Translations under genes and position numbers: made by a program
Source of the DNA: Ferruginibacter sp.
GTDB lineage: Bacteria; Bacteroidota; Bacteroidia; Chitinophagales; Chitinophagaceae
Length of the DNA stretch: 64,000 nucleotides
Assembly (NCBI GenBank): GCA_019638575.1
Contig: JAHBTN010000005.1
Coordinates: forward strand, 62,001 to 126,000
Direction: 5' to 3'
The notes under the pieces: model-generated
Told to the model about the DNA's origin: nothing
The model's input: only the letters and a program-made list of their open reading frames with translations
Database searches by the model: none
Shown here: piece after piece, positions 1 through 64,000 of the stretch
How positions within the stretch are numbered: the first letter of the stretch is position 1
Layout: each line of letters begins with the position of its first letter

Positions 1-635
1 AGAACCGAGTTTGGCTGCCTGCTGCAATCCTGGTCGGTGTATGGAAAATCGGCATAAGACACTACACCTTTTTTTTGCATAAACTCCATGGCGTTTTGTA
101 TATAGGCTCCCTGGCATCCATCTAAACCAATTTGGTTATACACAAATGCAGGACTGTATGCCGTACTGTTGCCGCTTTGCCCGGTTGATGCCGCTTCTAC
201 AATTGTACGTGCAGCATATACACTGCTCCATGCAACGCAGGATCCTTGCTGCCCCTGGTTACGGCGGTCGGGTGCAAATTTTAATAATGATACCGCTTCA
301 GGTAAAGGGTTTTTGCTGTTATCATCGGCAAGGCCTTCGTACACACTTGCTTTTTTAAACTGCTCGGGGCTAAAGTTATAGCCGCTCTGCGAAAAAAGGC
401 TTTGTATAATATTGGAGCCCCCGCAGGAACTGTTCTTAAAAAATAAAAAATAAGCAGCAGCGCCAACAGCCAGCAGCAATAAAATTTTTTTCATGCCGCC
501 GCCGCCCCTGAACAAGCCAAGCAGCAAGGGCAAAAAATTTAAAAGGCTTCCGCCACCGCCGCCTCGGCCACCCGATGTGTTACTGTCGTCAAAGTCCTGT
601 TGATCCTGCGGATCATCTTCCATACGTATAGGCAT
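1..635 (-). CDS. Papain-family (C1A) cysteine peptidase, membrane-anchored, 3' end outside window
   Basis: Partial gene: 211 codons are visible and the C-terminal part, with the catalytic His and Asn, lies beyond base 1. The start ATG is at 635. The order is a short acidic N-terminus, a Gly-rich stretch (about residues 21-48), one membrane segment (about 49-66), then a peptidase domain. The motif QGQQGSCVAWSS (Cys about 133) matches the papain oxyanion Gln and nucleophile Cys, and the later GCQGAY...GVVSYADFPY matches the papain region after the active-site helix. Family knowledge suggests an envelope-facing peptidase; the substrate is unknown. The 213-bp AT-rich gap to pbpC holds nothing I can name. 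Confidence 0.8.
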   Translation of the reverse strand, partial: MPIRMEDDPQDQQDFDDSNTSGGRGGGGGSLLNFLPLLLGLFRGGGGMKKILLLLAVGAAAYFLFFKNSSCGGSNIIQSLFSQSGYNFSPEQFKKASVYEGLADDNSKNPLPEAVSLLKFAPDRRNQGQQGSCVAWSSVYAARTIVEAASTGQSGNSTAYSPAFVYNQIGLDGCQGAYIQNAMEFMQKKGVVSYADFPYTDQDCSRQPNSV

Positions 636-848
636 AATTAAAAACTTTAGGTTTAAAAGTAAGAAGTTTTTTATAAATAACTGCCCGGTTTTTATCTACC
701 TATACGATTGGGCTGTAATTAATTCAACATGATGATTTTACTTTTTGGATATTTGATGCTGTATTTAAAATCAACTTTCTTTTATTAATCATAAATATTA
801 AATAATAATTTCAATAACTATAAAATTTCGTTATTTAAAATTATAAGT

Positions 849-3266
849 TTATTTCTCTTTTTCCAAAACCTCAAACTGCCTCGAAACACTGATGCCGTTT
901 TCATCTACCAATGTGATGATATGCTTGCCGGGCGCAGGATTTAATGCTATTTGGTGAAAATTTTGTGTGGTGCCAATAAATTCATCATCGAGGCTCCAAT
1001 AAATTTTTGCACCTGCCCGGCGATGTGCTGCCGTAAAAATTGTTTTGCCACGTTCGCCATTAATTTCGAGCGGCACATAAATTTTTGCATCGGGCTGCGG
1101 ATAAATAATCTCAATCAGTTTTCCTGTTTCGGCAAATTCGCAACCGGGTTTAAATGGTGGCAACGGTGCATAATCAATATTCCGTTGTTTATAATAATAT
1201 TCCATGGCAGGCGTAAGTACAAACCAACTTTTGTGCTGCATATTTGATGGTGATTCGCATGACTCTGTAACACGGTATTTTCCTGTAGCATCAAGGTGTA
1301 TCATTTTATGATACGGGCATAGCGGAACTTTTAAGCCATTGGGCTGCGAGAATAAAGTATCCACATCTGGACAATCAATATTGGCACGGTAACCACTTTG
1401 CCTGCACACAGGCACAAACGAAAAATTGTATTTGGGTTTTTCAAACCATTTGTTATTAGGCAGCAACCTGAAAATATCAAACAGCACCGGCGCTGCAGCC
1501 TGCACGCCAACCAATCCCGGCCTGCCTTCTCCATCGGTATTGCCCACCCATACCGCCACTACGTTTTTTGGGGTAACACCTACTGCCCATCCATCTCTAA
1601 AACCAAAGCTGGTGCCGGTTTTCCATGCAATTTTTTGTGAAGAAGCAAATTGTTGCCATAGCCCTTCTTCGCCCGGCCGCATCACATCCTGCATAGCCTG
1701 GAAAGAAAAATAAATACTTGTAGCATCAAGTGGAATGTAGTTGGTTGATAGTTGTTGGTTATTGGTTGTTGATGGATGATTGTTGGTTTTGCTGTTACCA
1801 AAAATATAATTGGGTGGATGAAAATCTGCTGCATTTATTTTGCCATGATTTTTTGTTTGATGATTAAGTGTACGTGCCATAGATGCATACACGCCTGCAA
1901 GGTCCCAGGGGGTTACTTCGCAACCGCCCAATATTAAACTGAGGCCGTAAAAATCGGCATTGTTATTTAATGTAGTGATGCCGCACTGTTGCAGGGTTTC
2001 GTAAAAACGCTGGTACTTATATTGCTGCAACATTTTTACAGCAGGCACATTTAAACTTCTTGAAAGCGCCAGGTGTGCCGGTACGGCGCCATCATAATTA
2101 AGATCAAAATTTTTTGGTGCATAACTTCCAATCTGCGTGGGTATATCGGGGATGATGGTATTGGGCAAAATTAACCCATCGCTAAGCATGGCTGCATATA
2201 AAATGGGTTTTAATGCACTGCCGGGGCTTCGTGGCGCTGCTATCACATCTACATCGGCTTCCATTTCTTTGTTGTGTGCATCTTTTATATTGCCCACATA
2301 AGCAAGTGTGTTGCCGGTTTCCACATCAAGCACTATAGCACACACATTGTTTATTCCGTTTCCTTTTAAAACCGATTGATGTTCCTGCACAATTACCGAA
2401 ACATTTTTTTGCAGGTTGCCATCAATGGTGGTTTTTATTTTTGTTTCTTGTTTCCAGGTTTTATTATCTTTTATAAACCGTTGCATCAAGTGCGGTGCAT
2501 TTTGCGGCAGCCGCAAAGGTGCATCGGGCAAAGGTTCCAGCACCGACAGTTGGGCCGTGGCTTTATCAATTTTTCCATCGGCCAATAGTTTATCAATTAA
2601 CTGATTTCTTTTTAGCAATAAGATGTTACGGTTTTTTCCAGGGTGTACCAGCGATGGCGCATTGGGCAACACAGCCAGTGCCGCCATTTCGCCCCAACTC
2701 AATTTATCGGCGCTGCGGCCATAGTAGCGCCAGGCTGCCGCATCTAACCCTACAATGTTGCTGCCAAAAGGTGCATGGCTTGCATACAAGGCTAAAATGT
2801 TTTTTTTTGAATAAGATAATTCAAGCCTAATGGCCAATATGCTTTCGGAAATCTTATTCCAGATATTACGTTTATTATCTTTTTTTGAAAGCCGTATCAC
2901 CTGCATGCTGATGGTGCTGCCGCCTTGTACCACGCCTTTATTTTTTATATTTTTTATGATGGCCCTTGCAATGGCAAGCGGGTCAACACCGGGGTGTTTA
3001 AAAAAACGTTTGTCTTCAAAAGTAGTGATGCAGTCAATAAATTTTTGCGGCACATTTTTGTTGTACGGAAAACGCCATTGCCCGTCGGCAGCAATGCTTG
3101 CATTGAGCAGGTTGCCATCTTTATCTTCAATTACATAACAGGTTGGTGATGTAAATAATTTTGATGGCAGGGCAAGCCAGAACCATATCAATACAACGGC
3201 CATCAACAACAGCTTTGTTTTTGTTGAAGCCAGCAAGGGCCTTAATTTGGTGAGAAAACTTTTCAA
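849..3266 (-). CDS. pbpC: Penicillin-binding protein 1C, bifunctional peptidoglycan glycosyltransferase/transpeptidase
   Basis: Class A PBP of 805 aa that polymerises glycan strands and has a transpeptidase domain. A membrane anchor lies at about residues 17-33. The glycosyltransferase motif EDKRFFKHPGVD is at 84-95 and GGSTISMQ at 115-122. Transpeptidase motifs are SALK at 350-353, SLN at 404-406 and KTGT at 549-552. The C-terminal about 150 residues fit the PBP1C-specific domain. The start is TTG at 3266; the next ATG falls inside the membrane segment. An Asn/Thr-rich stretch near residues 490-510 looks like a low-complexity insertion. It lies downstream of the alpha-2-macroglobulin gene, a pairing known from E. 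coli pbpC/yfhM. Confidence 0.93.
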   Translation of the reverse strand: MKSFLTKLRPLLASTKTKLLLMAVVLIWFWLALPSKLFTSPTCYVIEDKDGNLLNASIAADGQWRFPYNKNVPQKFIDCITTFEDKRFFKHPGVDPLAIARAIIKNIKNKGVVQGGSTISMQVIRLSKKDNKRNIWNKISESILAIRLELSYSKKNILALYASHAPFGSNIVGLDAAAWRYYGRSADKLSWGEMAALAVLPNAPSLVHPGKNRNILLLKRNQLIDKLLADGKIDKATAQLSVLEPLPDAPLRLPQNAPHLMQRFIKDNKTWKQETKIKTTIDGNLQKNVSVIVQEHQSVLKGNGINNVCAIVLDVETGNTLAYVGNIKDAHNKEMEADVDVIAAPRSPGSALKPILYAAMLSDGLILPNTIIPDIPTQIGSYAPKNFDLNYDGAVPAHLALSRSLNVPAVKMLQQYKYQRFYETLQQCGITTLNNNADFYGLSLILGGCEVTPWDLAGVYASMARTLNHQTKNHGKINAADFHPPNYIFGNSKTNNHPSTTNNQQLSTNYIPLDATSIYFSFQAMQDVMRPGEEGLWQQFASSQKIAWKTGTSFGFRDGWAVGVTPKNVVAVWVGNTDGEGRPGLVGVQAAAPVLFDIFRLLPNNKWFEKPKYNFSFVPVCRQSGYRANIDCPDVDTLFSQPNGLKVPLCPYHKMIHLDATGKYRVTESCESPSNMQHKSWFVLTPAMEYYYKQRNIDYAPLPPFKPGCEFAETGKLIEIIYPQPDAKIYVPLEINGERGKTIFTAAHRRAGAKIYWSLDDEFIGTTQNFHQIALNPAPGKHIITLVDENGISVSRQFEVLEKEK

Positions 3267-3405
3267 TTAAATCGTAAGTATCCTGTTTGTTTTTTGAAAA
3301 ATATCAAGAGTTACAAATCAAATTTCATGCACTTAAAATTACTGAACAGTTTAATAAATTTTTATAGCAGGATAATTTTACATATTACTTTCAGCATTTA
3401 ACAAT

Positions 3406-3451
3406 AAACCTGGATGCTTGTTTTTTAAACAATAAACATGCATCCAGGTTT
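3406..3451. repeat. Hairpin between alpha-2-macroglobulin gene and pbpC
   Basis: Perfect 12-bp inverted repeat AAACCTGGATGC (3406-3417) and GCATCCAGGTTT (3440-3451), with an inner TTGTTT/AAACAA pairing in the loop. It starts 9 bp after the stop of the leftward gene at 3461. There is no clean T-tract on either strand, so it could be a weak terminator, an mRNA 3'-end stabiliser or a processing site between the two genes. Confidence 0.55.
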
Positions 3452-3460
3452 TAAAAAATA

Positions 3461-6400
3461 TTACGGCTTCACCACTTCCACCCATTTACCATTTACAGCA
3501 GCGCTGATATGGTTATCGTACATGGCTTCGCAGGTTGTGGCCGGTAAAAAGTAACGCCCCAGGTACGATGCATTCAACTGTACATAATAAGTGTATGATT
3601 GATTAGCGCCAATGTTGAAATAAGTGTACAGCCTGTCGTCTCTTATATCCTGGTAGGTTGAAGGCGATGATTTAAATGCGCCTTCACCATCAAACATCCT
3701 TGCATTTAATATTTCCCATCCGCTTGGGAAAACCTGGCTCAATGCCATGTCAGCGTAATAACCTCTCTTGCCCGGGTTGGTGATGGTAACTTTTGCAATA
3801 AAGTCGGTGCCTTGTGCAAGTTTGCTTACATCAATGGCAGCGCCATTTTGGTTAATGTAGCTCACATTCATGTTCAGCACAGCAGGATTATTGTTTATAG
3901 TAAGGCTATCGCCTGCCAGCGGTTGCCCCTGTGTTACCAACCGCACATACAAAGTGTTGCTGCCTTTATTGGTGATGGTTACATTACTGCTACCATTTTT
4001 AAATAAAATGGGTACTTGCCTGATATACGTTGTGGCATTGATGTCAACATTTTTTCCATCTATATTTCCGTTAGCAATAATTTTTGCGCCAGATGGATTT
4101 TTGCCACAATATTTTGCAATGGCAATTAATGCATACGCAGTAGTTTGTGTGCTGTACCAGCTATCCTGCGATAATTTTGCTGCAATGGTTGGCAATAGCT
4201 CGGCTGCTTTTGCTGCTTTTGATTTTCCCATTAAAGTTAATGTTTCAAAAACCATGGCCTGATCTCTTAATGAAGAGCCATAAGTAGAGCCGGGTGATGT
4301 GGGTTCATCAAAACTTGTAGGCAGGCCGCTGATAAGGTCTAAGGCAATATTATCCTGCCCGGCAAGTTTATATGCTGCAGCCAACCGCCACTTTGCTTCG
4401 GTTGAAAGGTATTTAAATTCTTTCAACCTGTTCATGGCGCCAAGTTCGGGTGCTTTGGCAAGGGCAAGCGTAAACAAACGATATGCCTGTGTAAGATCGC
4501 CACCATAAAAATTTGTTGTTGAAGGAGCCCAACTGTTTGCTTTGCCACGCTGAAAATTTTTCCATTGCTGCATCATGTAATCGCTAACGAGGTAACCGTT
4601 GTTTTGAGCTTCAATTAAAAAATGACCGGCATAGTTTGTGCCCCATTCATCGCTTTGTGCAATGCCGGGCCAGTAACTAAAGCCGCCATCGGGCCGTTGA
4701 AAGTTTTGCAGTTTTGCAATGCCTGCTTTTATGTTCCTGTCAACCTGAGCTTTTTTAAATTCATCAAGGTCGGTAAGTTGGTTTAATACAAGCTGCGGAA
4801 ATATTGCCGATGTTGTTTGTTCAATACAGCCATGCGGATATTCAATCAAATAATTCAAACGCTTTTGCAAATTCATAGATGGTACGCTTGATATTTCCAA
4901 CACGGCCGTACTTGTTGATGCTACACCAATTGGCGCTGCCATTGTTTTCCATTGCTGCCCTGCAGCCAATACCATTTCGGTAACTTGTGTTATTGGCGGG
5001 TTGGGATTTCTTATATCAAGCTCCACTTCATAGTCAGCTTTTTCGTTGCCCGATGAAGCCAGCAGTTTTACTTTTCCAATACCTACATTGGGTTTCACTT
5101 TCACATCAAAATAAACCATCTCTTCGCCTGTTTGGCTAAACGAAACAGATTGTGCATTGCTGCCAACTACTTCCAGGTAAGGGTTTGATTGTAATGAAAC
5201 ATTTACATTTTTGATATTATTTTCCATTGCAAAAACAGTAACCGGCAGTTTGATGGTTTCGCCGGGGCCAAGCACACGTGGTAGCGTTGCCAGCAACATC
5301 AAAGGTTTTTTAACGGCAACAGCTTTTTCAGTTGCGCCGTAACTACCGTTGCTTGCAGCAATAACCATTGCTCTTACCGAACCAATATAAGAGGGAAGTG
5401 TGAATGATTGTTTTTGTGTTTGATTTTTATTAAGATGAAATGGCCCCAGGTATTTTACAACGGGTTTAAAACGGTTGGCCGACATAGGCTTGCCGGGGCC
5501 GGCTTCATTATCACCGCCGATGGTAAGTATCCTTTCCAAATCGCCGCCCCATGCGCCAATCACATAATCAAACAGGTCGAAACTTTTTACACCCAATGCT
5601 TCCCTTGCATAAAATGCATCATGCGGATTAGGAGTTTTAAATCTTGTAAGATCAAGCAACCCTTCATCAACAATTGCTACACAATAAGTCATCTCTTTAC
5701 CGTTTTGTTCACTTACGGTGAATGAAACATTTTGTTCGGGACGGATGCTGTTTGCAATATTCAACACCGGTTTCAACACCGTGTTTTTATCTTCTACAAA
5801 AATGGGAATTGAGCCATACATGCGTATGGGAAGATCGTTGATGGTTTGCGAATGCGGCTGCAACAAACTTACTGTTGCATATACATTGGGCGCCATTGCT
5901 GCTTCGGCTTTAAATTTAACGGTTGTTTGTCCTTTCTTTGTTTCCTGCCAGAAAGATTTTAAAACTTTTGACCCATTTTCGATGCTCACTAAAACCCTGC
6001 CTGCTTCGCTGCTTGGTATGGTTAACAAAACTTCGTCGCCTACATTATATTTTTCTTTATTGGCAGTAAATGATAACATGGTTGCGGCTGACTGATCTTC
6101 GCCACCGGCCCTTGTTTGCCAGTATGGATCATCAATATAAAATGTGACGCCGGTGGTATGGCCGCTTTTTAAATCTTTTACTAAAATTAAGTATCGGCCC
6201 CATTCATTTTCGGCAGTACGAAAGCTGTAAGTGCCACGGCCATTGGTAAGCTTAAGGGTTTCTTTTTTCAATAATTTATTGTATTCATCCTGCGTAAAGT
6301 TGCTTAGGTTATCGCCACCATCATCCCACCACCAACGCCATTGAATGCGGTAAAACTGTACTTCTACATCTGTTGATCCGCTAATTAAATTTCCTTTGCT

Positions 6401-9058
6401 ATCCACATCTACAATTTGTGCCGTATGATTTTTTCCTGCCAGTAAATAGTCAAAAGGTTTTTCGCCGCTTGGTAATTTTATGCCTGCATAACTTGTGTAT
6501 GGGCTGTATGGCATGCTTACATTATCGATGCTGAAACTTCCTCCCGGTTCAAAAACTTTTACCATCATGTTGGCGCTTAACATGCCCGGCGCCGATTCAT
6601 CAATTTTAAAATCGGTATTCAATGCAGCATTGCCCTGTTCATCCAATGTACCATCATAAATGGTTTTGCTTTGTGTGGAATAATTGGAGGTTGGATTATC
6701 AAATTCAAAACCGGCAAACTTTGCAAATCTTGTACCTTTTGCATATAATGATGCATCAATTTTTGCTTTTAAATTTTTACCAACGGCGCCAAAAAGCCAT
6801 TTGGCATTTAAGGTTCCTGTAGTGGTATTGCCTTTGCCAAGCATAGGGTCTTTTCCAAAATCAAGATTTATCTTTAATCTGTTGGGCATTACGGTTTCTA
6901 CCTTAATTCTTTTTTCGAACTGTGCGCCGCCCACTTTTATTTTTGCCAGCCAGTTACCCGTTGGCGATTGGGCGTCGGTATTGGTTTTAAAAAGATAAAA
7001 ACCATCCTGTGCATTTGTTTGTACAGTATGTGTAAATAACTGCCCCTGCGGTGTAAATAAACTAAATTCAACCGGGTGGTCTTTGGGTAACTTTCCTTCT
7101 TTATCTTCTACAATAAAATTAAGGAACATGGTATCGCCGGGGCGCCATACGCCACGTTCGCCAAAAATAAATCCCTTAATGCCGTTCTTCACTTCTTCGC
7201 CACTAACATCAAAACGGCTAAGGGCAAGCGAACTTCCATCATCTAATTTTAAATAACCACGTTCATTTCCTTTTTTTGCAACCAATAAAAATGGTTTTCT
7301 TTTTAATTCAATATTTGCAAAACCATCGCTGCCGCTTTTTCCTTTGCTGATAATGGTACGCTGGTAATCCATCACTTCAATATCTACAGCATCCATTGGC
7401 TCGGTAGTAAGAATATTGCTTACTGCAACCAACAAACTGTTATCGTTGCCACGCTTGGCGGTAAGGCCAATATTGCTGGCCAAAATATTCCTTGTGGCCC
7501 AGCGGTCTTTGTTGTAATATGATTTACTGGTAGGATCGTCTCTGCGGTTCCAGTTATATCCAAATGGATAATAAGAATCGTACCTGTCCCAAAAAGCATC
7601 ATCTTCATCAACACCGCCGCTGCTGCCGTATTCATTATAATCGCCATAGTATCCATCTTCCTCTTCATCATCTGCCGAAGCAGAAGCAGTATCTGCAGAA
7701 ACATACAATGAGTACTCGGGCCTAAAACCGATGGTAACTTTATAAATAGCACCTTGTTCTGTTTTAAGATACTTATCAATGTCTAACGAAAAATGCTGTT
7801 TCTTATGCAGGTCTAAAGTCTTATCATCATCAAGCCTTAAAGTTTTTTGAACAATGGGTTTACCTACTCGCCTTAATTCGTTGTTGCCATCCAAACTATT
7901 TTCCTGTAAAAACTGTGGTACATTTTGTTCGTAAATTTTTATGATACTGATATCAACCGCATTCAGGTTAATTGATTCAAAAGGTAAAACCAACCTGCCG
8001 CTGGTTGGTAAAATATTTCCTTTGCCATGAATTTTTACTGATGGCATCCGGTTTTCGAAATTGATATTGGCTACAAAGCCTTTGTTCAGCACATCGTTCC
8101 AAATATTTTTAATGCCGGTGTTTACGTTTACGGTATAGTTGCCATCTAATTTACCGTTGGTAAAAAGTTTTACTTCGCTGCCATTAATGGTATATGAAAT
8201 ATCAGATTGCCCGCTAATGGTTACTAATCCTGTAAGGTCCTGGCCAACTTCTATCATATCGCTAAACTGCACCGATGCATATTGTTGAGCATCATTCATT
8301 GGCACAATATTTAAAACTTTAAAATCGCCTTGTGCCGGCACGGTAATATTGCTTTGGCCTTTTACTGCCATGTTCATTGGTTTTCCATCCCAGTTCAGTT
8401 CAATATTGGAAGCAGATTTTTGCCTGTCGATATTATCAATAGTAAAGCGATGTGTTTTTGTAGCATCATTGTGTTGCCAGTTTATTTTAAGTGCATTCTT
8501 ATTGTAAGTGGCACTTAAAAGTTTTTCAATATCCTTTCCTGGTTCTACATCGGCCGTTTCAAGTATACCACTCAATGTCATTTTGTTTTTTACATTGGTG
8601 GCTCTTAAACCTTCGTCGGTAACTTTAAAAGAAGGCGTAACCGTTTTCATGCTGAATTTAAAGTCAGAAAATTTGCTTTCGGTTTTGGTTACCTTGCCCA
8701 GTTTAAAATTCACTTCATACAATTGATCGGGTTTTAACCAGTTATCAGGTTTAAACTCAATGGTACGGGCATCTACCCAGTAAGCTTTACCTTTTACAGA
8801 AGGAGAGATGCTGAACAGGTTTTCTTTTACTGCTTCGCCAACAGAATGTGTTGTGTTTGCATCGGCTGCCAGTTTTATACGCACGGCAGAAGTTTTAGAA
8901 ATGGTGCCGGTGGTATATGCATCAATGTACTTGCTGAAAGCCGGATCCACTTCTATCCATTTATCTTTTTTGCTGCACGAAAAAAATGCAATGGAAATAA
9001 AAATGAACAAACAGCTTGCAATGAAATTTTGATAACGGTTGCTAAGGTGAGATGACAT
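3461..9058 (-). CDS. Bacterial alpha-2-macroglobulin family lipoprotein
   Basis: Very long (1865 aa) envelope protein that, in this family, traps attacking proteases. The N-terminus has a signal peptide ending in the lipobox-like FFSC, so it should be a lipoprotein. The thioester motif CIEQ is intact at residues 1411-1414 in the context YPHGCIEQTTSAIF, followed by the alpha-helical TED-like region. An acidic, Tyr-rich stretch (about 460-500, EEEDGYYGDYNEYG) precedes the MG2-like core. The start is ATG at 9058, with a 147-bp gap to the next gene upstream. Its neighbour pbpC supports the known model in which A2M guards the wall while PBP1C repairs it. Confidence 0.93.
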   Translation of the reverse strand: MSSHLSNRYQNFIASCLFIFISIAFFSCSKKDKWIEVDPAFSKYIDAYTTGTISKTSAVRIKLAADANTTHSVGEAVKENLFSISPSVKGKAYWVDARTIEFKPDNWLKPDQLYEVNFKLGKVTKTESKFSDFKFSMKTVTPSFKVTDEGLRATNVKNKMTLSGILETADVEPGKDIEKLLSATYNKNALKINWQHNDATKTHRFTIDNIDRQKSASNIELNWDGKPMNMAVKGQSNITVPAQGDFKVLNIVPMNDAQQYASVQFSDMIEVGQDLTGLVTISGQSDISYTINGSEVKLFTNGKLDGNYTVNVNTGIKNIWNDVLNKGFVANINFENRMPSVKIHGKGNILPTSGRLVLPFESINLNAVDISIIKIYEQNVPQFLQENSLDGNNELRRVGKPIVQKTLRLDDDKTLDLHKKQHFSLDIDKYLKTEQGAIYKVTIGFRPEYSLYVSADTASASADDEEEDGYYGDYNEYGSSGGVDEDDAFWDRYDSYYPFGYNWNRRDDPTSKSYYNKDRWATRNILASNIGLTAKRGNDNSLLVAVSNILTTEPMDAVDIEVMDYQRTIISKGKSGSDGFANIELKRKPFLLVAKKGNERGYLKLDDGSSLALSRFDVSGEEVKNGIKGFIFGERGVWRPGDTMFLNFIVEDKEGKLPKDHPVEFSLFTPQGQLFTHTVQTNAQDGFYLFKTNTDAQSPTGNWLAKIKVGGAQFEKRIKVETVMPNRLKINLDFGKDPMLGKGNTTTGTLNAKWLFGAVGKNLKAKIDASLYAKGTRFAKFAGFEFDNPTSNYSTQSKTIYDGTLDEQGNAALNTDFKIDESAPGMLSANMMVKVFEPGGSFSIDNVSMPYSPYTSYAGIKLPSGEKPFDYLLAGKNHTAQIVDVDSKGNLISGSTDVEVQFYRIQWRWWWDDGGDNLSNFTQDEYNKLLKKETLKLTNGRGTYSFRTAENEWGRYLILVKDLKSGHTTGVTFYIDDPYWQTRAGGEDQSAATMLSFTANKEKYNVGDEVLLTIPSSEAGRVLVSIENGSKVLKSFWQETKKGQTTVKFKAEAAMAPNVYATVSLLQPHSQTINDLPIRMYGSIPIFVEDKNTVLKPVLNIANSIRPEQNVSFTVSEQNGKEMTYCVAIVDEGLLDLTRFKTPNPHDAFYAREALGVKSFDLFDYVIGAWGGDLERILTIGGDNEAGPGKPMSANRFKPVVKYLGPFHLNKNQTQKQSFTLPSYIGSVRAMVIAASNGSYGATEKAVAVKKPLMLLATLPRVLGPGETIKLPVTVFAMENNIKNVNVSLQSNPYLEVVGSNAQSVSFSQTGEEMVYFDVKVKPNVGIGKVKLLASSGNEKADYEVELDIRNPNPPITQVTEMVLAAGQQWKTMAAPIGVASTSTAVLEISSVPSMNLQKRLNYLIEYPHGCIEQTTSAIFPQLVLNQLTDLDEFKKAQVDRNIKAGIAKLQNFQRPDGGFSYWPGIAQSDEWGTNYAGHFLIEAQNNGYLVSDYMMQQWKNFQRGKANSWAPSTTNFYGGDLTQAYRLFTLALAKAPELGAMNRLKEFKYLSTEAKWRLAAAYKLAGQDNIALDLISGLPTSFDEPTSPGSTYGSSLRDQAMVFETLTLMGKSKAAKAAELLPTIAAKLSQDSWYSTQTTAYALIAIAKYCGKNPSGAKIIANGNIDGKNVDINATTYIRQVPILFKNGSSNVTITNKGSNTLYVRLVTQGQPLAGDSLTINNNPAVLNMNVSYINQNGAAIDVSKLAQGTDFIAKVTITNPGKRGYYADMALSQVFPSGWEILNARMFDGEGAFKSSPSTYQDIRDDRLYTYFNIGANQSYTYYVQLNASYLGRYFLPATTCEAMYDNHISAAVNGKWVEVVKP

Positions 9059-9205
9059 GGTATAAAGTTGAAGTTAAGTTGATACTAGTGTTACACTAAT
9101 ATCGGTATTTTTTATTTGCTATGTAAATGTTGAAATAAATTTTGATTCATGAAATAGCATGAAACTGTTTTTTAGTTAAACAATTTATAAATCAAATAAT
9201 AGCTA

Positions 9206-9598
9206 TCAATTAATCTTTGTTACTGTAACGGTGTAAGCGCTGTTGGTTAATGAAGAATGTATTTCCTGTGTGTAAGTGTTGCCGGAGGTGGAAATGATTT
9301 TCACTTTTATTTCTAAACCGAGAGGAAAGTTGATTTTATTTTCGTTTCGCAGCACTTTATCAAGCTTAAGGGTGTAACTGCAATCGCTTTGCCAGCTTAT
9401 TTTAAAACGTACTACGGCTTTTAAGGCTTCGCTTGATTCTGTTTGATACACACTGTTTCTGTCGGCAATAGTAATAACGCCGGCCCTTGTATCGGCAATC
9501 CTGAATTTGCCTTCTCTTAATTGAAAACAATCGGGTGATTGGCTTACAGCCGCCAAGGGCAATAGTAATAAAAAAAGTATGATTGTTTTTTTCAACAT
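9206..9598 (-). CDS. Small secreted protein of unknown function
   Basis: 130 aa with a clear signal peptide (MLKKTIILFLLLLPLAAVSQS). The mature part has two Cys residues (PDCFQL and QSDCSYTL) that could form a disulfide, and is otherwise predicted beta-rich. I do not recognise a family. It starts 5 bp after lysA ends, so it is probably co-transcribed with lysA, but its composition suggests no role in lysine synthesis. Confidence 0.7.
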   Translation of the reverse strand: MLKKTIILFLLLLPLAAVSQSPDCFQLREGKFRIADTRAGVITIADRNSVYQTESSEALKAVVRFKISWQSDCSYTLKLDKVLRNENKINFPLGLEIKVKIISTSGNTYTQEIHSSLTNSAYTVTVTKIN

Positions 9599-9603
9599 CC
9601 AAT

Positions 9604-10812
9604 TTAAATAACCTGGTTTCTCAGCAGGTCTTCAAACTCATCCCGTCGCCTTATTAAAGTGGCTTTGCCATCTTTTACCAGCACTTCGGCAGGCCTAAGC
9701 CTCGAGTTAAAGTTACTGCTCATTTCAAAACCATAAGCGCCGGCATTATGAAATACCAGCAAATCGTTTTCCCTTATTTCGTTTATTTTCCTGTCGAATG
9801 CAAAAGTGTCTGTTTCGCAGATATTGCCAACTACATTGTAAATTCTTTCGGCGCCGGCAGGGTTGCTGATGTTTTCTATATGATGATATGCTTCGTACAT
9901 CATGGGCCTTATCAGGTGATTGAACCCGCTGTTTACACCGGCAAAAAGCGCAGCAGGTGTTTGTTTTATCACATTTGCCTTTACAATAAAATAACCTGCC
10001 TGGCTAACTAAATATTTGCCCGGCTCAAACCAAAGTTCAAGTTCTTTCACTTTAGGGTTTTCGAACTGAGCAAGCGCCTGTGCAATTTTCTCGCCTAACA
10101 GGTCCACATCGGTTTCTGCATCGCCTTGTTGATAGGGTACTTTAAAGCCGCTGCCCAGGTCAATATATTTCAGGTTGGGAAAATGTTCAATCGTATTCAG
10201 CATCACATCAAGTCCCAATAAAAAAACATTGATGTCTTTAATTTCGCTGCCGGTATGCATGTGTACACCTTCTACATTAAGCCGGGTGGTTTTTACAACT
10301 CTTTCAATATGCCGCATCTGGTGAATGGAGATACCAAATTTGCTATCTACATGGCCTGTAGAAATTTTAAAATTGCCGCCGGCCATGATATGTGGATTTA
10401 ACCGGATGCAGATAGGGTATGTGTTACCAAACCTGTTGCCAAATTGTTCCAGTATTGAAATGTTATCTATGTTGATGTTAACACCCAGGTTTTTGGCTTC
10501 AATAATTTCATCAAGGTCAACACAGTTAGGAGTGTACAGGATATTTTTAGGGTCAAAGCCCGCCATTAATCCAAGCTTTACTTCGTAAATACTTACACAA
10601 TCAAGCGAAGCGCCGATAGAAAGAATATGTTTTAACACATTTATATTGGTAAGCGATTTACAGGCATAAAAAAAACGGGCATTGCTTTTTGAAAAAGCTT
10701 TTTTCAGTTTGTTGTATTGTTCTGTTATTCGCTCGACATGATAAACATAAACGGGTGTGCCAAACTCGTTGGCTATTTGGGTCAACTGCTTATTGGTAAG
10801 GGTTTGTTGCAT
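9604..10812 (-). CDS. lysA: Diaminopimelate decarboxylase
   Basis: PLP-dependent fold-type III enzyme that decarboxylates meso-diaminopimelate to L-lysine, the last step of lysine synthesis. 402 aa, full length. The PLP lysine lies in YACKSLTN (K52), with HMHTGSEI and GSGFKVPY as phosphate-binding and barrel motifs. NICETDTF near residue 330 carries the substrate-site Cys of the family's CESxD motif, with Thr at the usual Ser position. The start is ATG at 10812. A related arginine/ornithine decarboxylase is less likely given the motif set. Confidence 0.93.
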   Translation of the reverse strand: MQQTLTNKQLTQIANEFGTPVYVYHVERITEQYNKLKKAFSKSNARFFYACKSLTNINVLKHILSIGASLDCVSIYEVKLGLMAGFDPKNILYTPNCVDLDEIIEAKNLGVNINIDNISILEQFGNRFGNTYPICIRLNPHIMAGGNFKISTGHVDSKFGISIHQMRHIERVVKTTRLNVEGVHMHTGSEIKDINVFLLGLDVMLNTIEHFPNLKYIDLGSGFKVPYQQGDAETDVDLLGEKIAQALAQFENPKVKELELWFEPGKYLVSQAGYFIVKANVIKQTPAALFAGVNSGFNHLIRPMMYEAYHHIENISNPAGAERIYNVVGNICETDTFAFDRKINEIRENDLLVFHNAGAYGFEMSSNFNSRLRPAEVLVKDGKATLIRRRDEFEDLLRNQVI

Positions 10813-10930
10813 ACTGCTAAAATAAATAAAGGGCTACCTTAATTGTTTTTGAAAAAATGAATGAGCAAAGAAACAAAATAATAAAAGCAGTTGATAAAAA
10901 TCTTCAGCTTCAATTTTATTTGATAAAATA

Positions 10931-12025
10931 TTATGCCACTATCTCTTGTATTTGTGTAGGCTCCAGGTTGGCATTACGCATGGCAATACCCCTAACCGCA
11001 TTAGCTGCAAAATCCATAAATGCTTTTTTGGTAATGGCATCATCACTTATCATTGCCGGCACTCCAATATCTCCGCCTTCACGAATGTTTTCAGCAATAG
11101 GAATTTGCCCCAGTAATGGTATATCAAAATCTTCGGCCAGGTTTTTACCCCCGTCTTTTCCAAATATGTAATATTTTTTATCGGGCAATTCTGCCGGAGT
11201 AAAATAACTCATGTTCTCTACCAATCCAATAACCGGAACTTTAAGTTGTGCCTGTCCAAACATGGCAATACCTTTTTTAGCATCGGCCAGCGCTACTGTT
11301 TGCGGTGTTGTAACCACAATTACACCTGTTACCGGTACGGTTTGTACCATAGTTAAATGTATATCGCCGGTTCCGGGCGGCATATCAATTACCAGGTAAT
11401 CCAGTTCGCCCCAGTCTACCTCACTAACAAACTGCCTGATGGCGCTGCTTACCATGGGGCCACGCCAAACTACAGCTTGTTTTTCATCAATAAGCAATCC
11501 AATACTCATCAATTTAATGCCAAACTTTTCTATCGGTACAATCATTCCTTTACCATCCACTTCTCTCATCAAAGGCCGCTCGCCACGTACACCAAACATA
11601 ATGTGCTGGCTGGGGCCATAAATATCTGCATCCATTAAACCAACCTTTGCACCTCCTTGTGCAAGCGCCAATGCAAGGTTTGATGAAACGGTACTTTTTC
11701 CCACACCGCCTTTTCCGCTTACTACTGCAATAATATTTTTTACACCGGCCAATATCGTTTTCCCGTCTTTCCGGTTGCTGCTTGTATTGCTGGTAAAGTT
11801 TACTTTAACTATTGCATCTTTATTCACCAATAACTTTACCGCATTGATGCTGGCATTCATAATCATATCTTTTAGCGGACAGGCGGGTGTTGTAAGCACC
11901 ACTGTAAAGGAAACATTATTACCATCTATTTTAATGTCTTTTACCATATTTAATGTAACCAGGTCTTTTCCTAAATCGGGCTCCTGCACATTACTCAGCG
12001 CTTTTAATATATCCTCGTTCGTCAT
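10931..12025 (-). CDS. Mrp/ApbC-type iron-sulfur cluster carrier ATPase
   Basis: 364 aa: an N-terminal MIP18/DUF59-like domain (about 1-75, with TTPACPLKDM) fused to a P-loop ATPase with GKGGVGKS at 104-111 and the IDMPPGTGD switch. Members bind and pass on Fe-S clusters to apoproteins in the cytoplasm. The region after VENMSYF reads TPAELPDKKYYIFG here, so the CxxC cluster-binding pair of typical Mrp is absent. It is divergent from the gene at 12208. The short DUF59 protein at 26296 is a separate relative of its N-terminal domain. Confidence 0.9.
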   Translation of the reverse strand: MTNEDILKALSNVQEPDLGKDLVTLNMVKDIKIDGNNVSFTVVLTTPACPLKDMIMNASINAVKLLVNKDAIVKVNFTSNTSSNRKDGKTILAGVKNIIAVVSGKGGVGKSTVSSNLALALAQGGAKVGLMDADIYGPSQHIMFGVRGERPLMREVDGKGMIVPIEKFGIKLMSIGLLIDEKQAVVWRGPMVSSAIRQFVSEVDWGELDYLVIDMPPGTGDIHLTMVQTVPVTGVIVVTTPQTVALADAKKGIAMFGQAQLKVPVIGLVENMSYFTPAELPDKKYYIFGKDGGKNLAEDFDIPLLGQIPIAENIREGGDIGVPAMISDDAITKKAFMDFAANAVRGIAMRNANLEPTQIQEIVA

Positions 12026-12207
12026 CGTTCAATTATTTGTTAAAATACATATGTAAACTGCAAATTTAAACATTGATGCCCTTACTTTGGTTATTAATTA
12101 AGGAATGTTATTACTTTTGAAACGGTACCTGTAGATAAAATCAATTTTTTTCAGCAGATTGTTTCATTAAATAATTTGTACAGGGCATTTCAATCTTTAA
12201 TTTTTTG

Positions 12208-12846
12208 ATGAAGAAATTTATACCATACTTTATTATTACTGCTTTAATTTTTCCTGTGGCTGCCCGGGCCCAGTTTGAATCTTTTAAAGATTCGGTAGTG
12301 CAACTTTATGGAATTGTGATGACGGCCGATAGTTTAAAAGGCCTTGAAAGTGTAAGCGTGGTAGTAAAAGGGCAAAACCGGGGCACCATTACCAATAGCA
12401 AAGGCGTTTTCAGCATTGTGGTTTTAAAAGGCGATAATGTAGAATTCACCAGTATTGGTTACAAACCTAAAACTATTCATATTCCCGAAAACCTGGAGGG
12501 TAACCAACAAAGTGTAATACAACTGATGGTTACAGACACAGTTTATCTTGCTGCTACCATTATTAAAGCAAGGCCTACCCGGGCACAGTTTGAAAGAGAT
12601 TTTATAAATGCACAGGTGCCTGATGATTATATAACTATTGCCAGGAAAAATAATAGCGAAGCTACAAGGCGCTTACTTGTTGCCAACCTGCCAACTGATG
12701 GCAGGGAAGCATCGAGCAATTATTTAAGGCAAACTGCCGGTAAAGCATACTATTCAGGCCAGGCGCCCCCAATGAATATTTTCAATCCATTTGCATGGGC
12801 CGAGTTTATTAAAGCCTGGAAACGGGGCGATTTTAAGAGTAAATAA
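12208..12846 (+). CDS. Secreted protein with carboxypeptidase-like regulatory (CNA-B-like) domain
   Basis: 212 aa. A signal peptide (MKKFIPYFIITALIFPVAARAQ) is followed by a beta-sandwich of the type seen at the N-terminus of Bacteroidota TonB-dependent receptors (GIVMTADSLKGLESVSVVVKGQNRGTITNSKG, split by the usual GxxS/T-rich turns). The C-terminal half is helical with no known motif. I start at the ATG at 12208 rather than the TTG one codon upstream. No receptor barrel follows, so it is a stand-alone protein, probably periplasmic or outer-membrane associated; its function is unknown. Confidence 0.8.
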   Translation: MKKFIPYFIITALIFPVAARAQFESFKDSVVQLYGIVMTADSLKGLESVSVVVKGQNRGTITNSKGVFSIVVLKGDNVEFTSIGYKPKTIHIPENLEGNQQSVIQLMVTDTVYLAATIIKARPTRAQFERDFINAQVPDDYITIARKNNSEATRRLLVANLPTDGREASSNYLRQTAGKAYYSGQAPPMNIFNPFAWAEFIKAWKRGDFKSK

Positions 12847-12928
12847 TTTTTCATTGTAAAATCTGCTGCCAGTTTTTTATACTCTCATCTTATTTATTAT
12901 TTGGTTTTCTTTGTAAAAAGAATTTATC

Positions 12929-13486
12929 GTGATACAGAATACTGCTGTAAAATTTCCTGCAGGGCATATTGGTAAAATATTCCTGGTTGGTTTTATGGGT
13001 AGCGGAAAAACACATTGGGGCCGTAAATGGTCGCAACAATACAAGCTGCCATTTTTTGATTTGGATGAAGAGATTGAAAAAGCAGAAAAAAAAACGATTG
13101 CAGCAATTTTTGAAAAATATGGAGAAGAATATTTCAGAAAAGTGGAGGCAGATGCTGTAAGGTCTTTTTCAGAAATAGATAATTGTATTATTGCCTGTGG
13201 CGGTGGCACACCCTGCTTTGCCGATAATATGCTATGGATGAACAATAATGGTAAAACGGTTTATTTGTCTGCATCGCCCCAATGTATATATCAACGTTTG
13301 ATTGCTGAAAAGAATAAAAGGCCATTGGTTAAAAACTTAAAAGGGCAGGAACTGCTTTCTTTTATTGAAGAAAAATTACAAGAAAGGGAATTGTATTACA
13401 GGCAGGCGTCTGTAATTTTGCAGGCAGATGAGATGAGAGAGGATTTTGTGCCGGGTTTTATTACTGATCATTATCAAAATAAATAA
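12929..13486 (+). CDS. aroK: Shikimate kinase
   Basis: Phosphorylates shikimate with ATP in the chorismate pathway. The P-loop GFMGSGKTHWGR is near residue 20, FFDLDEEIEKAEKKTI carries the substrate-binding Asp, and CGGGTPC is the GGG motif. 185 aa, normal length. The start is GTG at 12929, because the only nearby Met lies inside the P-loop. It is immediately followed (no gap) by the DUF423 gene. It supplies the pathway whose Phe branch enzyme, PheA, lies at the other end of the window. Confidence 0.92.
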   Translation: MIQNTAVKFPAGHIGKIFLVGFMGSGKTHWGRKWSQQYKLPFFDLDEEIEKAEKKTIAAIFEKYGEEYFRKVEADAVRSFSEIDNCIIACGGGTPCFADNMLWMNNNGKTVYLSASPQCIYQRLIAEKNKRPLVKNLKGQELLSFIEEKLQERELYYRQASVILQADEMREDFVPGFITDHYQNK

Positions 13487-13873
13487 ATGCAAAAAAGTTT
13501 TTTAAAAACAGCCGCTATATTAGGCGCTTTATCAGTAATGCTTGGCGCATTTGCAGCGCATGGGTTAAAAAAAATATTTGATACCGATTTACTGCAGGTG
13601 TTTGAAACGGCTGTGCGTTACCAGTTTTTTCATGTGTTTGCTTTGCTTGCTGCCGGTATATTATATAAAAATTTTACAAACAAGCTAATAAGGTGGGCCG
13701 GGTATTTTTTTATTGCTGGTATTATTTTATTCTGCGGCTCGTTGTACTTGCTTTGTTATGTAAAACAGCAGGCTTTGCCTTTTAACTGGGTAGGTGCCAT
13801 TACACCATTTGGCGGTGCGGCTTTTATAGCAGGATGGTTATGTTTATTTGCTGGGTTAAATAAGGCCAATTAA
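13487..13873 (+). CDS. DUF423 family inner-membrane protein
   Basis: 128 aa with four predicted membrane helices and the family's N-terminal signature ILGALSVMLGAFAAHGLK; AITPFGGAAFIAGWL is the matching C-terminal signature. It is related to E. coli YgdD and its function is unknown. The ATG follows the aroK stop codon directly, so the two are likely translated from one mRNA. Its last 4 bp overlap the end of the convergent histidine kinase gene. Confidence 0.88.
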   Translation: MQKSFLKTAAILGALSVMLGAFAAHGLKKIFDTDLLQVFETAVRYQFFHVFALLAAGILYKNFTNKLIRWAGYFFIAGIILFCGSLYLLCYVKQQALPFNWVGAITPFGGAAFIAGWLCLFAGLNKAN

Positions 13874-15753
13874 AAATTTTCAATTTTTCTATAAAGTGTA
13901 ATAAGGGTTCCATTCTTGTTTTCAATTGAAAATTCAATATCAAGGTCGTTCATTCTTTTCTTCATATTTTTTAAACCGTTACCAAACTGCCGTAATTTTT
14001 CTAAATCAATACCCTTACCATTATCATGTATATATAATTTAAGTCCATCGGGTACCCTTACCAGGTTTATTTTTACTTCGGTGGCATTTGCATGTTTTAA
14101 TATATTATTCAATGCTTCTTTAACAACCATAAAAAAATTACGCCTTATTTCTCCTATTACTTCAATATTGGGCAAATTTTCGGGAATTGTAATCTTACAG
14201 TCAATACCGGTATCTTCAAAATATTCCTGTGCATAACTGCGTATATAAGCAATTGTGTTGTGTAAAGAGTCGTTGCTGCTGCTCATACTCCAGATGATAG
14301 CATTCATCTTGTTTAAAAGATCGTTGGCAGATGTTGATATTTTATTGATTTCAGGAATAGGATTATCGGCCAGTTTGTTTTTTGCCATTTCACTATATAG
14401 CCTGATTGTAGTCATACCTGCGCCCAGGTCATCATGCATATCTGCACTAATACGGTTCCTGACTTCCTGTTGTGCTTTAATAATAGCAATCTGGTTTTCG
14501 TATTCGGCTTTTTCTGCTTCCAGTTTTAAAGCTTCCTGTTCTTTAATACGTTTTATAAGTTCGTTTTTATTTTTATAATTAAGGCCTAACAGGAAAAAGG
14601 TAAGTTCCAATACAATACCGATATAATAATAAAACAAAGAGTTTTTTAATATAGCATATGAACGTAACCCCGATAGAATAATTAAAAAAGAAATAGTTGA
14701 AAACAAAACAAGTATAACATTGCCTGCTGCTAAATAATTAAACAGCCTGTTGCGTTTTTTAAAAGCAAGTACAATAAAAATTATCCCTATTGACAAGATG
14801 ATAATCTTCATCAAATTCTCAAGGTTTAATTGGTACACAAATGCTTTGGTAAAAAAATTAAGGTATGTGTAAAAACATAAAAGCAGCAGAATGAACCTTT
14901 CGCTAAACTTTAAAAAAATATCCAGTTTTTTATAAAGTTCTTTCGTATTCAGAAATCGGCGTGCAAATGCTATATAAAATATGGTACCGGTTACCAGGAA
15001 CAAGAAATCGAGATAACTTAAGTAAAGGTTTGCAAATGACGTAGCCGACCGGGTAACAATTGAATTAAAAAATATTAGCAGGAACATGAAAAAAGAATAC
15101 ATGGCATTGTACAGAAATTCGGTACTGCGGCTTATTACAAAATTGGTAAGCATGAATAAAATCATCATCAGTAATACACCGCTGATAATATATCCAAATT
15201 TTACCATCATGTCTTTATGGCTAATAATAAAGTTTATATAGTTCTCAATATAACTGCCACTGATAATGATGGGAGTTAAAGAATTCGATTCGTACCTGGC
15301 AGGTACAAGTTTTATTAATAAAAAGCTTTGCTCACCGGCAGCCAGTGAAAATTGTTTATAGCCTTCTTTGTTTTTTTCATTATTAATAAGTTCAAGAGAA
15401 GGATTTAATTTATAAATATCAAACCTATTGTAATAGATACCCGGGTATATAAATGGACTTACCTGCTTATCGCTTGTGTTGGCCACAAATATTTTGAGGT
15501 AGTAAGTGTAATTAACCATTTTTGGCGGAATAGACTTACGTTTTTTAAACTCCATTAAAGGGAAAAACTGTTTGTTGATAACTTCAGAAACAGGCATAGC
15601 AGAACTGCTATCGATATACAGCAAAGTTTTTCCTGCAATACTGCTGTCTTCTGTTATAGCTGTTATATTAATAAGTAATGTATCCGTTATATTTTGAGAT
15701 TTACCGGATATAATGAAGAATGAAAAGAAGATAAATGCAGCTAAACGTCTCAA
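13870..15753 (-). CDS. Sensor histidine kinase with 7TM (7TMR-DISM-like) sensor, NarX/LytS-like kinase core
   Basis: A signal peptide (RRLAAFIFFSFFIISGKSQ) is followed by a periplasmic beta-rich domain (about 25-175), seven membrane helices (about 190-390), a coiled coil, then a HisKA_3-type dimerisation region with the phospho-acceptor His in SADMHDDLGAGM and an HATPase with EALNNILKHANA, DNGKGID and GNGLKNMKKR. No response regulator is adjacent. No ATG exists near the N-terminus. I choose the TTG at 15753 because it gives a clean signal peptide, and because a -7-like TAGGTTTG (complement 15771-15778) would put the mRNA start downstream of the alternative TTG at 15783. Confidence 0.85.
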   Translation of the reverse strand: MRRLAAFIFFSFFIISGKSQNITDTLLINITAITEDSSIAGKTLLYIDSSSAMPVSEVINKQFFPLMEFKKRKSIPPKMVNYTYYLKIFVANTSDKQVSPFIYPGIYYNRFDIYKLNPSLELINNEKNKEGYKQFSLAAGEQSFLLIKLVPARYESNSLTPIIISGSYIENYINFIISHKDMMVKFGYIISGVLLMMILFMLTNFVISRSTEFLYNAMYSFFMFLLIFFNSIVTRSATSFANLYLSYLDFLFLVTGTIFYIAFARRFLNTKELYKKLDIFLKFSERFILLLLCFYTYLNFFTKAFVYQLNLENLMKIIILSIGIIFIVLAFKKRNRLFNYLAAGNVILVLFSTISFLIILSGLRSYAILKNSLFYYYIGIVLELTFFLLGLNYKNKNELIKRIKEQEALKLEAEKAEYENQIAIIKAQQEVRNRISADMHDDLGAGMTTIRLYSEMAKNKLADNPIPEINKISTSANDLLNKMNAIIWSMSSSNDSLHNTIAYIRSYAQEYFEDTGIDCKITIPENLPNIEVIGEIRRNFFMVVKEALNNILKHANATEVKINLVRVPDGLKLYIHDNGKGIDLEKLRQFGNGLKNMKKRMNDLDIEFSIENKNGTLITLYRKIENF

Positions 15754-15863
15754 AAGGCAGAATCTTTTACCAAACCTACACAATTAAAGCCGAATTAAAA
15801 ACGTGTAACTCCATTTTTCAGTCATGCTTTTTCAAGCAGGGGTTTTCTATATCTTTGTTGCCC

Positions 15864-18323
15864 ATGGCAAACAAAACAAAATCCGCAAAAAACGGGAGTA
15901 AACAACCCGATAAGTTTAAACAGGAAAAGGAAGAAACTGTAGAGGTAAAAAAATTGCTTAAAGATGAGCGCACACACAAAATTGCAGGTATTGGGCTATT
16001 ACTTTTAGCATTTTTACTTTTTATTGCTTTCACATCGTATTTATTTACCTGGCAAAAAGACCAAAGCCTGGTTAATGATGCCGGCTGGAACCTTTTAAAA
16101 ACAAACGACCTTAAAGTAGATAACCTGTTAGGTACCCTGGGAGCATTTTTATCGCACCTGTTTATTTATAAAGGTTTTGGGGTAGCATCTTATCTTTTTT
16201 GTACCACATTTTTTGTATTTGGTATTAATCTTTTTTTTGGAAAAAAAGTTTTCCAGGTTTTTCGAAACATAAAATATTTAATAGTGGGGTTGCCCATTGT
16301 AAGTGTAAGCGCTGCAAGCATTTTTAAAGGCAACCCTTTTCCCTGGGGAGGCGCTACCGGTGATATGATGAGAGACTGGCTTTACAGTACCATTGGGCAG
16401 GTAGGTACTATAGCTGTTTTGCTGGTTGCTATACTTGCTTATGTGATATGGCGCTTTAACCCATCATTTAAAATGCCGGCAAAAAAATCAATGCCTGCTG
16501 CCACCGATGATTTTGTACCAACTGCAGAAGAGTTATCAGAAAAACATGCATGGGATGCAAATGAAGATGAATCAAAAAAGAATTCATTAAAAGGTAACAA
16601 CACAATGTTACAAACCACGCAAGCAGAAAATACAACACCCTTACACAACATAAATTTGATTGAAAAAGAAGAAGATGAAAAAGTTGAACCGGTAGTTGTT
16701 GTACAAAAAGAAGCAGTTATTGCTAAAGAGATAACACCAAGCGATATGCCGCTTGAAATAAAATCAACTCCCGAAAAAAATGAGGAAGAACCTGTGGTTG
16801 CCGAAAAACAACCAACAACAAAACCATACGACCCCGTTCTTGATTTGCGTGATTATAAATACCCTGAACTTGACCTGTTAGAAAGCCATGGCATAGATAA
16901 GATTGTGCAGGATGCAGATGAACTGGAAAACAACAAAAACCAAATCATCAACACCCTAAAAAATTACGATATACAAATACAAAAAATTTATGCAACCGTA
17001 GGGCCTACAGTTACTTTATACGAAATTATACCTGCAGCGGGTGTGCGTATATCAAGAATAAAAAACCTGGAAGATGATATTGCACTGAGCCTTGCAGCGC
17101 TTGGCATACGTATTATTGCTCCCATTCCCGGTAAAGGAACCATTGGTATTGAAGTACCCAATGCTAAAAAAAGCATGGTGAGCATGAAGACCTTGCTGTC
17201 ATCAGAAAAATTTCAGAAAAATAATTTTTCATTACCTATTGCCATTGGTAAAAAAATTGATAATGAAAATTTTATAGTTGACCTGGCCAGTATGCCGCAT
17301 TTATTGATGGCGGGGGCTACAGGGCAGGGAAAATCAGTTGGGCTAAACGCCATATTGGTTTCATTGCTGTACAAAAAACATCCATCGCAATTAAAATTTG
17401 TATTGGTTGATCCTAAAAAGGTGGAGTTGAGTATTTATAAAACTATCGAAAATCATTTTTTGGCAAAACTGCCCGGCGAAGAAGATGCCATCATCACCGA
17501 TACCAAAAAAGTGGTGCATACCCTAAATGCCATGTGTATTGAGATGGATAACCGGTACGACCTGCTTAAAGAAGCCGGCTGCCGCAACATTAAAGAATAC
17601 AACGAAAAATTTATAAGCCGTAAACTTAATCCTGAAAAAGGGCACCAGTATTTACCATTTATAGTGTTGGTTGTAGATGAATTTGCCGACCTGATTATGA
17701 CTGCCGGCAAAGAAGTGGAAATGCCCATTGCCCGATTGGCACAGTTGGCAAGGGCTATTGGTATACATCTTATTATTGCTACGCAAAGGCCATCGGTAAA
17801 TATTATAACAGGAACCATTAAAGCCAACTTTCCGGCACGTATTGCATTTAAAGTAAGCAGTAAAATTGACAGCCGCACCATTTTAGATACCGGCGGCGCC
17901 GAGCAGTTGATAGGTAAGGGTGATATGCTTATCAGTTACAACGGAAATATAGTTCGGTTACAATGTGCTTTTGTAGATACACCCGAAGTAGATAAAATTG
18001 TAGATTTTATTGCCGGGCAGCGTGGCTATCCACAACCTTTTCTTTTGCCTGAGTATATTGATGAAAAAGATATGGAAGGCAAAGATTTTGATTTGGGCGA
18101 TAAAGATCCTTTGTTTGAAGATGCTGCAAGATTGATTGTTGCCAGCCAGGTAGGAAGTACATCATTATTACAACGCAGAATGAAACTTGGTTATAACCGT
18201 GCAGGAAGGCTTATGGACCAGTTAGAAGCAGCAGGCATTGTTGGGGCAAACCAGGGCAGCAAAGCAAGGGATGTGTTAATAAAAACCGAAGCCGACCTTT
18301 TGCAAATACTTAGTACTTTTTAA
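15864..18323 (+). CDS. ftsK: DNA translocase FtsK/SpoIIIE
   Basis: 819 aa septal ATPase that pumps chromosome termini and links division to dimer resolution. N-terminal membrane helices lie within about residues 35-200. A low-complexity acidic linker follows (about 215-320), then the motor with Walker A GATGQGKS at 484-491, Walker B-like VLVVDEFADLIM and ATQRPSVNIITG. The C-terminal winged-helix gamma domain (LLQRRMKLGYNRAGRLMDQLEAAGIVG) binds KOPS-type sites. The ATG at 15864 is preferred over an upstream in-frame ATG at 15735, which would run through the divergent promoter region. A TATCTTTG box (15850-15857) sits just before the start, so the leader may be very short. Confidence 0.95.
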   Translation: MANKTKSAKNGSKQPDKFKQEKEETVEVKKLLKDERTHKIAGIGLLLLAFLLFIAFTSYLFTWQKDQSLVNDAGWNLLKTNDLKVDNLLGTLGAFLSHLFIYKGFGVASYLFCTTFFVFGINLFFGKKVFQVFRNIKYLIVGLPIVSVSAASIFKGNPFPWGGATGDMMRDWLYSTIGQVGTIAVLLVAILAYVIWRFNPSFKMPAKKSMPAATDDFVPTAEELSEKHAWDANEDESKKNSLKGNNTMLQTTQAENTTPLHNINLIEKEEDEKVEPVVVVQKEAVIAKEITPSDMPLEIKSTPEKNEEEPVVAEKQPTTKPYDPVLDLRDYKYPELDLLESHGIDKIVQDADELENNKNQIINTLKNYDIQIQKIYATVGPTVTLYEIIPAAGVRISRIKNLEDDIALSLAALGIRIIAPIPGKGTIGIEVPNAKKSMVSMKTLLSSEKFQKNNFSLPIAIGKKIDNENFIVDLASMPHLLMAGATGQGKSVGLNAILVSLLYKKHPSQLKFVLVDPKKVELSIYKTIENHFLAKLPGEEDAIITDTKKVVHTLNAMCIEMDNRYDLLKEAGCRNIKEYNEKFISRKLNPEKGHQYLPFIVLVVDEFADLIMTAGKEVEMPIARLAQLARAIGIHLIIATQRPSVNIITGTIKANFPARIAFKVSSKIDSRTILDTGGAEQLIGKGDMLISYNGNIVRLQCAFVDTPEVDKIVDFIAGQRGYPQPFLLPEYIDEKDMEGKDFDLGDKDPLFEDAARLIVASQVGSTSLLQRRMKLGYNRAGRLMDQLEAAGIVGANQGSKARDVLIKTEADLLQILSTF

Positions 18324-18396
18324 ATGATATAAAATTAACTGCAAAAAAATATACTAACCTTGTATTGCCTCGTTTTCTTTAAACAACTTACATCAC

Positions 18397-18975
18397 ATGT
18401 CTAAATATCTTTTTATTGGCTTAGGAAATATTGGGGCAGAATATGCAAATACACGCCATAATATTGGCTTTGATGTAGTAAATGCATTTGTGATGAAACA
18501 TGGCGGCAACTTTAAGGTTGACAGGCTTGCTTATGTAGCCGAAATAAAATATAAAGGCAGGCAGGTAGTGTGCATTTGTCCTACCACATTTATGAATTTA
18601 AGTGGCAGGGCATTTAAATACTGGTTAGATAAAACAAAAGTTCCTTTAGAAAATACGCTAACCATTGTTGATGATTTGGCGTTGCCGCTTGATAAGATAC
18701 GTTTAAGGGCCGGCGGATCGTCTGCCGGGCATAACGGGCTTAAAGATATACAGATGATATTGGGTACCGATGCTTATCCTAAGCTAAGGTTTGGAATTGG
18801 CAATAATTATCCAAAAGGTATGCAAGCCGATTTTGTATTAGGCAAATGGCAAAAAACCGAAGAGCCACAGGTACTTAAAAAAATTGAGTGCTGTATTGAA
18901 ATAATGGAAGCATTTATCAGCAATGGTATAGATCAAACCATGTCGGCATACAATAATATTTCAATTAAAACATAG
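18397..18975 (+). CDS. pth: Peptidyl-tRNA hydrolase
   Basis: Cleaves peptidyl-tRNA released by stalled ribosomes. 192 aa, the usual length. GLGNIGAEYANTRHNIGF contains the catalytic His (about 21), TTFMNLSG and VDDLALPL carry the substrate Asn and Asp, and GGSSAGHNGLKDI is the conserved loop. The start is ATG at 18397. It is probably transcribed on its own or with the following hydrolase. Confidence 0.95.
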   Translation: MSKYLFIGLGNIGAEYANTRHNIGFDVVNAFVMKHGGNFKVDRLAYVAEIKYKGRQVVCICPTTFMNLSGRAFKYWLDKTKVPLENTLTIVDDLALPLDKIRLRAGGSSAGHNGLKDIQMILGTDAYPKLRFGIGNNYPKGMQADFVLGKWQKTEEPQVLKKIECCIEIMEAFISNGIDQTMSAYNNISIKT

Positions 18976-19061
18976 CAATAATAATTAAAATACAATTGGT
19001 TCTTTTTAGCTATTTATCTATATTCGTGCAGTAATCATTATACCTAAAAAAACAACCTGAT

Positions 19062-19673
19062 ATGAAGATCATTTGTGTGGGAAGAAACTATAAGGACCAT
19101 GTTAAAGAGTTGAACAATGCCATTCCTGATGAGCCGGTTATTTTTATGAAGCCCAAGAGTGCATTATTACAAAGCCATACACCATTTTATTATCCCGAAT
19201 TTACCAATGAACTGCATTACGAATGTGAATTGGTTTTAAGAGTTTGCAAAAACGGTAAATACATACAGGAAAAACATGCTTCTAATTATTACGATGCCGT
19301 TACGGTTGGGATAGATTTTACGGCAAGAGATCTGCAGGATGATTTAAAAGCCAAAGGCCTACCCTGGGAAAAAGCAAAAGCATTTGATAATTCAGCCGTG
19401 GTAGGTAAGTTTATACCGCTTGCCCCGGGTTTCAATAAAAAAAATATTCAATTTCACCTGTTGAAGAATAATGAAAAAGTGCAGGAAGCTAATTCGGCAG
19501 ATATGATTTTTAGTATTGATAAAGTGATTGAAAATATTTCAAAATATTTTTCATTGAATATAGGCGACCTTATATTTACCGGCACACCTGCCGGTGTTGG
19601 GGAGTGTGTAGTGGGCGATGTGATGGAAGGGTTTATTGATAAACAGAGCCTGTTTACCGTAGAAGTGAAATAA
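19062..19673 (+). CDS. Fumarylacetoacetate hydrolase (FAH) family protein
   Basis: 203 aa with the FAH-fold metal site: HYECELVLRV supplies the Glu pair, GIDFTARDLQDDLKAKGLPWEKAKAFDNSAVVG is the signature stretch, and GDLIFTGTPAGVG the C-terminal motif. Members hydrolyse or decarboxylate acylpyruvates and similar beta-diketo acids; the substrate cannot be assigned here. A terminator follows at 19700. Confidence 0.88.
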   Translation: MKIICVGRNYKDHVKELNNAIPDEPVIFMKPKSALLQSHTPFYYPEFTNELHYECELVLRVCKNGKYIQEKHASNYYDAVTVGIDFTARDLQDDLKAKGLPWEKAKAFDNSAVVGKFIPLAPGFNKKNIQFHLLKNNEKVQEANSADMIFSIDKVIENISKYFSLNIGDLIFTGTPAGVGECVVGDVMEGFIDKQSLFTVEVK

Positions 19674-19699
19674 GCAGGTTTGTGTAAGATATTTCTTTT

Positions 19700-19732
19700 A
19701 TCGCTGAAGATTAAAACTCAGCGATTTTTTTT
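19700..19732 (+). terminator. Rho-independent terminator after FAH gene
   Basis: ATCGCTGA (19700-19707) pairs with TCAGCGAT (19718-19725), followed by an unbroken T run to about 19732. It ends the transcript of the FAH gene before the E1 gene at 19783. Confidence 0.85.
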
Positions 19733-19782
19733 ATTTATACCTTTGGCACTATTATCTCATCAGCTTGCATATTTATTGATAA

Positions 19783-21849
19783 ATGATTGAAACGGAAATT
19801 TTATTAAAAGCCTATCGCCTCATGTGTAATGCAGGTGCTATGGCTCAAACATACGAAAGCAACAGGCAGATTTGTAAATATGTGCATTCAACCAGCCGTG
19901 GCCACGAAGCTATACAATTGGCCACTGCATTTCATTTGCTTCCCTGCGATTATGTTAGCCCTTACTACCGTGATGAAAGTATTTTGTTGGGAATGGGTTT
20001 TACCCCTTATGAGTTAATGTTGCAATTGCTTGCCAAAGGCAATGATATTTTTACCGGTGGCAGGGAATATTATGCTCATCCAAATTATAAGGGCGATGAT
20101 AAGGCAAATATCATTCATCAAAGCAGCGCCACTGGTATGCAGGCGATACCAACAACAGGTATTGCACAAGGCATAAAATTTTTAGAAAAAATACAATCAT
20201 CCAAATTACACAAAGGCCCCCATGGCGAACTGCCCGTTGTAGTATGTTCTTTAGGCGATGCGTCGGTAACCGAAGGTGAGGTGAGCGAAGCATTCCAGTT
20301 TGCCGCCTTACACCAATTACCTGTTATTTATTTAATACAAGATAATGGATGGGGTATAAGTGTTACAGCCGGCGAAGCCCGTACATCCAATGCCAACGAA
20401 ATGATTAAAGGCATTAAAGGAATTAAACGCATCAGTATAGATGGCAGCGATTTTTTACAGAGTTACGATGTAATGAAAAATGTGATAGATGAAGTGCGTA
20501 AAGAAAGGCATCCTTTTCTTGTACACGCAAGGGTACCATTGCTGGGGCATCATACCAGCGGTGTACGAAAAGAATTTTACCGAACTGAAGAAGACCTTGC
20601 TTTACATGCAGCAGATGATCCAAGGCCAAAACTTAGAAATAAATTATTGGAGCTTGGTATATCTGAAGATGCCTTGCTGGAAATAGAAACAGAAGCTGAA
20701 AAAGAGATAGCTCGTCATTTCCAGGGCGCTGTTGCAGCACCTGAACCTGAATCATCAACCGTTAGTGACTTTGTTTTTGTACCAACACCTGTTACCGAAG
20801 AATTTGGCGAAAGGGCGCCAGCCGGTAAAGAAAAAGTTTTAATGGTAGATGCAGCTTTGTTTGCCATCAGGGAAATAATGGAAGATTACCCCGAAGCGCT
20901 TTTGTACGGGCAGGATGTGGGCCGCAGGCTGGGCGGCGTTTTTAGAGAAGCAGCCACATTAGCCGAGCAATTTGGCGACCATCGTGTTTTTAATACAGCC
21001 ATACAGGAAGCATACATCATTGGTTCTACAGTTGGCATGAGCGCTGTTGGTTTAAAACCAATAGTGGAAGTACAGTTTGCCGATTATATTTATCCGGGGT
21101 TTAACCAATTGGTAACCGAAATTTCAAAGAGTTGTTATTTAAGTAGCGGAAAATTTCCTGTGCAAACTTTAATTCGTGTGCCCATTGGCGCTTATGGAGG
21201 AGGCGGGCCTTATCACAGCGGTTGTGTTGAAAGTACTTTGCTTACTATTAAAGGGATAAAAGTTGTTTATCCTTCAAATGCAGCCGATATGAAAGGGTTG
21301 CTAAAGGCAGCCTTCCTTGATCCAAACCCGGTGGTGATGCTTGAGCACAAAGGTTTATATTGGAGTAAAGTGCCCGGCACCGAAGATGCAAAAAATACTG
21401 AACCTTCAAGAGATTATATCATCCCGCTGGGCAAAGCAAATATTGTGTTGCAAGCCGATGAAGATTATATTGATAACGGCGAAACATGCTGCATCATCAC
21501 CTATGGCATGGGGGTATATTGGGCAAAAGAAGCGGCAAAAAATTATAACGGCAAAATTGAAATTGTTGACTTACGCAGCCTTTTTCCATTAGACGAAAAA
21601 TTAGTTTTTAATACAGTTAAAAAACACGGAAAATGCCTGATAGTAACAGAAGAGCAGCAACATAATTCATTTGCCGAGGCGCTGGCAGGCCGTATATCAA
21701 AAGCCTGTTTCCGTTACCTGGATGCACCGGTAGAAGTGTTGGGGGCGCTTGATTTGCCAGCAGTGCCAATGAATATCGAACTGGAAAAAGCCATGCTGCC
21801 CAATGCACACAAGGTTTCGCAAAGAATTGAACAACTTCTCAGGAATTAG
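19783..21849 (+). CDS. 2-oxoacid dehydrogenase E1, alpha and beta subunits fused
   Basis: 688 aa thiamine-diphosphate enzyme combining E1-alpha (about 1-320) and E1-beta (about 345-688). The alpha part has STSRGHEA, YYRDESILLGMG and the ThDP/Mg motif GDASVTEGEVSEA...QDNGWGIS. The beta part has EALLYGQDVGRRLGGVFREA, the Gly-rich VPIGAYGGGGPYHSG, and the C-terminal transketolase-like domain. Branched-chain 2-oxoacids are the likeliest substrates; this fused architecture is common in Bacteroidota. No E2 or E3 gene is nearby, so these must be encoded elsewhere. Confidence 0.9.
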   Translation: MIETEILLKAYRLMCNAGAMAQTYESNRQICKYVHSTSRGHEAIQLATAFHLLPCDYVSPYYRDESILLGMGFTPYELMLQLLAKGNDIFTGGREYYAHPNYKGDDKANIIHQSSATGMQAIPTTGIAQGIKFLEKIQSSKLHKGPHGELPVVVCSLGDASVTEGEVSEAFQFAALHQLPVIYLIQDNGWGISVTAGEARTSNANEMIKGIKGIKRISIDGSDFLQSYDVMKNVIDEVRKERHPFLVHARVPLLGHHTSGVRKEFYRTEEDLALHAADDPRPKLRNKLLELGISEDALLEIETEAEKEIARHFQGAVAAPEPESSTVSDFVFVPTPVTEEFGERAPAGKEKVLMVDAALFAIREIMEDYPEALLYGQDVGRRLGGVFREAATLAEQFGDHRVFNTAIQEAYIIGSTVGMSAVGLKPIVEVQFADYIYPGFNQLVTEISKSCYLSSGKFPVQTLIRVPIGAYGGGGPYHSGCVESTLLTIKGIKVVYPSNAADMKGLLKAAFLDPNPVVMLEHKGLYWSKVPGTEDAKNTEPSRDYIIPLGKANIVLQADEDYIDNGETCCIITYGMGVYWAKEAAKNYNGKIEIVDLRSLFPLDEKLVFNTVKKHGKCLIVTEEQQHNSFAEALAGRISKACFRYLDAPVEVLGALDLPAVPMNIELEKAMLPNAHKVSQRIEQLLRN

Positions 21850-21901
21850 CTGTCAAATTTTTATCCAAATCGCCTATATTTGCACCCCGTTAAACACATA
21901 G

Positions 21902-21975
21902 GTCGGGGTAGCTCAGCTGGTTAGAGCATCGGATTCATAACCCGAAGGTCGGCAGTTCAAGTCTGCTCCCCGATA
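21902..21975 (+). tRNA. tRNA-Met (CAU)
   Basis: 74-nt cloverleaf. The acceptor arm is GTCGGGG/CCCCGAT with discriminator A at 21975. The D arm is GCTC-AGCTGGTTA-GAGC. The anticodon loop TTCATAA has CAT at 21936-21938, and the T arm is GGCAG-TTCAAGT-CTGCT. The closing base pair of the anticodon stem is an A-C mismatch. CCA is not encoded. A TATATTTG -7 box lies upstream (21875-21882). It is read as elongator Met; a lysidine-modified Ile tRNA also has CAT, but the body fits Met better. Confidence 0.93.
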
Positions 21976-21980
21976 CTGTT

Positions 21981-22006
21981 AAAGCTCCTGTTTGGGAGCT
22001 TTTTTG
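21981..22006 (+). terminator. Rho-independent terminator after tRNA-Met
   Basis: AAAGCTCC (21981-21988) pairs with GGAGCTTT (21995-22002), with loop TGTTTG, and runs into a T tract. It starts 6 bp after the tRNA. Confidence 0.9.
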
Positions 22007-22081
22007 TTTTTGTGTATATAGGTTTTATGGTTAAACCATTTTATCCTCTATTACATATCAAATATTTCAAAATGTCATACC

Positions 22082-22109
22082 AAAGTAAATAAAAGTATTT
22101 ATTTACTTT
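22082..22109. promoter_or_regulatory. Perfect 12-bp palindrome upstream of ric, with -7 box at 22127-22134
   Basis: AAAGTAAATAAA (22082-22093), spacer AGTA, then TTTATTTACTTT (22098-22109): an exact inverted repeat. The promoter -7 box TATCTTTG is at 22127-22134, 30 bp before the ric ATG, so the palindrome covers the -33 region and is centred about 35 bp upstream of the -7 box. This position suits a regulator of the whole ric operon; the Rrf2 protein encoded at the operon's end is the natural candidate (inference). Confidence 0.65.
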
Positions 22110-22163
22110 TATTAGTTTGTATTGTTTATCTTTGCTCTATAATTAACAATTAAAATAAAGATC

Positions 22164-23129
22164 ATGAGTACTATGACAGAAAATATCCTCAATGTAACCT
22201 TACTTGAGCCAAAGCAGAAACACCCCACCATTTTTGTTCGTTTTGATGAACTGAACGAAGGAGAGAGTTTAACCATCCACAACGATCATGATCCCAAACC
22301 CCTGTACTACCAGTTACTTGGCGAAAGGGGAAATATTTTTGTGTGGGAATACCTGGAACAAGGGCCCGAATGGTGGAAAGTGAAAATATCTAAAAAAGTT
22401 ACCGGCGAAAACGATGAAACTCTTGGACAAATTGCTGCAAAAGATTTACGCAAAGCCGAAATATTTAAGAAGTACGGACTTGATTTTTGTTGCGGCGGTA
22501 AAAAAACAGTGAAAGAAGCCTGTGCAGAAAAAGGATTAGATGTAACCAAAATTGAACAGGAATTACAGCAAGCCGATAAAGTAGTACATTCAAGGCCCAT
22601 ACCATACAATGACTGGAGCCTTGATTTTTTAGCAGATTATATTGTAAACACCCATCACAGTTACGATAAAAAAACTTTGCCCGAATTAACAGGTTATGCA
22701 ACCAAAGTGGCAAGTGTACATGGGCAGCAACATCCCGAGCTATATAAGATTAAAACTTTGGTGGATGAAATAAATGCTGAATTATCTGCACACATGATAA
22801 AAGAAGAGAAGATTTTATTTCCATACATCAAGGCCCTGGTATCGGCACAGTCAAATGAACAGGTTCCACAGGCAGCACATTTTGGTACAGTAAAAAATCC
22901 CATCAATATGATGGAGATGGAGCATGAGCTTGTTGGAAAAAATATGGAAGAGATAAGAGTTTTATCTAAAAATTATACAGTACCCGATGATGGTTGCGCA
23001 TCATACAGCCTTTTGTTTAATATGCTTGATGAATTTGAAAACGATCTTCATTTGCACATACATCTCGAAAACAATATTCTTTTTCCTAAGGCGCTCGACC
23101 TGGAGAAAAAATTAAGTGAGAAAGCTTAG
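22164..23129 (+). CDS. ric: Ric/ScdA-type iron-sulfur cluster repair di-iron protein with extra N-terminal DUF2249 domain
   Basis: 321 aa cytoplasmic protein that repairs Fe-S centres after NO or oxidative damage. It contains a DUF2249 domain (about 15-85, FDELNEGESLTIHNDHDPKPLYYQL), an ScdA_N domain (about 90-135, KYGLDFCCGGKKTVKEAC with the Cys pair) and a hemerythrin-like di-iron domain (about 145-312) with His/Glu ligands in NTHHSY, HGQQHPEL, HMIKEEKILFPYI, MEMEHELVG and HLHIHLENNILFP. Canonical Ric lacks the N-terminal DUF2249. It is the first gene of a seven-gene operon, behind a palindromic promoter. Confidence 0.92.
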   Translation: MSTMTENILNVTLLEPKQKHPTIFVRFDELNEGESLTIHNDHDPKPLYYQLLGERGNIFVWEYLEQGPEWWKVKISKKVTGENDETLGQIAAKDLRKAEIFKKYGLDFCCGGKKTVKEACAEKGLDVTKIEQELQQADKVVHSRPIPYNDWSLDFLADYIVNTHHSYDKKTLPELTGYATKVASVHGQQHPELYKIKTLVDEINAELSAHMIKEEKILFPYIKALVSAQSNEQVPQAAHFGTVKNPINMMEMEHELVGKNMEEIRVLSKNYTVPDDGCASYSLLFNMLDEFENDLHLHIHLENNILFPKALDLEKKLSEKA

Positions 23130-23166
23130 TAACGAATTTAAAATTGTACAAGTAAATTAACCTGTC

Positions 23167-23652
23167 ATGAAAAATTCCACATCACCCATCAAAAGAAGCC
23201 CGGCGCTCATACAGTTTTCAAGGGAGCATCATTTTGGCCTGTTATTGGGGTGGAAGATAAGGCATGGCATTAAAAAGAATATTTCTACAGAAAGGATAAA
23301 TGCTTATACAATTTTTTTCTTTGAGAACGAGCTGGCAAAACATTTTAAAGAAGAAGAAAAAGACTTGTTTGTAAAACTTCCTGTTGATGACAATTTACGC
23401 AAACAGGCATTTGATGAGCATGCATATATTTACCGGTTGGCTGATGAACTGAGAGAAAATAAGACGGATAAAAATTTGCTGTTAAAATTTGCCAATGTGC
23501 TGGATAGCCATATCAGGTTTGAAGAAAGGACTTTGTTTAATCACATTCAACAGCTTTTATCAAATGAAGCATTAAAGCAATTGGAAGATAGCCATAGCAA
23601 AAGAAAATCTGATGTAGATGATAAATGGGATGATCATTTTTGGGAAAATTAG
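23167..23652 (+). CDS. Hemerythrin-domain protein
   Basis: 161 aa, a single four-helix hemerythrin-like domain with ligands in SREHHFGLLLGWKIRHG, FFENELAKHFKEEEKDLF, DEHAYIYRL and LDSHIRFEERTLFNHIQ. It probably binds a di-iron centre that senses or scavenges NO or O2, or stores iron for the Ric protein encoded just upstream (37-bp gap). A relative lies at 40919 in the nos operon. Confidence 0.87.
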   Translation: MKNSTSPIKRSPALIQFSREHHFGLLLGWKIRHGIKKNISTERINAYTIFFFENELAKHFKEEEKDLFVKLPVDDNLRKQAFDEHAYIYRLADELRENKTDKNLLLKFANVLDSHIRFEERTLFNHIQQLLSNEALKQLEDSHSKRKSDVDDKWDDHFWEN

Positions 23653-23685
23653 TAACCAGGGTTTATTTTGCTAAAAAAAATTAAA

Positions 23686-24159
23686 ATGCAACACACTAAG
23701 AAAATAACATTCTATACAGTTGTACATATAATGGCTGTATTTTTTTTGATGGCTTGTAATCGGCCGGGTAATAATGATACAGATTCGCACAACCAACATA
23801 CAACATCCGAATTGCAGCAGGAAGCTGCATCCAACCTGTCTTTAAATAACGGTGAAAAATGGAAAGCAGATTCAAGCACCAATAAAAATGTAACCGATTT
23901 GTATAATGTAATTTCAGATGCTAACCCTGTAGTACCGGAAGATTTTATAAAGACCGGTAAAACAATACAATCAACAATTGATAAGATGATTAGCGAATGC
24001 AGGATGAAGGGAGCTGAACATGAAAACTTGCATCACTGGCTTGAGCCTTTGATGCAGATGAATAAGAAAATGGCCCTTGTTGCATCGGCCAATGATGGGA
24101 AAGATTTGTTTGGTAAGTTGAGAAAACATATTGAAAAGTACAGTGAGTATTTTGAATAA
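23686..24159 (+). CDS. Lipoprotein of unknown function in NO operon
   Basis: 157 aa from ATG 23686 (a TTG at 23668 would add six residues before the signal peptide). The lipoprotein signal ends in FLMAC, followed by a polar, His/Asn-rich linker. The mature part is helical (about 60-157) with regularly placed His, Met and Glu (SECRMKGAEHENLHHWLEPLMQMNKKM), resembling a periplasmic helical bundle that might bind metal or heme. I do not recognise a family with certainty. Confidence 0.72.
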   Translation: MQHTKKITFYTVVHIMAVFFLMACNRPGNNDTDSHNQHTTSELQQEAASNLSLNNGEKWKADSSTNKNVTDLYNVISDANPVVPEDFIKTGKTIQSTIDKMISECRMKGAEHENLHHWLEPLMQMNKKMALVASANDGKDLFGKLRKHIEKYSEYFE

Positions 24160-24195
24160 CCGTTATTAGGTTGCCGGTTGTGTAAATAAATTGCA

Positions 24196-25008
24196 ATGAC
24201 AAAAACAATTAATGCTGATACAAAAATAGCAACACTGCTAAAGGAAAATCCGGCAGCGTTGGATGCCATCATCAGCATATCACCCAAATTCAACAAGCTA
24301 CGTAACCCACTTTTACGTAAGCTAATGGCTTCCCGTACCTCTATCAGTATGGCAAGTAAAGTAGGTGGCTGTACGGTAAACGATTTTTTTAATAAGCTGG
24401 AGCCATTGGGTTTTTCAATAGACAGGTATGGAAAAACTACAGATAGTGCTGCTCAAAAACAAACTCCGGCATTTATGCAAAAAATTTCGGAAGCAGATAT
24501 TGTAGAGTTGGATGTACGTGCCGAAATTGAAACAGGGAAAGATCCGCTTAACCTTATTATGAAAGCGGTAAAACAATTAAAGCCCGGGCAGTTATTTAAA
24601 CTTATTAACAGTTTTGAACCTGTACCGCTTATGTTGTTATTAGAAAAACAAGGTTTTGAATCGTATGCCGAAACAATTGATGACAACCTTGTTTATACAT
24701 TTTTTCATAAAAGCATGGCTGTGCCTGTAAAAGAAACAGATATAAGTGGTGCAAGCGAGGGATGGGATGAAATAATGCAGCAGTTCAATGGTAAGATGGA
24801 AACAGTTGATGTACGGCATCTTGAAATGCCTTTACCCATGCTTACTATTTTAGATGCATTGGATAAATTGCCTGCTGAAAAAGCTTTGTATGTAATTCAT
24901 AAAAGGATACCTGTTTTTCTTTTACCCGAATTAACCGAACGTAAATTTGATTACCGGGTAAAAGAAGTAAGTGATGGGGAAGTGTATCTTTTAATTTTCA
25001 GGAAATAA
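24196..25008 (+). CDS. DUF1858 / DUF2249 domain protein
   Basis: 270 aa. The N-terminal DUF1858 domain (about 3-75, INADTKIATLLKENPAALDAIISISPKFNKLRNPLLRK, broken by turns) is followed by two DUF2249-like domains (about 95-175, VELDVRAEIETGKDPLNLIMKAV, and about 195-270, ETVDVRHLEMPLPMLTILDAL). DUF2249 is TusA-like and found near hemerythrin and NO-reductase genes in many bacteria. The biochemical role is unknown; the operon suggests Fe-S or NO metabolism. The next gene starts 1 bp after its stop. Confidence 0.82.
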   Translation: MTKTINADTKIATLLKENPAALDAIISISPKFNKLRNPLLRKLMASRTSISMASKVGGCTVNDFFNKLEPLGFSIDRYGKTTDSAAQKQTPAFMQKISEADIVELDVRAEIETGKDPLNLIMKAVKQLKPGQLFKLINSFEPVPLMLLLEKQGFESYAETIDDNLVYTFFHKSMAVPVKETDISGASEGWDEIMQQFNGKMETVDVRHLEMPLPMLTILDALDKLPAEKALYVIHKRIPVFLLPELTERKFDYRVKEVSDGEVYLLIFRK

Positions 25009-25009
25009 A

Positions 25010-26299
25010 ATGTTAGCTGCTGCTGCCAATACAAACGTTAAAAATACTTCTTATAAAGTTGTACTGCCATTTTACCTGTATGCGGCAATTTCTTTTTTAG
25101 CGGCTGCGGTTTTGTTATTTGTATCAAGCAGTGCTTTCTCGGGCCATTATTTTCAACCGAAAATATTAGCCATTACCCATACCATGGCATTGGGCTGGGG
25201 CACCATGATAATTTTAGGAGCCAGCCACCAGTTAGTACCGGTATTAATTGAATCAAAACTGTACAGCAATACACTTGCTTATATTTCATTTATACTTGCA
25301 GCTATTGGTATTCCTTTACTGGTATATGGTTTTTATATTTTTGATATGGGCTGGCCGGCTCAATGGGGCGGATGCTTAGTTGCATTGGCCATTCTTGCTT
25401 ATCTCGTTAATATTGCCATCAGCATTGTAAAAAGTAAAAGCGAAAATGTACATGCTATCTTTGTTTTTACTGCTACTGCCTGGTTGTTTTTTACTGTTGT
25501 TTTAGGATTGGCTCAGGTACATAATTTTACTGCAAACATCCTGCCTTCCGATTCATTGCATTATCTTACCCTGCATGCACATGCCGGTATAGTTGGCTGG
25601 TTTTTATTGTTAGTGCTGGGTATTGCTTCACGTTTAATACCAATGTTCCTCATTTCAAAATACAATAATGTAAAATTGCTTTGGTGGATTTATACTTTGA
25701 TAAACCTTGCCATGCTTGTTTTCATTGCATTATTCCTGTATCCCGGCAACCGGGTTTTAATATTTGCCCCGGTAATTTTGATATTTGCTGCCTTAAGCCT
25801 CTTTATTTATTATTGCTTACAAGCATATAAGCAACGGATAAGAAAACAAGTGGATGAACAGGTGAAATTATCATTGCTTAGCGTATTGATGTTGCTGCTG
25901 CCGGTATTGCTATTGATTATTGTGATTATTTTTTTAATAAGCGCCTCCAGTGAAAAATTAAATCTCATCCTTACTTATGGGTTCTTAATTTTCTTTGGAT
26001 GGATAACAGCCATCATCCTGGGTATGACATTTAAAACACTTCCATTTATTGTTTGGAACAAAGTGTATCATCAACGTTCGGGGTTAGGTAAAACTCCCAA
26101 TCCAAAAGATTTGTTCAATAACAACATCTTTAAATCAATGGCGGTTGCTTATATAGCAGGGTTTATAATTTTTGTTATTGGCATTTTAACTGGTAAAGAT
26201 ATTTTATTAAAGCCAGGAGCAGTATTATTATTAATTACTGCCCTGTTGTATAACCAAAATGTATTGAAAGTAATTTTGCATAAACCCAAACAAGCATGA
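25010..26299 (+). CDS. Heme-copper-oxidase subunit I-like membrane protein (NnrS/COX1-like)
   Basis: 429 aa with about 12 membrane helices. His residues sit in oxidase-I-like places: ILAITHTMALGWGTMIILGASHQLVPVL (helix 2-3) and LTLHAHAGIVGWFLLLVLGIASRLIPMF (helix 6). It lacks the HH pair and second FeB/CuB ligand set of a working oxidase or NO reductase, so it is probably a heme-binding NO-tolerance or sensing protein rather than an enzyme (inference). It overlaps the DUF59 gene by 4 bp (ATGA). A distant relative lies at 32381. Confidence 0.72.
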   Translation: MLAAAANTNVKNTSYKVVLPFYLYAAISFLAAAVLLFVSSSAFSGHYFQPKILAITHTMALGWGTMIILGASHQLVPVLIESKLYSNTLAYISFILAAIGIPLLVYGFYIFDMGWPAQWGGCLVALAILAYLVNIAISIVKSKSENVHAIFVFTATAWLFFTVVLGLAQVHNFTANILPSDSLHYLTLHAHAGIVGWFLLLVLGIASRLIPMFLISKYNNVKLLWWIYTLINLAMLVFIALFLYPGNRVLIFAPVILIFAALSLFIYYCLQAYKQRIRKQVDEQVKLSLLSVLMLLLPVLLLIIVIIFLISASSEKLNLILTYGFLIFFGWITAIILGMTFKTLPFIVWNKVYHQRSGLGKTPNPKDLFNNNIFKSMAVAYIAGFIIFVIGILTGKDILLKPGAVLLLITALLYNQNVLKVILHKPKQA

Positions 26300-26619
26300 G
26301 TGTAATTACCAACAATAATATCAAAAGTATCATTGCGCTTGCGTCATTGCAAAATGTGATGGATCCCGAAATTGGGCTGAATGTGGTAGACCTCGGCTTA
26401 ATTTACCAGTTGGATTTTGATGAGGAAAATAAAATTGTGTATTGCAGTATGACGTTAACCACGCAGTTTTGCCCCATGGGCGAATCGATTACCGATGGGG
26501 TAAAAAATGCTTTGCAAAGTGTATTTACTGGTGATACTATTATGGTGGAGCTTACTTTTGATCCGCCCTGGAACCACGAATTGATTTCACCCGAAGGAAA
26601 AGAATTTTTAAACAGGTAA
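26296..26619 (+). CDS. MIP18/DUF59 (SufT/PaaD-like) metal-sulfur cluster factor
   Basis: 107 aa DUF59 domain: NVMDPEIGLNVVDLGLIYQLDFD and MTLTTQFCPMGESITDGVKNAL, containing the conserved Cys. Such proteins help mature Fe-S proteins. It overlaps the preceding gene by ATGA and is followed 2 bp later by the Rrf2 gene, so the three are translationally linked. A role in rebuilding Fe-S centres alongside Ric fits the operon. Confidence 0.9.
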   Translation: MSVITNNNIKSIIALASLQNVMDPEIGLNVVDLGLIYQLDFDEENKIVYCSMTLTTQFCPMGESITDGVKNALQSVFTGDTIMVELTFDPPWNHELISPEGKEFLNR

Positions 26620-26621
26620 CC

Positions 26622-27053
26622 ATGCTCAGCCTCACTTGCAAAACAGCTATTAAAGCGGTTATATACCTTGCGTCTAAATATAATTCGGGCGAAAAAGCCG
26701 GCATAAAAGAAATTGCAGGATACATTGATGCAAGCGAACATACCGTTGGTAAATTATTGCAAACACTGGTAAAAGAAAATGTTATCAACAGCTCTAAAGG
26801 CCCCACGGGTGGATTTTATATAGATAATAAACAATGGACCCAGCCAATAATCAATATTGTTTACGCCATTGATGGTAAAGAAGTATTTAACCAATGCGGT
26901 TTAGGTTTAAGCAAATGCTCGGCTTCTCATCCATGCCCCATCCATGATGATTACAAAGCTGTACGTGATCTTTTTGAACAACTGTGTAAAAGAAAAATCA
27001 TTAGCGACCTGCACAGTTCGGTAAATACAGGGCTGGCTTATCTTGTAGGATAA
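26622..27053 (+). CDS. Rrf2-family Fe-S transcription regulator (NsrR/IscR-like), last gene of ric operon
   Basis: 143 aa: a winged helix (about 8-65, GIKEIAGYIDASEHTVGKLLQTL, recognition helix, then SKGPTGGFYI) and the cluster-binding triad C92, C99, C105 in QCGLGLSKCSASHPCPIH. In NsrR this cluster reacts with NO and DNA binding is lost. As the last gene of an NO-defence operon whose promoter carries a perfect palindrome, it is probably its own regulator. It converges on a paralogue at 27065, with 11 bp between them. Confidence 0.9.
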   Translation: MLSLTCKTAIKAVIYLASKYNSGEKAGIKEIAGYIDASEHTVGKLLQTLVKENVINSSKGPTGGFYIDNKQWTQPIINIVYAIDGKEVFNQCGLGLSKCSASHPCPIHDDYKAVRDLFEQLCKRKIISDLHSSVNTGLAYLVG

Positions 27054-27064
27054 AGCAATTTACA

Positions 27065-27508
27065 CTAATTTTTTTTTACGTTCAGGAAAGCAGTACCGTC
27101 ATCAATATCTTCGGCAAGTTGCTGTATGGTTTTTGTTTCAAACAAACTTATCAACTGTTGTTTAATGTGTTTGTATTGGCTATGCATGGGGCAGGGCTTG
27201 GCCTCCGAACATTTATTTAGGCCCAATACACACTTGTCTAATATTTCACTTTCACCCATGGCTATTAATATAGCCCTTACCGGTAATTTTTTACACTGTT
27301 CAGTAATATAAAAACCTCCTTTAGGCCCTCTTACTGCGCTGATAACTTTATTGCCGGGTGTAAGCAATTGCAAAATTTTTGCAGTAAATGAAACCGGCGA
27401 GTCAATTGCTTTTGCAATTTCATGAATGCTTAGTTTGTTATCAACCGAACTCCTTTGTGCAATGTAAATGGTGGCTCTTAATGCATATTCTGTGGCTTTT
27501 GAAAACAT
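27065..27508 (-). CDS. Rrf2-family Fe-S transcription regulator (NsrR/IscR-like), last gene of nor operon
   Basis: 147 aa paralogue of the neighbour at 26622, with HTH SIHEIAKAIDSPVSFTAKILQLL, wing RGPKGGFYI and cysteines C93, C100, C106 in DKCVLGLNKCSEAKPCPMH. It is the last of four leftward genes (norC, norB, queD-like, this one) and starts 29 bp after the queD-like stop. The likely target is the palindrome centred on the norC -7 box (inference). Confidence 0.9.
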   Translation of the reverse strand: MFSKATEYALRATIYIAQRSSVDNKLSIHEIAKAIDSPVSFTAKILQLLTPGNKVISAVRGPKGGFYITEQCKKLPVRAILIAMGESEILDKCVLGLNKCSEAKPCPMHSQYKHIKQQLISLFETKTIQQLAEDIDDGTAFLNVKKN

Positions 27509-27537
27509 AATTATTATTAAGAATGAAAACGAAAGAT

Positions 27538-27981
27538 TTAATATACAAATAAATTATTGCTTACCCATTCGGCATACGAATCTTTTGTTTCAAATAATTT
27601 TAGCCTGCTAAGATGGATATGTTCCGGTAATTGCTCCTGCAATATTCCTTTGATATAGAGTAAAAGGTTTTCTGCAGAAGGTTCTGCTTCAAAAACCAAT
27701 AAGTTGTTGGCGGCTGTAATGGTACTGTTTGCTTCCAGGAATTTTTTTGATAAAAGCAGGTGGTGATCAAGCTTATCAATTACCAATGCTGTTACGATGT
27801 TTTTTATTTCTTTAAAATCAGCCACAAAGCCCGGTGCAGGTATATAATCATCGTTGTTATATACTGAAGATACCGTTACACGCAGTTCGTATGAGTGTCC
27901 ATGAATGTTTTTACATGCCCCGTAATATCCATGTATGGCATGAGCCATTTCGAAATGAAAAATTTTTGTTACTGATAGCAT
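27538..27981 (-). CDS. 6-pyruvoyl-tetrahydropterin synthase / QueD family protein
   Basis: 147 aa T-fold enzyme. The zinc ligands are in FHFEMAHAI and NIHGHSYEL, the catalytic Cys in ACKNIHGH, and LDHHLL and PSAENLLLYI complete the active site. QueD converts dihydroneopterin triphosphate to carboxy-tetrahydropterin for queuosine; PTPS makes tetrahydropterin cofactors. Its place 9 bp after norB, and before an Rrf2 regulator, is unusual and suggests a pterin role connected to NO, or a simple operon hitch-hiker. No other queuosine gene is nearby. Confidence 0.85.
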   Translation of the reverse strand: MLSVTKIFHFEMAHAIHGYYGACKNIHGHSYELRVTVSSVYNNDDYIPAPGFVADFKEIKNIVTALVIDKLDHHLLLSKKFLEANSTITAANNLLVFEAEPSAENLLLYIKGILQEQLPEHIHLSRLKLFETKDSYAEWVSNNLFVY

Positions 27982-27989
27982 TGTATGAA

Positions 27990-29396
27990 TTATACAGATT
28001 GAAATTGATCTATGATAAATACCGTTTCATTTTTTTCTCTTTTAATAAATAACTTTTTATACTGGCAAATGAACTGGTTTTTTATCAAGGGAAACAAAAC
28101 AAGATAGAAGCCAGTTATTAAGCCAACACCTGATACAAAAAAGATAATGAAATAAGGCCTTAGTTGCAGCATCATGCTGCTGAAAGGGATGCTGGCATCA
28201 TTCATTTGCCATTTGGCCTTTAATATGCCTGCCATTACAAGGCTTAACCAAAAAAATAATAAAGAAATATTGGCTGTATAATAGCCACGGTTTATCCATT
28301 TGATACTTTTTTCAAAAGGCATGCAACTGTCTTTAAGGATATCAAAAGCAATGGCCAGTAAAATAAAACTGTTGATACCAATGGTGGCGCCCATAGTGTG
28401 GGCTACGGTTATATGTGTGCCATGTGTATATACATTAATGGCAGGGATAGACATGGCGATGGCAAGCAGCAATGTTAAAAAAATCCATACATCTGCAGCC
28501 AGCAGGAAACGGTAAGCTGCCTGGTGATAATGCCTGCGTGCAGTATCTACCGATGATTTCCAAAGCCAGATAATCCGTCCTAATATGAGCAACTCTGTCA
28601 TACTAACGGTGTAGCTTATATGCTTTACAAAAGGGTAAGTGGGCAATGTGTAAATATGGTGCCCCCAGTTAAACATCAGGTTAAACAAGCCTGTAAAATA
28701 AAGTACAAATGCAATGGGTGTATGGCTGTATTTTTTACTGCCACTTATTTTTTCCATCAGGAAGATACTACTTCCATAAATGAGCATATTCCACGAGCCT
28801 ACCATAGAGCCATACGATTTCCATTGCACCGTCATATCATTTACCACATTACTTCTAAAATAAGGTATCAGCCATAAATACGATTCAATAAATGTAAACA
28901 GGAAAAAGAATAAGCCTGTAAGCCACATCCAAACATACACAGGTAAGTTTTTAAAACTTACCAGCGATGCCATGAAGTTGATAATGAAAAGTATCCACCC
29001 GGTAATTAGCGGCATTGCCAGCAAGGGGTGAAACTCCCAGTATTCCCTGCCGCCAAATACACCAAAAACATAAGTGATAAGTATGGCCACAACGGTAATA
29101 GAGAAAATGCCAAACTGTATTTTAAGCAACCAGGGAGAAAAAATCTTTTTACCGTTGTATTGTTGCAGGTAAGTAAGCACCGACCCCATGGCCGCAAATA
29201 TTATCCAGAATACAACTGATGAAACATGTAACGGCCTTATTTTTTCAAACGACAGGTATTGTTTTAAAAATTGAGGAGCCAGGTATTGTAAGGCGCCTGT
29301 TAAACCAAACAACATACCAATGGCCAGCAACAGTAAACCGGCTAAGATAAAAAGTTTGGAAGTGCTTAAATTATTTTTGTTCGATGGTTCCATCAT
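27990..29396 (-). CDS. norB: Nitric oxide reductase large subunit-like protein (NorB), non-canonical active site
   Basis: 468 aa, about 12 membrane helices, heme-copper oxidase superfamily. Retained: H57 (low-spin heme), H246-H247 (two FeB ligands, in NWGHH), E268, and H333 (heme b3). Changed against the cNOR pattern HLWVEGVWE: Y195, V199 and N203 replace the FeB His and both Glu, and M335 replaces the second low-spin heme His (AHTM for AHGH). It overlaps norC by 26 bp. I start at the ATG at 29396, since upstream options run deeper into norC. The norC pairing argues for NO reduction to N2O, but with an altered centre. Confidence 0.78.
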   Translation of the reverse strand: MMEPSNKNNLSTSKLFILAGLLLLAIGMLFGLTGALQYLAPQFLKQYLSFEKIRPLHVSSVVFWIIFAAMGSVLTYLQQYNGKKIFSPWLLKIQFGIFSITVVAILITYVFGVFGGREYWEFHPLLAMPLITGWILFIINFMASLVSFKNLPVYVWMWLTGLFFFLFTFIESYLWLIPYFRSNVVNDMTVQWKSYGSMVGSWNMLIYGSSIFLMEKISGSKKYSHTPIAFVLYFTGLFNLMFNWGHHIYTLPTYPFVKHISYTVSMTELLILGRIIWLWKSSVDTARRHYHQAAYRFLLAADVWIFLTLLLAIAMSIPAINVYTHGTHITVAHTMGATIGINSFILLAIAFDILKDSCMPFEKSIKWINRGYYTANISLLFFWLSLVMAGILKAKWQMNDASIPFSSMMLQLRPYFIIFFVSGVGLITGFYLVLFPLIKNQFICQYKKLFIKREKNETVFIIDQFQSV

Positions 29397-29775
29397 AGTT
29401 AATAGTAAATGTTTTTGGGTCCGATGTTCCCGATGCATCAATATCTTTTAAATAGGTTAATAACGATTTTGTTTCGGCTTCAGTTAAATTAAATAATGGC
29501 ATCGCACCAACGCCTGCTTTTAAAAACGACCCGATATATGCAGGCCCTCTTTTTGAATATACATTGGTAAGATCGGGGCCCAGGTAACCGCCCAGCCCAT
29601 ACACCTGGTGGCAGGCATTGCAGTTGTATTGCTGCCAAACCATTTTACCTGCATCCACTTCCTTTTTTAACGGCTTGCTTTTTACCGGTAACGACATGTA
29701 TAAGAAAAACGAATAGCTTAAAAATCCCAGTAACAGAATAATAAGCGTGGCACTTTTTTGTCGTTTTAAAAACAT
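29371..29775 (-). CDS. norC: Nitric oxide reductase cytochrome c subunit (NorC)
   Basis: 134 aa: one N-terminal membrane anchor (about 9-28) and a monoheme cytochrome c domain with CNACH (C52, C55, H56) and the NorC-typical run GLGGYLGPDLTNV. Met ligands are likely in VGAMPLFNLT. It passes electrons from periplasmic donors to NorB. The start is ATG at 29775, 27 bp from a -7 box (TAACTTTG) that sits in the centre of a perfect palindrome. Confidence 0.92.
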   Translation of the reverse strand: MFLKRQKSATLIILLLGFLSYSFFLYMSLPVKSKPLKKEVDAGKMVWQQYNCNACHQVYGLGGYLGPDLTNVYSKRGPAYIGSFLKAGVGAMPLFNLTEAETKSLLTYLKDIDASGTSDPKTFTINYDGTIEQK

Positions 29776-29789
29776 AAAAAATAAATTAA

Positions 29790-29821
29790 AATAATTAAAG
29801 ACAAAGTTATCTTTAATTATT
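29790..29821. promoter_or_regulatory. Palindromic operator centred on norC -7 box, in divergent promoter region
   Basis: AATAATTAAAGA (29790-29801) and TCTTTAATTATT (29810-29821) are exact 12-bp inverted arms around CAAAGTTA, whose complement TAACTTTG is a consensus -7 box for norC. A protein on this site would block the promoter, which fits a repressor such as the Rrf2 protein encoded at the operon's end. A second -7 box, TATCTTTG (29821-29828), reads rightward towards the small ORF at 29846, so one site could control both. Confidence 0.72.
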
Positions 29822-29845
29822 ATCTTTGCCCAATAATTTTATACC

Positions 29846-30025
29846 ATGAAAGGCAGTATAAAGAAGATTGTGATTACCAACGACCAAAATAAGAGGGTTA
29901 TATTCAAAAAAGAATTTTACAGTTTTTCGTTATTAAGTCGTTTTCAGCGATTTAATTTAATTTTTAAAACACATACACATTGGCGACTGCTTTATTTATA
30001 TGATACGATAATAAAAAAAAGATGA
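29846..30025 (+). CDS. Possible small basic protein divergent from norC
   Basis: 59-aa ORF with ATG at 29846, 18 bp after a consensus -7 box (29821-29828) and ending before a terminator (30148). The product is Lys/Arg-rich with no Cys (starts MKGSIKKIVITNDQNKR, ends DTIIKKR). No family is recognised. It could be real because it has its own promoter and terminator in an otherwise empty 410-bp gap, but codon evidence at this length is weak. Confidence 0.4.
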   Translation: MKGSIKKIVITNDQNKRVIFKKEFYSFSLLSRFQRFNLIFKTHTHWRLLYLYDTIIKKR

Positions 30026-30147
30026 ACAAAGATATTTGCTTATGAGAGCCCCATTAATCCTTTGAGAAACTGGTTGTATATTTTTGAGTGATTTTTACTC
30101 ATTGATGGAATGATGCTTTACCAATATCCTTTTTAGCAGACTTTTAA

Positions 30148-30183
30148 AAAAACCGGTTGATATCCTGTCAACCGGTTTTTATT
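30148..30183. terminator. Bidirectional terminator between small ORF and tnaA
   Basis: AAAAACCGGTTGA (30148-30160) and TCAACCGGTTTTT (30168-30180) form a 13-bp stem with a 7-nt loop, and T tracts on both strands. It lies directly after the tnaA stop (complement strand) and also ends rightward transcription from 29846. Confidence 0.88.
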
Positions 30184-30187
30184 TTAT

Positions 30188-31561
30188 TTAACCGATGGGT
30201 TTTAATTTGGCAGTGAAATGCCTTAATACAGGCGCTTCTTCAATTATTTGCAGGCCTTTTAATTGTTTCCTGTTTTTATAAACTTCAATAATCACTTCGG
30301 CCACGTAATCGATATGGCTTTGTGTATATACCCGGCGGGGGATGGCCAACCTCACCAGTTCCATTTGTGCAGGAATTAAGTTTTTGTTTTGGTTGTATTT
30401 TCCAAACATCAAAGAGCCTATCTCCACAGATCGTATTCCGCCTTCAACATATAAAGCGCCGGCTAAAGATTGAGCGGGGTATTGTTCAGAAGGTATATGG
30501 GGCAACATTTCTTTTGCATCCAAATACACAGCATGCCCGCCGGCCGGTTGCATTACCGGCACACCTGCATCAATCAATTTTTTTGTAAGGTATTCAATAC
30601 TCTTTATACGGTACTGCAGGTAATTTTCATCAAGCACTTCCTGCAAGCCTATTGCAATAGCTTCCAAATCCCGGCCGGCTAGGCCTCCATACGTTGTAAA
30701 ACCTTCTGTAATGATTAACAGGTTGCGGCATTGTAATGCAAGCGCTTCATCTTGCATGGCAAGAAAACCGCCGATATTTGCAAAGGCATCTTTTTTGGCG
30801 CTCATGGTGCATCCATCGGCATACGAAAAAAGTTCATGCGCTATTTCTTTAACTGTTTTACCTGCATAACCTTTTTCTCTTTGTTTTATAAACCAGCAGT
30901 TTTCTGCAAAACGGCAGGCATCAATAAAAAGAGGAATGTTGTTTTCTTTACATAAAGCACTCACTGTTTTTATGTTTTGCATGCTTACCGGTTGGCCACC
31001 TCCCGAATTATTGGTTACGGTAATAATACAAAGCGGTATGTTGGAAGCGCCTTTTTCGGCAATGAATTTTTTAAAAGCTTCTGTATCCATATTGCCTTTA
31101 AAGGGTGCAGGTACAGTGGGCAGTTTACCTTCGGCACAAAGCAGGTCAATACCCTGGGCCCCGGTAAATTCAATATTGGCACGGGTTGTATCAAACAGTG
31201 TATTGCTTACAAAATATTTTCCTTTGCCGCCAAGTATACTGAAAAGGATTTTTTCTGCAGCCCTTCCCTGGTGTGTGGGAATAACCAATGGCATGCCTGT
31301 AATTTCCTGAACTGTTTTTTCAAAACGAAAAAAACTGGGGCTGCCTGCATAAGATTCATCGCCCTGCATAATGCCGGCCCATTGGTTGCTGCTCATAGCG
31401 CTGGTACCGCTATCGGTGAGCAGATCAATTAAAACATCTTTGGCATCTATATGAAAAAGATTAAAAAATGCTTTTTCTAAAATGATTTGCCTTTCTTCTT
31501 TTGTATTGAAATATATGGGTTCAACGGATTTTATCCGGAACGGTTCTATAATCGTTTTCAT
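30188..31561 (-). CDS. tnaA: Tryptophanase (indole-producing)
   Basis: 457 aa PLP enzyme splitting L-tryptophan to indole, pyruvate and ammonia. The PLP lysine is K257 in MSAKKD; NNSGGGQPVS and IDACRFAEN line the cofactor site. Tyrosine phenol-lyase has Thr and Arg at two specificity positions, where this protein has D124 (LFDTTRAN) and I381 (RSVEIGS), the tryptophanase residues, so indole production is the better call. A possible short Trp-containing leader lies upstream at 31618-31656. Confidence 0.92.
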   Translation of the reverse strand: MKTIIEPFRIKSVEPIYFNTKEERQIILEKAFFNLFHIDAKDVLIDLLTDSGTSAMSSNQWAGIMQGDESYAGSPSFFRFEKTVQEITGMPLVIPTHQGRAAEKILFSILGGKGKYFVSNTLFDTTRANIEFTGAQGIDLLCAEGKLPTVPAPFKGNMDTEAFKKFIAEKGASNIPLCIITVTNNSGGGQPVSMQNIKTVSALCKENNIPLFIDACRFAENCWFIKQREKGYAGKTVKEIAHELFSYADGCTMSAKKDAFANIGGFLAMQDEALALQCRNLLIITEGFTTYGGLAGRDLEAIAIGLQEVLDENYLQYRIKSIEYLTKKLIDAGVPVMQPAGGHAVYLDAKEMLPHIPSEQYPAQSLAGALYVEGGIRSVEIGSLMFGKYNQNKNLIPAQMELVRLAIPRRVYTQSHIDYVAEVIIEVYKNRKQLKGLQIIEEAPVLRHFTAKLKPIG

Positions 31562-31617
31562 AATGATAAAAAAATAAATGAAAAATTAAATCAGTCGTAG
31601 TTGTGTGAGAGCTGTTA

Positions 31618-31656
31618 TCAGGATGGACGGCTGATGATATTTTTCCAGAGTTGCAT
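31618..31656 (-). CDS. Possible TnaC-like leader peptide of tnaA
   Basis: A 12-codon ORF (MQLWKNIISRPS, then TGA) lies between a -7-like box TATTTTTG (complement 31688-31695) and tnaA. It has one Trp and an Arg-Pro near its end, reminiscent of E. coli TnaC, which ends in Arg-Pro and has a key Trp 12 residues before the Pro. Here the Trp-Pro distance is 7, so the match is only partial. Confidence 0.3.
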   Translation of the reverse strand: MQLWKNIISRPS

Positions 31657-31687
31657 AAAGCAAAATTTTTTTATCAATTGGCAGATA

Positions 31688-31695
31688 CAAAAATA
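31688..31695 (-). promoter_or_regulatory. Candidate -7 box for tnaA transcript
   Basis: TATTTTTG on the complement strand fits TAnnTTTG. It lies in the 155-bp gap before tnaA, 32 bp before the putative leader ORF. No convincing -33 TTTG is visible. Confidence 0.4.
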
Positions 31696-31716
31696 GTAAC
31701 ATTCATTTAAATTACC

Positions 31717-32181
31717 TTAAGCACCGGTTTCTTGTACAACCGGTTTATTGCTAAACAACAGTTTACCATTATAGTTTACTTCCCAGGTTACGGGTATAGC
31801 TTTTTTAAGCATACTGCTTACACCGCAATATTTTTCCTGCGAATCGGTAACTGCATTCAAAGCTGCTTCTTTTACATTTTCATCGCCTTTAAAATCGTAG
31901 CAGATATGTATAGAAATATATTGAATGGGCGCTTGTTTGCTTAACTCGCCTGTTACCGTCATGTTTAAATCATCAACAGGGTTGCCCGATTTACGTAATA
32001 ATGCAACAATATCCATTCCGGTGCATCCTGATAAAGCTGCTAACACAAAGGGTTTGGGGATAGGTGCTGTATCTTCTCCTCCCGATTTTTCGGGAGCATC
32101 CATTACTACTGTATGACCGTTTATTAAAGCATTAAACTGCATCTTGCCCATCCATTGAGTTTCTATTACATGATTTGCCAT
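31717..32181 (-). CDS. OsmC-family protein
   Basis: 154 aa alpha/beta OsmC fold, thiol-dependent peroxide reductase type. The reactive Cys residues are in LAALSGCTGMDIVALLRK and DSQEKYCGVSSMLKKAIPV, both at the family positions. I start at ATG 32181; a TTG 24 bp upstream is less likely. The promoter region has a -7 box (complement 32211-32218) and a perfect Crp/Fnr-type palindrome 66 bp further up, so expression is probably tied to low oxygen or NO. Confidence 0.88.
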   Translation of the reverse strand: MANHVIETQWMGKMQFNALINGHTVVMDAPEKSGGEDTAPIPKPFVLAALSGCTGMDIVALLRKSGNPVDDLNMTVTGELSKQAPIQYISIHICYDFKGDENVKEAALNAVTDSQEKYCGVSSMLKKAIPVTWEVNYNGKLLFSNKPVVQETGA

Positions 32182-32271
32182 AGTTATTAATTTTTTTGTT
32201 TCCAATAAGGCAAAACTAAAACCCTGTTGTGTTTTGTATTGTAACTTAAATCACATTCAAATTAAAACAGT

Positions 32272-32289
32272 ACATGATATTCGTCATGT
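32272..32289. promoter_or_regulatory. Crp/Fnr-type palindrome upstream of osmC-like gene
   Basis: ACATGA-TATTCG-TCATGT, an 18-bp perfect palindrome outside its N6 core. Its centre is exactly 66 bp from the centre of the TAGTTTTG -7 box (complement 32211-32218) of the leftward osmC-like gene. It is one of four exact ATGA-N6-TCAT sites in the window. Confidence 0.65.
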
Positions 32290-32380
32290 TTTAAGCAAAT
32301 GATTTTCTTTTCCTGTTAAAGGGTTAAGATATTTTAGCAGTTAATAAGAAAGTAAAAGATGAATTGCAGTAGGCTAAATT

Positions 32381-33595
32381 TTATGCTGTATTTCTTTTTG
32401 CCAGCGACATCATAAATGCGCCGGTAAATAAAAGTAATGCAGCTATCAGCAGCATTTCATTTACAAAGGGTATAATGTGGTAACTCATGGCGGCAGTGCC
32501 TTGAATCATTAATACAATTTCGTTGAGCATAACTGCGCCGGAAAATATATAAATACCCATTGTAGTTATCTTGTTAAGCTGAAAATGCATTTCGGAAAAA
32601 ATGTAACCAAGCAGGAACAAAGTAATAACACCCAGCAATACCAGGTGCAGGTAGCCAATTACAATTGGCCTAAAACCAAATGCAAGGTCGCTTAGTGAAG
32701 GGATGGTGGAGCCAAGTTGTAATAACAACTTTATAGAAAGTGCCAGCAATGATAGGCTAATAATATATCTAACAGTAAATGAAAACTGATTTTTAATATT
32801 GCTCCATTTTAATTTTATAAGATTAATCAGCCAAATAAAACCTATCACCTGTGTAAAAGATGCAATTAAAATCATAATGTAAACCCATAAAGGCATTTTC
32901 ATCCATAAGGTTGATAAGAAATAAGCAGGTACTGCTGCATAAGCAAATAGCCAGAATATTCTTTTCAATGAATCTTTTGATACATTAAACCGGTTAAGCA
33001 TGGTAATCAATAATCCCATGCAGCCAAAAAAGAACCAGCCGTTGTATTGAAAATGCAGGTAAAAATATTCGGCCGCCAGGTATAATTTCTGGTTGATGGT
33101 TTTTTCAATCATCATTATTGTTAAGGCAAATGCCCCCAGCGAAGAAAGTGCATTGAACAATACGGCTGCTTTAAACCAGCTATGTGCAGGCGATTTTATT
33201 GGTAACCGGTTTAAATCTCTCCAATATATAAATGCAAAAAAATACGAAACAAGTATGGATGCAGTAGAGAAGATGATGGAAAACAACCCATAACCCTGGA
33301 TAGGGAAAGCAACCAGCATACCGTAAGCAGTAAACAGGTTGGCCATTATTAGCCACCGGTATTTTTTATACACATCATTTTTACTTTGTTGAGCCAGGTA
33401 AATAACCAACAATGTCATTAATGCCTGGGTAACCCAACCGGCAAATGCAAAATGTGAATGGCCGTGTAGTAAATGTTTTTGATTGATGAATGGAAGTGGG
33501 TATAAAATTTTATACCTGAGGATAACACCCAATGTGGCAACAATCATTAAGTTGATAAGTGCTAATTTAAGCCAGCGATACAGCGGAGACACCAT
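32381..33595 (-). CDS. Oxidase subunit I-like polytopic membrane protein
   Basis: 404 aa with about 12 membrane helices. KHLLHGHSHFAFAGWVTQALMTLLVIYL resembles the heme-ligand helix of cbb3/NOR subunit I, and further His residues lie in LYLAAEYFYLHFQYNGWFFFG and VIGYLHLVLLGVITLFLLG. It lacks the full metal-ligand set of an oxidase. It may be a heme-binding relative involved in NO or O2 adaptation, like the protein at 25010. It lies between osmC and crp/fnr, co-directional with both. Confidence 0.68.
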   Translation of the reverse strand: MVSPLYRWLKLALINLMIVATLGVILRYKILYPLPFINQKHLLHGHSHFAFAGWVTQALMTLLVIYLAQQSKNDVYKKYRWLIMANLFTAYGMLVAFPIQGYGLFSIIFSTASILVSYFFAFIYWRDLNRLPIKSPAHSWFKAAVLFNALSSLGAFALTIMMIEKTINQKLYLAAEYFYLHFQYNGWFFFGCMGLLITMLNRFNVSKDSLKRIFWLFAYAAVPAYFLSTLWMKMPLWVYIMILIASFTQVIGFIWLINLIKLKWSNIKNQFSFTVRYIISLSLLALSIKLLLQLGSTIPSLSDLAFGFRPIVIGYLHLVLLGVITLFLLGYIFSEMHFQLNKITTMGIYIFSGAVMLNEIVLMIQGTAAMSYHIIPFVNEMLLIAALLLFTGAFMMSLAKRNTA

Positions 33596-33653
33596 ATTTT
33601 CTGTTTAATGCAAAACTAATATTTGATTTTTAAAAATGCTAACACTTTCATCA

Positions 33654-34247
33654 TCAACAATAGACTTTGCCTTTATTAATAATCAATTCACCTTTTTGTT
33701 GCATGTTTTTCATGGTACGGATAACGGTTTCAACCCTAAAGCCGGTCATATCGGCAATCTGCTGCCGGGTTAGTTTAAGTTTATTGCATTTTGTGCATAT
33801 ATTTTTCTGGTGTTCTTTAAAATATTTTAATAAAGAACTAATACTGTTTTCGGGATTATGATTGGCCAGTTCTTTTAAAATTAAAAATTTAAAACGCAGC
33901 CTTTGTGTAAGCAGTTTCGAAAATTCAAAATGCAGTTGTGGGTTTTCTTTCAATATCTCGTAAAAAGAATCTTTATGCAGGCGTATGATTACCGAATCTT
34001 CGTCGGCAATGGCAGTTGCGGCAAAAGGCCCGTCATCAAACAAGGCAAATTCACCAAAACATTCACCCGGTTCTATCAATATTTGTATAAATTCTTTGCC
34101 CTGCTCATTTATATTTACCCATCTTACTTTTCCTTCTACCAGTTGATAATAAAGTGGCGAATGAACTCCCTCCTGGAAGATGATTTCCCCGGCTTTTATT
34201 TTTTTAAAAACACCTCCCCAGGCCAGTAATGTATCTATATCTATCAT
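33654..34247 (-). CDS. Crp/Fnr-family transcription regulator
   Basis: 197 aa: a cyclic-nucleotide-type sensor barrel (about 15-115, EPGECFGEFALFDDGPFAATAIA), a long dimer helix and a winged HTH (KLTRQQIADMTGFRVETVIRTMKNMQQKGEL). Cysteines occur in NICTKCNKLKL just before the HTH, but the N-terminal Cys cluster of Fnr is absent. It is divergent from the cytochrome-nosZ genes, and the intergenic palindrome lies 55 bp from its own -7 box (CAAAATTA at 34270-34277, complement TAATTTTG). It is the best candidate for the regulator of the ATGA-N6-TCAT sites. Confidence 0.9.
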   Translation of the reverse strand: MIDIDTLLAWGGVFKKIKAGEIIFQEGVHSPLYYQLVEGKVRWVNINEQGKEFIQILIEPGECFGEFALFDDGPFAATAIADEDSVIIRLHKDSFYEILKENPQLHFEFSKLLTQRLRFKFLILKELANHNPENSISSLLKYFKEHQKNICTKCNKLKLTRQQIADMTGFRVETVIRTMKNMQQKGELIINKGKVYC

Positions 34248-34321
34248 GCTAAAACATGCTTAGGTATAACAAAATTAAGAGGGTGATATTGGTATTTTTA
34301 TGATGAATGACATGATTGTTT

Positions 34322-34335
34322 ATGATTACAATCAT
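34322..34335. promoter_or_regulatory. Fnr-like box shared by crp/fnr and cytochrome-nosZ promoters
   Basis: ATGAT-TACA-ATCAT, close to the Fnr/Dnr consensus TTGAT-N4-ATCAA. Its centre lies 55 bp from the leftward -7 box TAATTTTG (complement 34270-34277) of crp/fnr and 44 bp from the rightward -7 box TAACTTTG (34369-34376). An imperfect second copy (TTATGA-TGAATG-ACATGA, 34298-34315) lies beside it. Confidence 0.68.
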
Positions 34336-34504
34336 AGGGATTTGCTTTTCAATATTTTTATGGCAAAATAACTTTGTGCTACAAATTAAAAGTTCTTTTA
34401 CAAGTGCAAAATCATTAAATTAGAGTTATGACTCAGCGCATAAAAAAATGAAATGTATGCCTGTAATCTTGTAAAATAATTTCTTAAACTTAAAATTAAT
34501 CAAC

Positions 34505-34999
34505 ATGAAAAAGTTTGCAATCCTTCTGTTTTTAGGTGCATTCATTGCAGCCTGCGGTGGCGGTAATTCTGAAAATAAAGATAACCCGGCGCCATCTTCT
34601 GATAAACCGGTTGCCACAGAGGTTCCAAAAGATGCATCAGGTAATCCTCCTTACGATCCTGAAAGGGGCGAAGGAAAATTTAAAAATGTACAGGTTAGCG
34701 AAAATTTAGATGCAGCAATGGCTGCCAATGGCGAAAAAGTGTATGGTGTAAAATGCAGTAGCTGCCATAAATTAACTAGTGAAAAATTAGTGGGCCCGGG
34801 ATGGTTGGGTGTTACTGAGCGCCATACTGCCGATTGGATTATGAATTTTACAACAAACACAGATGCAATGTTAGATAAAGACCCCAAAGCTCAGGCACAA
34901 TTGGAAATATGCCTGGTTCGTATGCCCAATCAAAATCTTAGTGATGATGATGCAAGGTCTCTTTATGAATTTATGAGAAAAAATGACGGTGTAAAATAA
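34505..34999 (+). CDS. Lipoprotein c-type cytochrome, likely electron donor of N2O reductase
   Basis: 164 aa. The lipoprotein signal ends in IAACG, followed by a Pro/Asn-rich linker and one cytochrome c domain with CSSCH (near residue 92), GPGWLGVTERH and a Met in VRMPNQNLSDDDARSLYEFM. Clade II nos loci typically carry such a periplasmic cytochrome beside nosZ, and nosZ starts 25 bp downstream, so it probably feeds electrons to the CuA site. Confidence 0.9.
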   Translation: MKKFAILLFLGAFIAACGGGNSENKDNPAPSSDKPVATEVPKDASGNPPYDPERGEGKFKNVQVSENLDAAMAANGEKVYGVKCSSCHKLTSEKLVGPGWLGVTERHTADWIMNFTTNTDAMLDKDPKAQAQLEICLVRMPNQNLSDDDARSLYEFMRKNDGVK

Positions 35000-35024
35000 T
35001 AATACACAATATAAATTAACCAAG

Positions 35025-37022
35025 ATGAAGAAGTATAAACTATTACAGGTAGCTGTTTTTGCATTCAGCATGTTGATAGGCTTTAATGCCTGTAAACCCA
35101 AAAATGCAGGTACAGCTGTAAATGCCGATGCTGCAACAAAAACTTATGTTGCACCTGGTAAGTACGATGCTTATTACAATTTTGTTTCAGGCGGTTTTAG
35201 CGGACAATTGAGCGCTTATGGCTTACCGTCAGGCAGGTTGCTCCGTGTAATTCCTGTTTTTTCTGTTGACCCCGAAAAAGGCTATGGATACAGCGAAGAA
35301 ACAAAACCAATGTTAAATACATCGCATGGTTTTGTGCCCTGGGATGACCTGCACCACGTACAGCTATCTAAAACCGATGGGATGTATGATGGACGCTGGG
35401 TTTTTGCCAATGCCAACAATACACCACGTGTAGCCAGGATTGATTTAAAAACTTTCCGCACTGCAGAAATTTTAGAATTGCCCAACAGCGGAGGTAACCA
35501 CTCATCTCCTTTTATTACAGAAAATACAGAGTACCTGGTTGCCGGCACCCGTTTCAGTATTCCGCCAGATGATAAAAATGGTGATGTACCTATCAGTTCT
35601 TACAAACAGAATTTTAAAGGTACCATCAGTTTCATCAGCGTTCAAAAAGATAATGGCGCTATGGATATCTCTTTCCAGTTACAATGCCCCGGTTTTAATT
35701 TTGATTTAAGCCGTGCTGGTAAAGGAGTTTCAAACGGGTGGTTCTTCTTCTCTACTTATAATACAGAGCAGGCATATACTTTATTAGAGGTTAATGCTTC
35801 TCAAAAAGATAAAGACTATATCATGGCCATTAACTGGAAAAAGGCCGAAGAATATTTTAAAGCCGGTAAAGCAAGAAAACAATCGGTGAAATATGCACAT
35901 AATGTGTACGACGAAAAAACACATTCTGCAACATCGCAGATAAAAACAGAAGTTTCAGTGTTGGATGTGAAAGATTTTCCGGATATAGCTTATTTCTTCC
36001 CATGTCCAAAATCTCCACATGGTTGCGATGTAAGCCCAACAGGCGAATACATTGTGGGTAGCGGTAAACTGGCAGCACTGATACCGGTATTTAGTTTCGA
36101 AAAAATGTTAAAAGCAATTGAAGCAAAAGATTATATCGGCAATTTTGAAGGAATGCCCATATTAAAATACGAATCTGTTTTGTATGGCGAAGTGAAGAAG
36201 CCCGGCCTTGGCCCTTTACACACCGAGTTTGATGATAAAGGCAATGCATATACTTCTATGTTCGTATCATCTGAAGTGGTGAAATGGAATATTAAGGATT
36301 TAAAAGTGGTAGACAGGGCACCTACTTATTACTCAGTGGGGCATTTAACTGTTGCCGGTGGCGATACTAAAAAACCTTATGGTAAATACCTGGTTGCATA
36401 CAATAAAATTACAAAAGACAGGTTCCTGCCTACAGGCCCCGAGTTGTCGCAAAGCGCCCAATTGTATGATATTAGCGGCGATAAGATGCAGTTAATATTG
36501 GATTATCCTACTATTGGCGAACCGCACTATGCACAGATAATTGCAGCAGACCTTGTTTCTCCTAACTCTACTAAGTTCTTTAAACTTGAAGAGAATAAAA
36601 ACCCATACAGATCAAATGGTGAAAAAGAAACTAAAGTAGTAAGAAACGGTAACAGGGTAGATGTGTATATGACAGCAATACGCTCTCACTTAACACCAGA
36701 TAATATTGAAGGTATCAGAGTTGGGGATGAAGTATATTTTCATGTAACTAACCTTGAGCAGGATTGGGATGTGCCGCATGGTTTTGCCATTAAAGGTGCA
36801 TTAACAGGCGAGTTATTGATTATGCCCGGTGAAACTCAAACTTTAAAATGGATACCCGAAAAAGTAGGAATATCACCTTTTTATTGTACCGACTTCTGTA
36901 GTGCATTGCACCAGGAAATGTCTGGTTACGTAAGGGTGTCTCCTGCCGGAAGTAATGTTCCTTTAAAATTTAGTACAGGAAAGATTGAAGAAACAGCAAC
37001 TGATTCTCTGAAAACCAAATAG
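35025..37022 (+). CDS. nosZ: Nitrous-oxide reductase, Sec-exported clade II type
   Basis: 665 aa periplasmic copper enzyme reducing N2O to N2. The N-terminus is a Sec/lipoprotein-type signal (MLIGFNACK) with no Tat twin-Arg, as in clade II. The CuZ beta-propeller part contains the His motifs DDLHHVQLS, GGNHSSPF, PHGCDVSP, GPLHTEFD, SVGHLTV and EPHYAQ. The CuA domain has DVPHGFAIKG and CTDFCSALHQEM with C621, C625, H629 and M632. It is probably co-transcribed with the upstream cytochrome and ends at a terminator at 37035. Confidence 0.97.
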   Translation: MKKYKLLQVAVFAFSMLIGFNACKPKNAGTAVNADAATKTYVAPGKYDAYYNFVSGGFSGQLSAYGLPSGRLLRVIPVFSVDPEKGYGYSEETKPMLNTSHGFVPWDDLHHVQLSKTDGMYDGRWVFANANNTPRVARIDLKTFRTAEILELPNSGGNHSSPFITENTEYLVAGTRFSIPPDDKNGDVPISSYKQNFKGTISFISVQKDNGAMDISFQLQCPGFNFDLSRAGKGVSNGWFFFSTYNTEQAYTLLEVNASQKDKDYIMAINWKKAEEYFKAGKARKQSVKYAHNVYDEKTHSATSQIKTEVSVLDVKDFPDIAYFFPCPKSPHGCDVSPTGEYIVGSGKLAALIPVFSFEKMLKAIEAKDYIGNFEGMPILKYESVLYGEVKKPGLGPLHTEFDDKGNAYTSMFVSSEVVKWNIKDLKVVDRAPTYYSVGHLTVAGGDTKKPYGKYLVAYNKITKDRFLPTGPELSQSAQLYDISGDKMQLILDYPTIGEPHYAQIIAADLVSPNSTKFFKLEENKNPYRSNGEKETKVVRNGNRVDVYMTAIRSHLTPDNIEGIRVGDEVYFHVTNLEQDWDVPHGFAIKGALTGELLIMPGETQTLKWIPEKVGISPFYCTDFCSALHQEMSGYVRVSPAGSNVPLKFSTGKIEETATDSLKTK

Positions 37023-37034
37023 TGTACAGATGGT

Positions 37035-37073
37035 AAGGGAACAGGCTGCTAAAAACTGCCTGTTCCCTTTTTT
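37035..37073 (+). terminator. Rho-independent terminator after nosZ
   Basis: AAGGGAACAGGC (37035-37046) pairs exactly with GCCTGTTCCCTT (37058-37069) and is followed by a T run. It separates the cytochrome-nosZ unit from nosL-D-F-Y, or lets nosZ be made in excess by partial termination. Confidence 0.9.
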
Positions 37074-37094
37074 ATTGAACAAAAATGAGTGTTG

Positions 37095-37112
37095 AAGTTT
37101 GAAACCAAACTT
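37095..37112. promoter_or_regulatory. Inverted repeat in nosL promoter region
   Basis: AAGTTTG (37095-37101) and CAAACTT (37106-37112) with spacer AAAC, 9 bp upstream of a weak -7 box TACTTTTA (37121-37128). It may be a -33/operator element for the nosLDFY unit. It differs from both the Crp/Fnr boxes and the NO-operon palindromes. Confidence 0.35.
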
Positions 37113-37175
37113 GTACTGTTTACTTTTATAACCTGGAATCCGGAAATTAAATGTTAGAAGATTAAAACTAAAATT

Positions 37176-38192
37176 ATGAAAGAAGATAAATTGAAACCAT
37201 GGGCAAGGATATTGTTAATTATTTGCGGATTGGCGCTGGTGGCAGTTTTGTTTGTTCCGCTTTGGCGTATCGACCTGGTGGCGCCGCAATATCCCGAAGG
37301 CCTTCGCCTGCTCATCTATCCGGGTAAACTTGGCGGTAATGTTGATATCATCAATGGTCTTAACCATTACATTGGTATGAAAACTTTGCATACAGAAGAT
37401 TTCATCGAGTTTGCCATTCTACCTTATATCATCGGTTTTTTTGCATTGTTTTTTATAGTAGCGGCCTTACTTGCACGTAAAAAAATTATCTATGTGCTGA
37501 TGGTATTGTTTATCTGTTTCGGTATCCTGTCTATGTACGACTTTTGGAGATGGGAATATGATTATGGCCATAATTTAAGCCCCGATGCAGCAATAGTTGT
37601 TCCCGGTATGGCTTATCAGCCGCCATTGATAGGGTTTAAACAGTTGCTGAACTTTGCTGCTTATTCTATGCCCGATATAGGAGGATGGATATTTATTTCT
37701 GTTGGAGCTGTACTGCTCTTTATTACCATCATGGCCTGGCGAAGCAGTAAAAAGAAAGTATCACTATCAAAACCAATTACTGCTATTGCCTTACTTATTT
37801 TTATGAATTCTTGCAATGCAGGGCCACAACCAATAAAAACAGGTGTAGATAATTGCCATTTTTGCAAGATGACAATAAGTGATGTACGTTTTGGTGCCGA
37901 ACTGGTTACAAAAAAAGGTAAGGTTTTTAAATTTGATGATGCTCATTGCATTTTAAATTTCCTTGGTAGTAAAGCGGTAGAACAAAAAGATATAAAAAAT
38001 ATTTACTTCACTAATTATGCCGGTACCCACCAATTGATTGATGTAAACAATGCACTGCTGTTAAAAGCCGATGAACTGCGAAGCCCCATGGGCGGCAATA
38101 TTGCAGCGTTTGATAATAAAGACAGCCTGGCTGTTATTCAAAAACGTTTTAATGGTAACAGTATTTCCTGGAACGATTTGTATAAGCCTTGA
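37176..38192 (+). CDS. nosL: Five-helix membrane protein fused to NosL copper chaperone
   Basis: 338 aa. Residues 1-190 form a membrane region with about five helices, like the separate nos-associated membrane protein of other Bacteroidota. Residues 200-338 are NosL, the copper delivery lipoprotein for NosZ, with the metal motif CHFCKM (C227, C230, M232) and FDDAHCIL. The junction ITAIALLIFMNSCNAG (201-216) looks exactly like a lipoprotein signal with its lipobox Cys (C213). The gene therefore seems to be a fusion that kept NosL's signal as an internal helix. It overlaps nosD by 4 bp. Confidence 0.88.
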   Translation: MKEDKLKPWARILLIICGLALVAVLFVPLWRIDLVAPQYPEGLRLLIYPGKLGGNVDIINGLNHYIGMKTLHTEDFIEFAILPYIIGFFALFFIVAALLARKKIIYVLMVLFICFGILSMYDFWRWEYDYGHNLSPDAAIVVPGMAYQPPLIGFKQLLNFAAYSMPDIGGWIFISVGAVLLFITIMAWRSSKKKVSLSKPITAIALLIFMNSCNAGPQPIKTGVDNCHFCKMTISDVRFGAELVTKKGKVFKFDDAHCILNFLGSKAVEQKDIKNIYFTNYAGTHQLIDVNNALLLKADELRSPMGGNIAAFDNKDSLAVIQKRFNGNSISWNDLYKP

Positions 38193-39424
38193 AAAAATTA
38201 ATATACATATCACTGTTATTGTTTTTTGCCCAGGATGTATTTGCTACAATAATTCATGTAGGAAAAGAACAAAACATAAAAACCATCAGGCAGGCATTGT
38301 TATTAGCTGCTGATGGCGATACTGTGCTTGTAGGCAGCGGGCAATACCATGAACAAAATATCATTATCAATAAATCAATTGCTTTAATTGGTATCAATCA
38401 CCCGGTTATAAGCGGCGATAATAAATTTGAGATTATTTCTATTAAAGCAAATGCTGTTACAGTTGAAGGATTTAAACTCATCAACTCCGGCGTATCAAGC
38501 ATCGAAGATTTTGCAGGTATTAAAGTGTACAACGGAAAGGATATTGTAATACGAAATAATATACTTGAAAACACATTTTTTGGTATCTATATCCAATATG
38601 GTATCAACTGCCTCATTGAAAACAATAACCTTACTGCCTACAGTAAAATTGAACAGGAAAGCGGTAATGGTATACACTGCTGGAAAAGCGATAGCCTGCG
38701 CATTTTAGGAAATAATATCATTGGTCACAGGGATGGAATTTATTTTGAGTTTGTAAAAAATTCTATCATCTGGCGCAATGTATCGGAACACAATCTTAGG
38801 TATGGCTTGCATTTTATGTTTTCGAACGACGATGCATATATATGTAATGTATTTAGGGATAACGGCGCCGGGGTGGCAGTGATGTTTTCGAAAGGATTAA
38901 AAATGATACGCAATTATTTTGAAGAAAACTGGGGCGATGGCGCTTATGGTTTATTGCTGAAAGAAATTAGCGATGGGTATATAGAAAATAATGTGTTTGA
39001 CAGAAACACGGCAGGCATTTTTATGGAAGGCGCCAGCCGCATACACATGGAAAAAAACCAGTTTATTGATAATGGCTGGGCTATGCAGATACAGGCAAGC
39101 TGTATGGATGTTACCGTACACAATAATAATTTTAAGGGCAATACTTTTGATGTGGGAACCAATGGTAACCTGGTGCTGAACGATTTTAACAACAATTACT
39201 GGGATAAATACGAAGGATACGATCTTGACAAAGATAAACTGGGCGATGTGCCTTACAGGCCGGTAAGCATGTACGCCATGATTATAGAGCGTAACCCGCC
39301 GGCCATGATTTTGTTTAGAAGCCTTATGGCTTCGTTACTGGATAAAACAGAAAAAGTTTTACCATCGCTAACACCTGAGAATTTAAAAGACAACCATCCA
39401 TTAATGAAACCGTTAGCATTATGA
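38189..39424 (+). CDS. nosD: NosD periplasmic copper-processing beta-helix protein
   Basis: 411 aa. A signal peptide (KKLIYISLLLFFAQDVFA) precedes a right-handed beta-helix of carbohydrate-binding/CASH repeats (GIYIQYGINCLIENNN, GIYFEFVKNSIIWRN, GLHFMFSNDDAYICN, GVAVMFSKGLKMIRN). It is needed with NosF and NosY to load copper-sulfide into NosZ. The start is TTG at 38189 inside the TTGA overlap with the nosL stop. It overlaps nosF by ATGA. Confidence 0.94.
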   Translation: MKKLIYISLLLFFAQDVFATIIHVGKEQNIKTIRQALLLAADGDTVLVGSGQYHEQNIIINKSIALIGINHPVISGDNKFEIISIKANAVTVEGFKLINSGVSSIEDFAGIKVYNGKDIVIRNNILENTFFGIYIQYGINCLIENNNLTAYSKIEQESGNGIHCWKSDSLRILGNNIIGHRDGIYFEFVKNSIIWRNVSEHNLRYGLHFMFSNDDAYICNVFRDNGAGVAVMFSKGLKMIRNYFEENWGDGAYGLLLKEISDGYIENNVFDRNTAGIFMEGASRIHMEKNQFIDNGWAMQIQASCMDVTVHNNNFKGNTFDVGTNGNLVLNDFNNNYWDKYEGYDLDKDKLGDVPYRPVSMYAMIIERNPPAMILFRSLMASLLDKTEKVLPSLTPENLKDNHPLMKPLAL

Positions 39425-40125
39425 TTATAGCAAGTAATGTTTCAAAAAAATTCGGCAAATTAAAAGTATTGGACAATATTACTGTTAATTGTACCAAAGG
39501 CGAGTGTATTGCATTAATTGGCCCCAATGGTTGCGGAAAAACAACATTTATAAAAAGTATTTTAGGAATGGTGGTGTGCGATAGCGGTTTTATAACCTTT
39601 AATGGAAAAAATATAAAACACGATTGGAAGTACAGGGAGAATATTGGGTATATGCCGCAAATAGGCCGTTATCCTGATAATATGACGATTGGCCAGGTAC
39701 TAAATATGATGAAGGATATTAGGGGAAAGAAAAATTTTAAACTTGATGAAGAACTGATAAATAAATTTGGATTGGATGAAATGCTGAATAAACGTATGCG
39801 TACTTTATCGGGAGGCACCCGCCAAAAAGTAAGTGCTGCCCTGGCTTTTTTATTTAACCCCGACGTATTAATACTGGACGAACCTACGGCTGGCCTTGAT
39901 CCTGTTGCTTCTGAAATTCTTAAAGAAAAAATTATTGCAGAAAAAAATAAAGGAAAACTGGTGTTAATCACTTCTCATATCTTAAGTGAGCTTGACGACC
40001 TGGTAACACAGGTAATATACATGCAGGAAGGTAAATTATGGTTCCATAAAAGCATCAGCGATTTAAAAGAAGATACCGGCGAAGAAAAATTATCACGTGC
40101 CATTGCAAAAGTGATGACACAATAG
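39421..40125 (+). CDS. nosF: NosF ABC-transporter ATPase
   Basis: 234 aa. Walker A GPNGCGKTT, signature LSGGTRQKVSAALAF, Walker B VLILDEPTAGLDP and the His switch ITSH. It drives the NosDFY complex that supplies sulfur or assembles the CuZ centre of N2O reductase. It overlaps nosD by 4 bp and is followed by nosY after 24 bp. Confidence 0.95.
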   Translation: MIIASNVSKKFGKLKVLDNITVNCTKGECIALIGPNGCGKTTFIKSILGMVVCDSGFITFNGKNIKHDWKYRENIGYMPQIGRYPDNMTIGQVLNMMKDIRGKKNFKLDEELINKFGLDEMLNKRMRTLSGGTRQKVSAALAFLFNPDVLILDEPTAGLDPVASEILKEKIIAEKNKGKLVLITSHILSELDDLVTQVIYMQEGKLWFHKSISDLKEDTGEEKLSRAIAKVMTQ

Positions 40126-40149
40126 CGGTGCACAACAAAAAAGCTACAC

Positions 40150-40917
40150 ATGAAAAAGATTATTAAATATGTGATTATTGATATACTGCGCAATAAAATT
40201 GTATTGGCTTATACAGCATTCCTGTTATTGATATCCATCAGCATTTTTAACCTGGAAGATAATTCGGCAAAAGGATTATTAAGTTTATTGAATATAATTT
40301 TAATTATAGTGCCATTGGTAAGCCTGTTGTTTCCTGCCATTTATGTTTACAACAGCTCCGAATTTTTAGAACTGCTGGTGAGCCAGCCATTGAAAAGAAA
40401 AACTATTTGGCTAAGCCTTTTTTTGGGCCTGGCAGTATCCATGTCATTTGCTTTTTTTGTTGGTGCCGGTATTCCTATTTTATTGTTCCAGGCAACGGCT
40501 ACAGGTTTTATGATGCTGGGCGCCGGCCTTATATTATCGGTAATATTTGTGGCGCTTGCCATGCTGGCCGCCGTTATTGCAAGAGACAAGGCCAAAGGAA
40601 TTGGAGTGGTGATTTTGTTATGGCTTTATTTCTCTGTCATTTTTGATGGGCTTATTTTATTTATTCTTTTCCAGTTTGCCGATTACCCGTTAGAGAAAAT
40701 GATGGTGGCTGCAACTGCTTTTAATCCTATTGACCTTAGCAGGATATTAATACTATTAAAAATGGACGTGGCTGCATTGATGGGGTATACAGGCGCCATT
40801 TTTAAAGATTTTTTTGGTACTCAAATGGGATTAATAGTTTCATTTTTAGTATTGGTAACATGGATGATAATACCTACATGGTTATCCTTAAGAAAATTTA
40901 AACACAAAGACTTGTAA
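40150..40917 (+). CDS. nosY: NosY ABC-transporter permease
   Basis: 255 aa with six predicted membrane helices. ABC-2 type permease with NSSEFLELLVSQPLKRKTIWLS as the coupling helix region, typical of NosY. It is the membrane partner of NosF and NosD. The hemerythrin gene follows 1 bp after its stop. Confidence 0.94.
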   Translation: MKKIIKYVIIDILRNKIVLAYTAFLLLISISIFNLEDNSAKGLLSLLNIILIIVPLVSLLFPAIYVYNSSEFLELLVSQPLKRKTIWLSLFLGLAVSMSFAFFVGAGIPILLFQATATGFMMLGAGLILSVIFVALAMLAAVIARDKAKGIGVVILLWLYFSVIFDGLILFILFQFADYPLEKMMVAATAFNPIDLSRILILLKMDVAALMGYTGAIFKDFFGTQMGLIVSFLVLVTWMIIPTWLSLRKFKHKDL

Positions 40918-40918
40918 T

Positions 40919-41353
40919 ATGAAGAGAGAAGAAGCATTGGCTCCATTATCACGGGAACATCACAGTACATTGATTTTGGCACAGTTGCTTAAAAAAGATG
41001 CACCTGTTTATCATCAACTGCCTGCCGAACCCTGGGACAAGGCCAAATATGCCCAGGAACAATTTAAAACACATATAGCAAAACATTTTCGTAAAGAAGA
41101 AAAACTTTTGGAGAAAGTAAAAGATTGCCACCCCGAAGTTAGGGTGCTGGCCGATGAAATTAAATTTGAACATGAACAACTTTCTGCATTGTTTTCATCG
41201 CTTACCAATTCTCAAAACCTGGTAAACACTATGGATGGTCTTGCAGGCTCGTTGCAACACCATATACGTAAAGAAGAGCGTGTGCTCTTTCCATTATTGC
41301 AAGAACATTGCAGTGCAGAACAATTGAAAGAAATACATGAACTGTTGCATTAA
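40919..41353 (+). CDS. Hemerythrin-domain protein in nos operon
   Basis: 144 aa four-helix di-iron protein with ligands in SREHHSTLILAQLLK, FKTHIAKHFRKEEKLLEKV, FEHEQLSALF and LQHHIRKEERVLFPLLQEH. It is a relative of the protein at 23167. Sitting 1 bp after nosY and before a truncated globin, it may protect copper and iron centres of the N2O reductase system from NO or O2 (inference). Confidence 0.88.
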   Translation: MKREEALAPLSREHHSTLILAQLLKKDAPVYHQLPAEPWDKAKYAQEQFKTHIAKHFRKEEKLLEKVKDCHPEVRVLADEIKFEHEQLSALFSSLTNSQNLVNTMDGLAGSLQHHIRKEERVLFPLLQEHCSAEQLKEIHELLH

Positions 41354-41362
41354 AATGTTGTC

Positions 41363-41761
41363 ATGAAAAAAGACATCACATCCAGAAAAGATATAGAATT
41401 GCTGGTAAACGAATTCTACAAAAAAGTAAAAGATGATGAACTCATCGGTTTCATCTTTACCGATGTGGCAAAAGTAAACTGGGAAAAGCACCTGGCTGTT
41501 ATGTACGATTTTTTTGAAAACATGTTGTTTTATACCGGTCCATACACAGGAAACCCAATGGAACTGCATAAGCATGTAAACAAACTGTATCCATTAACCG
41601 AAGTACATTTCAAAAGATGGAATCAATTGTTTGGCAAAACAGTGGATGAATTGTTTAAAGGCGAAACAGCCAACCTTGTAAAAACAAGGGCATTAAGTAT
41701 TTCGGCTGTAATGCAAATGAAAATTGCTGATGAATCTTCCTCTTCCGATAAGATATTTTGA
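41363..41761 (+). CDS. Truncated hemoglobin (group III-like globin)
   Basis: 132 aa short globin with EFYKKVKDDELIGFIF, KHLAVMYDFFENMLFYTGPYTGNPMELHKHVNK (the proximal His region, broken by turns) and HFKRWNQLFGKTVDELF, a pattern of group III trHbs. It probably binds or detoxifies NO or O2. It is the last gene of the nosLDFY unit, followed by a strong terminator. Confidence 0.88.
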   Translation: MKKDITSRKDIELLVNEFYKKVKDDELIGFIFTDVAKVNWEKHLAVMYDFFENMLFYTGPYTGNPMELHKHVNKLYPLTEVHFKRWNQLFGKTVDELFKGETANLVKTRALSISAVMQMKIADESSSSDKIF

Positions 41762-41801
41762 TATTGTATTTATTTAAGTAAGTACACCCTTACTGTAAAA
41801 G

Positions 41802-41833
41802 AAAAGCACAAACATTACGTTTGTGCTTTTTCC
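41802..41833. terminator. Bidirectional terminator between globin and fasciclin genes
   Basis: AAAAGCACAAAC (41802-41813) and GTTTGTGCTTTT (41819-41830) form a perfect 12-bp stem with loop ATTAC and T tracts on either strand, between two convergent genes. Confidence 0.9.
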
Positions 41834-41861
41834 TTCTTCCTTAATCTTAATCAACAAACTT

Positions 41862-42431
41862 TTATTTGGCAGCTGCAGGTAACAACACTCCATCTACTAC
41901 ATGCACAATGCCATTTGCTGCAGGTATTGATGCAATTATTTTTGATGTACCATTTATATAAATGCCATCTTGTTTTTTACTGATAGTAATATCTCCACCA
42001 TCAACCTGGCCAATGGTTTGTCCATCCTGCAACATTTCGGGTTTAAAAACACCCAGCGATACATGGTATTGCAAAATAGTAGTTAACTCATCTTTCTTTT
42101 CTGGTTTAAGCAAACCATCAACGGTGCCTGCAGGCAATTTGTCAAAGGCGGCATTGGTTGGTGCAAATACGGTAAACGGCCCTGCATTGCTTAATGCATC
42201 AACTAATTCAGCAGCTTTAACAGCTGTTACCAGTGTAGAGTGATCTTTGCTGCCTATTGCAATCTGTACTACATTTTTTTCAGATGCATCATCTTTTACA
42301 CCCGATTGGCCTGTGGTAGCTGTACTTTCAGATGCTGTAGTAGCTACATTATCGGTTGTTTCGCTGTTATTGCAAGCTGCGGCAAATAGTAAAATACCTA
42401 TTGCCATTGTTTTTTTAATACTGTATATCAT
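41862..42431 (-). CDS. Fasciclin-domain lipoprotein
   Basis: 189 aa. The lipoprotein signal ends in FAAACN, followed by a Ser/Thr-rich linker and one fasciclin (FAS1) domain (about 55-187) with GPFTVFAPTNAAFDKLPAGTVD and the terminal IIASIPAANGIVHVVDGVLLP. Usually a surface adhesion or matrix protein; nothing links it directly to respiration. Confidence 0.92.
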   Translation of the reverse strand: MIYSIKKTMAIGILLFAAACNNSETTDNVATTASESTATTGQSGVKDDASEKNVVQIAIGSKDHSTLVTAVKAAELVDALSNAGPFTVFAPTNAAFDKLPAGTVDGLLKPEKKDELTTILQYHVSLGVFKPEMLQDGQTIGQVDGGDITISKKQDGIYINGTSKIIASIPAANGIVHVVDGVLLPAAAK

Positions 42432-42628
42432 AATGGATTTATTTTATAAAGTAAAACTAAAATGCAGCATGCGGCAGTTTTATGCGTTAAATCATAAATA
42501 AAGAAATATGACGAAGAACATATTTTTACTCTTTTATTTTAATGAGTTTGCAGTATAAATTTTGTACTTTATGATGAAGGTTATCTCTCCGTATGATTGT
42601 AATTGGGTAAAAAATAAAAACGTAATTC

Positions 42629-43453
42629 ATGAAAAAGTTAATTATAGCGCTGGATGGGCAGCATTTTCCAAAAGGCGCATTTGAATTTGCAAAATCAATC
42701 AACTTATCTTCCGGAATATTATTGGCAGGAGTATTTCTTAGCCCGGTTGATTATTCAAAACTACTGGTATTTACAGGCATGGAAGCTGTTCCCATGTTAC
42801 CCGAATGGCTTACAAAAAATGATGATGATGTATTAGTAAGTAAAAATGTGAATGATTTTACTGAAGCATGTATAAATGAAGGCATCGAACACCGTATTCA
42901 TAAAGATGTGGATATGATGGCTATTTCATCATTAATTGAAGAAAGCCGATTTGCAGATGCATTACTTATCAGCAGCGAACTCTTTTATAACAATGTATCA
43001 AAACAACAACCCAATTTTTACCTGGAAGAAGTTTTAAAAAAATCTGAATGCCCGGTAATGCTGATACCCGAAAATTATACCGAACCCAATCATGTTATTT
43101 TAACGTATGATGGCAGCGAATCTTCGGTATTTGCCATAAAGCAATTTGCATATGTGCACCCCGAACTCACCCAAAAAGAAACTGTATTATTATCTATCCT
43201 TGCCCACGAAGATGATTTGCCGGAATATAACTTAATTACCGAACTGGTATCAAGGCATTTTCCTGATTTAAAATTGCAGACTTTACACCTTAAGCACAAA
43301 AAAGATTTTATTGGTTGGTTAATGAATATGCCCGATAGTTTTATTGTAATGGGAGCGTTTTCACGCACTTCATTTTCACATTTGTTTAAAAAAAGTTTTG
43401 CAGCAGGTATTATCCAGGAAATTAAGATGCCCATTTTCATTTCACATAAATAA
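42629..43453 (+). CDS. Universal stress protein (UspA-like), tandem
   Basis: 274 aa, two Usp-like halves: KKLIIALDGQHFPKGAFEFAKSI at the start and NHVILTYDGSESSVFAIKQFAYV at about 150. The C-terminal nucleotide-loop region is poorly conserved (FIVMGAFSRTSFSHLFKKS in place of GxxGxxxxS). Such two-domain Usps accompany anaerobic and NO-stress loci in Bacteroidota. A weak Crp/Fnr-like sequence lies upstream near 42506-42523. Confidence 0.85.
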   Translation: MKKLIIALDGQHFPKGAFEFAKSINLSSGILLAGVFLSPVDYSKLLVFTGMEAVPMLPEWLTKNDDDVLVSKNVNDFTEACINEGIEHRIHKDVDMMAISSLIEESRFADALLISSELFYNNVSKQQPNFYLEEVLKKSECPVMLIPENYTEPNHVILTYDGSESSVFAIKQFAYVHPELTQKETVLLSILAHEDDLPEYNLITELVSRHFPDLKLQTLHLKHKKDFIGWLMNMPDSFIVMGAFSRTSFSHLFKKSFAAGIIQEIKMPIFISHK

Positions 43454-43520
43454 TTAAGTAGGTTTTTCAGCTACTGATTTCTAAGCAAAAAAAGTTAAGT
43501 TTGATTAGAAAAACAGGAGT

Positions 43521-44240
43521 ATGACAAAAAGAGAGATACAATTTTTAGAGGGTCCCCAAAGCCGTTGGAAAGAATTTAAATATAGTGCAAGTGTATTGTT
43601 CGAATTTATAAAAGGATTCAGGGCATTGCATTTTGTAGGCCCTTGTGTAACTGTGTTTGGCTCTGCAAGGTTTAAAGAAGGGCATCCATATTATAAACAG
43701 GCATGCGAAATTTCGGGAAAGATAGCACAACTTGGGTTTACAATTATGACGGGAGGCGGCCCCGGCATTATGGAAGCAGCCAACAGGGGCGCCAGGGAAG
43801 TGGGTGGCAGAAGCGTGGGTTGTAATATTGAGCTGCCGCACGAACAGGCGCCTAATCCTTACATGGATAAATGGGTTAACATTAAATATTTCTCTGTAAG
43901 AAAAACTTTGCTCATAAAATATTCTTATGCTTTTGTGGTTTTGCCCGGCGGATTTGGTACTCTGGATGAGTATTTTGAATCTATCACACTTATTCAAACA
44001 AAAAAAATCAGCGATTTCCCGGTGGTAATTATGGATAAGGAATTTTATAAAAATATAATTGCCCATATAGAAACTATGAAAGCCAATGGTACCATTTCGC
44101 CTGATGATACCAATCTCTTTTTCTTTACCGATTCTGTTGACGAAGCAGTTGCTTATATTAAAAATAATACCATTGAAAAATATGGCCTGCAACCACAGGA
44201 AAAGAAAAAGACTTTTAAATGGCTTTTTGAAAAAGGATAA
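43521..44240 (+). CDS. LOG-family (TIGR00730-type) nucleotide hydrolase
   Basis: 239 aa Rossmann-like protein with the diagnostic MTGGGPGIMEAANRGA and VVLPGGFGTLDEYFE motifs. LOG proteins remove ribose-5-phosphate from nucleoside monophosphates and were formerly called lysine decarboxylases. The function here is probably purine monophosphate hydrolysis or nucleotide turnover. Confidence 0.9.
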   Translation: MTKREIQFLEGPQSRWKEFKYSASVLFEFIKGFRALHFVGPCVTVFGSARFKEGHPYYKQACEISGKIAQLGFTIMTGGGPGIMEAANRGAREVGGRSVGCNIELPHEQAPNPYMDKWVNIKYFSVRKTLLIKYSYAFVVLPGGFGTLDEYFESITLIQTKKISDFPVVIMDKEFYKNIIAHIETMKANGTISPDDTNLFFFTDSVDEAVAYIKNNTIEKYGLQPQEKKKTFKWLFEKG

Positions 44241-44314
44241 TTTTTTAACGTTGGCCAAAACATAATCATCCCCGGTTACTTCATATTAAACTACAATTTG
44301 GCGGGTATTTATTT

Positions 44315-44332
44315 ACATGATGAATGTCATAT
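44315..44332. promoter_or_regulatory. Crp/Fnr-type site upstream of DUF2892 / ccoI genes
   Basis: ACATGA-TGAATG-TCATAT. Its centre is 55 bp from the centre of a near-consensus -7 box AATATTTG (44375-44382), which is 18 bp before the ATG at 44401. It has the same spacing as at the ccoS and crp/fnr promoters. Confidence 0.62.
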
Positions 44333-44400
44333 TTCTGATTGATGGCCCTCATTTAATTCCTTAAGCGCTTTTACAATATTTGTATAAATAAATTATAATT

Positions 44401-44598
44401 ATGACTTGCAATATTGGTAAAACAGACAGGATGATACGGCTTTTGCTGGCAGTATTTATTGCAGGAGCCGGCCTGTATTTTCAAAGCTGGTGGGGTTTAT
44501 TGGCCCTGGCACCTTTATTAACCGGTGCAAGTTTATTTTGTCCTGTATATAAGATTTTCGGATTGAGCACCTGTACTTCTAACAAGAGTGTTCAGTAG
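44401..44598 (+). CDS. DUF2892 (YgaP membrane-like) small protein
   Basis: 65 aa, two membrane helices, with the family pattern CNIGKTDRMIRLLLAVFIA...GLLALAPLLTGASLFCPVYKIFG. Such proteins often follow rhodanese or anaerobic genes; the function is unknown. It has its own promoter with a Crp/Fnr-type site and ends before a terminator. Confidence 0.9.
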   Translation: MTCNIGKTDRMIRLLLAVFIAGAGLYFQSWWGLLALAPLLTGASLFCPVYKIFGLSTCTSNKSVQ

Positions 44599-44615
44599 TT
44601 TCTGTTTAATTAACC

Positions 44616-44648
44616 CCGCTGCATATTCTTATGTGGCGGCTTTTTTTT
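44616..44648 (+). terminator. Terminator-like hairpin between DUF2892 gene and ccoI
   Basis: CCGCTGCATA (44616-44625) pairs, with two G-U pairs, with TATGTGGCGG (44630-44639), followed by C and a run of eight T. ccoI begins immediately after, so ccoI is either read through from the upstream promoter or has another start signal. Confidence 0.8.
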
Positions 44649-44655
44649 AAATTAT

Positions 44656-47097
44656 ATCATCATCAAAAATACCCATCCCATACCTGTAAATTGTTATCAC
44701 TGTGGCGATGCATGTGTTGATACATCTATCTCTGTTGATGATCATCATTTTTGTTGTTTGGGATGTAAACAGGTTTATTTGTTGCTTAACGAAAATAACC
44801 TTTGTAATTATTACAATCTTGATAAAAACCCGGGGCTAAAAGCAAAGGGCAAATTTATTTCGAACAGGTTTGCATATCTTGATGATGAAACTACCAAACA
44901 AAAACTGGTTCAGTTTAGCAGCGATGAACAGGTAAATATTACTTTTTCAATTCCGCAAATGCATTGCTCTTCATGCATTTACCTGCTCGAAAACCTGCAC
45001 AGGATAGAACCCGGTGTAAAACAGTCGCAGGTTAATTTTCAAAAAAAAGAAATATTCATTATTTATAACCCAAAAGAAACAACACTGCGTAAAGTGGTGG
45101 AGTTGCTGGCTTTTATTGGTTACGAGCCCCATATCAGTTTAAAAGATATGGCTGTAAAAAAAACACCTGCATTCAGCAGGAAACAAATTTATAAAATAGG
45201 TGTTGCAGGTTTCTGTTTCTCAAATATCATGATGCTTAGTTTTCCTGAATATCTTTCGTCGGGTATCATTAATGAAGCAGGGCTTAAAGAAACATTTAGC
45301 TGGATTATTTTTGGTTTATCGTTGCCTGTATTATTTTTCAGTGCTGCAGATTTTTTTGTTTCAGCATGGAAAGGTCTTAGGCAAAAATTCCTCAATATTG
45401 ATGCACCTATTGCGCTTGCCATCATTGTTACATTTGCCCGTAGTTATTACGAAATTATTACTGGCAGTGGCGCAGGTTATCTCGATTCGGGCAGCGGTAT
45501 CGTTTTTTTTATGCTTATCGGCAGGTGGTTTCAAAATAAAACATACGATTCATTTTCATTTGAAAGAGATTACCTGTCTTATTTTCCACTGGGTGTTACT
45601 GTATTAAAAAACGGGGTTGAAACAAATATCCCGGTAACACAATTACAAAAATTAAATCGTATCATTATCAGGAACGAAGAGATGATTCCTGCAGATGCCA
45701 TACTGGTAAAAGGTGCAGCCAATATTGACTACAGTTTTGTAAGTGGCGAAAATATACCGGTAGAAAAAAATAAAGGCGAACTTGTTTATGCTGGCGGTAA
45801 ACAGGTTGGCGGCGCCATAGAACTTGAAGTGATAAAAGAAGTATCGCAGAGCTATATTACTCAATTGTGGAACAACGATATTTTTGGCAAAAAGAAAAAT
45901 GCAGAAAAATCTTTTATCCATCCCTGGAGCCGGTATTTTACTTATATATTATTCTGCATAGCCCTGGTTACGGCTATTGTTTGGTATTTTATTGATGTTT
46001 CAAAAATTTTTCCGGTGGTAACAGCTGTACTTATAGTTGCATGCCCCTGTTCATTGCTGCTTTCAGCCACATTTACTTATGGAAATATGTTGCGGATTTT
46101 TGGCCGTAACAAATTATATCTTAAGAATGCATCGGTGATAGAATCGCTTGCAAAAATTAATACTATCATTTTTGATAAAACAGGCACATTAACACAAAGC
46201 CATTCGGCCGAAGTTAACTACGAAGGTTTGCCACTTTCCCAAAATGAAATGGCCATCATCAAAACCATCAGTAAACAATCATCGCACCCGTTAAGCAAAC
46301 TTATTGCATCTTCTATGCCCCATATAACCAACGAAACCGTAACGCTAAAGCAGTTTAAGGAGTTTACAGGTAATGGGTTGGAAGCTGTTGCCGGTAACAC
46401 TTATGTAAAAATGGGGTCATCTGCTTTTGTAAAAGAAACAAATCCTTTGCTTATGCATGGCTCCGGATCGGCCGTTCATGTAGTTATGGATGAAGTGCTG
46501 ATGGGAACTTTCAGTATACAAAATCAATACAGGAGTGGTATAAAAGGGATGATTAAAAACCTTAACAGTAAAGGGGTTGAAATGTATGTGCTCTCGGGCG
46601 ATAATGATTTGGAAAAAGAAAACCTGCAATTGATGTTTGGCAATAATGCTAACATTATTTTTAACCAATCGCCACAACAGAAACTTGATTTTATTAAAAG
46701 TTTGCAACACTTGCCAAACAGCGCAGTAAAAAATAAAAACAAATCTGTTTTAATGATTGGTGATGGGCTAAACGATGCCGGCGCACTTATGCAAAGTGAT
46801 GTAGGAATTGCAGTAAGCGAAAACTCATCACAATTTACACCAGCCAGCGATGCTATCCTGGATAGCAGCAAAGTGTATTTACTGGATAAATTTTTAAGTT
46901 TTGCCAAAGCAGGGAAAAAAATTATAACTGCCAGCTTTATCCTGTCAATACTTTACAATTTTGTAGGATTATCGTTTGCCGTGCAAGGCTTGCTTTCGCC
47001 AATGGTAGCTGCCATCCTCATGCCGGCTAGTAGTATCAGTATTGTATTATTTGTTAGTTTATATTCTTCATTCATAGCCCGTAAAAAAGGTTTATAA
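44656..47097 (+). CDS. ccoI: Copper-transporting P1B-type ATPase CcoI/FixI
   Basis: About 813 aa. Exports copper for cbb3 oxidase assembly. It has an N-terminal Cys-rich motif CYHCGDAC...FCCLGCKQVY, an HMA domain with MHCSSC, the ion-binding CPC in VACPCSLLLS, phosphorylation site DKTGT, HP motif SSHPLSK and GDGLNDAGAL. The first canonical start codon is TTG 44758, but that would delete the conserved Cys-rich motif, which is open in frame back to 44614. No ATG, GTG or TTG exists there. The in-frame ATC triplets at 44656-44664 are the best placed, so the start is uncertain. Confidence 0.9.
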   Translation: MIIKNTHPIPVNCYHCGDACVDTSISVDDHHFCCLGCKQVYLLLNENNLCNYYNLDKNPGLKAKGKFISNRFAYLDDETTKQKLVQFSSDEQVNITFSIPQMHCSSCIYLLENLHRIEPGVKQSQVNFQKKEIFIIYNPKETTLRKVVELLAFIGYEPHISLKDMAVKKTPAFSRKQIYKIGVAGFCFSNIMMLSFPEYLSSGIINEAGLKETFSWIIFGLSLPVLFFSAADFFVSAWKGLRQKFLNIDAPIALAIIVTFARSYYEIITGSGAGYLDSGSGIVFFMLIGRWFQNKTYDSFSFERDYLSYFPLGVTVLKNGVETNIPVTQLQKLNRIIIRNEEMIPADAILVKGAANIDYSFVSGENIPVEKNKGELVYAGGKQVGGAIELEVIKEVSQSYITQLWNNDIFGKKKNAEKSFIHPWSRYFTYILFCIALVTAIVWYFIDVSKIFPVVTAVLIVACPCSLLLSATFTYGNMLRIFGRNKLYLKNASVIESLAKINTIIFDKTGTLTQSHSAEVNYEGLPLSQNEMAIIKTISKQSSHPLSKLIASSMPHITNETVTLKQFKEFTGNGLEAVAGNTYVKMGSSAFVKETNPLLMHGSGSAVHVVMDEVLMGTFSIQNQYRSGIKGMIKNLNSKGVEMYVLSGDNDLEKENLQLMFGNNANIIFNQSPQQKLDFIKSLQHLPNSAVKNKNKSVLMIGDGLNDAGALMQSDVGIAVSENSSQFTPASDAILDSSKVYLLDKFLSFAKAGKKIITASFILSILYNFVGLSFAVQGLLSPMVAAILMPASSISIVLFVSLYSSFIARKKGL

Positions 47098-47105
47098 AAT
47101 TACAC

Positions 47106-47119
47106 ATGATTAAAATCAT
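47106..47119. promoter_or_regulatory. Fnr-like box upstream of ccoS-ccoNOQP operon
   Basis: ATGAT-TAAA-ATCAT, a perfect palindromic half-site pair. Its centre (47112.5) is 55 bp from the centre of the consensus -7 box TATTTTTG (47164-47171) preceding ccoS. It fits oxygen-linked control of the cbb3 oxidase. Confidence 0.68.
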
Positions 47120-47193
47120 ATTTTGGTTTGATAGGCATCACGCTCCAAAATTTAACCCATAGCTATTTTTGATATTATAAAATATATTTCCTT

Positions 47194-47373
47194 TTGAGTG
47201 CATTTTTCATACTTATCGGTTTCAGCATTCTTGTTGCCGCAGTTTTTTTAGCAGCCTTTTTATGGAGTGTAAAAAAAGGCCAGTTCGATGATGATTATAC
47301 ACCATCCATCAGGATGCTTTTTGATGAACCCGAAAAAACCGAATCAAATTCAACCAAAACTATAAATCAATAA
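47194..47373 (+). CDS. ccoS: cbb3 oxidase maturation protein CcoS
   Basis: 59 aa with one membrane helix (ILIGFSILVAAVFLAAFLWSV) followed by the CcoS signature KKGQFDDDYTPSIRMLFDE. Needed for cofactor insertion into cbb3 oxidase. The start is TTG at 47194; there is no ATG until late in the gene. It is 18 bp before ccoNO and 23 bp downstream of a -7 box. Confidence 0.9.
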   Translation: MSAFFILIGFSILVAAVFLAAFLWSVKKGQFDDDYTPSIRMLFDEPEKTESNSTKTINQ

Positions 47374-47391
47374 CCCAAACCTAAAATTAAC

Positions 47392-49527
47392 ATGCAGGTA
47401 GAAAAATTTTATTATGATAATAAGATAGTAAGGAACTTTGCTTATGCCACCATTTTTTGGGGGGCAGTGGGTATGCTTGTAGGCCTTTGGGCTGCATTGC
47501 AATTAGTATTTCCTCAATTAAACATAACGCAATATGGTTCTTTTGGCCGCTTGCGTCCATTGCATACCAATGCAGTTATTTTTGCTTTTGTAGGTAATGG
47601 TATTTTTATGGGTGTTTACTATTCTTTGCAACGCCTGTGTAAAGCAAGGATGTACAGCGATAAACTTAGTTACATCCATTTTTGGGGATGGCAACTTATT
47701 ATTGTAGCCGCTGCTATTACATTACCACTTGGTTTAACACAGGGTGCCGAGTATGCCGAACTTATTTGGCCTATTGATGTGGCAATTACCATTATTTGGG
47801 TTGTATTTGGATGGAACATGTTTGGCACCATCATCAACAGGCGGCAAAGACATTTGTATGTTGCCATTTGGTTTTACATTGCCACTTTTGTAACTGTTGC
47901 AGTGTTACATATTGTACGCTCGGGGCAATTACCATACAGTTGGTTACAAAGTTATAGCTGGTACTCCGGCGTGCAGGATGCATTGGTGCAATGGTGGTAT
48001 GGACATAATGCTGTGGCTTTCTTTTTAACCACGCCATACCTGGGCTTGATGTATTACTTCTTGCCAAAAGCGGCTAACCGTCCTGTTTATTCTTATAAAC
48101 TTTCCATCATCCATTTCTGGTCACTTATATTTTTATATATATGGGCCGGCCCTCACCATCTTTTATATACTGCATTGCCAAACTGGGCACAATCGTTGGG
48201 TATTGTTTTTTCGGTGATGCTGCTGTTTCCAAGTTGGGGAGGTATGATCAACGGCTTGCTTACCTTACGTGGAGCTTGGGACAGGGTTAGAGATGATGTG
48301 ATTTTAAAATTTATGGTAGTGGCTGTTACTGCTTATGGTATGGCAACTTTTGAAGGCCCCATGTTATCATTAAAAAGCGTAAGTTCTATTTCGCATTATA
48401 CCGATTGGATTGTAGCACACGTACACGTGGGTGCATTGGGCTGGAACGGTATGCTAACCTTTGGCGTTTTATACTGGTTGATACCAAAGATTTTTAAAAC
48501 TGATCTCTATTCAAAAAAATTAGCCAGCAATCATTTCTGGCTGGCCACACTCGGTATCATATTTTATGCTATACCCATGTACTGGGCCGGCATTCAGCAA
48601 AGCCTTATGTGGAAAGAATTTACAGATGCCGGCCAGTTAAAATATTCTTTTCTGGAAACAGTAACATACATGAAACCTTTTTACGCCATGCGTTCTTTAG
48701 GCGGGGTATTGTACCTCACAGGTGTGTTCATCATGTTCTATAATATATATAAAACGGTAAAGAAAGGCAAACTTGTAAGCAACGAAGAAGCAGAAGCAGC
48801 ACCACTTGCAGCAGTTATTGAAAAACATAAAGGCGAACACTGGCACAGGGTGATTGAAAGAAGGCCTATTCAAATGCTGATACTTAGCCTGGTAGTGATT
48901 TTGATTGGAGGCATTATTGAAATGGTTCCCACTTTTATGATAAAATCAAATGTGCCTACCATCAGCAGTGTAAAACCATATACACCGCTTGAGTTGCAGG
49001 GCCGTGATATTTATGTACGTGAAGGTTGTTATGTATGCCACTCACAAATGATACGTCCTTTCCGCAGTGAAACAGAACGCTATGGCGAGTATTCAAAGGC
49101 AGGCGAGTTTATTTATGATAAACCTTTTCAATGGGGTAGTAAACGTACAGGCCCCGACCTGGCAAGGGAAGGAACCGGCAATCTTAAGAAAACCGATGGC
49201 TGGCATTTCAGGCATTTTAGAGAACCATCTTCTATGAGCGAAGGCTCTGTAATGCCTACCTATCCATTCCTTATTGAACAAAAATTAGATACATCCAGCA
49301 CAGCAGCAAAAATAAAAGCCATGCGTAAACTGGGTGTACCTTACGAAAAAGGATATGAAAATTTTGCCAATAAAGATTTAATGACGCAGGCAAACAGTAT
49401 CCGTATCAATTTAAAGATTGAAGGAATACAGGTGCCGGCCGATAGGGAAGTGATAGCATTAATTGCATACATGCAACGCCTGGGTAAAGACATTTCTAAT
49501 AACAATACAGCAACATCAAATAAATAA
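47392..49527 (+). CDS. ccoN: cbb3 cytochrome c oxidase, fused CcoN-CcoO subunits
   Basis: 711 aa high-affinity terminal oxidase core. The CcoN part (about 1-460, 12 helices) has heme and CuB ligands in RPLHTNAVIFAFV, WWYGHNAVAFFLT, AGPHHLLYTALP and HVHVGALGWNGML. The CcoO part (about 490-711) is a monoheme cytochrome c with CYVCHSQMIRPF (C546, C549, H550), preceded by a membrane helix. The CcoNO fusion is typical of Bacteroidota. Confidence 0.97.
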   Translation: MQVEKFYYDNKIVRNFAYATIFWGAVGMLVGLWAALQLVFPQLNITQYGSFGRLRPLHTNAVIFAFVGNGIFMGVYYSLQRLCKARMYSDKLSYIHFWGWQLIIVAAAITLPLGLTQGAEYAELIWPIDVAITIIWVVFGWNMFGTIINRRQRHLYVAIWFYIATFVTVAVLHIVRSGQLPYSWLQSYSWYSGVQDALVQWWYGHNAVAFFLTTPYLGLMYYFLPKAANRPVYSYKLSIIHFWSLIFLYIWAGPHHLLYTALPNWAQSLGIVFSVMLLFPSWGGMINGLLTLRGAWDRVRDDVILKFMVVAVTAYGMATFEGPMLSLKSVSSISHYTDWIVAHVHVGALGWNGMLTFGVLYWLIPKIFKTDLYSKKLASNHFWLATLGIIFYAIPMYWAGIQQSLMWKEFTDAGQLKYSFLETVTYMKPFYAMRSLGGVLYLTGVFIMFYNIYKTVKKGKLVSNEEAEAAPLAAVIEKHKGEHWHRVIERRPIQMLILSLVVILIGGIIEMVPTFMIKSNVPTISSVKPYTPLELQGRDIYVREGCYVCHSQMIRPFRSETERYGEYSKAGEFIYDKPFQWGSKRTGPDLAREGTGNLKKTDGWHFRHFREPSSMSEGSVMPTYPFLIEQKLDTSSTAAKIKAMRKLGVPYEKGYENFANKDLMTQANSIRINLKIEGIQVPADREVIALIAYMQRLGKDISNNNTATSNK

Positions 49528-49530
49528 ACC

Positions 49531-49740
49531 ATGTTCAAATTCATAAAGCAATATGCCGAAACTATCAGTGGGGTTAATATTTATCCCATGATATCGTTGC
49601 TTATCTTTTTAATATTTTTTGTTGTGTTGCTGGTGATGGTTAAAAAGATGAAGAAAGAAAAGGTAAATGAACTTTCAAACCTGCCATTCGATAATGAAGA
49701 ATTACCGGTGCAACAATTTAAAAATCCATCTCAACTTTAA
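49531..49740 (+). CDS. ccoQ: cbb3 oxidase CcoQ-like small subunit
   Basis: 69 aa, one membrane helix (ISLLIFLIFFVVLLVMVKKMKK) and an acidic tail with NLPFDNEE. It lies 3 bp after ccoNO and 12 bp before ccoP, the standard place of ccoQ. Confidence 0.88.
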   Translation: MFKFIKQYAETISGVNIYPMISLLIFLIFFVVLLVMVKKMKKEKVNELSNLPFDNEELPVQQFKNPSQL

Positions 49741-49752
49741 AAATTTTGTAGT

Positions 49753-50925
49753 ATGCAATTTCTTAAATGTATAAAAAATAAGATACTCCTTACATTACTG
49801 GCACTGCCTGTAAGCTTGATGCTTGTTGCACAAGATGCAAAACCTGCAGCCGCACCGGTAACTGAACAAGGCTATAATCAATTAGCCATATTATTGATGA
49901 TTGTGATTATAGTGCTGGCTTTTGTTATTTGGGGCATGGGATATGTTTTAACCGCATTAGGAAAACAACTGGTTGATAAAAATAAAAACGGATCAAAAAT
50001 ATTATCACTTATACTGCTTTTGGGTTTTTCTTTACAATGGCAGTTTGCAACAGCACAGGATGCAGTTACAGAAACAGTAAAAACAGTACCAAATTACGGA
50101 GGCCTTTCGGCTGCAGCATATTATATGTTTTTAACCGTAATAGGAGTTGAGTTTGTGGTAATTTTATTTTTAGCATTTTCTATACGCAGGATGTACAGCG
50201 AGTTATTACCGGAAAAAAAGAAACCGGCTACAAGTAGTTCGGCAGTTTTATCCTGGTGGAAAAAAATGGATTCTAAATTATTTACCAAAGCCGTATCGGT
50301 AGAGAAAGAAGAAGAAATATTACTCGATCATGATTATGATGGCATCAGGGAATTGGATAACTCGTTACCACCATGGTGGAAATGGGGATTTTATATTACC
50401 ATAGGCGTTTCGGTTGTTTACCTGCTTAACTATCATGTGTTTGGTTTAGGAATGAATCCAACACAGGAATACAATGCAGAAATGCAAAAAGCAAAAATTG
50501 CAAAAGAAATTTACGATGCTAATAATAAAGATAAGATTGATGAAAACAATGTGCCATTTGCTGATGCAGCAGGTTTAAAAGTTGCCCAGGGCTTATATGA
50601 AGCTAATTGCGTAGCTTGTCATTTAAAAGATGGTGGTGGAAGCGTGGGCCCAAACTTTACCGATAATTACTGGTTACATGGCGGTTCTTTAAACGATATT
50701 TATGCATCTATAAAACATGGTTATCCCGATAAAGGAATGCAGGCATGGGGTGGGCAGTTTAACCCTAAAGAATTAAGCTTCCTGGCCAGTTATGTAAAAT
50801 CATTTGTAGGCACAAAACCTGCAGCAGGAAAGGAACAACAAGGTGTTTTTTATGTTGATAAAGCGGCAACAGCAACAGATTCTTCTGCAACTGCAAAGCC
50901 CGATTCAACAAATAGCAGTAAATAA
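49753..50925 (+). CDS. ccoP: cbb3 oxidase cytochrome c subunit CcoP (single heme motif)
   Basis: 390 aa. A signal-like first helix, further helices at about 45-65, 78-98 and 118-140, the CcoP hallmark DGIRELDNSLPPWWKWGFYITI, and one cytochrome c domain with CVACH, GGGSVGPNFTDNYWLHGG and the Met region HGYPDKGMQAWGG. Proteobacterial CcoP has two CxxCH motifs; only one is visible here. The long N-terminal membrane part is also larger than usual. Confidence 0.93.
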   Translation: MQFLKCIKNKILLTLLALPVSLMLVAQDAKPAAAPVTEQGYNQLAILLMIVIIVLAFVIWGMGYVLTALGKQLVDKNKNGSKILSLILLLGFSLQWQFATAQDAVTETVKTVPNYGGLSAAAYYMFLTVIGVEFVVILFLAFSIRRMYSELLPEKKKPATSSSAVLSWWKKMDSKLFTKAVSVEKEEEILLDHDYDGIRELDNSLPPWWKWGFYITIGVSVVYLLNYHVFGLGMNPTQEYNAEMQKAKIAKEIYDANNKDKIDENNVPFADAAGLKVAQGLYEANCVACHLKDGGGSVGPNFTDNYWLHGGSLNDIYASIKHGYPDKGMQAWGGQFNPKELSFLASYVKSFVGTKPAAGKEQQGVFYVDKAATATDSSATAKPDSTNSSK

Positions 50926-50928
50926 AAA

Positions 50929-52404
50929 ATGACAGAAATTACGGACATATACCATGAAGAATCTTTCAGAGATTCGGTAGCCACTATTGACAGTGAAGGC
51001 AGGAGAAATTTTATTAGTCCCAAAAAACCTAAAGGAAGGTTATATAATTTAAGAACCTGGTTTAGTATTGTGTACCTGGTTGTTTTTTTTACGCTGCCAT
51101 TCATTAAAGTGAATGATGCCCCGCTTTTTTTATTCAATATCCTGGAACGTAAGTTTATTTTGTTTGGCATGATTTTTTGGCCACAGGACTTTTTCATTTT
51201 TGGAATTGGTATGCTTACGTTTGTTGTATTTGTTATTTTGTTTACTGTGGTTTTTGGGCGGGTGTTTTGCGGATGGGCCTGCCCGCAAACCATATTTATG
51301 GAAATGGTTTTTCGTAAAATTGAATACTGGATAGATGGTGACTCACAGCAGCAGAAACAGCTTAGGGCCATGCCATGGAATAAAAAGAAAATAAAAAAAC
51401 GGGCTATAAAATTTGTATTGTTTTATGCCATTTCATTTTTAATAGCCAACTTTTTTCTTGCTTATATCATCGGTATGGATCAGTTGCTGGAATATATCAA
51501 GCATCCCGCCGCCCATATGGGTACACTTATCTCTTTGCTAATTTTTACTACCGTTTTCTTTTTTGTGTATTGGTGGTTTAGGGAGCAGGCCTGCATTGTA
51601 GTTTGCCCTTACGGAAGATTGCAGGGTGTATTGCTTGATAAAAATTCAATAGTGGTTGCTTATGATCATAAAAGGGGAGAAAAAAGAGGCAAAATAAAAA
51701 AGAAAGAAGAGCACGCAGGGGCACCCAATAAAGTTGAATTACAAACTAACAGTGCAGCTGCAAAGTTTGAGCATTTTACAAACCAGGGAGATTGTATTGA
51801 TTGTTTTGCCTGTGTAAGGGTATGCCCAACAGGTATAGATATACGAAATGGTACACAATTAGAATGTGTTAACTGCACCGCATGTATTGATGCCTGCGAC
51901 GACATTATGGATAAGGTGAATAAGCCAAGAGGGCTTATCCGTTATGCATCTGAAAACAGTATCACCGAAGGAAAAAAATTAAAATTCAATAACCGTATAA
52001 AAGCTTATTCGGCTGTTTTGCTTTTGTTGCTTTCGTTGCTAGCGTTTTTATTAGTTAGCCGTAGCGACCTGGATGTAACGCTGATGCGTACGGCCGGTAT
52101 GACGTACACTAAACTGCCCGATGGCCGTATTAGTAACCTGTATAATTTAAAACTGGCAAATAAAACGCATAAGGATATTGCATTTACATTGAAGTTAGAA
52201 AATTTGCCCGGCGAAATAACATTGGTTGGTAGCGGAGGGCTAACGGTTAAAAAAGAAGATTATACCAACCTGCAGTTTTTTGTGAAATTAAAACCAGAAG
52301 ATATTACCAACTGGAAAACATTGGTAGAAATAGGAATGTATGAAGGGGATAAAAAAATAAAAAACATCACGGCAAAATTCATTGGGCCGGAAGTGTATAA
52401 ATAA
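50929..52404 (+). CDS. ccoG: CcoG/RdxA ferredoxin-type cbb3 assembly protein
   Basis: 491 aa with five membrane helices and cytoplasmic Fe-S domains: CGWACPQTIFMEMVFRKIE, CIVVCPYGRLQGV and the 2[4Fe-4S] motif CIDCFACVRVCPTGIDIRNG...CVNCTACIDACD, followed by an Ig-like C-terminal domain. It reduces copper for oxidase assembly. It starts 3 bp after ccoP. Confidence 0.95.
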   Translation: MTEITDIYHEESFRDSVATIDSEGRRNFISPKKPKGRLYNLRTWFSIVYLVVFFTLPFIKVNDAPLFLFNILERKFILFGMIFWPQDFFIFGIGMLTFVVFVILFTVVFGRVFCGWACPQTIFMEMVFRKIEYWIDGDSQQQKQLRAMPWNKKKIKKRAIKFVLFYAISFLIANFFLAYIIGMDQLLEYIKHPAAHMGTLISLLIFTTVFFFVYWWFREQACIVVCPYGRLQGVLLDKNSIVVAYDHKRGEKRGKIKKKEEHAGAPNKVELQTNSAAAKFEHFTNQGDCIDCFACVRVCPTGIDIRNGTQLECVNCTACIDACDDIMDKVNKPRGLIRYASENSITEGKKLKFNNRIKAYSAVLLLLLSLLAFLLVSRSDLDVTLMRTAGMTYTKLPDGRISNLYNLKLANKTHKDIAFTLKLENLPGEITLVGSGGLTVKKEDYTNLQFFVKLKPEDITNWKTLVEIGMYEGDKKIKNITAKFIGPEVYK

Positions 52405-52414
52405 TAAAACAATT

Positions 52415-52846
52415 ATGAACTGGGGCGCAAAAATAGTATTGGTATTTGTTGTATTTGTTACCGGAATACTTTTTATGGTATTTAAATCGTACAATCAAAA
52501 AACTGATTTGGTTACTACTGATTATTATGCCAAAGAGTTGCAATACCAGGAAAAAATAGACGAAATGAAAAGAGTGCAGGCTTTATCTGCACCGGTTAAA
52601 TTTGAAGTAAAAGGCAGTGAATTGATTATTATGTTTCCTAAAGATTTTTCAGGAAAACTTTTAACGGGTGAGGTGGTGCTATATTATCCGGCTGATAAAA
52701 ATAAAGATGTGAAAGAAAATTTTTCTATACAGGATGAACCATTGAAAATAGCCATTCCTTCAAAAAACAGGGGGCTGCATTGGTTGCAACTGAGCTGGAA
52801 AGAAGGTGACATTACTTATTATTTTGAAAAAAAATTTTTTATATAG
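52415..52846 (+). CDS. ccoH: CcoH/FixH-type cbb3 assembly protein
   Basis: 143 aa with one N-terminal membrane helix (KIVLVFVVFVTGILFMVF), the FixH-like DLVTTDYYAKELQYQEKIDE and a periplasmic beta domain. The start is ATG 52415; an upstream TTG would overlap ccoG. It is followed directly by the TauE/SafE-like gene. Confidence 0.9.
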   Translation: MNWGAKIVLVFVVFVTGILFMVFKSYNQKTDLVTTDYYAKELQYQEKIDEMKRVQALSAPVKFEVKGSELIIMFPKDFSGKLLTGEVVLYYPADKNKDVKENFSIQDEPLKIAIPSKNRGLHWLQLSWKEGDITYYFEKKFFI

Positions 52847-53581
52847 ATGATGCAGTTGGTTATTGTTGCATTTTCAATTGGCATGTTGGGTAGTTTTCAC
52901 TGCGTGGGCATGTGTGGGCCTCTGGCATTATCCTTGCCATTAAGCAATAATGGTTTTTTTGCAAAATTTTCGGGGGCACTTTTATATAATGCAGGCCGTA
53001 TTGTAACCTATTCTTTTTTTGGATTGTTGTTTGGGTTAATTGGTAAATCCTTTGCCTTATTTGGTTTTCAGCAATGGCTGTCAATAATCATGGGTATCCT
53101 CATCCTTTTCTTTATCATCCTGCCTAAAAAAACACAGTTATTTAAGCAGGCAAATGGTGCCATTGTTTTTTTTGAAAAACTGCGTTCATACCTGGGTAAG
53201 TTGTTTAGTATAAAAAACAGCAGTTCACTGTTTGCAATTGGTTTATTAAACGGCTTATTGCCCTGTGGGCTTGTATATATGGCAGTTGCAGGCGCTGTAG
53301 CCACGGCAGATGTTTTAAACAGTGTATTGTTTATGGCATTTTTTGGACTAGGAACAGTGCCTGTAATGTGGAGCATAGCATTTTTGGGTAATTATATTGG
53401 AGTTGGTATAAGACAAAAAATACGAAAAGCATACCCATATATGATGGCGCTGATGGCTTGTATGCTTATATTAAGAGGAATGGGATTAGGAATACCATAT
53501 ATAAGCCCCAAAATGGATACAGAAAAACATGTAGTTCAAAGCTGTTGTGCTAAACCTGACGAATCTCAGGTTATTAAATGA
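52847..53581 (+). CDS. Sulfite exporter TauE/SafE-like (COG2836-type) membrane protein
   Basis: 244 aa with six membrane helices. The N-terminal GSFHCVGMCGPLALSLPL with a CxxxC pair and LNGLLPCGLVYMAVAGAVAT mark the family that follows ccoGH in many genomes and is thought to help copper handling or cbb3 maturation. The C-terminal tail has a Cys pair (QSCCAKPDE) that could bind metal. It ends the cco operon. Confidence 0.88.
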   Translation: MMQLVIVAFSIGMLGSFHCVGMCGPLALSLPLSNNGFFAKFSGALLYNAGRIVTYSFFGLLFGLIGKSFALFGFQQWLSIIMGILILFFIILPKKTQLFKQANGAIVFFEKLRSYLGKLFSIKNSSSLFAIGLLNGLLPCGLVYMAVAGAVATADVLNSVLFMAFFGLGTVPVMWSIAFLGNYIGVGIRQKIRKAYPYMMALMACMLILRGMGLGIPYISPKMDTEKHVVQSCCAKPDESQVIK

Positions 53582-53651
53582 TAATTGTTCTTAAATACTG
53601 AACAGATAAAAAATAGATTTGATAAAAAATAAATAAGCATACGTGTATTAT

Positions 53652-54032
53652 ATGGCGGCTGTAAAAATATCCAAACCCAATCAGTTTCAGCATGAAAATA
53701 AAACATGGAACCGCCTGCTTGAATTTTTTAAGCAGGAAAATACGTTTTTAAAAAACAGGTTGGCCGAAGTTGTTGACCATAGTACCGACAAAGAGTTTCT
53801 TGCACTGGCCGAACAATTTCAAAATAAATTTGTGTTGAAAGATGTTTATATTGATGAGTTAAGGCACGATATTAATGTACAGGAACAGGAACTGGATAAT
53901 TCTGCCACTGCTGTACCCGATAATAAATTGATAAAAAGGCAGGAAAAGTTGCGTAACGAAATGGAGTATTTTGAAAAAGAATTTAATAACCTAAAAAACG
54001 AGTTTAATAAATACCTTTCATCGGTATTGTAA
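53652..54032 (+). CDS. Coiled-coil protein of unknown function
   Basis: 126 aa from ATG 53652 (a GTG three codons earlier is possible). Almost wholly helical and charged, with heptad-like spacing (TWNRLLEFFKQENTFLKNRL, then RQEKLRNEMEYFEKEFNNLKNEFNK split by turns). It lacks Cys and membrane segments. It resembles small uncharacterised coiled-coil proteins next to anaerobic regulators in Bacteroidota; its last base is 1 bp from the convergent REC-Crp gene. Confidence 0.75.
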   Translation: MAAVKISKPNQFQHENKTWNRLLEFFKQENTFLKNRLAEVVDHSTDKEFLALAEQFQNKFVLKDVYIDELRHDINVQEQELDNSATAVPDNKLIKRQEKLRNEMEYFEKEFNNLKNEFNKYLSSVL

Positions 54033-54033
54033 A

Positions 54034-55092
54034 CTAGTTAAGCATGGCAGCCAGTTTTTTGTGGTTACAAATAATAATATTTCCGTCTTTTATTTCAATA
54101 AGGTGCTCACTCTTAAAATCGCTGAGCGTACGAATAAGCGATTCGGTAGCCGTACCTGCAATATTCGCCAGGTCTTCTCTTGAAATATGAATAGAAAAAT
54201 TTTCTTGTGTTGCTAATTTGTATTTTTCCTGCAAAGTGAGCAAGGCATCTGCCACCCTTTTGCGTAATGAATTATATGCAAGGCCCAGTAACTGGTTTTC
54301 TTTTTCGGTTATGTTTTTTGCCAGCAACTTAATAAACTTGTGCATCACTTCACGGTTACTGTATAACAGGCTTTCAAACTCTTCTTTTGGTATGATGGCT
54401 ACTTCTGCATCTTCAATTGCTTCGGCTGTTTCTTTATAAACAGTTTCTTCAAGCAGGGCATTGTACCCAAAAAAATCACCTTCGTTAAAAAGCCCTACAG
54501 TTAATTCTTTACCGGCATCGTTACTCTTACAGGTTTTAACTTTTCCTTTTTGAATATAGTATAAGCGGTTAGGATGGTTACCTTCGGTATAAATGGGTTG
54601 TTTCTTTTTATAGTTATTAATTTTTCGTCCAGATGCCAGTTGCTGTAATGGGTTATTGCCTTTAAAATCTGAAATCATCTGTTGCAGGCCATCCACATCG
54701 GGCTGGTAATTTTTTGATAGCAGTTCTGTTTTTTTTAAACGGCTTTCAACAGCATTCAGCAATTCTATATCGCTAAATGGTTTGGTAATGTAATCATCGG
54801 CACCCATTTCCATTCCTCTCCTAAAATCGCTTCGTTCGGCTTTGGCTGTTAAAAAAATAAATGGTATCCCGGTTAAGTTTTCATTTTTATTAAGTAAATG
54901 CAATACGCCGTACCCGTCTAATACAGGCATCATAATATCGCAAATGATAAGATCGGGTTTTTGCTGCAAAGCCAGTTCCACACCCACTTTACCATTTTGT
55001 GCTGTACGTACTTTATATCCTGCTAAAGTTAAAATCTCTGCAGTGTTTTCTCTTATTTCGTCATTGTCTTCTATCAGTAATAATTGTTTCAT
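54034..55092 (-). CDS. Response regulator with fused Crp/Fnr output (REC-cNMP-HTH)
   Basis: 352 aa. The receiver domain (1-120) has DLIICDIMMPVLDGYG as phosphorylation site and DDYITKPF as the Lys loop. A cyclic-nucleotide-type barrel (about 145-260, GLFNEGDFFGYNALLEE) and a winged HTH (ISREDLANIAGTATESLIRTLSDF) follow. It is probably phosphorylated by the histidine kinase encoded 24 bp upstream. The HTH recognition helix resembles other Crp/Fnr proteins, so it might compete for similar sites as the regulator at 33654. Confidence 0.9.
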   Translation of the reverse strand: MKQLLLIEDNDEIRENTAEILTLAGYKVRTAQNGKVGVELALQQKPDLIICDIMMPVLDGYGVLHLLNKNENLTGIPFIFLTAKAERSDFRRGMEMGADDYITKPFSDIELLNAVESRLKKTELLSKNYQPDVDGLQQMISDFKGNNPLQQLASGRKINNYKKKQPIYTEGNHPNRLYYIQKGKVKTCKSNDAGKELTVGLFNEGDFFGYNALLEETVYKETAEAIEDAEVAIIPKEEFESLLYSNREVMHKFIKLLAKNITEKENQLLGLAYNSLRKRVADALLTLQEKYKLATQENFSIHISREDLANIAGTATESLIRTLSDFKSEHLIEIKDGNIIICNHKKLAAMLN

Positions 55093-55116
55093 CTGTTTTA
55101 CTAAAGTGTTGTAAAT

Positions 55117-56367
55117 TTACGAATGCCTTTTTAATGTAATGATGAATTCTGTACCTTTTTCCAGTTCACTTTTATATTCAATTTTTCCATCCAGGATTTC
55201 GATGTATTTACCAACTATGTGCAAGCCCAGTCCTGTACCTTGTATATTGGTAACATTGGTGCCTCTAAAAAATCTTTCAAAAAGATGAACCTGGTCTTCG
55301 GCCGAAATACCTATCCCGTTATCTTTAATTGATAAAATAATTTCAGTGTTCAGTATGTTACAGGTTACTTTTATTATACTTTTTTCGGGAGAAAACTTGA
55401 TGGCATTCGATAATAGATTGGTAACAACATTCCGCAACAGCGATGGGTCTGATACAATATATTCATCGCCGGTATAAGTGAAATTAATTTGCTGTTCATT
55501 TTTTGCAATAGCCTCCATCTCGTTGCACAATACTGCTAACATCTCTTTCAGGTTAAATTCAAAATTATTAGCTGTAATTTTTCCATCTTCAATTTTGCCA
55601 ATTGATAAAAACTCGTTTAACAGGTTAGTAAGGTTATTAACCGATGATTTGATACGGAGAATATGTTTAGTACGGTTTTCCTGTTGTTCTGCTTCGGTAT
55701 ATTTTGCTACCAGCGAGGCAGATGAAAGTATAGTACTTAAAGGAGTTCTAAACTCATGTGAAGCCATCGAAACAAACCGGCTCTTTAGGTCGCTTAATTC
55801 TTTTTCTTTACTTAAGGCTTTTGTAAGTTCATCTTTTGAAGCTTCAAGTGCATCAAGCGCCTCCTGTAATTCCCGGGTACGGGATTCAACTTTTTGCTCC
55901 AGTTGGTTATTTAGTTCTTCAATCTTCTTGTTGGTTTCATTTAGTTCTTCCTGGTGTTGGTGTATGGCATTTTCAAATTCTTTTCTTATGCTGATATCAC
56001 TTATGAATGCAATCGTAAAACTCTTACCGGCCATAGTATAATTGCTTAAACTTATTTCAACCGGAAATTCGGTACCATCGTTTTTTACGGCAAATAAATC
56101 TTTGCCAACTCCCATTGGCCGGGGTTTTGGGTGTTTGTTATAATATTGCTGGTGTCCTTCATGATTGCTGTGATAACGTGAAGGGATAAGAGTATTTATT
56201 TTTTTTCCAATTAGTTCATCTTCTTTTTGGTAGCCAAATTGCTTAAGTAAAAAATGATTCACCATCTGTATTTGGCCATGGGCATCCGATACTAAAATAC
56301 CCATAGAAGCATGTTGAAATAATGCTTCAAATTTTCCTTTTTCCTGTTTTATACTTTCATCCGGCAT
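55117..56367 (-). CDS. PAS-domain sensor histidine kinase
   Basis: 416 aa, soluble. The PAS domain (about 10-135, FEALFQHASMGILVSDAHGQIQMVN, split) has the PAC-like YTMAGKSFTIAFISDI. A coiled coil follows (140-195), then HisKA with FVSMASHEFRTPLSTI and an HATPase with NLLSNAIKFSP, DNGIGIS and GTGLGLHIV. The partner regulator follows on the same strand. With no membrane part, it must sense an intracellular signal through the PAS domain. Confidence 0.93.
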   Translation of the reverse strand: MPDESIKQEKGKFEALFQHASMGILVSDAHGQIQMVNHFLLKQFGYQKEDELIGKKINTLIPSRYHSNHEGHQQYYNKHPKPRPMGVGKDLFAVKNDGTEFPVEISLSNYTMAGKSFTIAFISDISIRKEFENAIHQHQEELNETNKKIEELNNQLEQKVESRTRELQEALDALEASKDELTKALSKEKELSDLKSRFVSMASHEFRTPLSTILSSASLVAKYTEAEQQENRTKHILRIKSSVNNLTNLLNEFLSIGKIEDGKITANNFEFNLKEMLAVLCNEMEAIAKNEQQINFTYTGDEYIVSDPSLLRNVVTNLLSNAIKFSPEKSIIKVTCNILNTEIILSIKDNGIGISAEDQVHLFERFFRGTNVTNIQGTGLGLHIVGKYIEILDGKIEYKSELEKGTEFIITLKRHS

Positions 56368-56380
56368 TGTTTTTTCTATT

Positions 56381-57442
56381 TTAATTTTCCTTATGGCCTA
56401 TATATTTTTTCCATTTCTCTATTACTGCTTTCATGTCCTGGGGTAATTCGCTTTCAAAATGCACAGGCTGTAAAGTTACAGGATGTACAAAACCCAACTC
56501 TTTTGCGTGAAGTGCCTGCCTATTGCACAACGCAAAACAATTATCAACAAACTGTTTGTATTTTGTAAAAACGGTTCCTTTTACAATCCTGTCGCCGCCA
56601 TAAAAATCATCATTAAAAAGCGGGTGGCCTATCAATTGCATGTGCACCCTTATCTGGTGCGTACGGCCGGTTTCCAACCTGCACTCTACCAGTGTTACAT
56701 AATTATAGCGTGCCAGCACTTTGTAATGAGTGATGGCATCTTTTCCATAATCGCCATCGGGGTAGGCGGTAAACAATTTCCTAAAACGCTGGTGCCTGCC
56801 CACATGTGCTACAATGGTACCTTCATCATTTTCCATATCGCCCCATACCAATGCAATATACCTGCGATGTACGGTGTGGTTAAAAAATTGTTTGGCCAGG
56901 TCGCTCATCACTTTTTGTGTTTTAGCCATTACCAGCAGGCCGCTTGTGTTTTTATCAATACGATGCACCAGGCCAAAACGTGGTAATTGGTTTTCATCTA
57001 AACCCGGGTTTTGTTTTTTTAAATGCCATGCTACTGCATTCACTAAGGTACCATCAGGGTTGCCACTGCCTGGATGAACCACCATACCGGCAGGTTTATT
57101 AATTACAAGCACCGCATCATCCTCGTATGTTATATCAAGTGGTATGTTTTGGGGTATGATCTCTGAACTCTCAGGCGAACGATTATCAAAAACAACAACA
57201 TTATCAAAAGCTTTCACCTTGTAATTGCTTTTTACCGGTTTGTTGTTTACCAAAACCATTTCATCATCAATTGCCTGCTGTATTTTGTTACGGGTGGCGC
57301 CCTCAATACGGCTCATCAGGAATTTATCAATACGCAATGGTTCTTGGCCTTTATCTATGTTAATTGCCAGTTTTTCGTACAGTTCTTCCGATTCACTTAA
57401 TTCTGTTTCTTCATTCATATACTTGTTGCTCGTATTGTTCAT
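56381..57442 (-). CDS. RluD-family 23S rRNA pseudouridine synthase
   Basis: 353 aa: an S4 RNA-binding domain (about 35-95, LRIDKFLMSRIEGATRNKIQQAI) and a pseudouridine synthase domain with the catalytic Asp in VHRIDKNTSGLLVMAK and the C-terminal GRTHQIRVHMQLIGHPLFND. It modifies helix 69 or a related site of 23S rRNA. The start is ATG 57442, back to back with lipB. Confidence 0.94.
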   Translation of the reverse strand: MNNTSNKYMNEETELSESEELYEKLAINIDKGQEPLRIDKFLMSRIEGATRNKIQQAIDDEMVLVNNKPVKSNYKVKAFDNVVVFDNRSPESSEIIPQNIPLDITYEDDAVLVINKPAGMVVHPGSGNPDGTLVNAVAWHLKKQNPGLDENQLPRFGLVHRIDKNTSGLLVMAKTQKVMSDLAKQFFNHTVHRRYIALVWGDMENDEGTIVAHVGRHQRFRKLFTAYPDGDYGKDAITHYKVLARYNYVTLVECRLETGRTHQIRVHMQLIGHPLFNDDFYGGDRIVKGTVFTKYKQFVDNCFALCNRQALHAKELGFVHPVTLQPVHFESELPQDMKAVIEKWKKYIGHKEN

Positions 57443-57465
57443 TTATCTTTGCAAATTAAAACATT

Positions 57466-58206
57466 GTGTTGGATAAGCAGAAAGTGATATTTAAAGATTT
57501 AGGGATTATTGAGTATAAAAAAGCCTGGGATTACCAGGAATCCCTGTTGCAGCAAAATGTAAGCATCAAGTCGGCCTTACGTAATACTGCAGCTATAAGC
57601 AGTAATAATACCGGCGCACAAACCCAACAAATACCGCATACAACAAATTATTTTTTATTGTGCGAACACCCGCCGGTGTACACATTAGGTAAAAGTGGTA
57701 AAATTGAAAATGTACTGATGAGTAATGAAGAGTTGACTGCAAATGGCATTGCCTTTTTTAATACCAACCGTGGCGGCGATATCACTTTTCATGGCTTACA
57801 GCAAATTGTAGGTTATCCAATACTCGACCTGGAAAATTATCAAACAGATATTGGTAAATATTTAAGAAACCTGGAAGAAGTGATTATATTATCTATTGGC
57901 GAATATGGTATAAAAGGCCAACGCAGCAAAGGCGAAACCGGCGTGTGGATTGATACAGAAACTACAGGAAGGGAAAGAAAGATATGCGCCATTGGTGTAC
58001 GCTGCAGCCGATGGGTTACCATGCATGGCTTCGCATTAAATGTAAATACTAACCTTGATTATTTTAATAACATAATACCTTGCGGCATAAAAGGTAAACA
58101 AGTAACATCACTGCAAAAGGAATTGGGATATTATGTTGATTACAACGAAGTAAAAGAAAAAATAAAAAAGAATTTTGAAATCGTTTTTAATTCAAAACTT
58201 ATTTAA
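57466..58206 (+). CDS. lipB: Octanoyltransferase (lipoate biosynthesis)
   Basis: 246 aa enzyme moving octanoyl from ACP to lipoyl domains of 2-oxoacid dehydrogenases such as the complex served by the E1 at 19783. CEHPPVYTLGKSG, RGGDITFHG, KICAIGVRCSRWVTMHGFALN and the catalytic Cys in IIPCGIKGKQVTSL are present. The usual HGPGQ reads HGLQQ here. An insertion rich in Asn/Gln/Thr (about 45-65) precedes the HPP motif. The start is GTG at 57466, 14 bp after a TATCTTTG -7 box (57444-57451). Confidence 0.92.
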   Translation: MLDKQKVIFKDLGIIEYKKAWDYQESLLQQNVSIKSALRNTAAISSNNTGAQTQQIPHTTNYFLLCEHPPVYTLGKSGKIENVLMSNEELTANGIAFFNTNRGGDITFHGLQQIVGYPILDLENYQTDIGKYLRNLEEVIILSIGEYGIKGQRSKGETGVWIDTETTGRERKICAIGVRCSRWVTMHGFALNVNTNLDYFNNIIPCGIKGKQVTSLQKELGYYVDYNEVKEKIKKNFEIVFNSKLI

Positions 58207-58207
58207 T

Positions 58208-59005
58208 TTAATCTTTTGGGATATAAAATTTATTTTTTTCAAACAGTCCCCCGTCTTCATATATTTCAAAAAAGAACCACCCTGCGTGCCTGAAATTTAC
58301 TTTCTCTAAAATGAGAAAACCTTCGTTGATTTGATTCAGGTCGAACAGGTGTTTATAATTTTCATCAAAGAATTTAATAGTATAACGGTTAGTTTTAAAA
58401 TCGGGTAATACAATGTTTACATTATTATCCTTATCTGTAAAAATGCGTTTGCTGGGATAGGGGATTACATCTTTCTTTTGTGGAGCCGGTTCTTCATCCT
58501 TTACAGGTGATACCGGTTTGGGCTTGTTATTTTTTTTACCAGGCTCTTTGGGTGCAGGCGGTGCAGGTATTTTTACAGGGCGGTTAGCTTTTTCAATACT
58601 ATCCTTAATCCTGTTATTTTCATCATTAATTTTTTTGATGGCTCTTGTTAAATCAAAATTATTGTCAATATCTGGTTTTTTCACTGCAGTAAAAATATAT
58701 TCGCCCGAATCGAATACGATGAATAATTTATAGAACATCTTGGTATAGGGTGCATGAATATCCATATAACCCACAACAGCATCAGCAGGATTGGGAACAG
58801 TATAGATGCTTGAAAAATTCTTGCTGCTGTCGTAAGAGCGTTGTATGCTGATACTTTTTACGTTTTGTTTGTATTTGTTTTGCCAGCTAATTGAAATTTT
58901 GGATTTATTATTTTTTACAGTAAAATCAGGCAATACATCCTGTGCTGCCAGTTTACCGCAGTTAAAATAAAGGCCAACAAGTATTAAAAGATAAATTTTA
59001 TACAT
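58208..59005 (-). CDS. Secreted protein of unknown function with proline-rich linker
   Basis: 265 aa from ATG 59005. The signal peptide (MYKIYLLILVGLYFNCGKLAAQ) is followed by an Ig/fibronectin-like beta region (about 25-125, ISISWQNKYKQNVKSISIQRS), a Pro/Lys-rich linker (about 150-190, KIPAPPAPKEPGKK) and a second beta region. I do not recognise a family beyond this. A longer version from 59080 would overlap the upstream gene. Confidence 0.75.
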   Translation of the reverse strand: MYKIYLLILVGLYFNCGKLAAQDVLPDFTVKNNKSKISISWQNKYKQNVKSISIQRSYDSSKNFSSIYTVPNPADAVVGYMDIHAPYTKMFYKLFIVFDSGEYIFTAVKKPDIDNNFDLTRAIKKINDENNRIKDSIEKANRPVKIPAPPAPKEPGKKNNKPKPVSPVKDEEPAPQKKDVIPYPSKRIFTDKDNNVNIVLPDFKTNRYTIKFFDENYKHLFDLNQINEGFLILEKVNFRHAGWFFFEIYEDGGLFEKNKFYIPKD

Positions 59006-59016
59006 ACGGCACCACA

Positions 59017-59943
59017 TCAATATAATAAAGTGTTTAAAGGTAAGGATATATTTCCCTGCAAGCCACCGGTATGCAAACATAAAATTTCGCTTCCGCTTTT
59101 AAAAAAGTTATTTTTTATGCTATCAATTACAGCATACATCATTTTACCGGTATAAACAAAATCAAGGGGCAATTTATAGTTAACCCAGCATTGGTTCATA
59201 AACTCAAAAAGGCTGTCATCCCTTTTGCCATAACCGTTAAAATAATAATTGTCCAGCACCTGCAGGTTATCGGTATGCTCCAGTTCCGGTAAAAGGTATT
59301 TCAGCCTCTCATTAATGTCTGTCATATTTTTTAAAACCGGGATACTTACAATTTGTTTTGATGAAGGCACCGCTGCAAGTATGCCAGCAAGCGTGGTAGC
59401 CGTGCCTGTTGCCATGCAGATATGCGAATATTTTTTACAATTAAATGTATCCATAATTAGCGAAGCGCCCTTGGCTCCCAACGGATGGTAACCACCTTCG
59501 GGAACAATGAGGCAGTTGCCAAACAATGCAATCATTTCATCCTGGAAACCTTTTGAATCCCTGAACTGGTATTTTAGTTTGTTTACAAAATGTAAATGCA
59601 TGCCATCGGCTTCGCATTGCTTTAATGTGTGTGTAGATTTTGGGTGTCTTTCGCCACGTACAATGCCGATACATTTTAGGTTAAGCAGCTTGCAGGCATG
59701 GGCTGTTGCAGCAAGATGATTTGAATATATGCCCCCAAAGGTTAAAACAGTCCGGTTGTATTTTTCTTCGGCATTGTCCGATTGTAAAGCTTCTTCTAAA
59801 AAATAATGAAGCTTATAAATTTTATTGCCTGATAAAACCGGATGAACCTTATCTAAACGAAGTACAGAAACGTTTACTTCTTTTTCTTCAAACAAAGGAT
59901 CTTCTAATTTTTCAACAGGGGGTTTTAAAATGTCTAAATTCAT
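59017..59943 (-). CDS. PLP-dependent D-cysteine desulfhydrase / ACC deaminase family protein
   Basis: 308 aa fold-type II PLP enzyme. The PLP lysine is in SGNKIYKLHYFL, with TFGGIYSNHLAATAHACKLL and VPEGGYHPLGAKGAS typical of the family and the glycine loop in MATGTATTLAGILAAV. Substrate choice (D-cysteine, ACC or another amino acid) cannot be told from sequence. The start is ATG 59943; the GTG at 59973 is less likely. Confidence 0.88.
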   Translation of the reverse strand: MNLDILKPPVEKLEDPLFEEKEVNVSVLRLDKVHPVLSGNKIYKLHYFLEEALQSDNAEEKYNRTVLTFGGIYSNHLAATAHACKLLNLKCIGIVRGERHPKSTHTLKQCEADGMHLHFVNKLKYQFRDSKGFQDEMIALFGNCLIVPEGGYHPLGAKGASLIMDTFNCKKYSHICMATGTATTLAGILAAVPSSKQIVSIPVLKNMTDINERLKYLLPELEHTDNLQVLDNYYFNGYGKRDDSLFEFMNQCWVNYKLPLDFVYTGKMMYAVIDSIKNNFFKSGSEILCLHTGGLQGNISLPLNTLLY

Positions 59944-60029
59944 TTTTTTAAGGTATAATTTATCTGTTTGCACTAATTTAGCATTGCAAAAATCGGTAAT
60001 AAAATTTTCTTAATTAAATAAAAAAATAA

Positions 60030-60929
60030 ATGAAGCCCACTCTATTAATATTAGCAGCAGGAATGGCAAGCAGATATGGAAGCATGAAACAAACAGAAGG
60101 ATTTGGCCCTAGTGGTGAAACCATCATGGATTATTCTATATACGATGCTATTAGGGCGGGTTTTGATAAAGTGGTGTTTATAATCAGGGAAGATTTTGCT
60201 GAAAGTTTTAAAGCTACATTTGAACCTAAACTAAAAGGAAAAATAAAAACCGGTTATGTTTACCAGGAAATGAATGCTTTCCTGGGTACATTAACTGCTC
60301 CTGCAGAACGTACTAAACCCTGGGGTACAGGCCATGCGGTGCTTTGTGCAAAAGATGCCGTTAATGAACCTTTTGCCGTAATAAATGCTGATGATTTTTA
60401 TGGAAGGGATGCATTTATGAAGGCTGCCGGTTTTTTAATAAATAAGTGTAACGAAAAAAATTATTCAATTATTGGGTACGAACTGGAGAAAACACTGAGT
60501 GATCATGGTTCGGTAAGTCGTGGAGTGTGCCAGGTTGATGATAACAACAATCTTGTAAGTATAAAAGAAAGAACTAAGATTTATAAAGAGAACAATAATA
60601 TTGTTTATGAAGAAGAAGATGGAAAGCACATGGTATCACCCGGGGCAAGTGTATCAATGAATTTCTGGTGTTTTCATCCTTCTTTGTTTAGTATAACCGA
60701 AAACTTGTTTTTAGAATTTGTAAAGGAAAATATGACGAATTTAAAAGCTGAATTTTTTATACCAATTATAGCCGAAGATTTTGTAAAAAACAGGGATGGG
60801 CAAATTAATGTTATTCCAACATCTTCAAAATGGTTTGGCGTAACTTATAAAGAGGATGCACCGGTGGTAAAAGACTGTGTAGATAAACTAATTGCAGATG
60901 GAGAATATCCGGCATCACTATGGGCATGA
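60030..60929 (+). CDS. Sugar-phosphate nucleotidyltransferase family protein
   Basis: 299 aa Rossmann-like NTP transferase: TLLILAAGMASRYGSMKQTEGFGPSGE (LxxGxGxR signature, broken here for length), ETIMDYSIYDA, and NADDFYGRDAF with the metal Asp. It activates a sugar-1-phosphate with NTP; the exact sugar and nucleotide are not clear. It is monocistronic and ends before a strong terminator. Confidence 0.88.
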   Translation: MKPTLLILAAGMASRYGSMKQTEGFGPSGETIMDYSIYDAIRAGFDKVVFIIREDFAESFKATFEPKLKGKIKTGYVYQEMNAFLGTLTAPAERTKPWGTGHAVLCAKDAVNEPFAVINADDFYGRDAFMKAAGFLINKCNEKNYSIIGYELEKTLSDHGSVSRGVCQVDDNNNLVSIKERTKIYKENNNIVYEEEDGKHMVSPGASVSMNFWCFHPSLFSITENLFLEFVKENMTNLKAEFFIPIIAEDFVKNRDGQINVIPTSSKWFGVTYKEDAPVVKDCVDKLIADGEYPASLWA

Positions 60930-60981
60930 TGCTATTGGCTGGTTTAATTTCAAATTTCAAAATATAAAAGTACACCTATAA

Positions 60982-61013
60982 AAAAAGCCTTACAGAGACC
61001 TGTAAGGCTTTTT
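60982..61013. terminator. Bidirectional terminator between nucleotidyltransferase and protease genes
   Basis: AAAAAGCCTTACAG (60982-60995), loop AGAC and CTGTAAGGCTTTTT (61000-61013) form a perfect 14-bp stem, between two convergent genes. Confidence 0.93.
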
Positions 61014-61030
61014 AAAAGTTTTCGGGGATT

Positions 61031-62125
61031 TTAATTTCCTACAACCATAAATACATAATCTTCCATCTTTTTTATTTGTTGCACCCTGTCTAAACCTTTT
61101 AATCCTGCATTATTAGGTAATTTTATATTTGAAGTATCGCCGTTCTTTTTTGCTGCTTCAATTAACTTGTAAATATTTTTTGACTTTGCAGCAAAAACAA
61201 CTCCATCTGCCGATGAATTTTTAGAAGTGATAATACCAATAATTTCACCATTTTTATTAAGAACGGGGCCGCCGCTGTTACCGGGGTTTACCGATACAGA
61301 TACCTGGTATGCCGTTGAATCTCCTTCGTTGCCCGATTTGGCGCTTACATAACCTTCGCCATAAACAATTTCGTTACGGGGGTACCCCATTGTAAATATT
61401 TGCTCTCCTAAATCTGAATTTGATTTGTTGATAGAGTAAGGCAGGTTATATACTGTTTTATAAGCAGTATCATTTATTTTTAATACTGCCAGGTCCAAAA
61501 CCGGGTCTGTGTATATTGTTTCGGCAGTAAAATAATCGCCTTTATTGTTTTCAACATAAATTGTTTTCATGCGGCTTACCACGTGTGCATTAGTTACAAT
61601 AAACCCTTTGCCGTCAATTAAAAAACCGGTAGCCCTGTAATTAGGATTGGTAGGATTTTCGAGCCGGGCTTTTTCTTTAATAGTATGGTCTAGCTGGGCA
61701 ACTTTTTTTTCGGTTACCTGCATCTTGTCAATCAGGTAGGTAATATTTGATTTGCCAATGTTGTTGTTATAAGAGCTGATTAAAGCGGTAGTAACAATAG
61801 ATACTAAACCGGCTATAGAGGCAGCCACAGCAATATTACGTTTGTATTTCTTCCACAGGAAAACAACTTTTGCTTTTCCTTTTAATTGCGATTTGTTGAT
61901 GATACCTTCTTCGGCCAGTTTATTTTCAACTTCGTATAAGGAATGCTTAAAGGCTTTAATATTGGCCTGTTTATCAAGTTCGTGAAATAAAAAAGTTTGC
62001 TCCACCACCATTTGGTCAATAGCAGGGTTGTTTTTTCGTATATCCTCGAAAAAATCTTTTTCCTTTTGCGTCATTTCGCCTTTCAGGTAACGCTCTACAG
62101 TTTCTATCAGCAATAATTCGTTCAT
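61031..62125 (-). CDS. Anti-sigma-like membrane protein fused to periplasmic trypsin-like (S1C) protease
   Basis: 364 aa. A cytoplasmic helical N-terminus (about 1-95, ETVERYLKGEMTQKEKDFF, like Bacteroidota anti-sigma proteins) is followed by one membrane helix (about 98-118), a short coiled coil and a trypsin/DegP-like domain with an intact triad: H181 in GFIVTNAHVV, D211 in LDLAVLKI and S284 in NPGNSGGPV. No PDZ domain follows. The start is ATG 62125, 1 bp past the sigma gene stop. It probably binds the sigma factor inside the cell and uses the protease domain to read the periplasm (inference). Confidence 0.88.
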   Translation of the reverse strand: MNELLLIETVERYLKGEMTQKEKDFFEDIRKNNPAIDQMVVEQTFLFHELDKQANIKAFKHSLYEVENKLAEEGIINKSQLKGKAKVVFLWKKYKRNIAVAASIAGLVSIVTTALISSYNNNIGKSNITYLIDKMQVTEKKVAQLDHTIKEKARLENPTNPNYRATGFLIDGKGFIVTNAHVVSRMKTIYVENNKGDYFTAETIYTDPVLDLAVLKINDTAYKTVYNLPYSINKSNSDLGEQIFTMGYPRNEIVYGEGYVSAKSGNEGDSTAYQVSVSVNPGNSGGPVLNKNGEIIGIITSKNSSADGVVFAAKSKNIYKLIEAAKKNGDTSNIKLPNNAGLKGLDRVQQIKKMEDYVFMVVGN

Positions 62126-62126
62126 G

Positions 62127-62693
62127 TTACAATCCGTTTTTAAATTGAGCAAAAAACAACTTTTTTAACCTTACCAGGCATTTATATTTCTGGGTTTTGG
62201 CATTGTCGGCATTGGTATATCCAAAGTCAACAGCTATTTCCTGCATGTTCTTTTTTTGAATATAGTAGGCATCCAGTAAACTTTTACAAGGCTCGCCTAT
62301 TTTATTCATTGCCTCTTCCATCATAATGAAATCGGCATTATGCTTTTCATGTACTTCCAGGTCTTCTTCCACCGATACGGTTTCTTCCACATTTTCTGCC
62401 AGGCTGCCGTAGCGTTGCAATTGTTGTAATCTTTTAAGCCAAAGCCGCCTGCAAACCGAGTAGATATACGTTTTTAACTGGCAATGCAACTCAAAACTGC
62501 CCGAAATAGCTTTTTCATAAACTACTATCATTGCCTCCTGGAAGATATCCCTGGCTTCATCACTATTACCATTATTGTTAAGTATAAGTGATTGAATCAT
62601 AGGATAGTTATCTCTATATATCGACTCAATAACCTTTCGGTCGTTTAATGCCACTCCTTCCAGTAAGTGTTTGTCCTGTTCTGAATTTGTCAC
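62127..62693 (-). CDS. ECF-type RNA polymerase sigma factor
   Basis: 188 aa: region 2 (IYRDNYPMIQSLILNNNGNSDEARDIFQEAMIVVYEKA, split) with the RDIFQEAM helix, and region 4 (EPCKSLLDAYYIQKKNMQEIAVDFGYTNADNAKTQKYKCL). The start is GTG 62693; the first ATG would remove part of region 2. It heads an operon with the anti-sigma/protease fusion and probably drives its own promoter, GGGTTAC...CGTAT (complement 62707-62732). Confidence 0.9.
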   Translation of the reverse strand: MTNSEQDKHLLEGVALNDRKVIESIYRDNYPMIQSLILNNNGNSDEARDIFQEAMIVVYEKAISGSFELHCQLKTYIYSVCRRLWLKRLQQLQRYGSLAENVEETVSVEEDLEVHEKHNADFIMMEEAMNKIGEPCKSLLDAYYIQKKNMQEIAVDFGYTNADNAKTQKYKCLVRLKKLFFAQFKNGL

Positions 62694-62706
62694 ACCTTAT
62701 TTATTA

Positions 62707-62732
62707 ATACGTATAATTACTTAATGTAACCC
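62707..62732 (-). promoter_or_regulatory. Candidate ECF promoter of sigma/anti-sigma operon
   Basis: On the complement strand, GGGTTAC (62726-62732) and CGTAT (62707-62711) are separated by 14 nt, an ECF-like -35/-10 pair just upstream of the sigma gene GTG at 62693. The same -35 core appears on the opposite strand at 62767-62773. Confidence 0.5.
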
Positions 62733-62766
62733 AAAACAACGAAAAAAAAAGTTTTAAAAAAAGTTG

Positions 62767-62791
62767 GGTTACCTTTTTTTAATCCCGGTAT
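62767..62791 (+). promoter_or_regulatory. Candidate ECF promoter of the repeat lipoprotein gene
   Basis: GGGTTAC (62767-62773) followed after 13 nt by GGTAT (62787-62791), 43 bp before the lipoprotein ATG. Together with the divergent copy it forms the inverted repeat GTAACCCAA (62726-62734) / TTGGGTTAC (62765-62773). Confidence 0.5.
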
Positions 62792-62833
62792 AAATATCAA
62801 ATTATAATTTTAAAAAATTAAACAAAACACAAA

Positions 62834-63034
62834 ATGAAAAAAGTAATCTTAGCTTTAGCAATCGTATCTGTATCTTTTGCAGCTTGTAACAATTCTGGTG
62901 AATCAACTGAACCAAAAACTGATACTCCAGCAGTAGAAACTCCAGTAGCTCCTGCAACTCCAGATACAGCAGCTAAAACTGCAACTCCAGATACAGCAGC
63001 TAAAACTGCAACTCCTGATACAACTAAGAAGTAA
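62834..63034 (+). CDS. Small lipoprotein with TPDTAAKTA repeats
   Basis: 66 aa. The lipoprotein signal ends in FAACN, and the rest is an unstructured Thr/Pro/Ala-rich tail containing two exact copies of ATPDTAAKT and a shortened third. It is probably a surface or periplasmic spacer, expressed from the ECF-like promoter upstream. No family is recognised. Confidence 0.85.
   Translation: MKKVILALAIVSVSFAACNNSGESTEPKTDTPAVETPVAPATPDTAAKTATPDTAAKTATPDTTKK
62954..63022 (+). repeat. 27-bp tandem repeat inside small lipoprotein gene
   Basis: Two identical 27-bp units (62954-62980 and 62981-63007, each starting GCAACTCCAGATACAGCAGC) followed by a partial, diverged third unit. Units are in frame (9 codons), so copy number can vary without a frameshift. 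Confidence 0.9.
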
Positions 63035-63109
63035 TCAGAACCCGGTTGTTTGATAGCTGGGTTTGAATAAGCTATTGAAGAATATAATTCTTTAGACAAG
63101 CAATCATAC

Positions 63110-63140
63110 ATGCCCCGCTTTTTTAAGCGGGGCATTTTTT
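63110..63140 (+). terminator. Terminator after lipoprotein gene
   Basis: ATGCCCCGCTT (63110-63120), loop TTTT, AAGCGGGGCAT (63125-63135) and a T run. The T tract also supplies the -33 TTTG of the pheA promoter. Confidence 0.93.
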
Positions 63141-63168
63141 GCAGAATTAAATTGTTTACCTATTTTTG
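63138..63168 (+). promoter_or_regulatory. pheA operon promoter (Bacteroidota -33/-7)
   Basis: -33 TTTG (63138-63141), 19-nt spacer, -7 TATTTTTG (63161-63168): a full match to the Bacteroidota consensus TTTG/TAnnTTTG. The transcript should begin near 63173, only a few nt before the leader peptide ATG at 63177. Confidence 0.75.
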
Positions 63169-63176
63169 ATTTTCAA

Positions 63177-63257
63177 ATGACAAACAAAAGTGCAAATACC
63201 TGGTTTTATTTTAGCTATTATTTTAGTAATAGACCGGGAGCCTTTGTTATAAACTGA
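63177..63257 (+). CDS. Aromatic-rich leader peptide (pheL-like) of pheA attenuator
   Basis: 26-codon ORF, ATG 63177 to TGA 63255-63257, with the run WFYFSYYF (codons 9-16: Trp, four Phe/Tyr, Ser, three Phe/Tyr) and another Phe later. Such density of Phe, Tyr and Trp codons directly upstream of a Phe-biosynthesis gene is the hallmark of a ribosome-stalling leader. It sits 8 bp after a consensus -7 box. Confidence 0.8.
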   Translation: MTNKSANTWFYFSYYFSNRPGAFVIN

Positions 63258-63316
63258 AACAAAACAGACTAACATAAAAAGTGTCCCCCGGTATAAAAAG
63301 CCGGGGGATTTTTGTT
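63233..63316 (+). promoter_or_regulatory. Transcription attenuator (antiterminator and terminator hairpins) of pheA
   Basis: The terminator is TCCCCCGG (63284-63291) with CCGGGGGA (63301-63308), 9-nt loop, then TTTTTGTTT. The competing pairing is ACCGGG (63233-63238, inside the leader ORF) with CCCGGT (63287-63292), which uses up the terminator's left arm. A ribosome stalled on aromatic codons 63201-63224 leaves ACCGGG free, so the antiterminator forms; a ribosome moving on to the stop covers it, so the terminator forms. Confidence 0.8.
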
Positions 63317-63320
63317 TAAT

Positions 63321-64000
63321 ATGAAAAGAAAAGTCTCCATCCAGGGCTTCGAAGGCTGCTTTCACCAGGTAGCTGCACGCCAGTATTATGGAAAAGATAC
63401 GGAAGTAACCTGTTGTTCTACTTTTAAAGAAGTAATCAAAAACACTGTTCATGATAAGCAATCGCATGGCGGCATCATGGCTATTGAAAATTCAATTGCC
63501 GGAAGCATACTGCCTAACTACAACCTTATTTTAAAAAACCAGGTGAAGATTGTAGGCGAAGTTTACCTCGATATTAAACAGCACCTGTTGGTAAATCCCG
63601 GTGTTAGACTGGAAGACATCAGGGAAGTACATTCGCATCACATGGCCATTCAGCAATGCTTTGGTTTTTTAGATAAGTATAACTGGAAACTGGTAGAAAC
63701 AGAAGATACAGCCCTGAGCGCAAAAAACATTCATCAGCATAAAAACAAACATGCTGCTGCCATTGCCGGCAAACTTGCCGCCGAGTTGTTTAACCTACAT
63801 ATTATCGCTCCCAATATCCATACGCTTAAAAATAATTACACCCGTTTTTTAGTGCTTACCCATAAGGATTACGCAACTGAAATAACAGGTGCCGATAAGG
63901 CATCGGTAAATTTTGTAACAAACCACCAAAAAGGCAGTCTTGCAAAAGTGCTTGGTAAAATTGCTGATGCAGATATAAACCTATCCAAATTACAATCTAT
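63321..64000 (+). CDS. pheA: Prephenate dehydratase, 3' end outside window
   Basis: Converts prephenate to phenylpyruvate, the committed step to phenylalanine. 226 codons are visible. The catalytic domain has IQGFEGCFHQVAARQYYG, GIMAIENSIAGSI, and NNYTRFLVL (the TRF motif). An ACT domain for Phe feedback begins at GSLAKVLGKIADADINLSKLQS and is cut by the window end. No chorismate mutase domain precedes it. The ATG follows the attenuator T-tract directly, so read-through decides expression. Confidence 0.93.
   Translation, partial: MKRKVSIQGFEGCFHQVAARQYYGKDTEVTCCSTFKEVIKNTVHDKQSHGGIMAIENSIAGSILPNYNLILKNQVKIVGEVYLDIKQHLLVNPGVRLEDIREVHSHHMAIQQCFGFLDKYNWKLVETEDTALSAKNIHQHKNKHAAAIAGKLAAELFNLHIIAPNIHTLKNNYTRFLVLTHKDYATEITGADKASVNFVTNHQKGSLAKVLGKIADADINLSKLQS

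Follow-up and report, generated by a model that had tools for sequence, protein, structure and literature searches.

At the end of the window, the 64,000-nucleotide stretch of Ferruginibacter sp. DNA analysed here, a short open reading frame (ORF) rich in aromatic codons and a terminator lie upstream of pheA, which raises the question of whether this leader controls pheA by ribosome-mediated transcription attenuation and, if so, which amino acids it senses. The original prediction had placed such an attenuator at 63138-63323, and every part that it named is present in the sequence, namely a promoter, the leader ORF, the run WFYFSYYF, the terminator and the alternative pairing ACCGGG/CCCGGT before pheA (Table 1). 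The parts inside that stretch were thus confirmed; its left boundary is less apt, as it begins at the -33 element and the transcript is predicted to run from about 63173. The terminator at 63283-63309 (GTCCCCCGGT-ATAAAAA-GCCGGGGGAT, then TTTTGTTT) has a folding energy of -19.2 kcal/mol, and the hairpin formed by regions 1 and 2 (CCUGGUUU with AGACCGGG) one of -12.3 kcal/mol. The fold of 63150-63323 as a whole has a z score of -2.95, with 1 of 200 shuffles equally stable.

Table 1. Elements of the pheA leader and its surroundings, in window coordinates.
Feature	Position	Strand	Remarks
Terminator of the upstream small-protein gene	63110..63135	+	The -33 element of the leader promoter lies in the T-tract that follows
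-33 element TTTG	63138..63141	+	Read directly; inside the T-tract of the upstream terminator
-7 element TATTTTTG (TAnnTTTG)	63161..63168	+	Read directly
Leader peptide ORF MTNKSANTWFYFSYYFSNRPGAFVIN, 26 codons	63177..63257	+	Predicted 5' UTR of 4 nt
Control codons W F Y F S Y Y F	63201..63224	+	Read from the leader ORF
Region 1 CCUGGUUU	63199..63206	+	Putative anti-antiterminator strand, from folds; pairs with 63231-63238; overlaps the first control codons
Region 2 ACCGGG	63233..63238	+	Putative antiterminator 5' strand, within the leader ORF; class-wide permutation test
Region 3 GTCCCCCGGT	63283..63292	+	Terminator 5' arm; its CCCGGT (63287-63292) alternatively pairs with region 2
Region 4 GCCGGGGGAT	63300..63309	+	Terminator 3' arm
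T-tract TTTTTGTTT	63309..63317	+	Predicted termination
pheA, prephenate dehydratase	63321..64000	+	ATG at 63321; continues beyond the window end; PF00800 at 2.9e-53

From the window into the downstream sequence, the gene order is pheA-aminotransferase-tyrA-GNAT-DAHPS/CM-aroB-aroA-aroC, and the products include a class I/II aminotransferase, a GNAT acetyltransferase and a DAHP synthase fused to chorismate mutase. Each of the eight genes passes a Pfam cut-off; NCBIfam cut-offs are passed only by tyrA, aroB, aroA and aroC. Gene order and spacing suggest that the eight genes form one transcript. By gene names, the putative switch therefore precedes the Phe and Tyr branches together with four shared shikimate steps. 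The aminotransferase gene and tyrA follow pheA in all 73 near-relative loci (defined below) for which at least 2.9 kb of downstream sequence was present, and DAHP synthase lies within the available flank in 34 of these 73. Upstream of the leader, the small-protein gene at 62834-63034 encodes, as judged by eye, an N-terminal signal-like stretch and a Cys followed by TPDTAAKTA repeats, and is probably a small lipoprotein gene.

We assessed the conservation of this arrangement in near relatives, a set that joins the locus of the window to the best 80 of 181 matches; after removal of one locus cut by its contig end (L072), 80 of the 81 were usable. The record titles mostly give Chitinophagaceae or its genera, some giving only Bacteroidetes or Chitinophagales, and one locus (L034) is near-identical to that of the window. 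In all 80 loci, window included, an ATG-initiated ORF with at least six aromatic residues in ten codons is followed by a terminator, and these ORFs encode 72 distinct leader peptides. Dinucleotide shuffles yielded the ORF alone in 6 of 800 cases and the ORF with a terminator in none of 800, which excludes a chance ORF in AT-rich DNA. The leader stop codon lies 18-39 nt before the terminator, and region 2 lies inside the leader ORF in 80/80 loci, 6-12 nt past the last aromatic codon that precedes it. In 39 of the 80 loci, the terminator is separated from the start of the PheA match by a spacer of 60-187 nt. A second promoter was suspected in these spacers and was rejected, TAnnTTTG being found in only 2 of the 39; among three spacers inspected, those of L044 and L103 resemble variable N-terminal extensions of PheA. 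One contig labelled Flavobacterium sp. MAG17 (L112) carries a pheA leader near that of a Chitinophagales locus (L100) and is possibly mislabelled.

The control runs of these 80 leaders contain Phe and Tyr codons in every case and Trp codons in 12. The leader had been expected to respond in principle to Phe, Tyr and Trp together, and an attenuator with Trp as an additional signal, a single leader then reporting on the three aromatic amino acids, would suit the TGG found as the first codon of the run in the window and some near relatives, as well as the shared shikimate genes of the operon. We regard this extension as rather unlikely: Trp occurs in only 12 of the 80 runs, and the TGG codon lies within region 1, where it may be retained for pairing with region 2. 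Moreover, Trp has its own leader in this genome, since trpE is preceded by the leader MKMILTNNNNWWWGISE (locus L174), found by eye, which contains WWW, has a CATATTTG box of the CAnnTTTG type 8 nt before its AUG and is followed by a hairpin with a T-tract. Among 31 trpE-type loci of the family, this one included, 29 were flagged, of which one (L202) proved spurious on reading; adjacent Trp codons are found in the leader at 28/31, and a (T/C)AnnTT(T/C)G box stands 5-10 nt before an in-frame ATG at 23/31. Sensing of Trp by the pheA leader would thus be lineage-specific at best, and this part of the original prediction should be dropped.

Other amino-acid genes of this genome gave a mixed picture. 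A scan for near-leaderless ORFs behind TAnnTTTG found no short ORF at the trpE, ilvD and second homoserine-dehydrogenase loci, and the first thrA stretch used in that scan (L175) ended short of the thrA start. On the reverse strand of L179, at about 1655-1750 and upstream of the aspartokinase/homoserine dehydrogenase gene (thrA), a short ORF ends in CTTTITTR; the end of its coding sequence doubles as the 5' arm of a hairpin that is followed by T residues. This could conceivably be a Thr/Ile attenuator of another geometry. In the 330 nt upstream of leuA, no attenuator was found by eye. HisG (PF01634) was not found in the genome, which is rated 100% complete, possibly reflecting histidine auxotrophy or a missing contig.

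We then asked how far the arrangement extends within the class. A search of 198 class genomes with the PheA of the window gave a match in 53, the other 145 being uninformative, and a distant set of 60 loci was assembled: 48 come from genomes of other families, where 50 had matched, and 12 are weak matches within the family. An aromatic leader (at least five of ten codons), a terminator and a helix between regions 2 and 3 were found together at 42 of the 60: 32/48 outside the family, across 15 of 23 families, and 10/12 within it. A stricter rule without the helix criterion retained 37 of the 60, compared with 0 of 600 shuffles. Region 2 ends within the ORF, stop codon counted, in 34 of the 42 positive loci, among which L114 is a weak member. 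By the criteria used, the remaining 18 of the 60 loci lack the arrangement, including all six from family f13.

In these loci, the two antiterminator strands remain complementary while their sequences change. In the distant set, the paired strands diverge widely, as in CGGGGCC/GGCCCCG (L115), GAAGCGGGA/TCCCGCTTC (L149) and GATCGGGT/ACCCGATC (L169). Across the 42 distant loci, a locus's own region 2 and region 3 strands score 20.2 on average versus 14.5 when permuted, and none of 5000 permutations, which leave shared ancestry in place, reached the value of the own strands; the same test gives 11.8 for a control stretch taken upstream of the leader. A locus's own arms outscore at least 90% of the other loci's arms at 24 of the 42. 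Pairing between strands of such different sequence is hard to attribute to ancestry alone.

In the near relatives, where half of the loci (40/80) have the consensus on both strands and are hence uninformative, two-sided changes occur in L098 (GGCGGGAT/ATCCCGCC), L087 (CGGGGG/CCCCCG) and L086 (GCCAGGATT/AATCCTGGC). Not every change is matched: region 3 has changed and region 2 has not in L036 and L039, where four pairs remain; a group with ACGGG or GCGGG as region 2 has lost one pair, with region 3 unchanged; and in L107, L109 and L111 the locus's own arm pairs worse than those of other loci. The comparison with pheA upstream regions of related Chitinophagaceae, which had been proposed as a check, returned the aromatic run and terminator in 80/80 loci and a 2:3 core of only 4-5 pairs in 17 of them, for most of which the region 2 of other loci would pair better. 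When duplex energies were permuted over the 75 distinct loci, 0/5000 permutations reached the observed value for either 2:3 or 1:2, shared ancestry again remaining in the test. The probability of 1:2 pairing is at least 0.5 in 61 of these 75 loci and below 0.5 in the other 14. In many relatives, the conserved string CTTTTGTTG pairs with a CAACAAAG-like sequence near the leader start, giving a long stem around the aromatic run (ten folds). The same string, or CTTTTGTTA, recurs after region 2 in L034-L113, despite being translated in more than one frame (as LLL or FC).

These observations bear on the possibility that the terminator merely lowers basal read-through into pheA and that the short ORF is a passive or independent small peptide, with no regulation by amino acids. 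The 18 distant loci without a leader by the criteria used and the 17 near relatives with a short 2:3 core would fit such an account; nevertheless, the aromatic run, the 6-12 nt spacing to region 2 and the 2:3 complementarity persist while the nucleotides diverge, and the shuffles exclude a chance ORF, so we consider it very improbable. An Rfam scan of 62600-63700 returned 21 matches up to E = 5, none at the cut-off of its family. One subthreshold match, to Trp_leader at 63041-63140, was rejected as a finding, as it covers the tail and terminator of the upstream gene. Direct binding of a metabolite or tRNA by the leader RNA, as in a riboswitch or T-box with the ORF incidental, is scarcely credible: the leader is structured, as its z score indicates, but none of the 21 matches is a riboswitch or T-box by name, and what is conserved is an ORF, with its aromatic run, whose codons vary synonymously and which contains region 2.

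We therefore favour, with high confidence, the reading of the pheA leader as a ribosome-mediated transcription attenuator of the pheL/trpL type, which by its codons would sense charged tRNA-Phe and tRNA-Tyr. At the sequence level, the locus has the aromatic-run ORF, the terminator, an antiterminator with matched changes across relatives (L036 and L039 unmatched) and a 1:2 anti-antiterminator. The core of the original prediction, an attenuator with an aromatic leader ahead of pheA, is supported by the conservation, the mutually complementary antiterminator strands and the gene content, which, like the anatomy, are direct observations.

From these parts we infer stalling, coupling, termination and the identity of the sensed amino acids, and the attenuator would operate as follows. 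Transcription is predicted to begin only a few nucleotides ahead of the leader AUG, which would let a ribosome load at the 5' end almost immediately. When Phe or Tyr is scarce, the ribosome would stall on 63204-63224 and cover region 1, leaving ACCGGG free; this strand could then pair with the emerging 5' arm of the terminator, and transcription would continue into the Phe/Tyr/shikimate operon. When both amino acids are ample, the ribosome would reach the stop codon, with region 2 behind or under it or held by region 1; region 2 being unavailable, regions 3 and 4 would form the terminator.

We modelled this sequence of events by folding the transcript before the terminator 3' arm is made, with a ribosome placed at each codon. 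A first measure of region 3 pairing, which counted any upstream partner, was uninformative and was replaced by the specific 2:3 pairs. In the near-relative loci, mean 2:3 pairing in this model is 0.94 with the ribosome on aromatic codons; a ribosome at the stop codon lowers it to 0.51 when base pairs are allowed to bridge the ribosome and, by construction, to 0 when they are not. For the window, the value is 0.95 while the ribosome occupies any of codons 6 to 15 and falls to 0.24 once it reaches codon 16, the final Phe of the run. Because the 2:3 helix also forms with the ribosome on codons 6-8, ahead of the aromatic run, aromatic codons have no special status in the model. Without a ribosome, again before the 3' arm is made, 2:3 forms as well (0.61 in the window, mean 0.92), and because of this the model alone does not demonstrate that untranslated RNA terminates. 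At equilibrium, the full leader RNA folds into the 1:2 hairpin plus the terminator; antitermination would therefore need the kinetic order of events. Because the 1:2 hairpin can precede region 3 and the equilibrium fold contains the terminator, untranslated RNA of the window species would be expected to terminate.

The least expected feature of the pheA leader is its very early predicted translation start. A sigma-70 promoter scan found no promoter at the leader site, as expected for Bacteroidota, and the TAnnTTTG box was used instead. In Flavobacterium psychrophilum, this box spans -12 to -5 (PMC9723704); applied to 63161-63168, this rule predicts that transcription begins at 63173 and leaves 4 nt ahead of the AUG. 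In 76 of the 80 near-relative loci, a TAnnTTTG or TAnnTTCG box stands 4-12 nt upstream of the leader AUG, a count that favours short spacings in that the ATG near the promoter box was chosen at the 14 loci with more than one in-frame ATG; the spacing places the predicted 5' UTR at 0-8 nt. In 65 of the 76, a TTG begins 21-23 nt before the first nucleotide of the box, and of the four loci without a close box one (L039) is truncated by a contig end. A separate count that accepted any qualifying ATG with a box 3-12 nt before it likewise gave 76/80, with 0/800 shuffles. As a rough background, we applied the same rule to 156 long genes of the window and the near-relative contigs, with the most upstream ATG taken for each long ORF and a strict promoter; none starts so near a promoter, and only 1 of the 156 has a complete promoter within 60 nt. 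For comparison, PMC9723704 gives a leaderless rate of 5.5% for F. psychrophilum, and PMC7366714 gives about 3.7% of UTRs shorter than 10 nt for Bacteroides thetaiotaomicron. The suggestion that the leader is translated from a nearly leaderless transcript is thus borne out as a prediction, the promoter-to-AUG spacing being conserved in near relatives. Most of the trpE leaders examined show this close spacing as well. Only 2 of the 60 distant loci combine leader and terminator with such a close box, which indicates that the early start is a trait of the window's family, Chitinophagaceae, and dispensable for the mechanism. It is conceivable, if short of probable, that the pheA and trpE attenuator leaders of this family constitute a designed near-leaderless class, in which the promoter keeps a set position, a few nucleotides ahead of the AUG, to let the ribosome load at the nascent 5' end and couple to RNA polymerase as soon as the first codons are read, free of competing folding, in a phylum largely without Shine-Dalgarno initiation.

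Judged from comparative sequence, the attenuator is real and very probably functional, of a known kind, and present in much of one Bacteroidota class. Classical attenuation that reads Phe and Tyr together would thus precede pheA both in Chitinophagaceae and in 15 of the 23 further families sampled in the class, its antiterminator strand being part of the coding sequence of the leader peptide. With its near-zero predicted 5' UTR, conserved in near relatives, the leader renders the tightness of ribosome-RNA polymerase coupling testable in a phylum largely without Shine-Dalgarno sequences. Because no family of Rfam 15 reaches its cut-off on the element, a new Rfam entry may be warranted. We found no published description of a Phe/Tyr leader or of the near-leaderless trait in Chitinophagaceae, in a search that mostly covered literature outside subscription journals.

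Among known systems, Escherichia coli pheL-pheA likewise has a short Phe-rich leader (15 residues in the K-12 region) and a terminator before pheA, together with a competing antiterminator. In contrast to pheL, Phe and Tyr alternate in the present leader, which heads a Phe, Tyr and shikimate operon and has a predicted 5' UTR of 0-8 nt. In the present system, the antiterminator 5' strand lies inside the ORF in all 80 near relatives. The covariance model of the Rfam family Phe_leader (RF01859) was missing from the 21 matches at E values up to 5; the pheA leader would work like Phe_leader without being a sequence member of it. Within the phylum, the original prediction had put it too strongly in stating that no well-described case was known, and this claim should also be dropped, as two precedents exist. 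The first, Bacteroid-trp (RF01692; PMC2864571 and the Rfam description), is a leader-peptide element of an aromatic operon, though a Trp leader; it was not among the matches in 62600-63700 and is subthreshold at the trpE leader of this genome (25.8 of 49 bits). The second is a conserved structured 5' element of pheA, without an Rfam hit, in F. psychrophilum and other Flavobacteriaceae (PMC9723704), which shares gene and phylum with ours and is likened to it by description, not by sequence; the same source gives clues to leader-peptide attenuation upstream of amino-acid operons in Flavobacteriaceae. Short ORFs reminiscent of leader peptides have also been noted in 5' UTRs of B. thetaiotaomicron (PMC7366714). 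Finally, attenuator peptides on leaderless transcripts are described for Sinorhizobium meliloti trpL (PMC7298713) and Corynebacterium glutamicum ilvBNC (PMC11857589); these resemble the pheA leader in their leaderless leader peptides and differ from it in belonging to other phyla and in responding to Trp or branched-chain amino acids.
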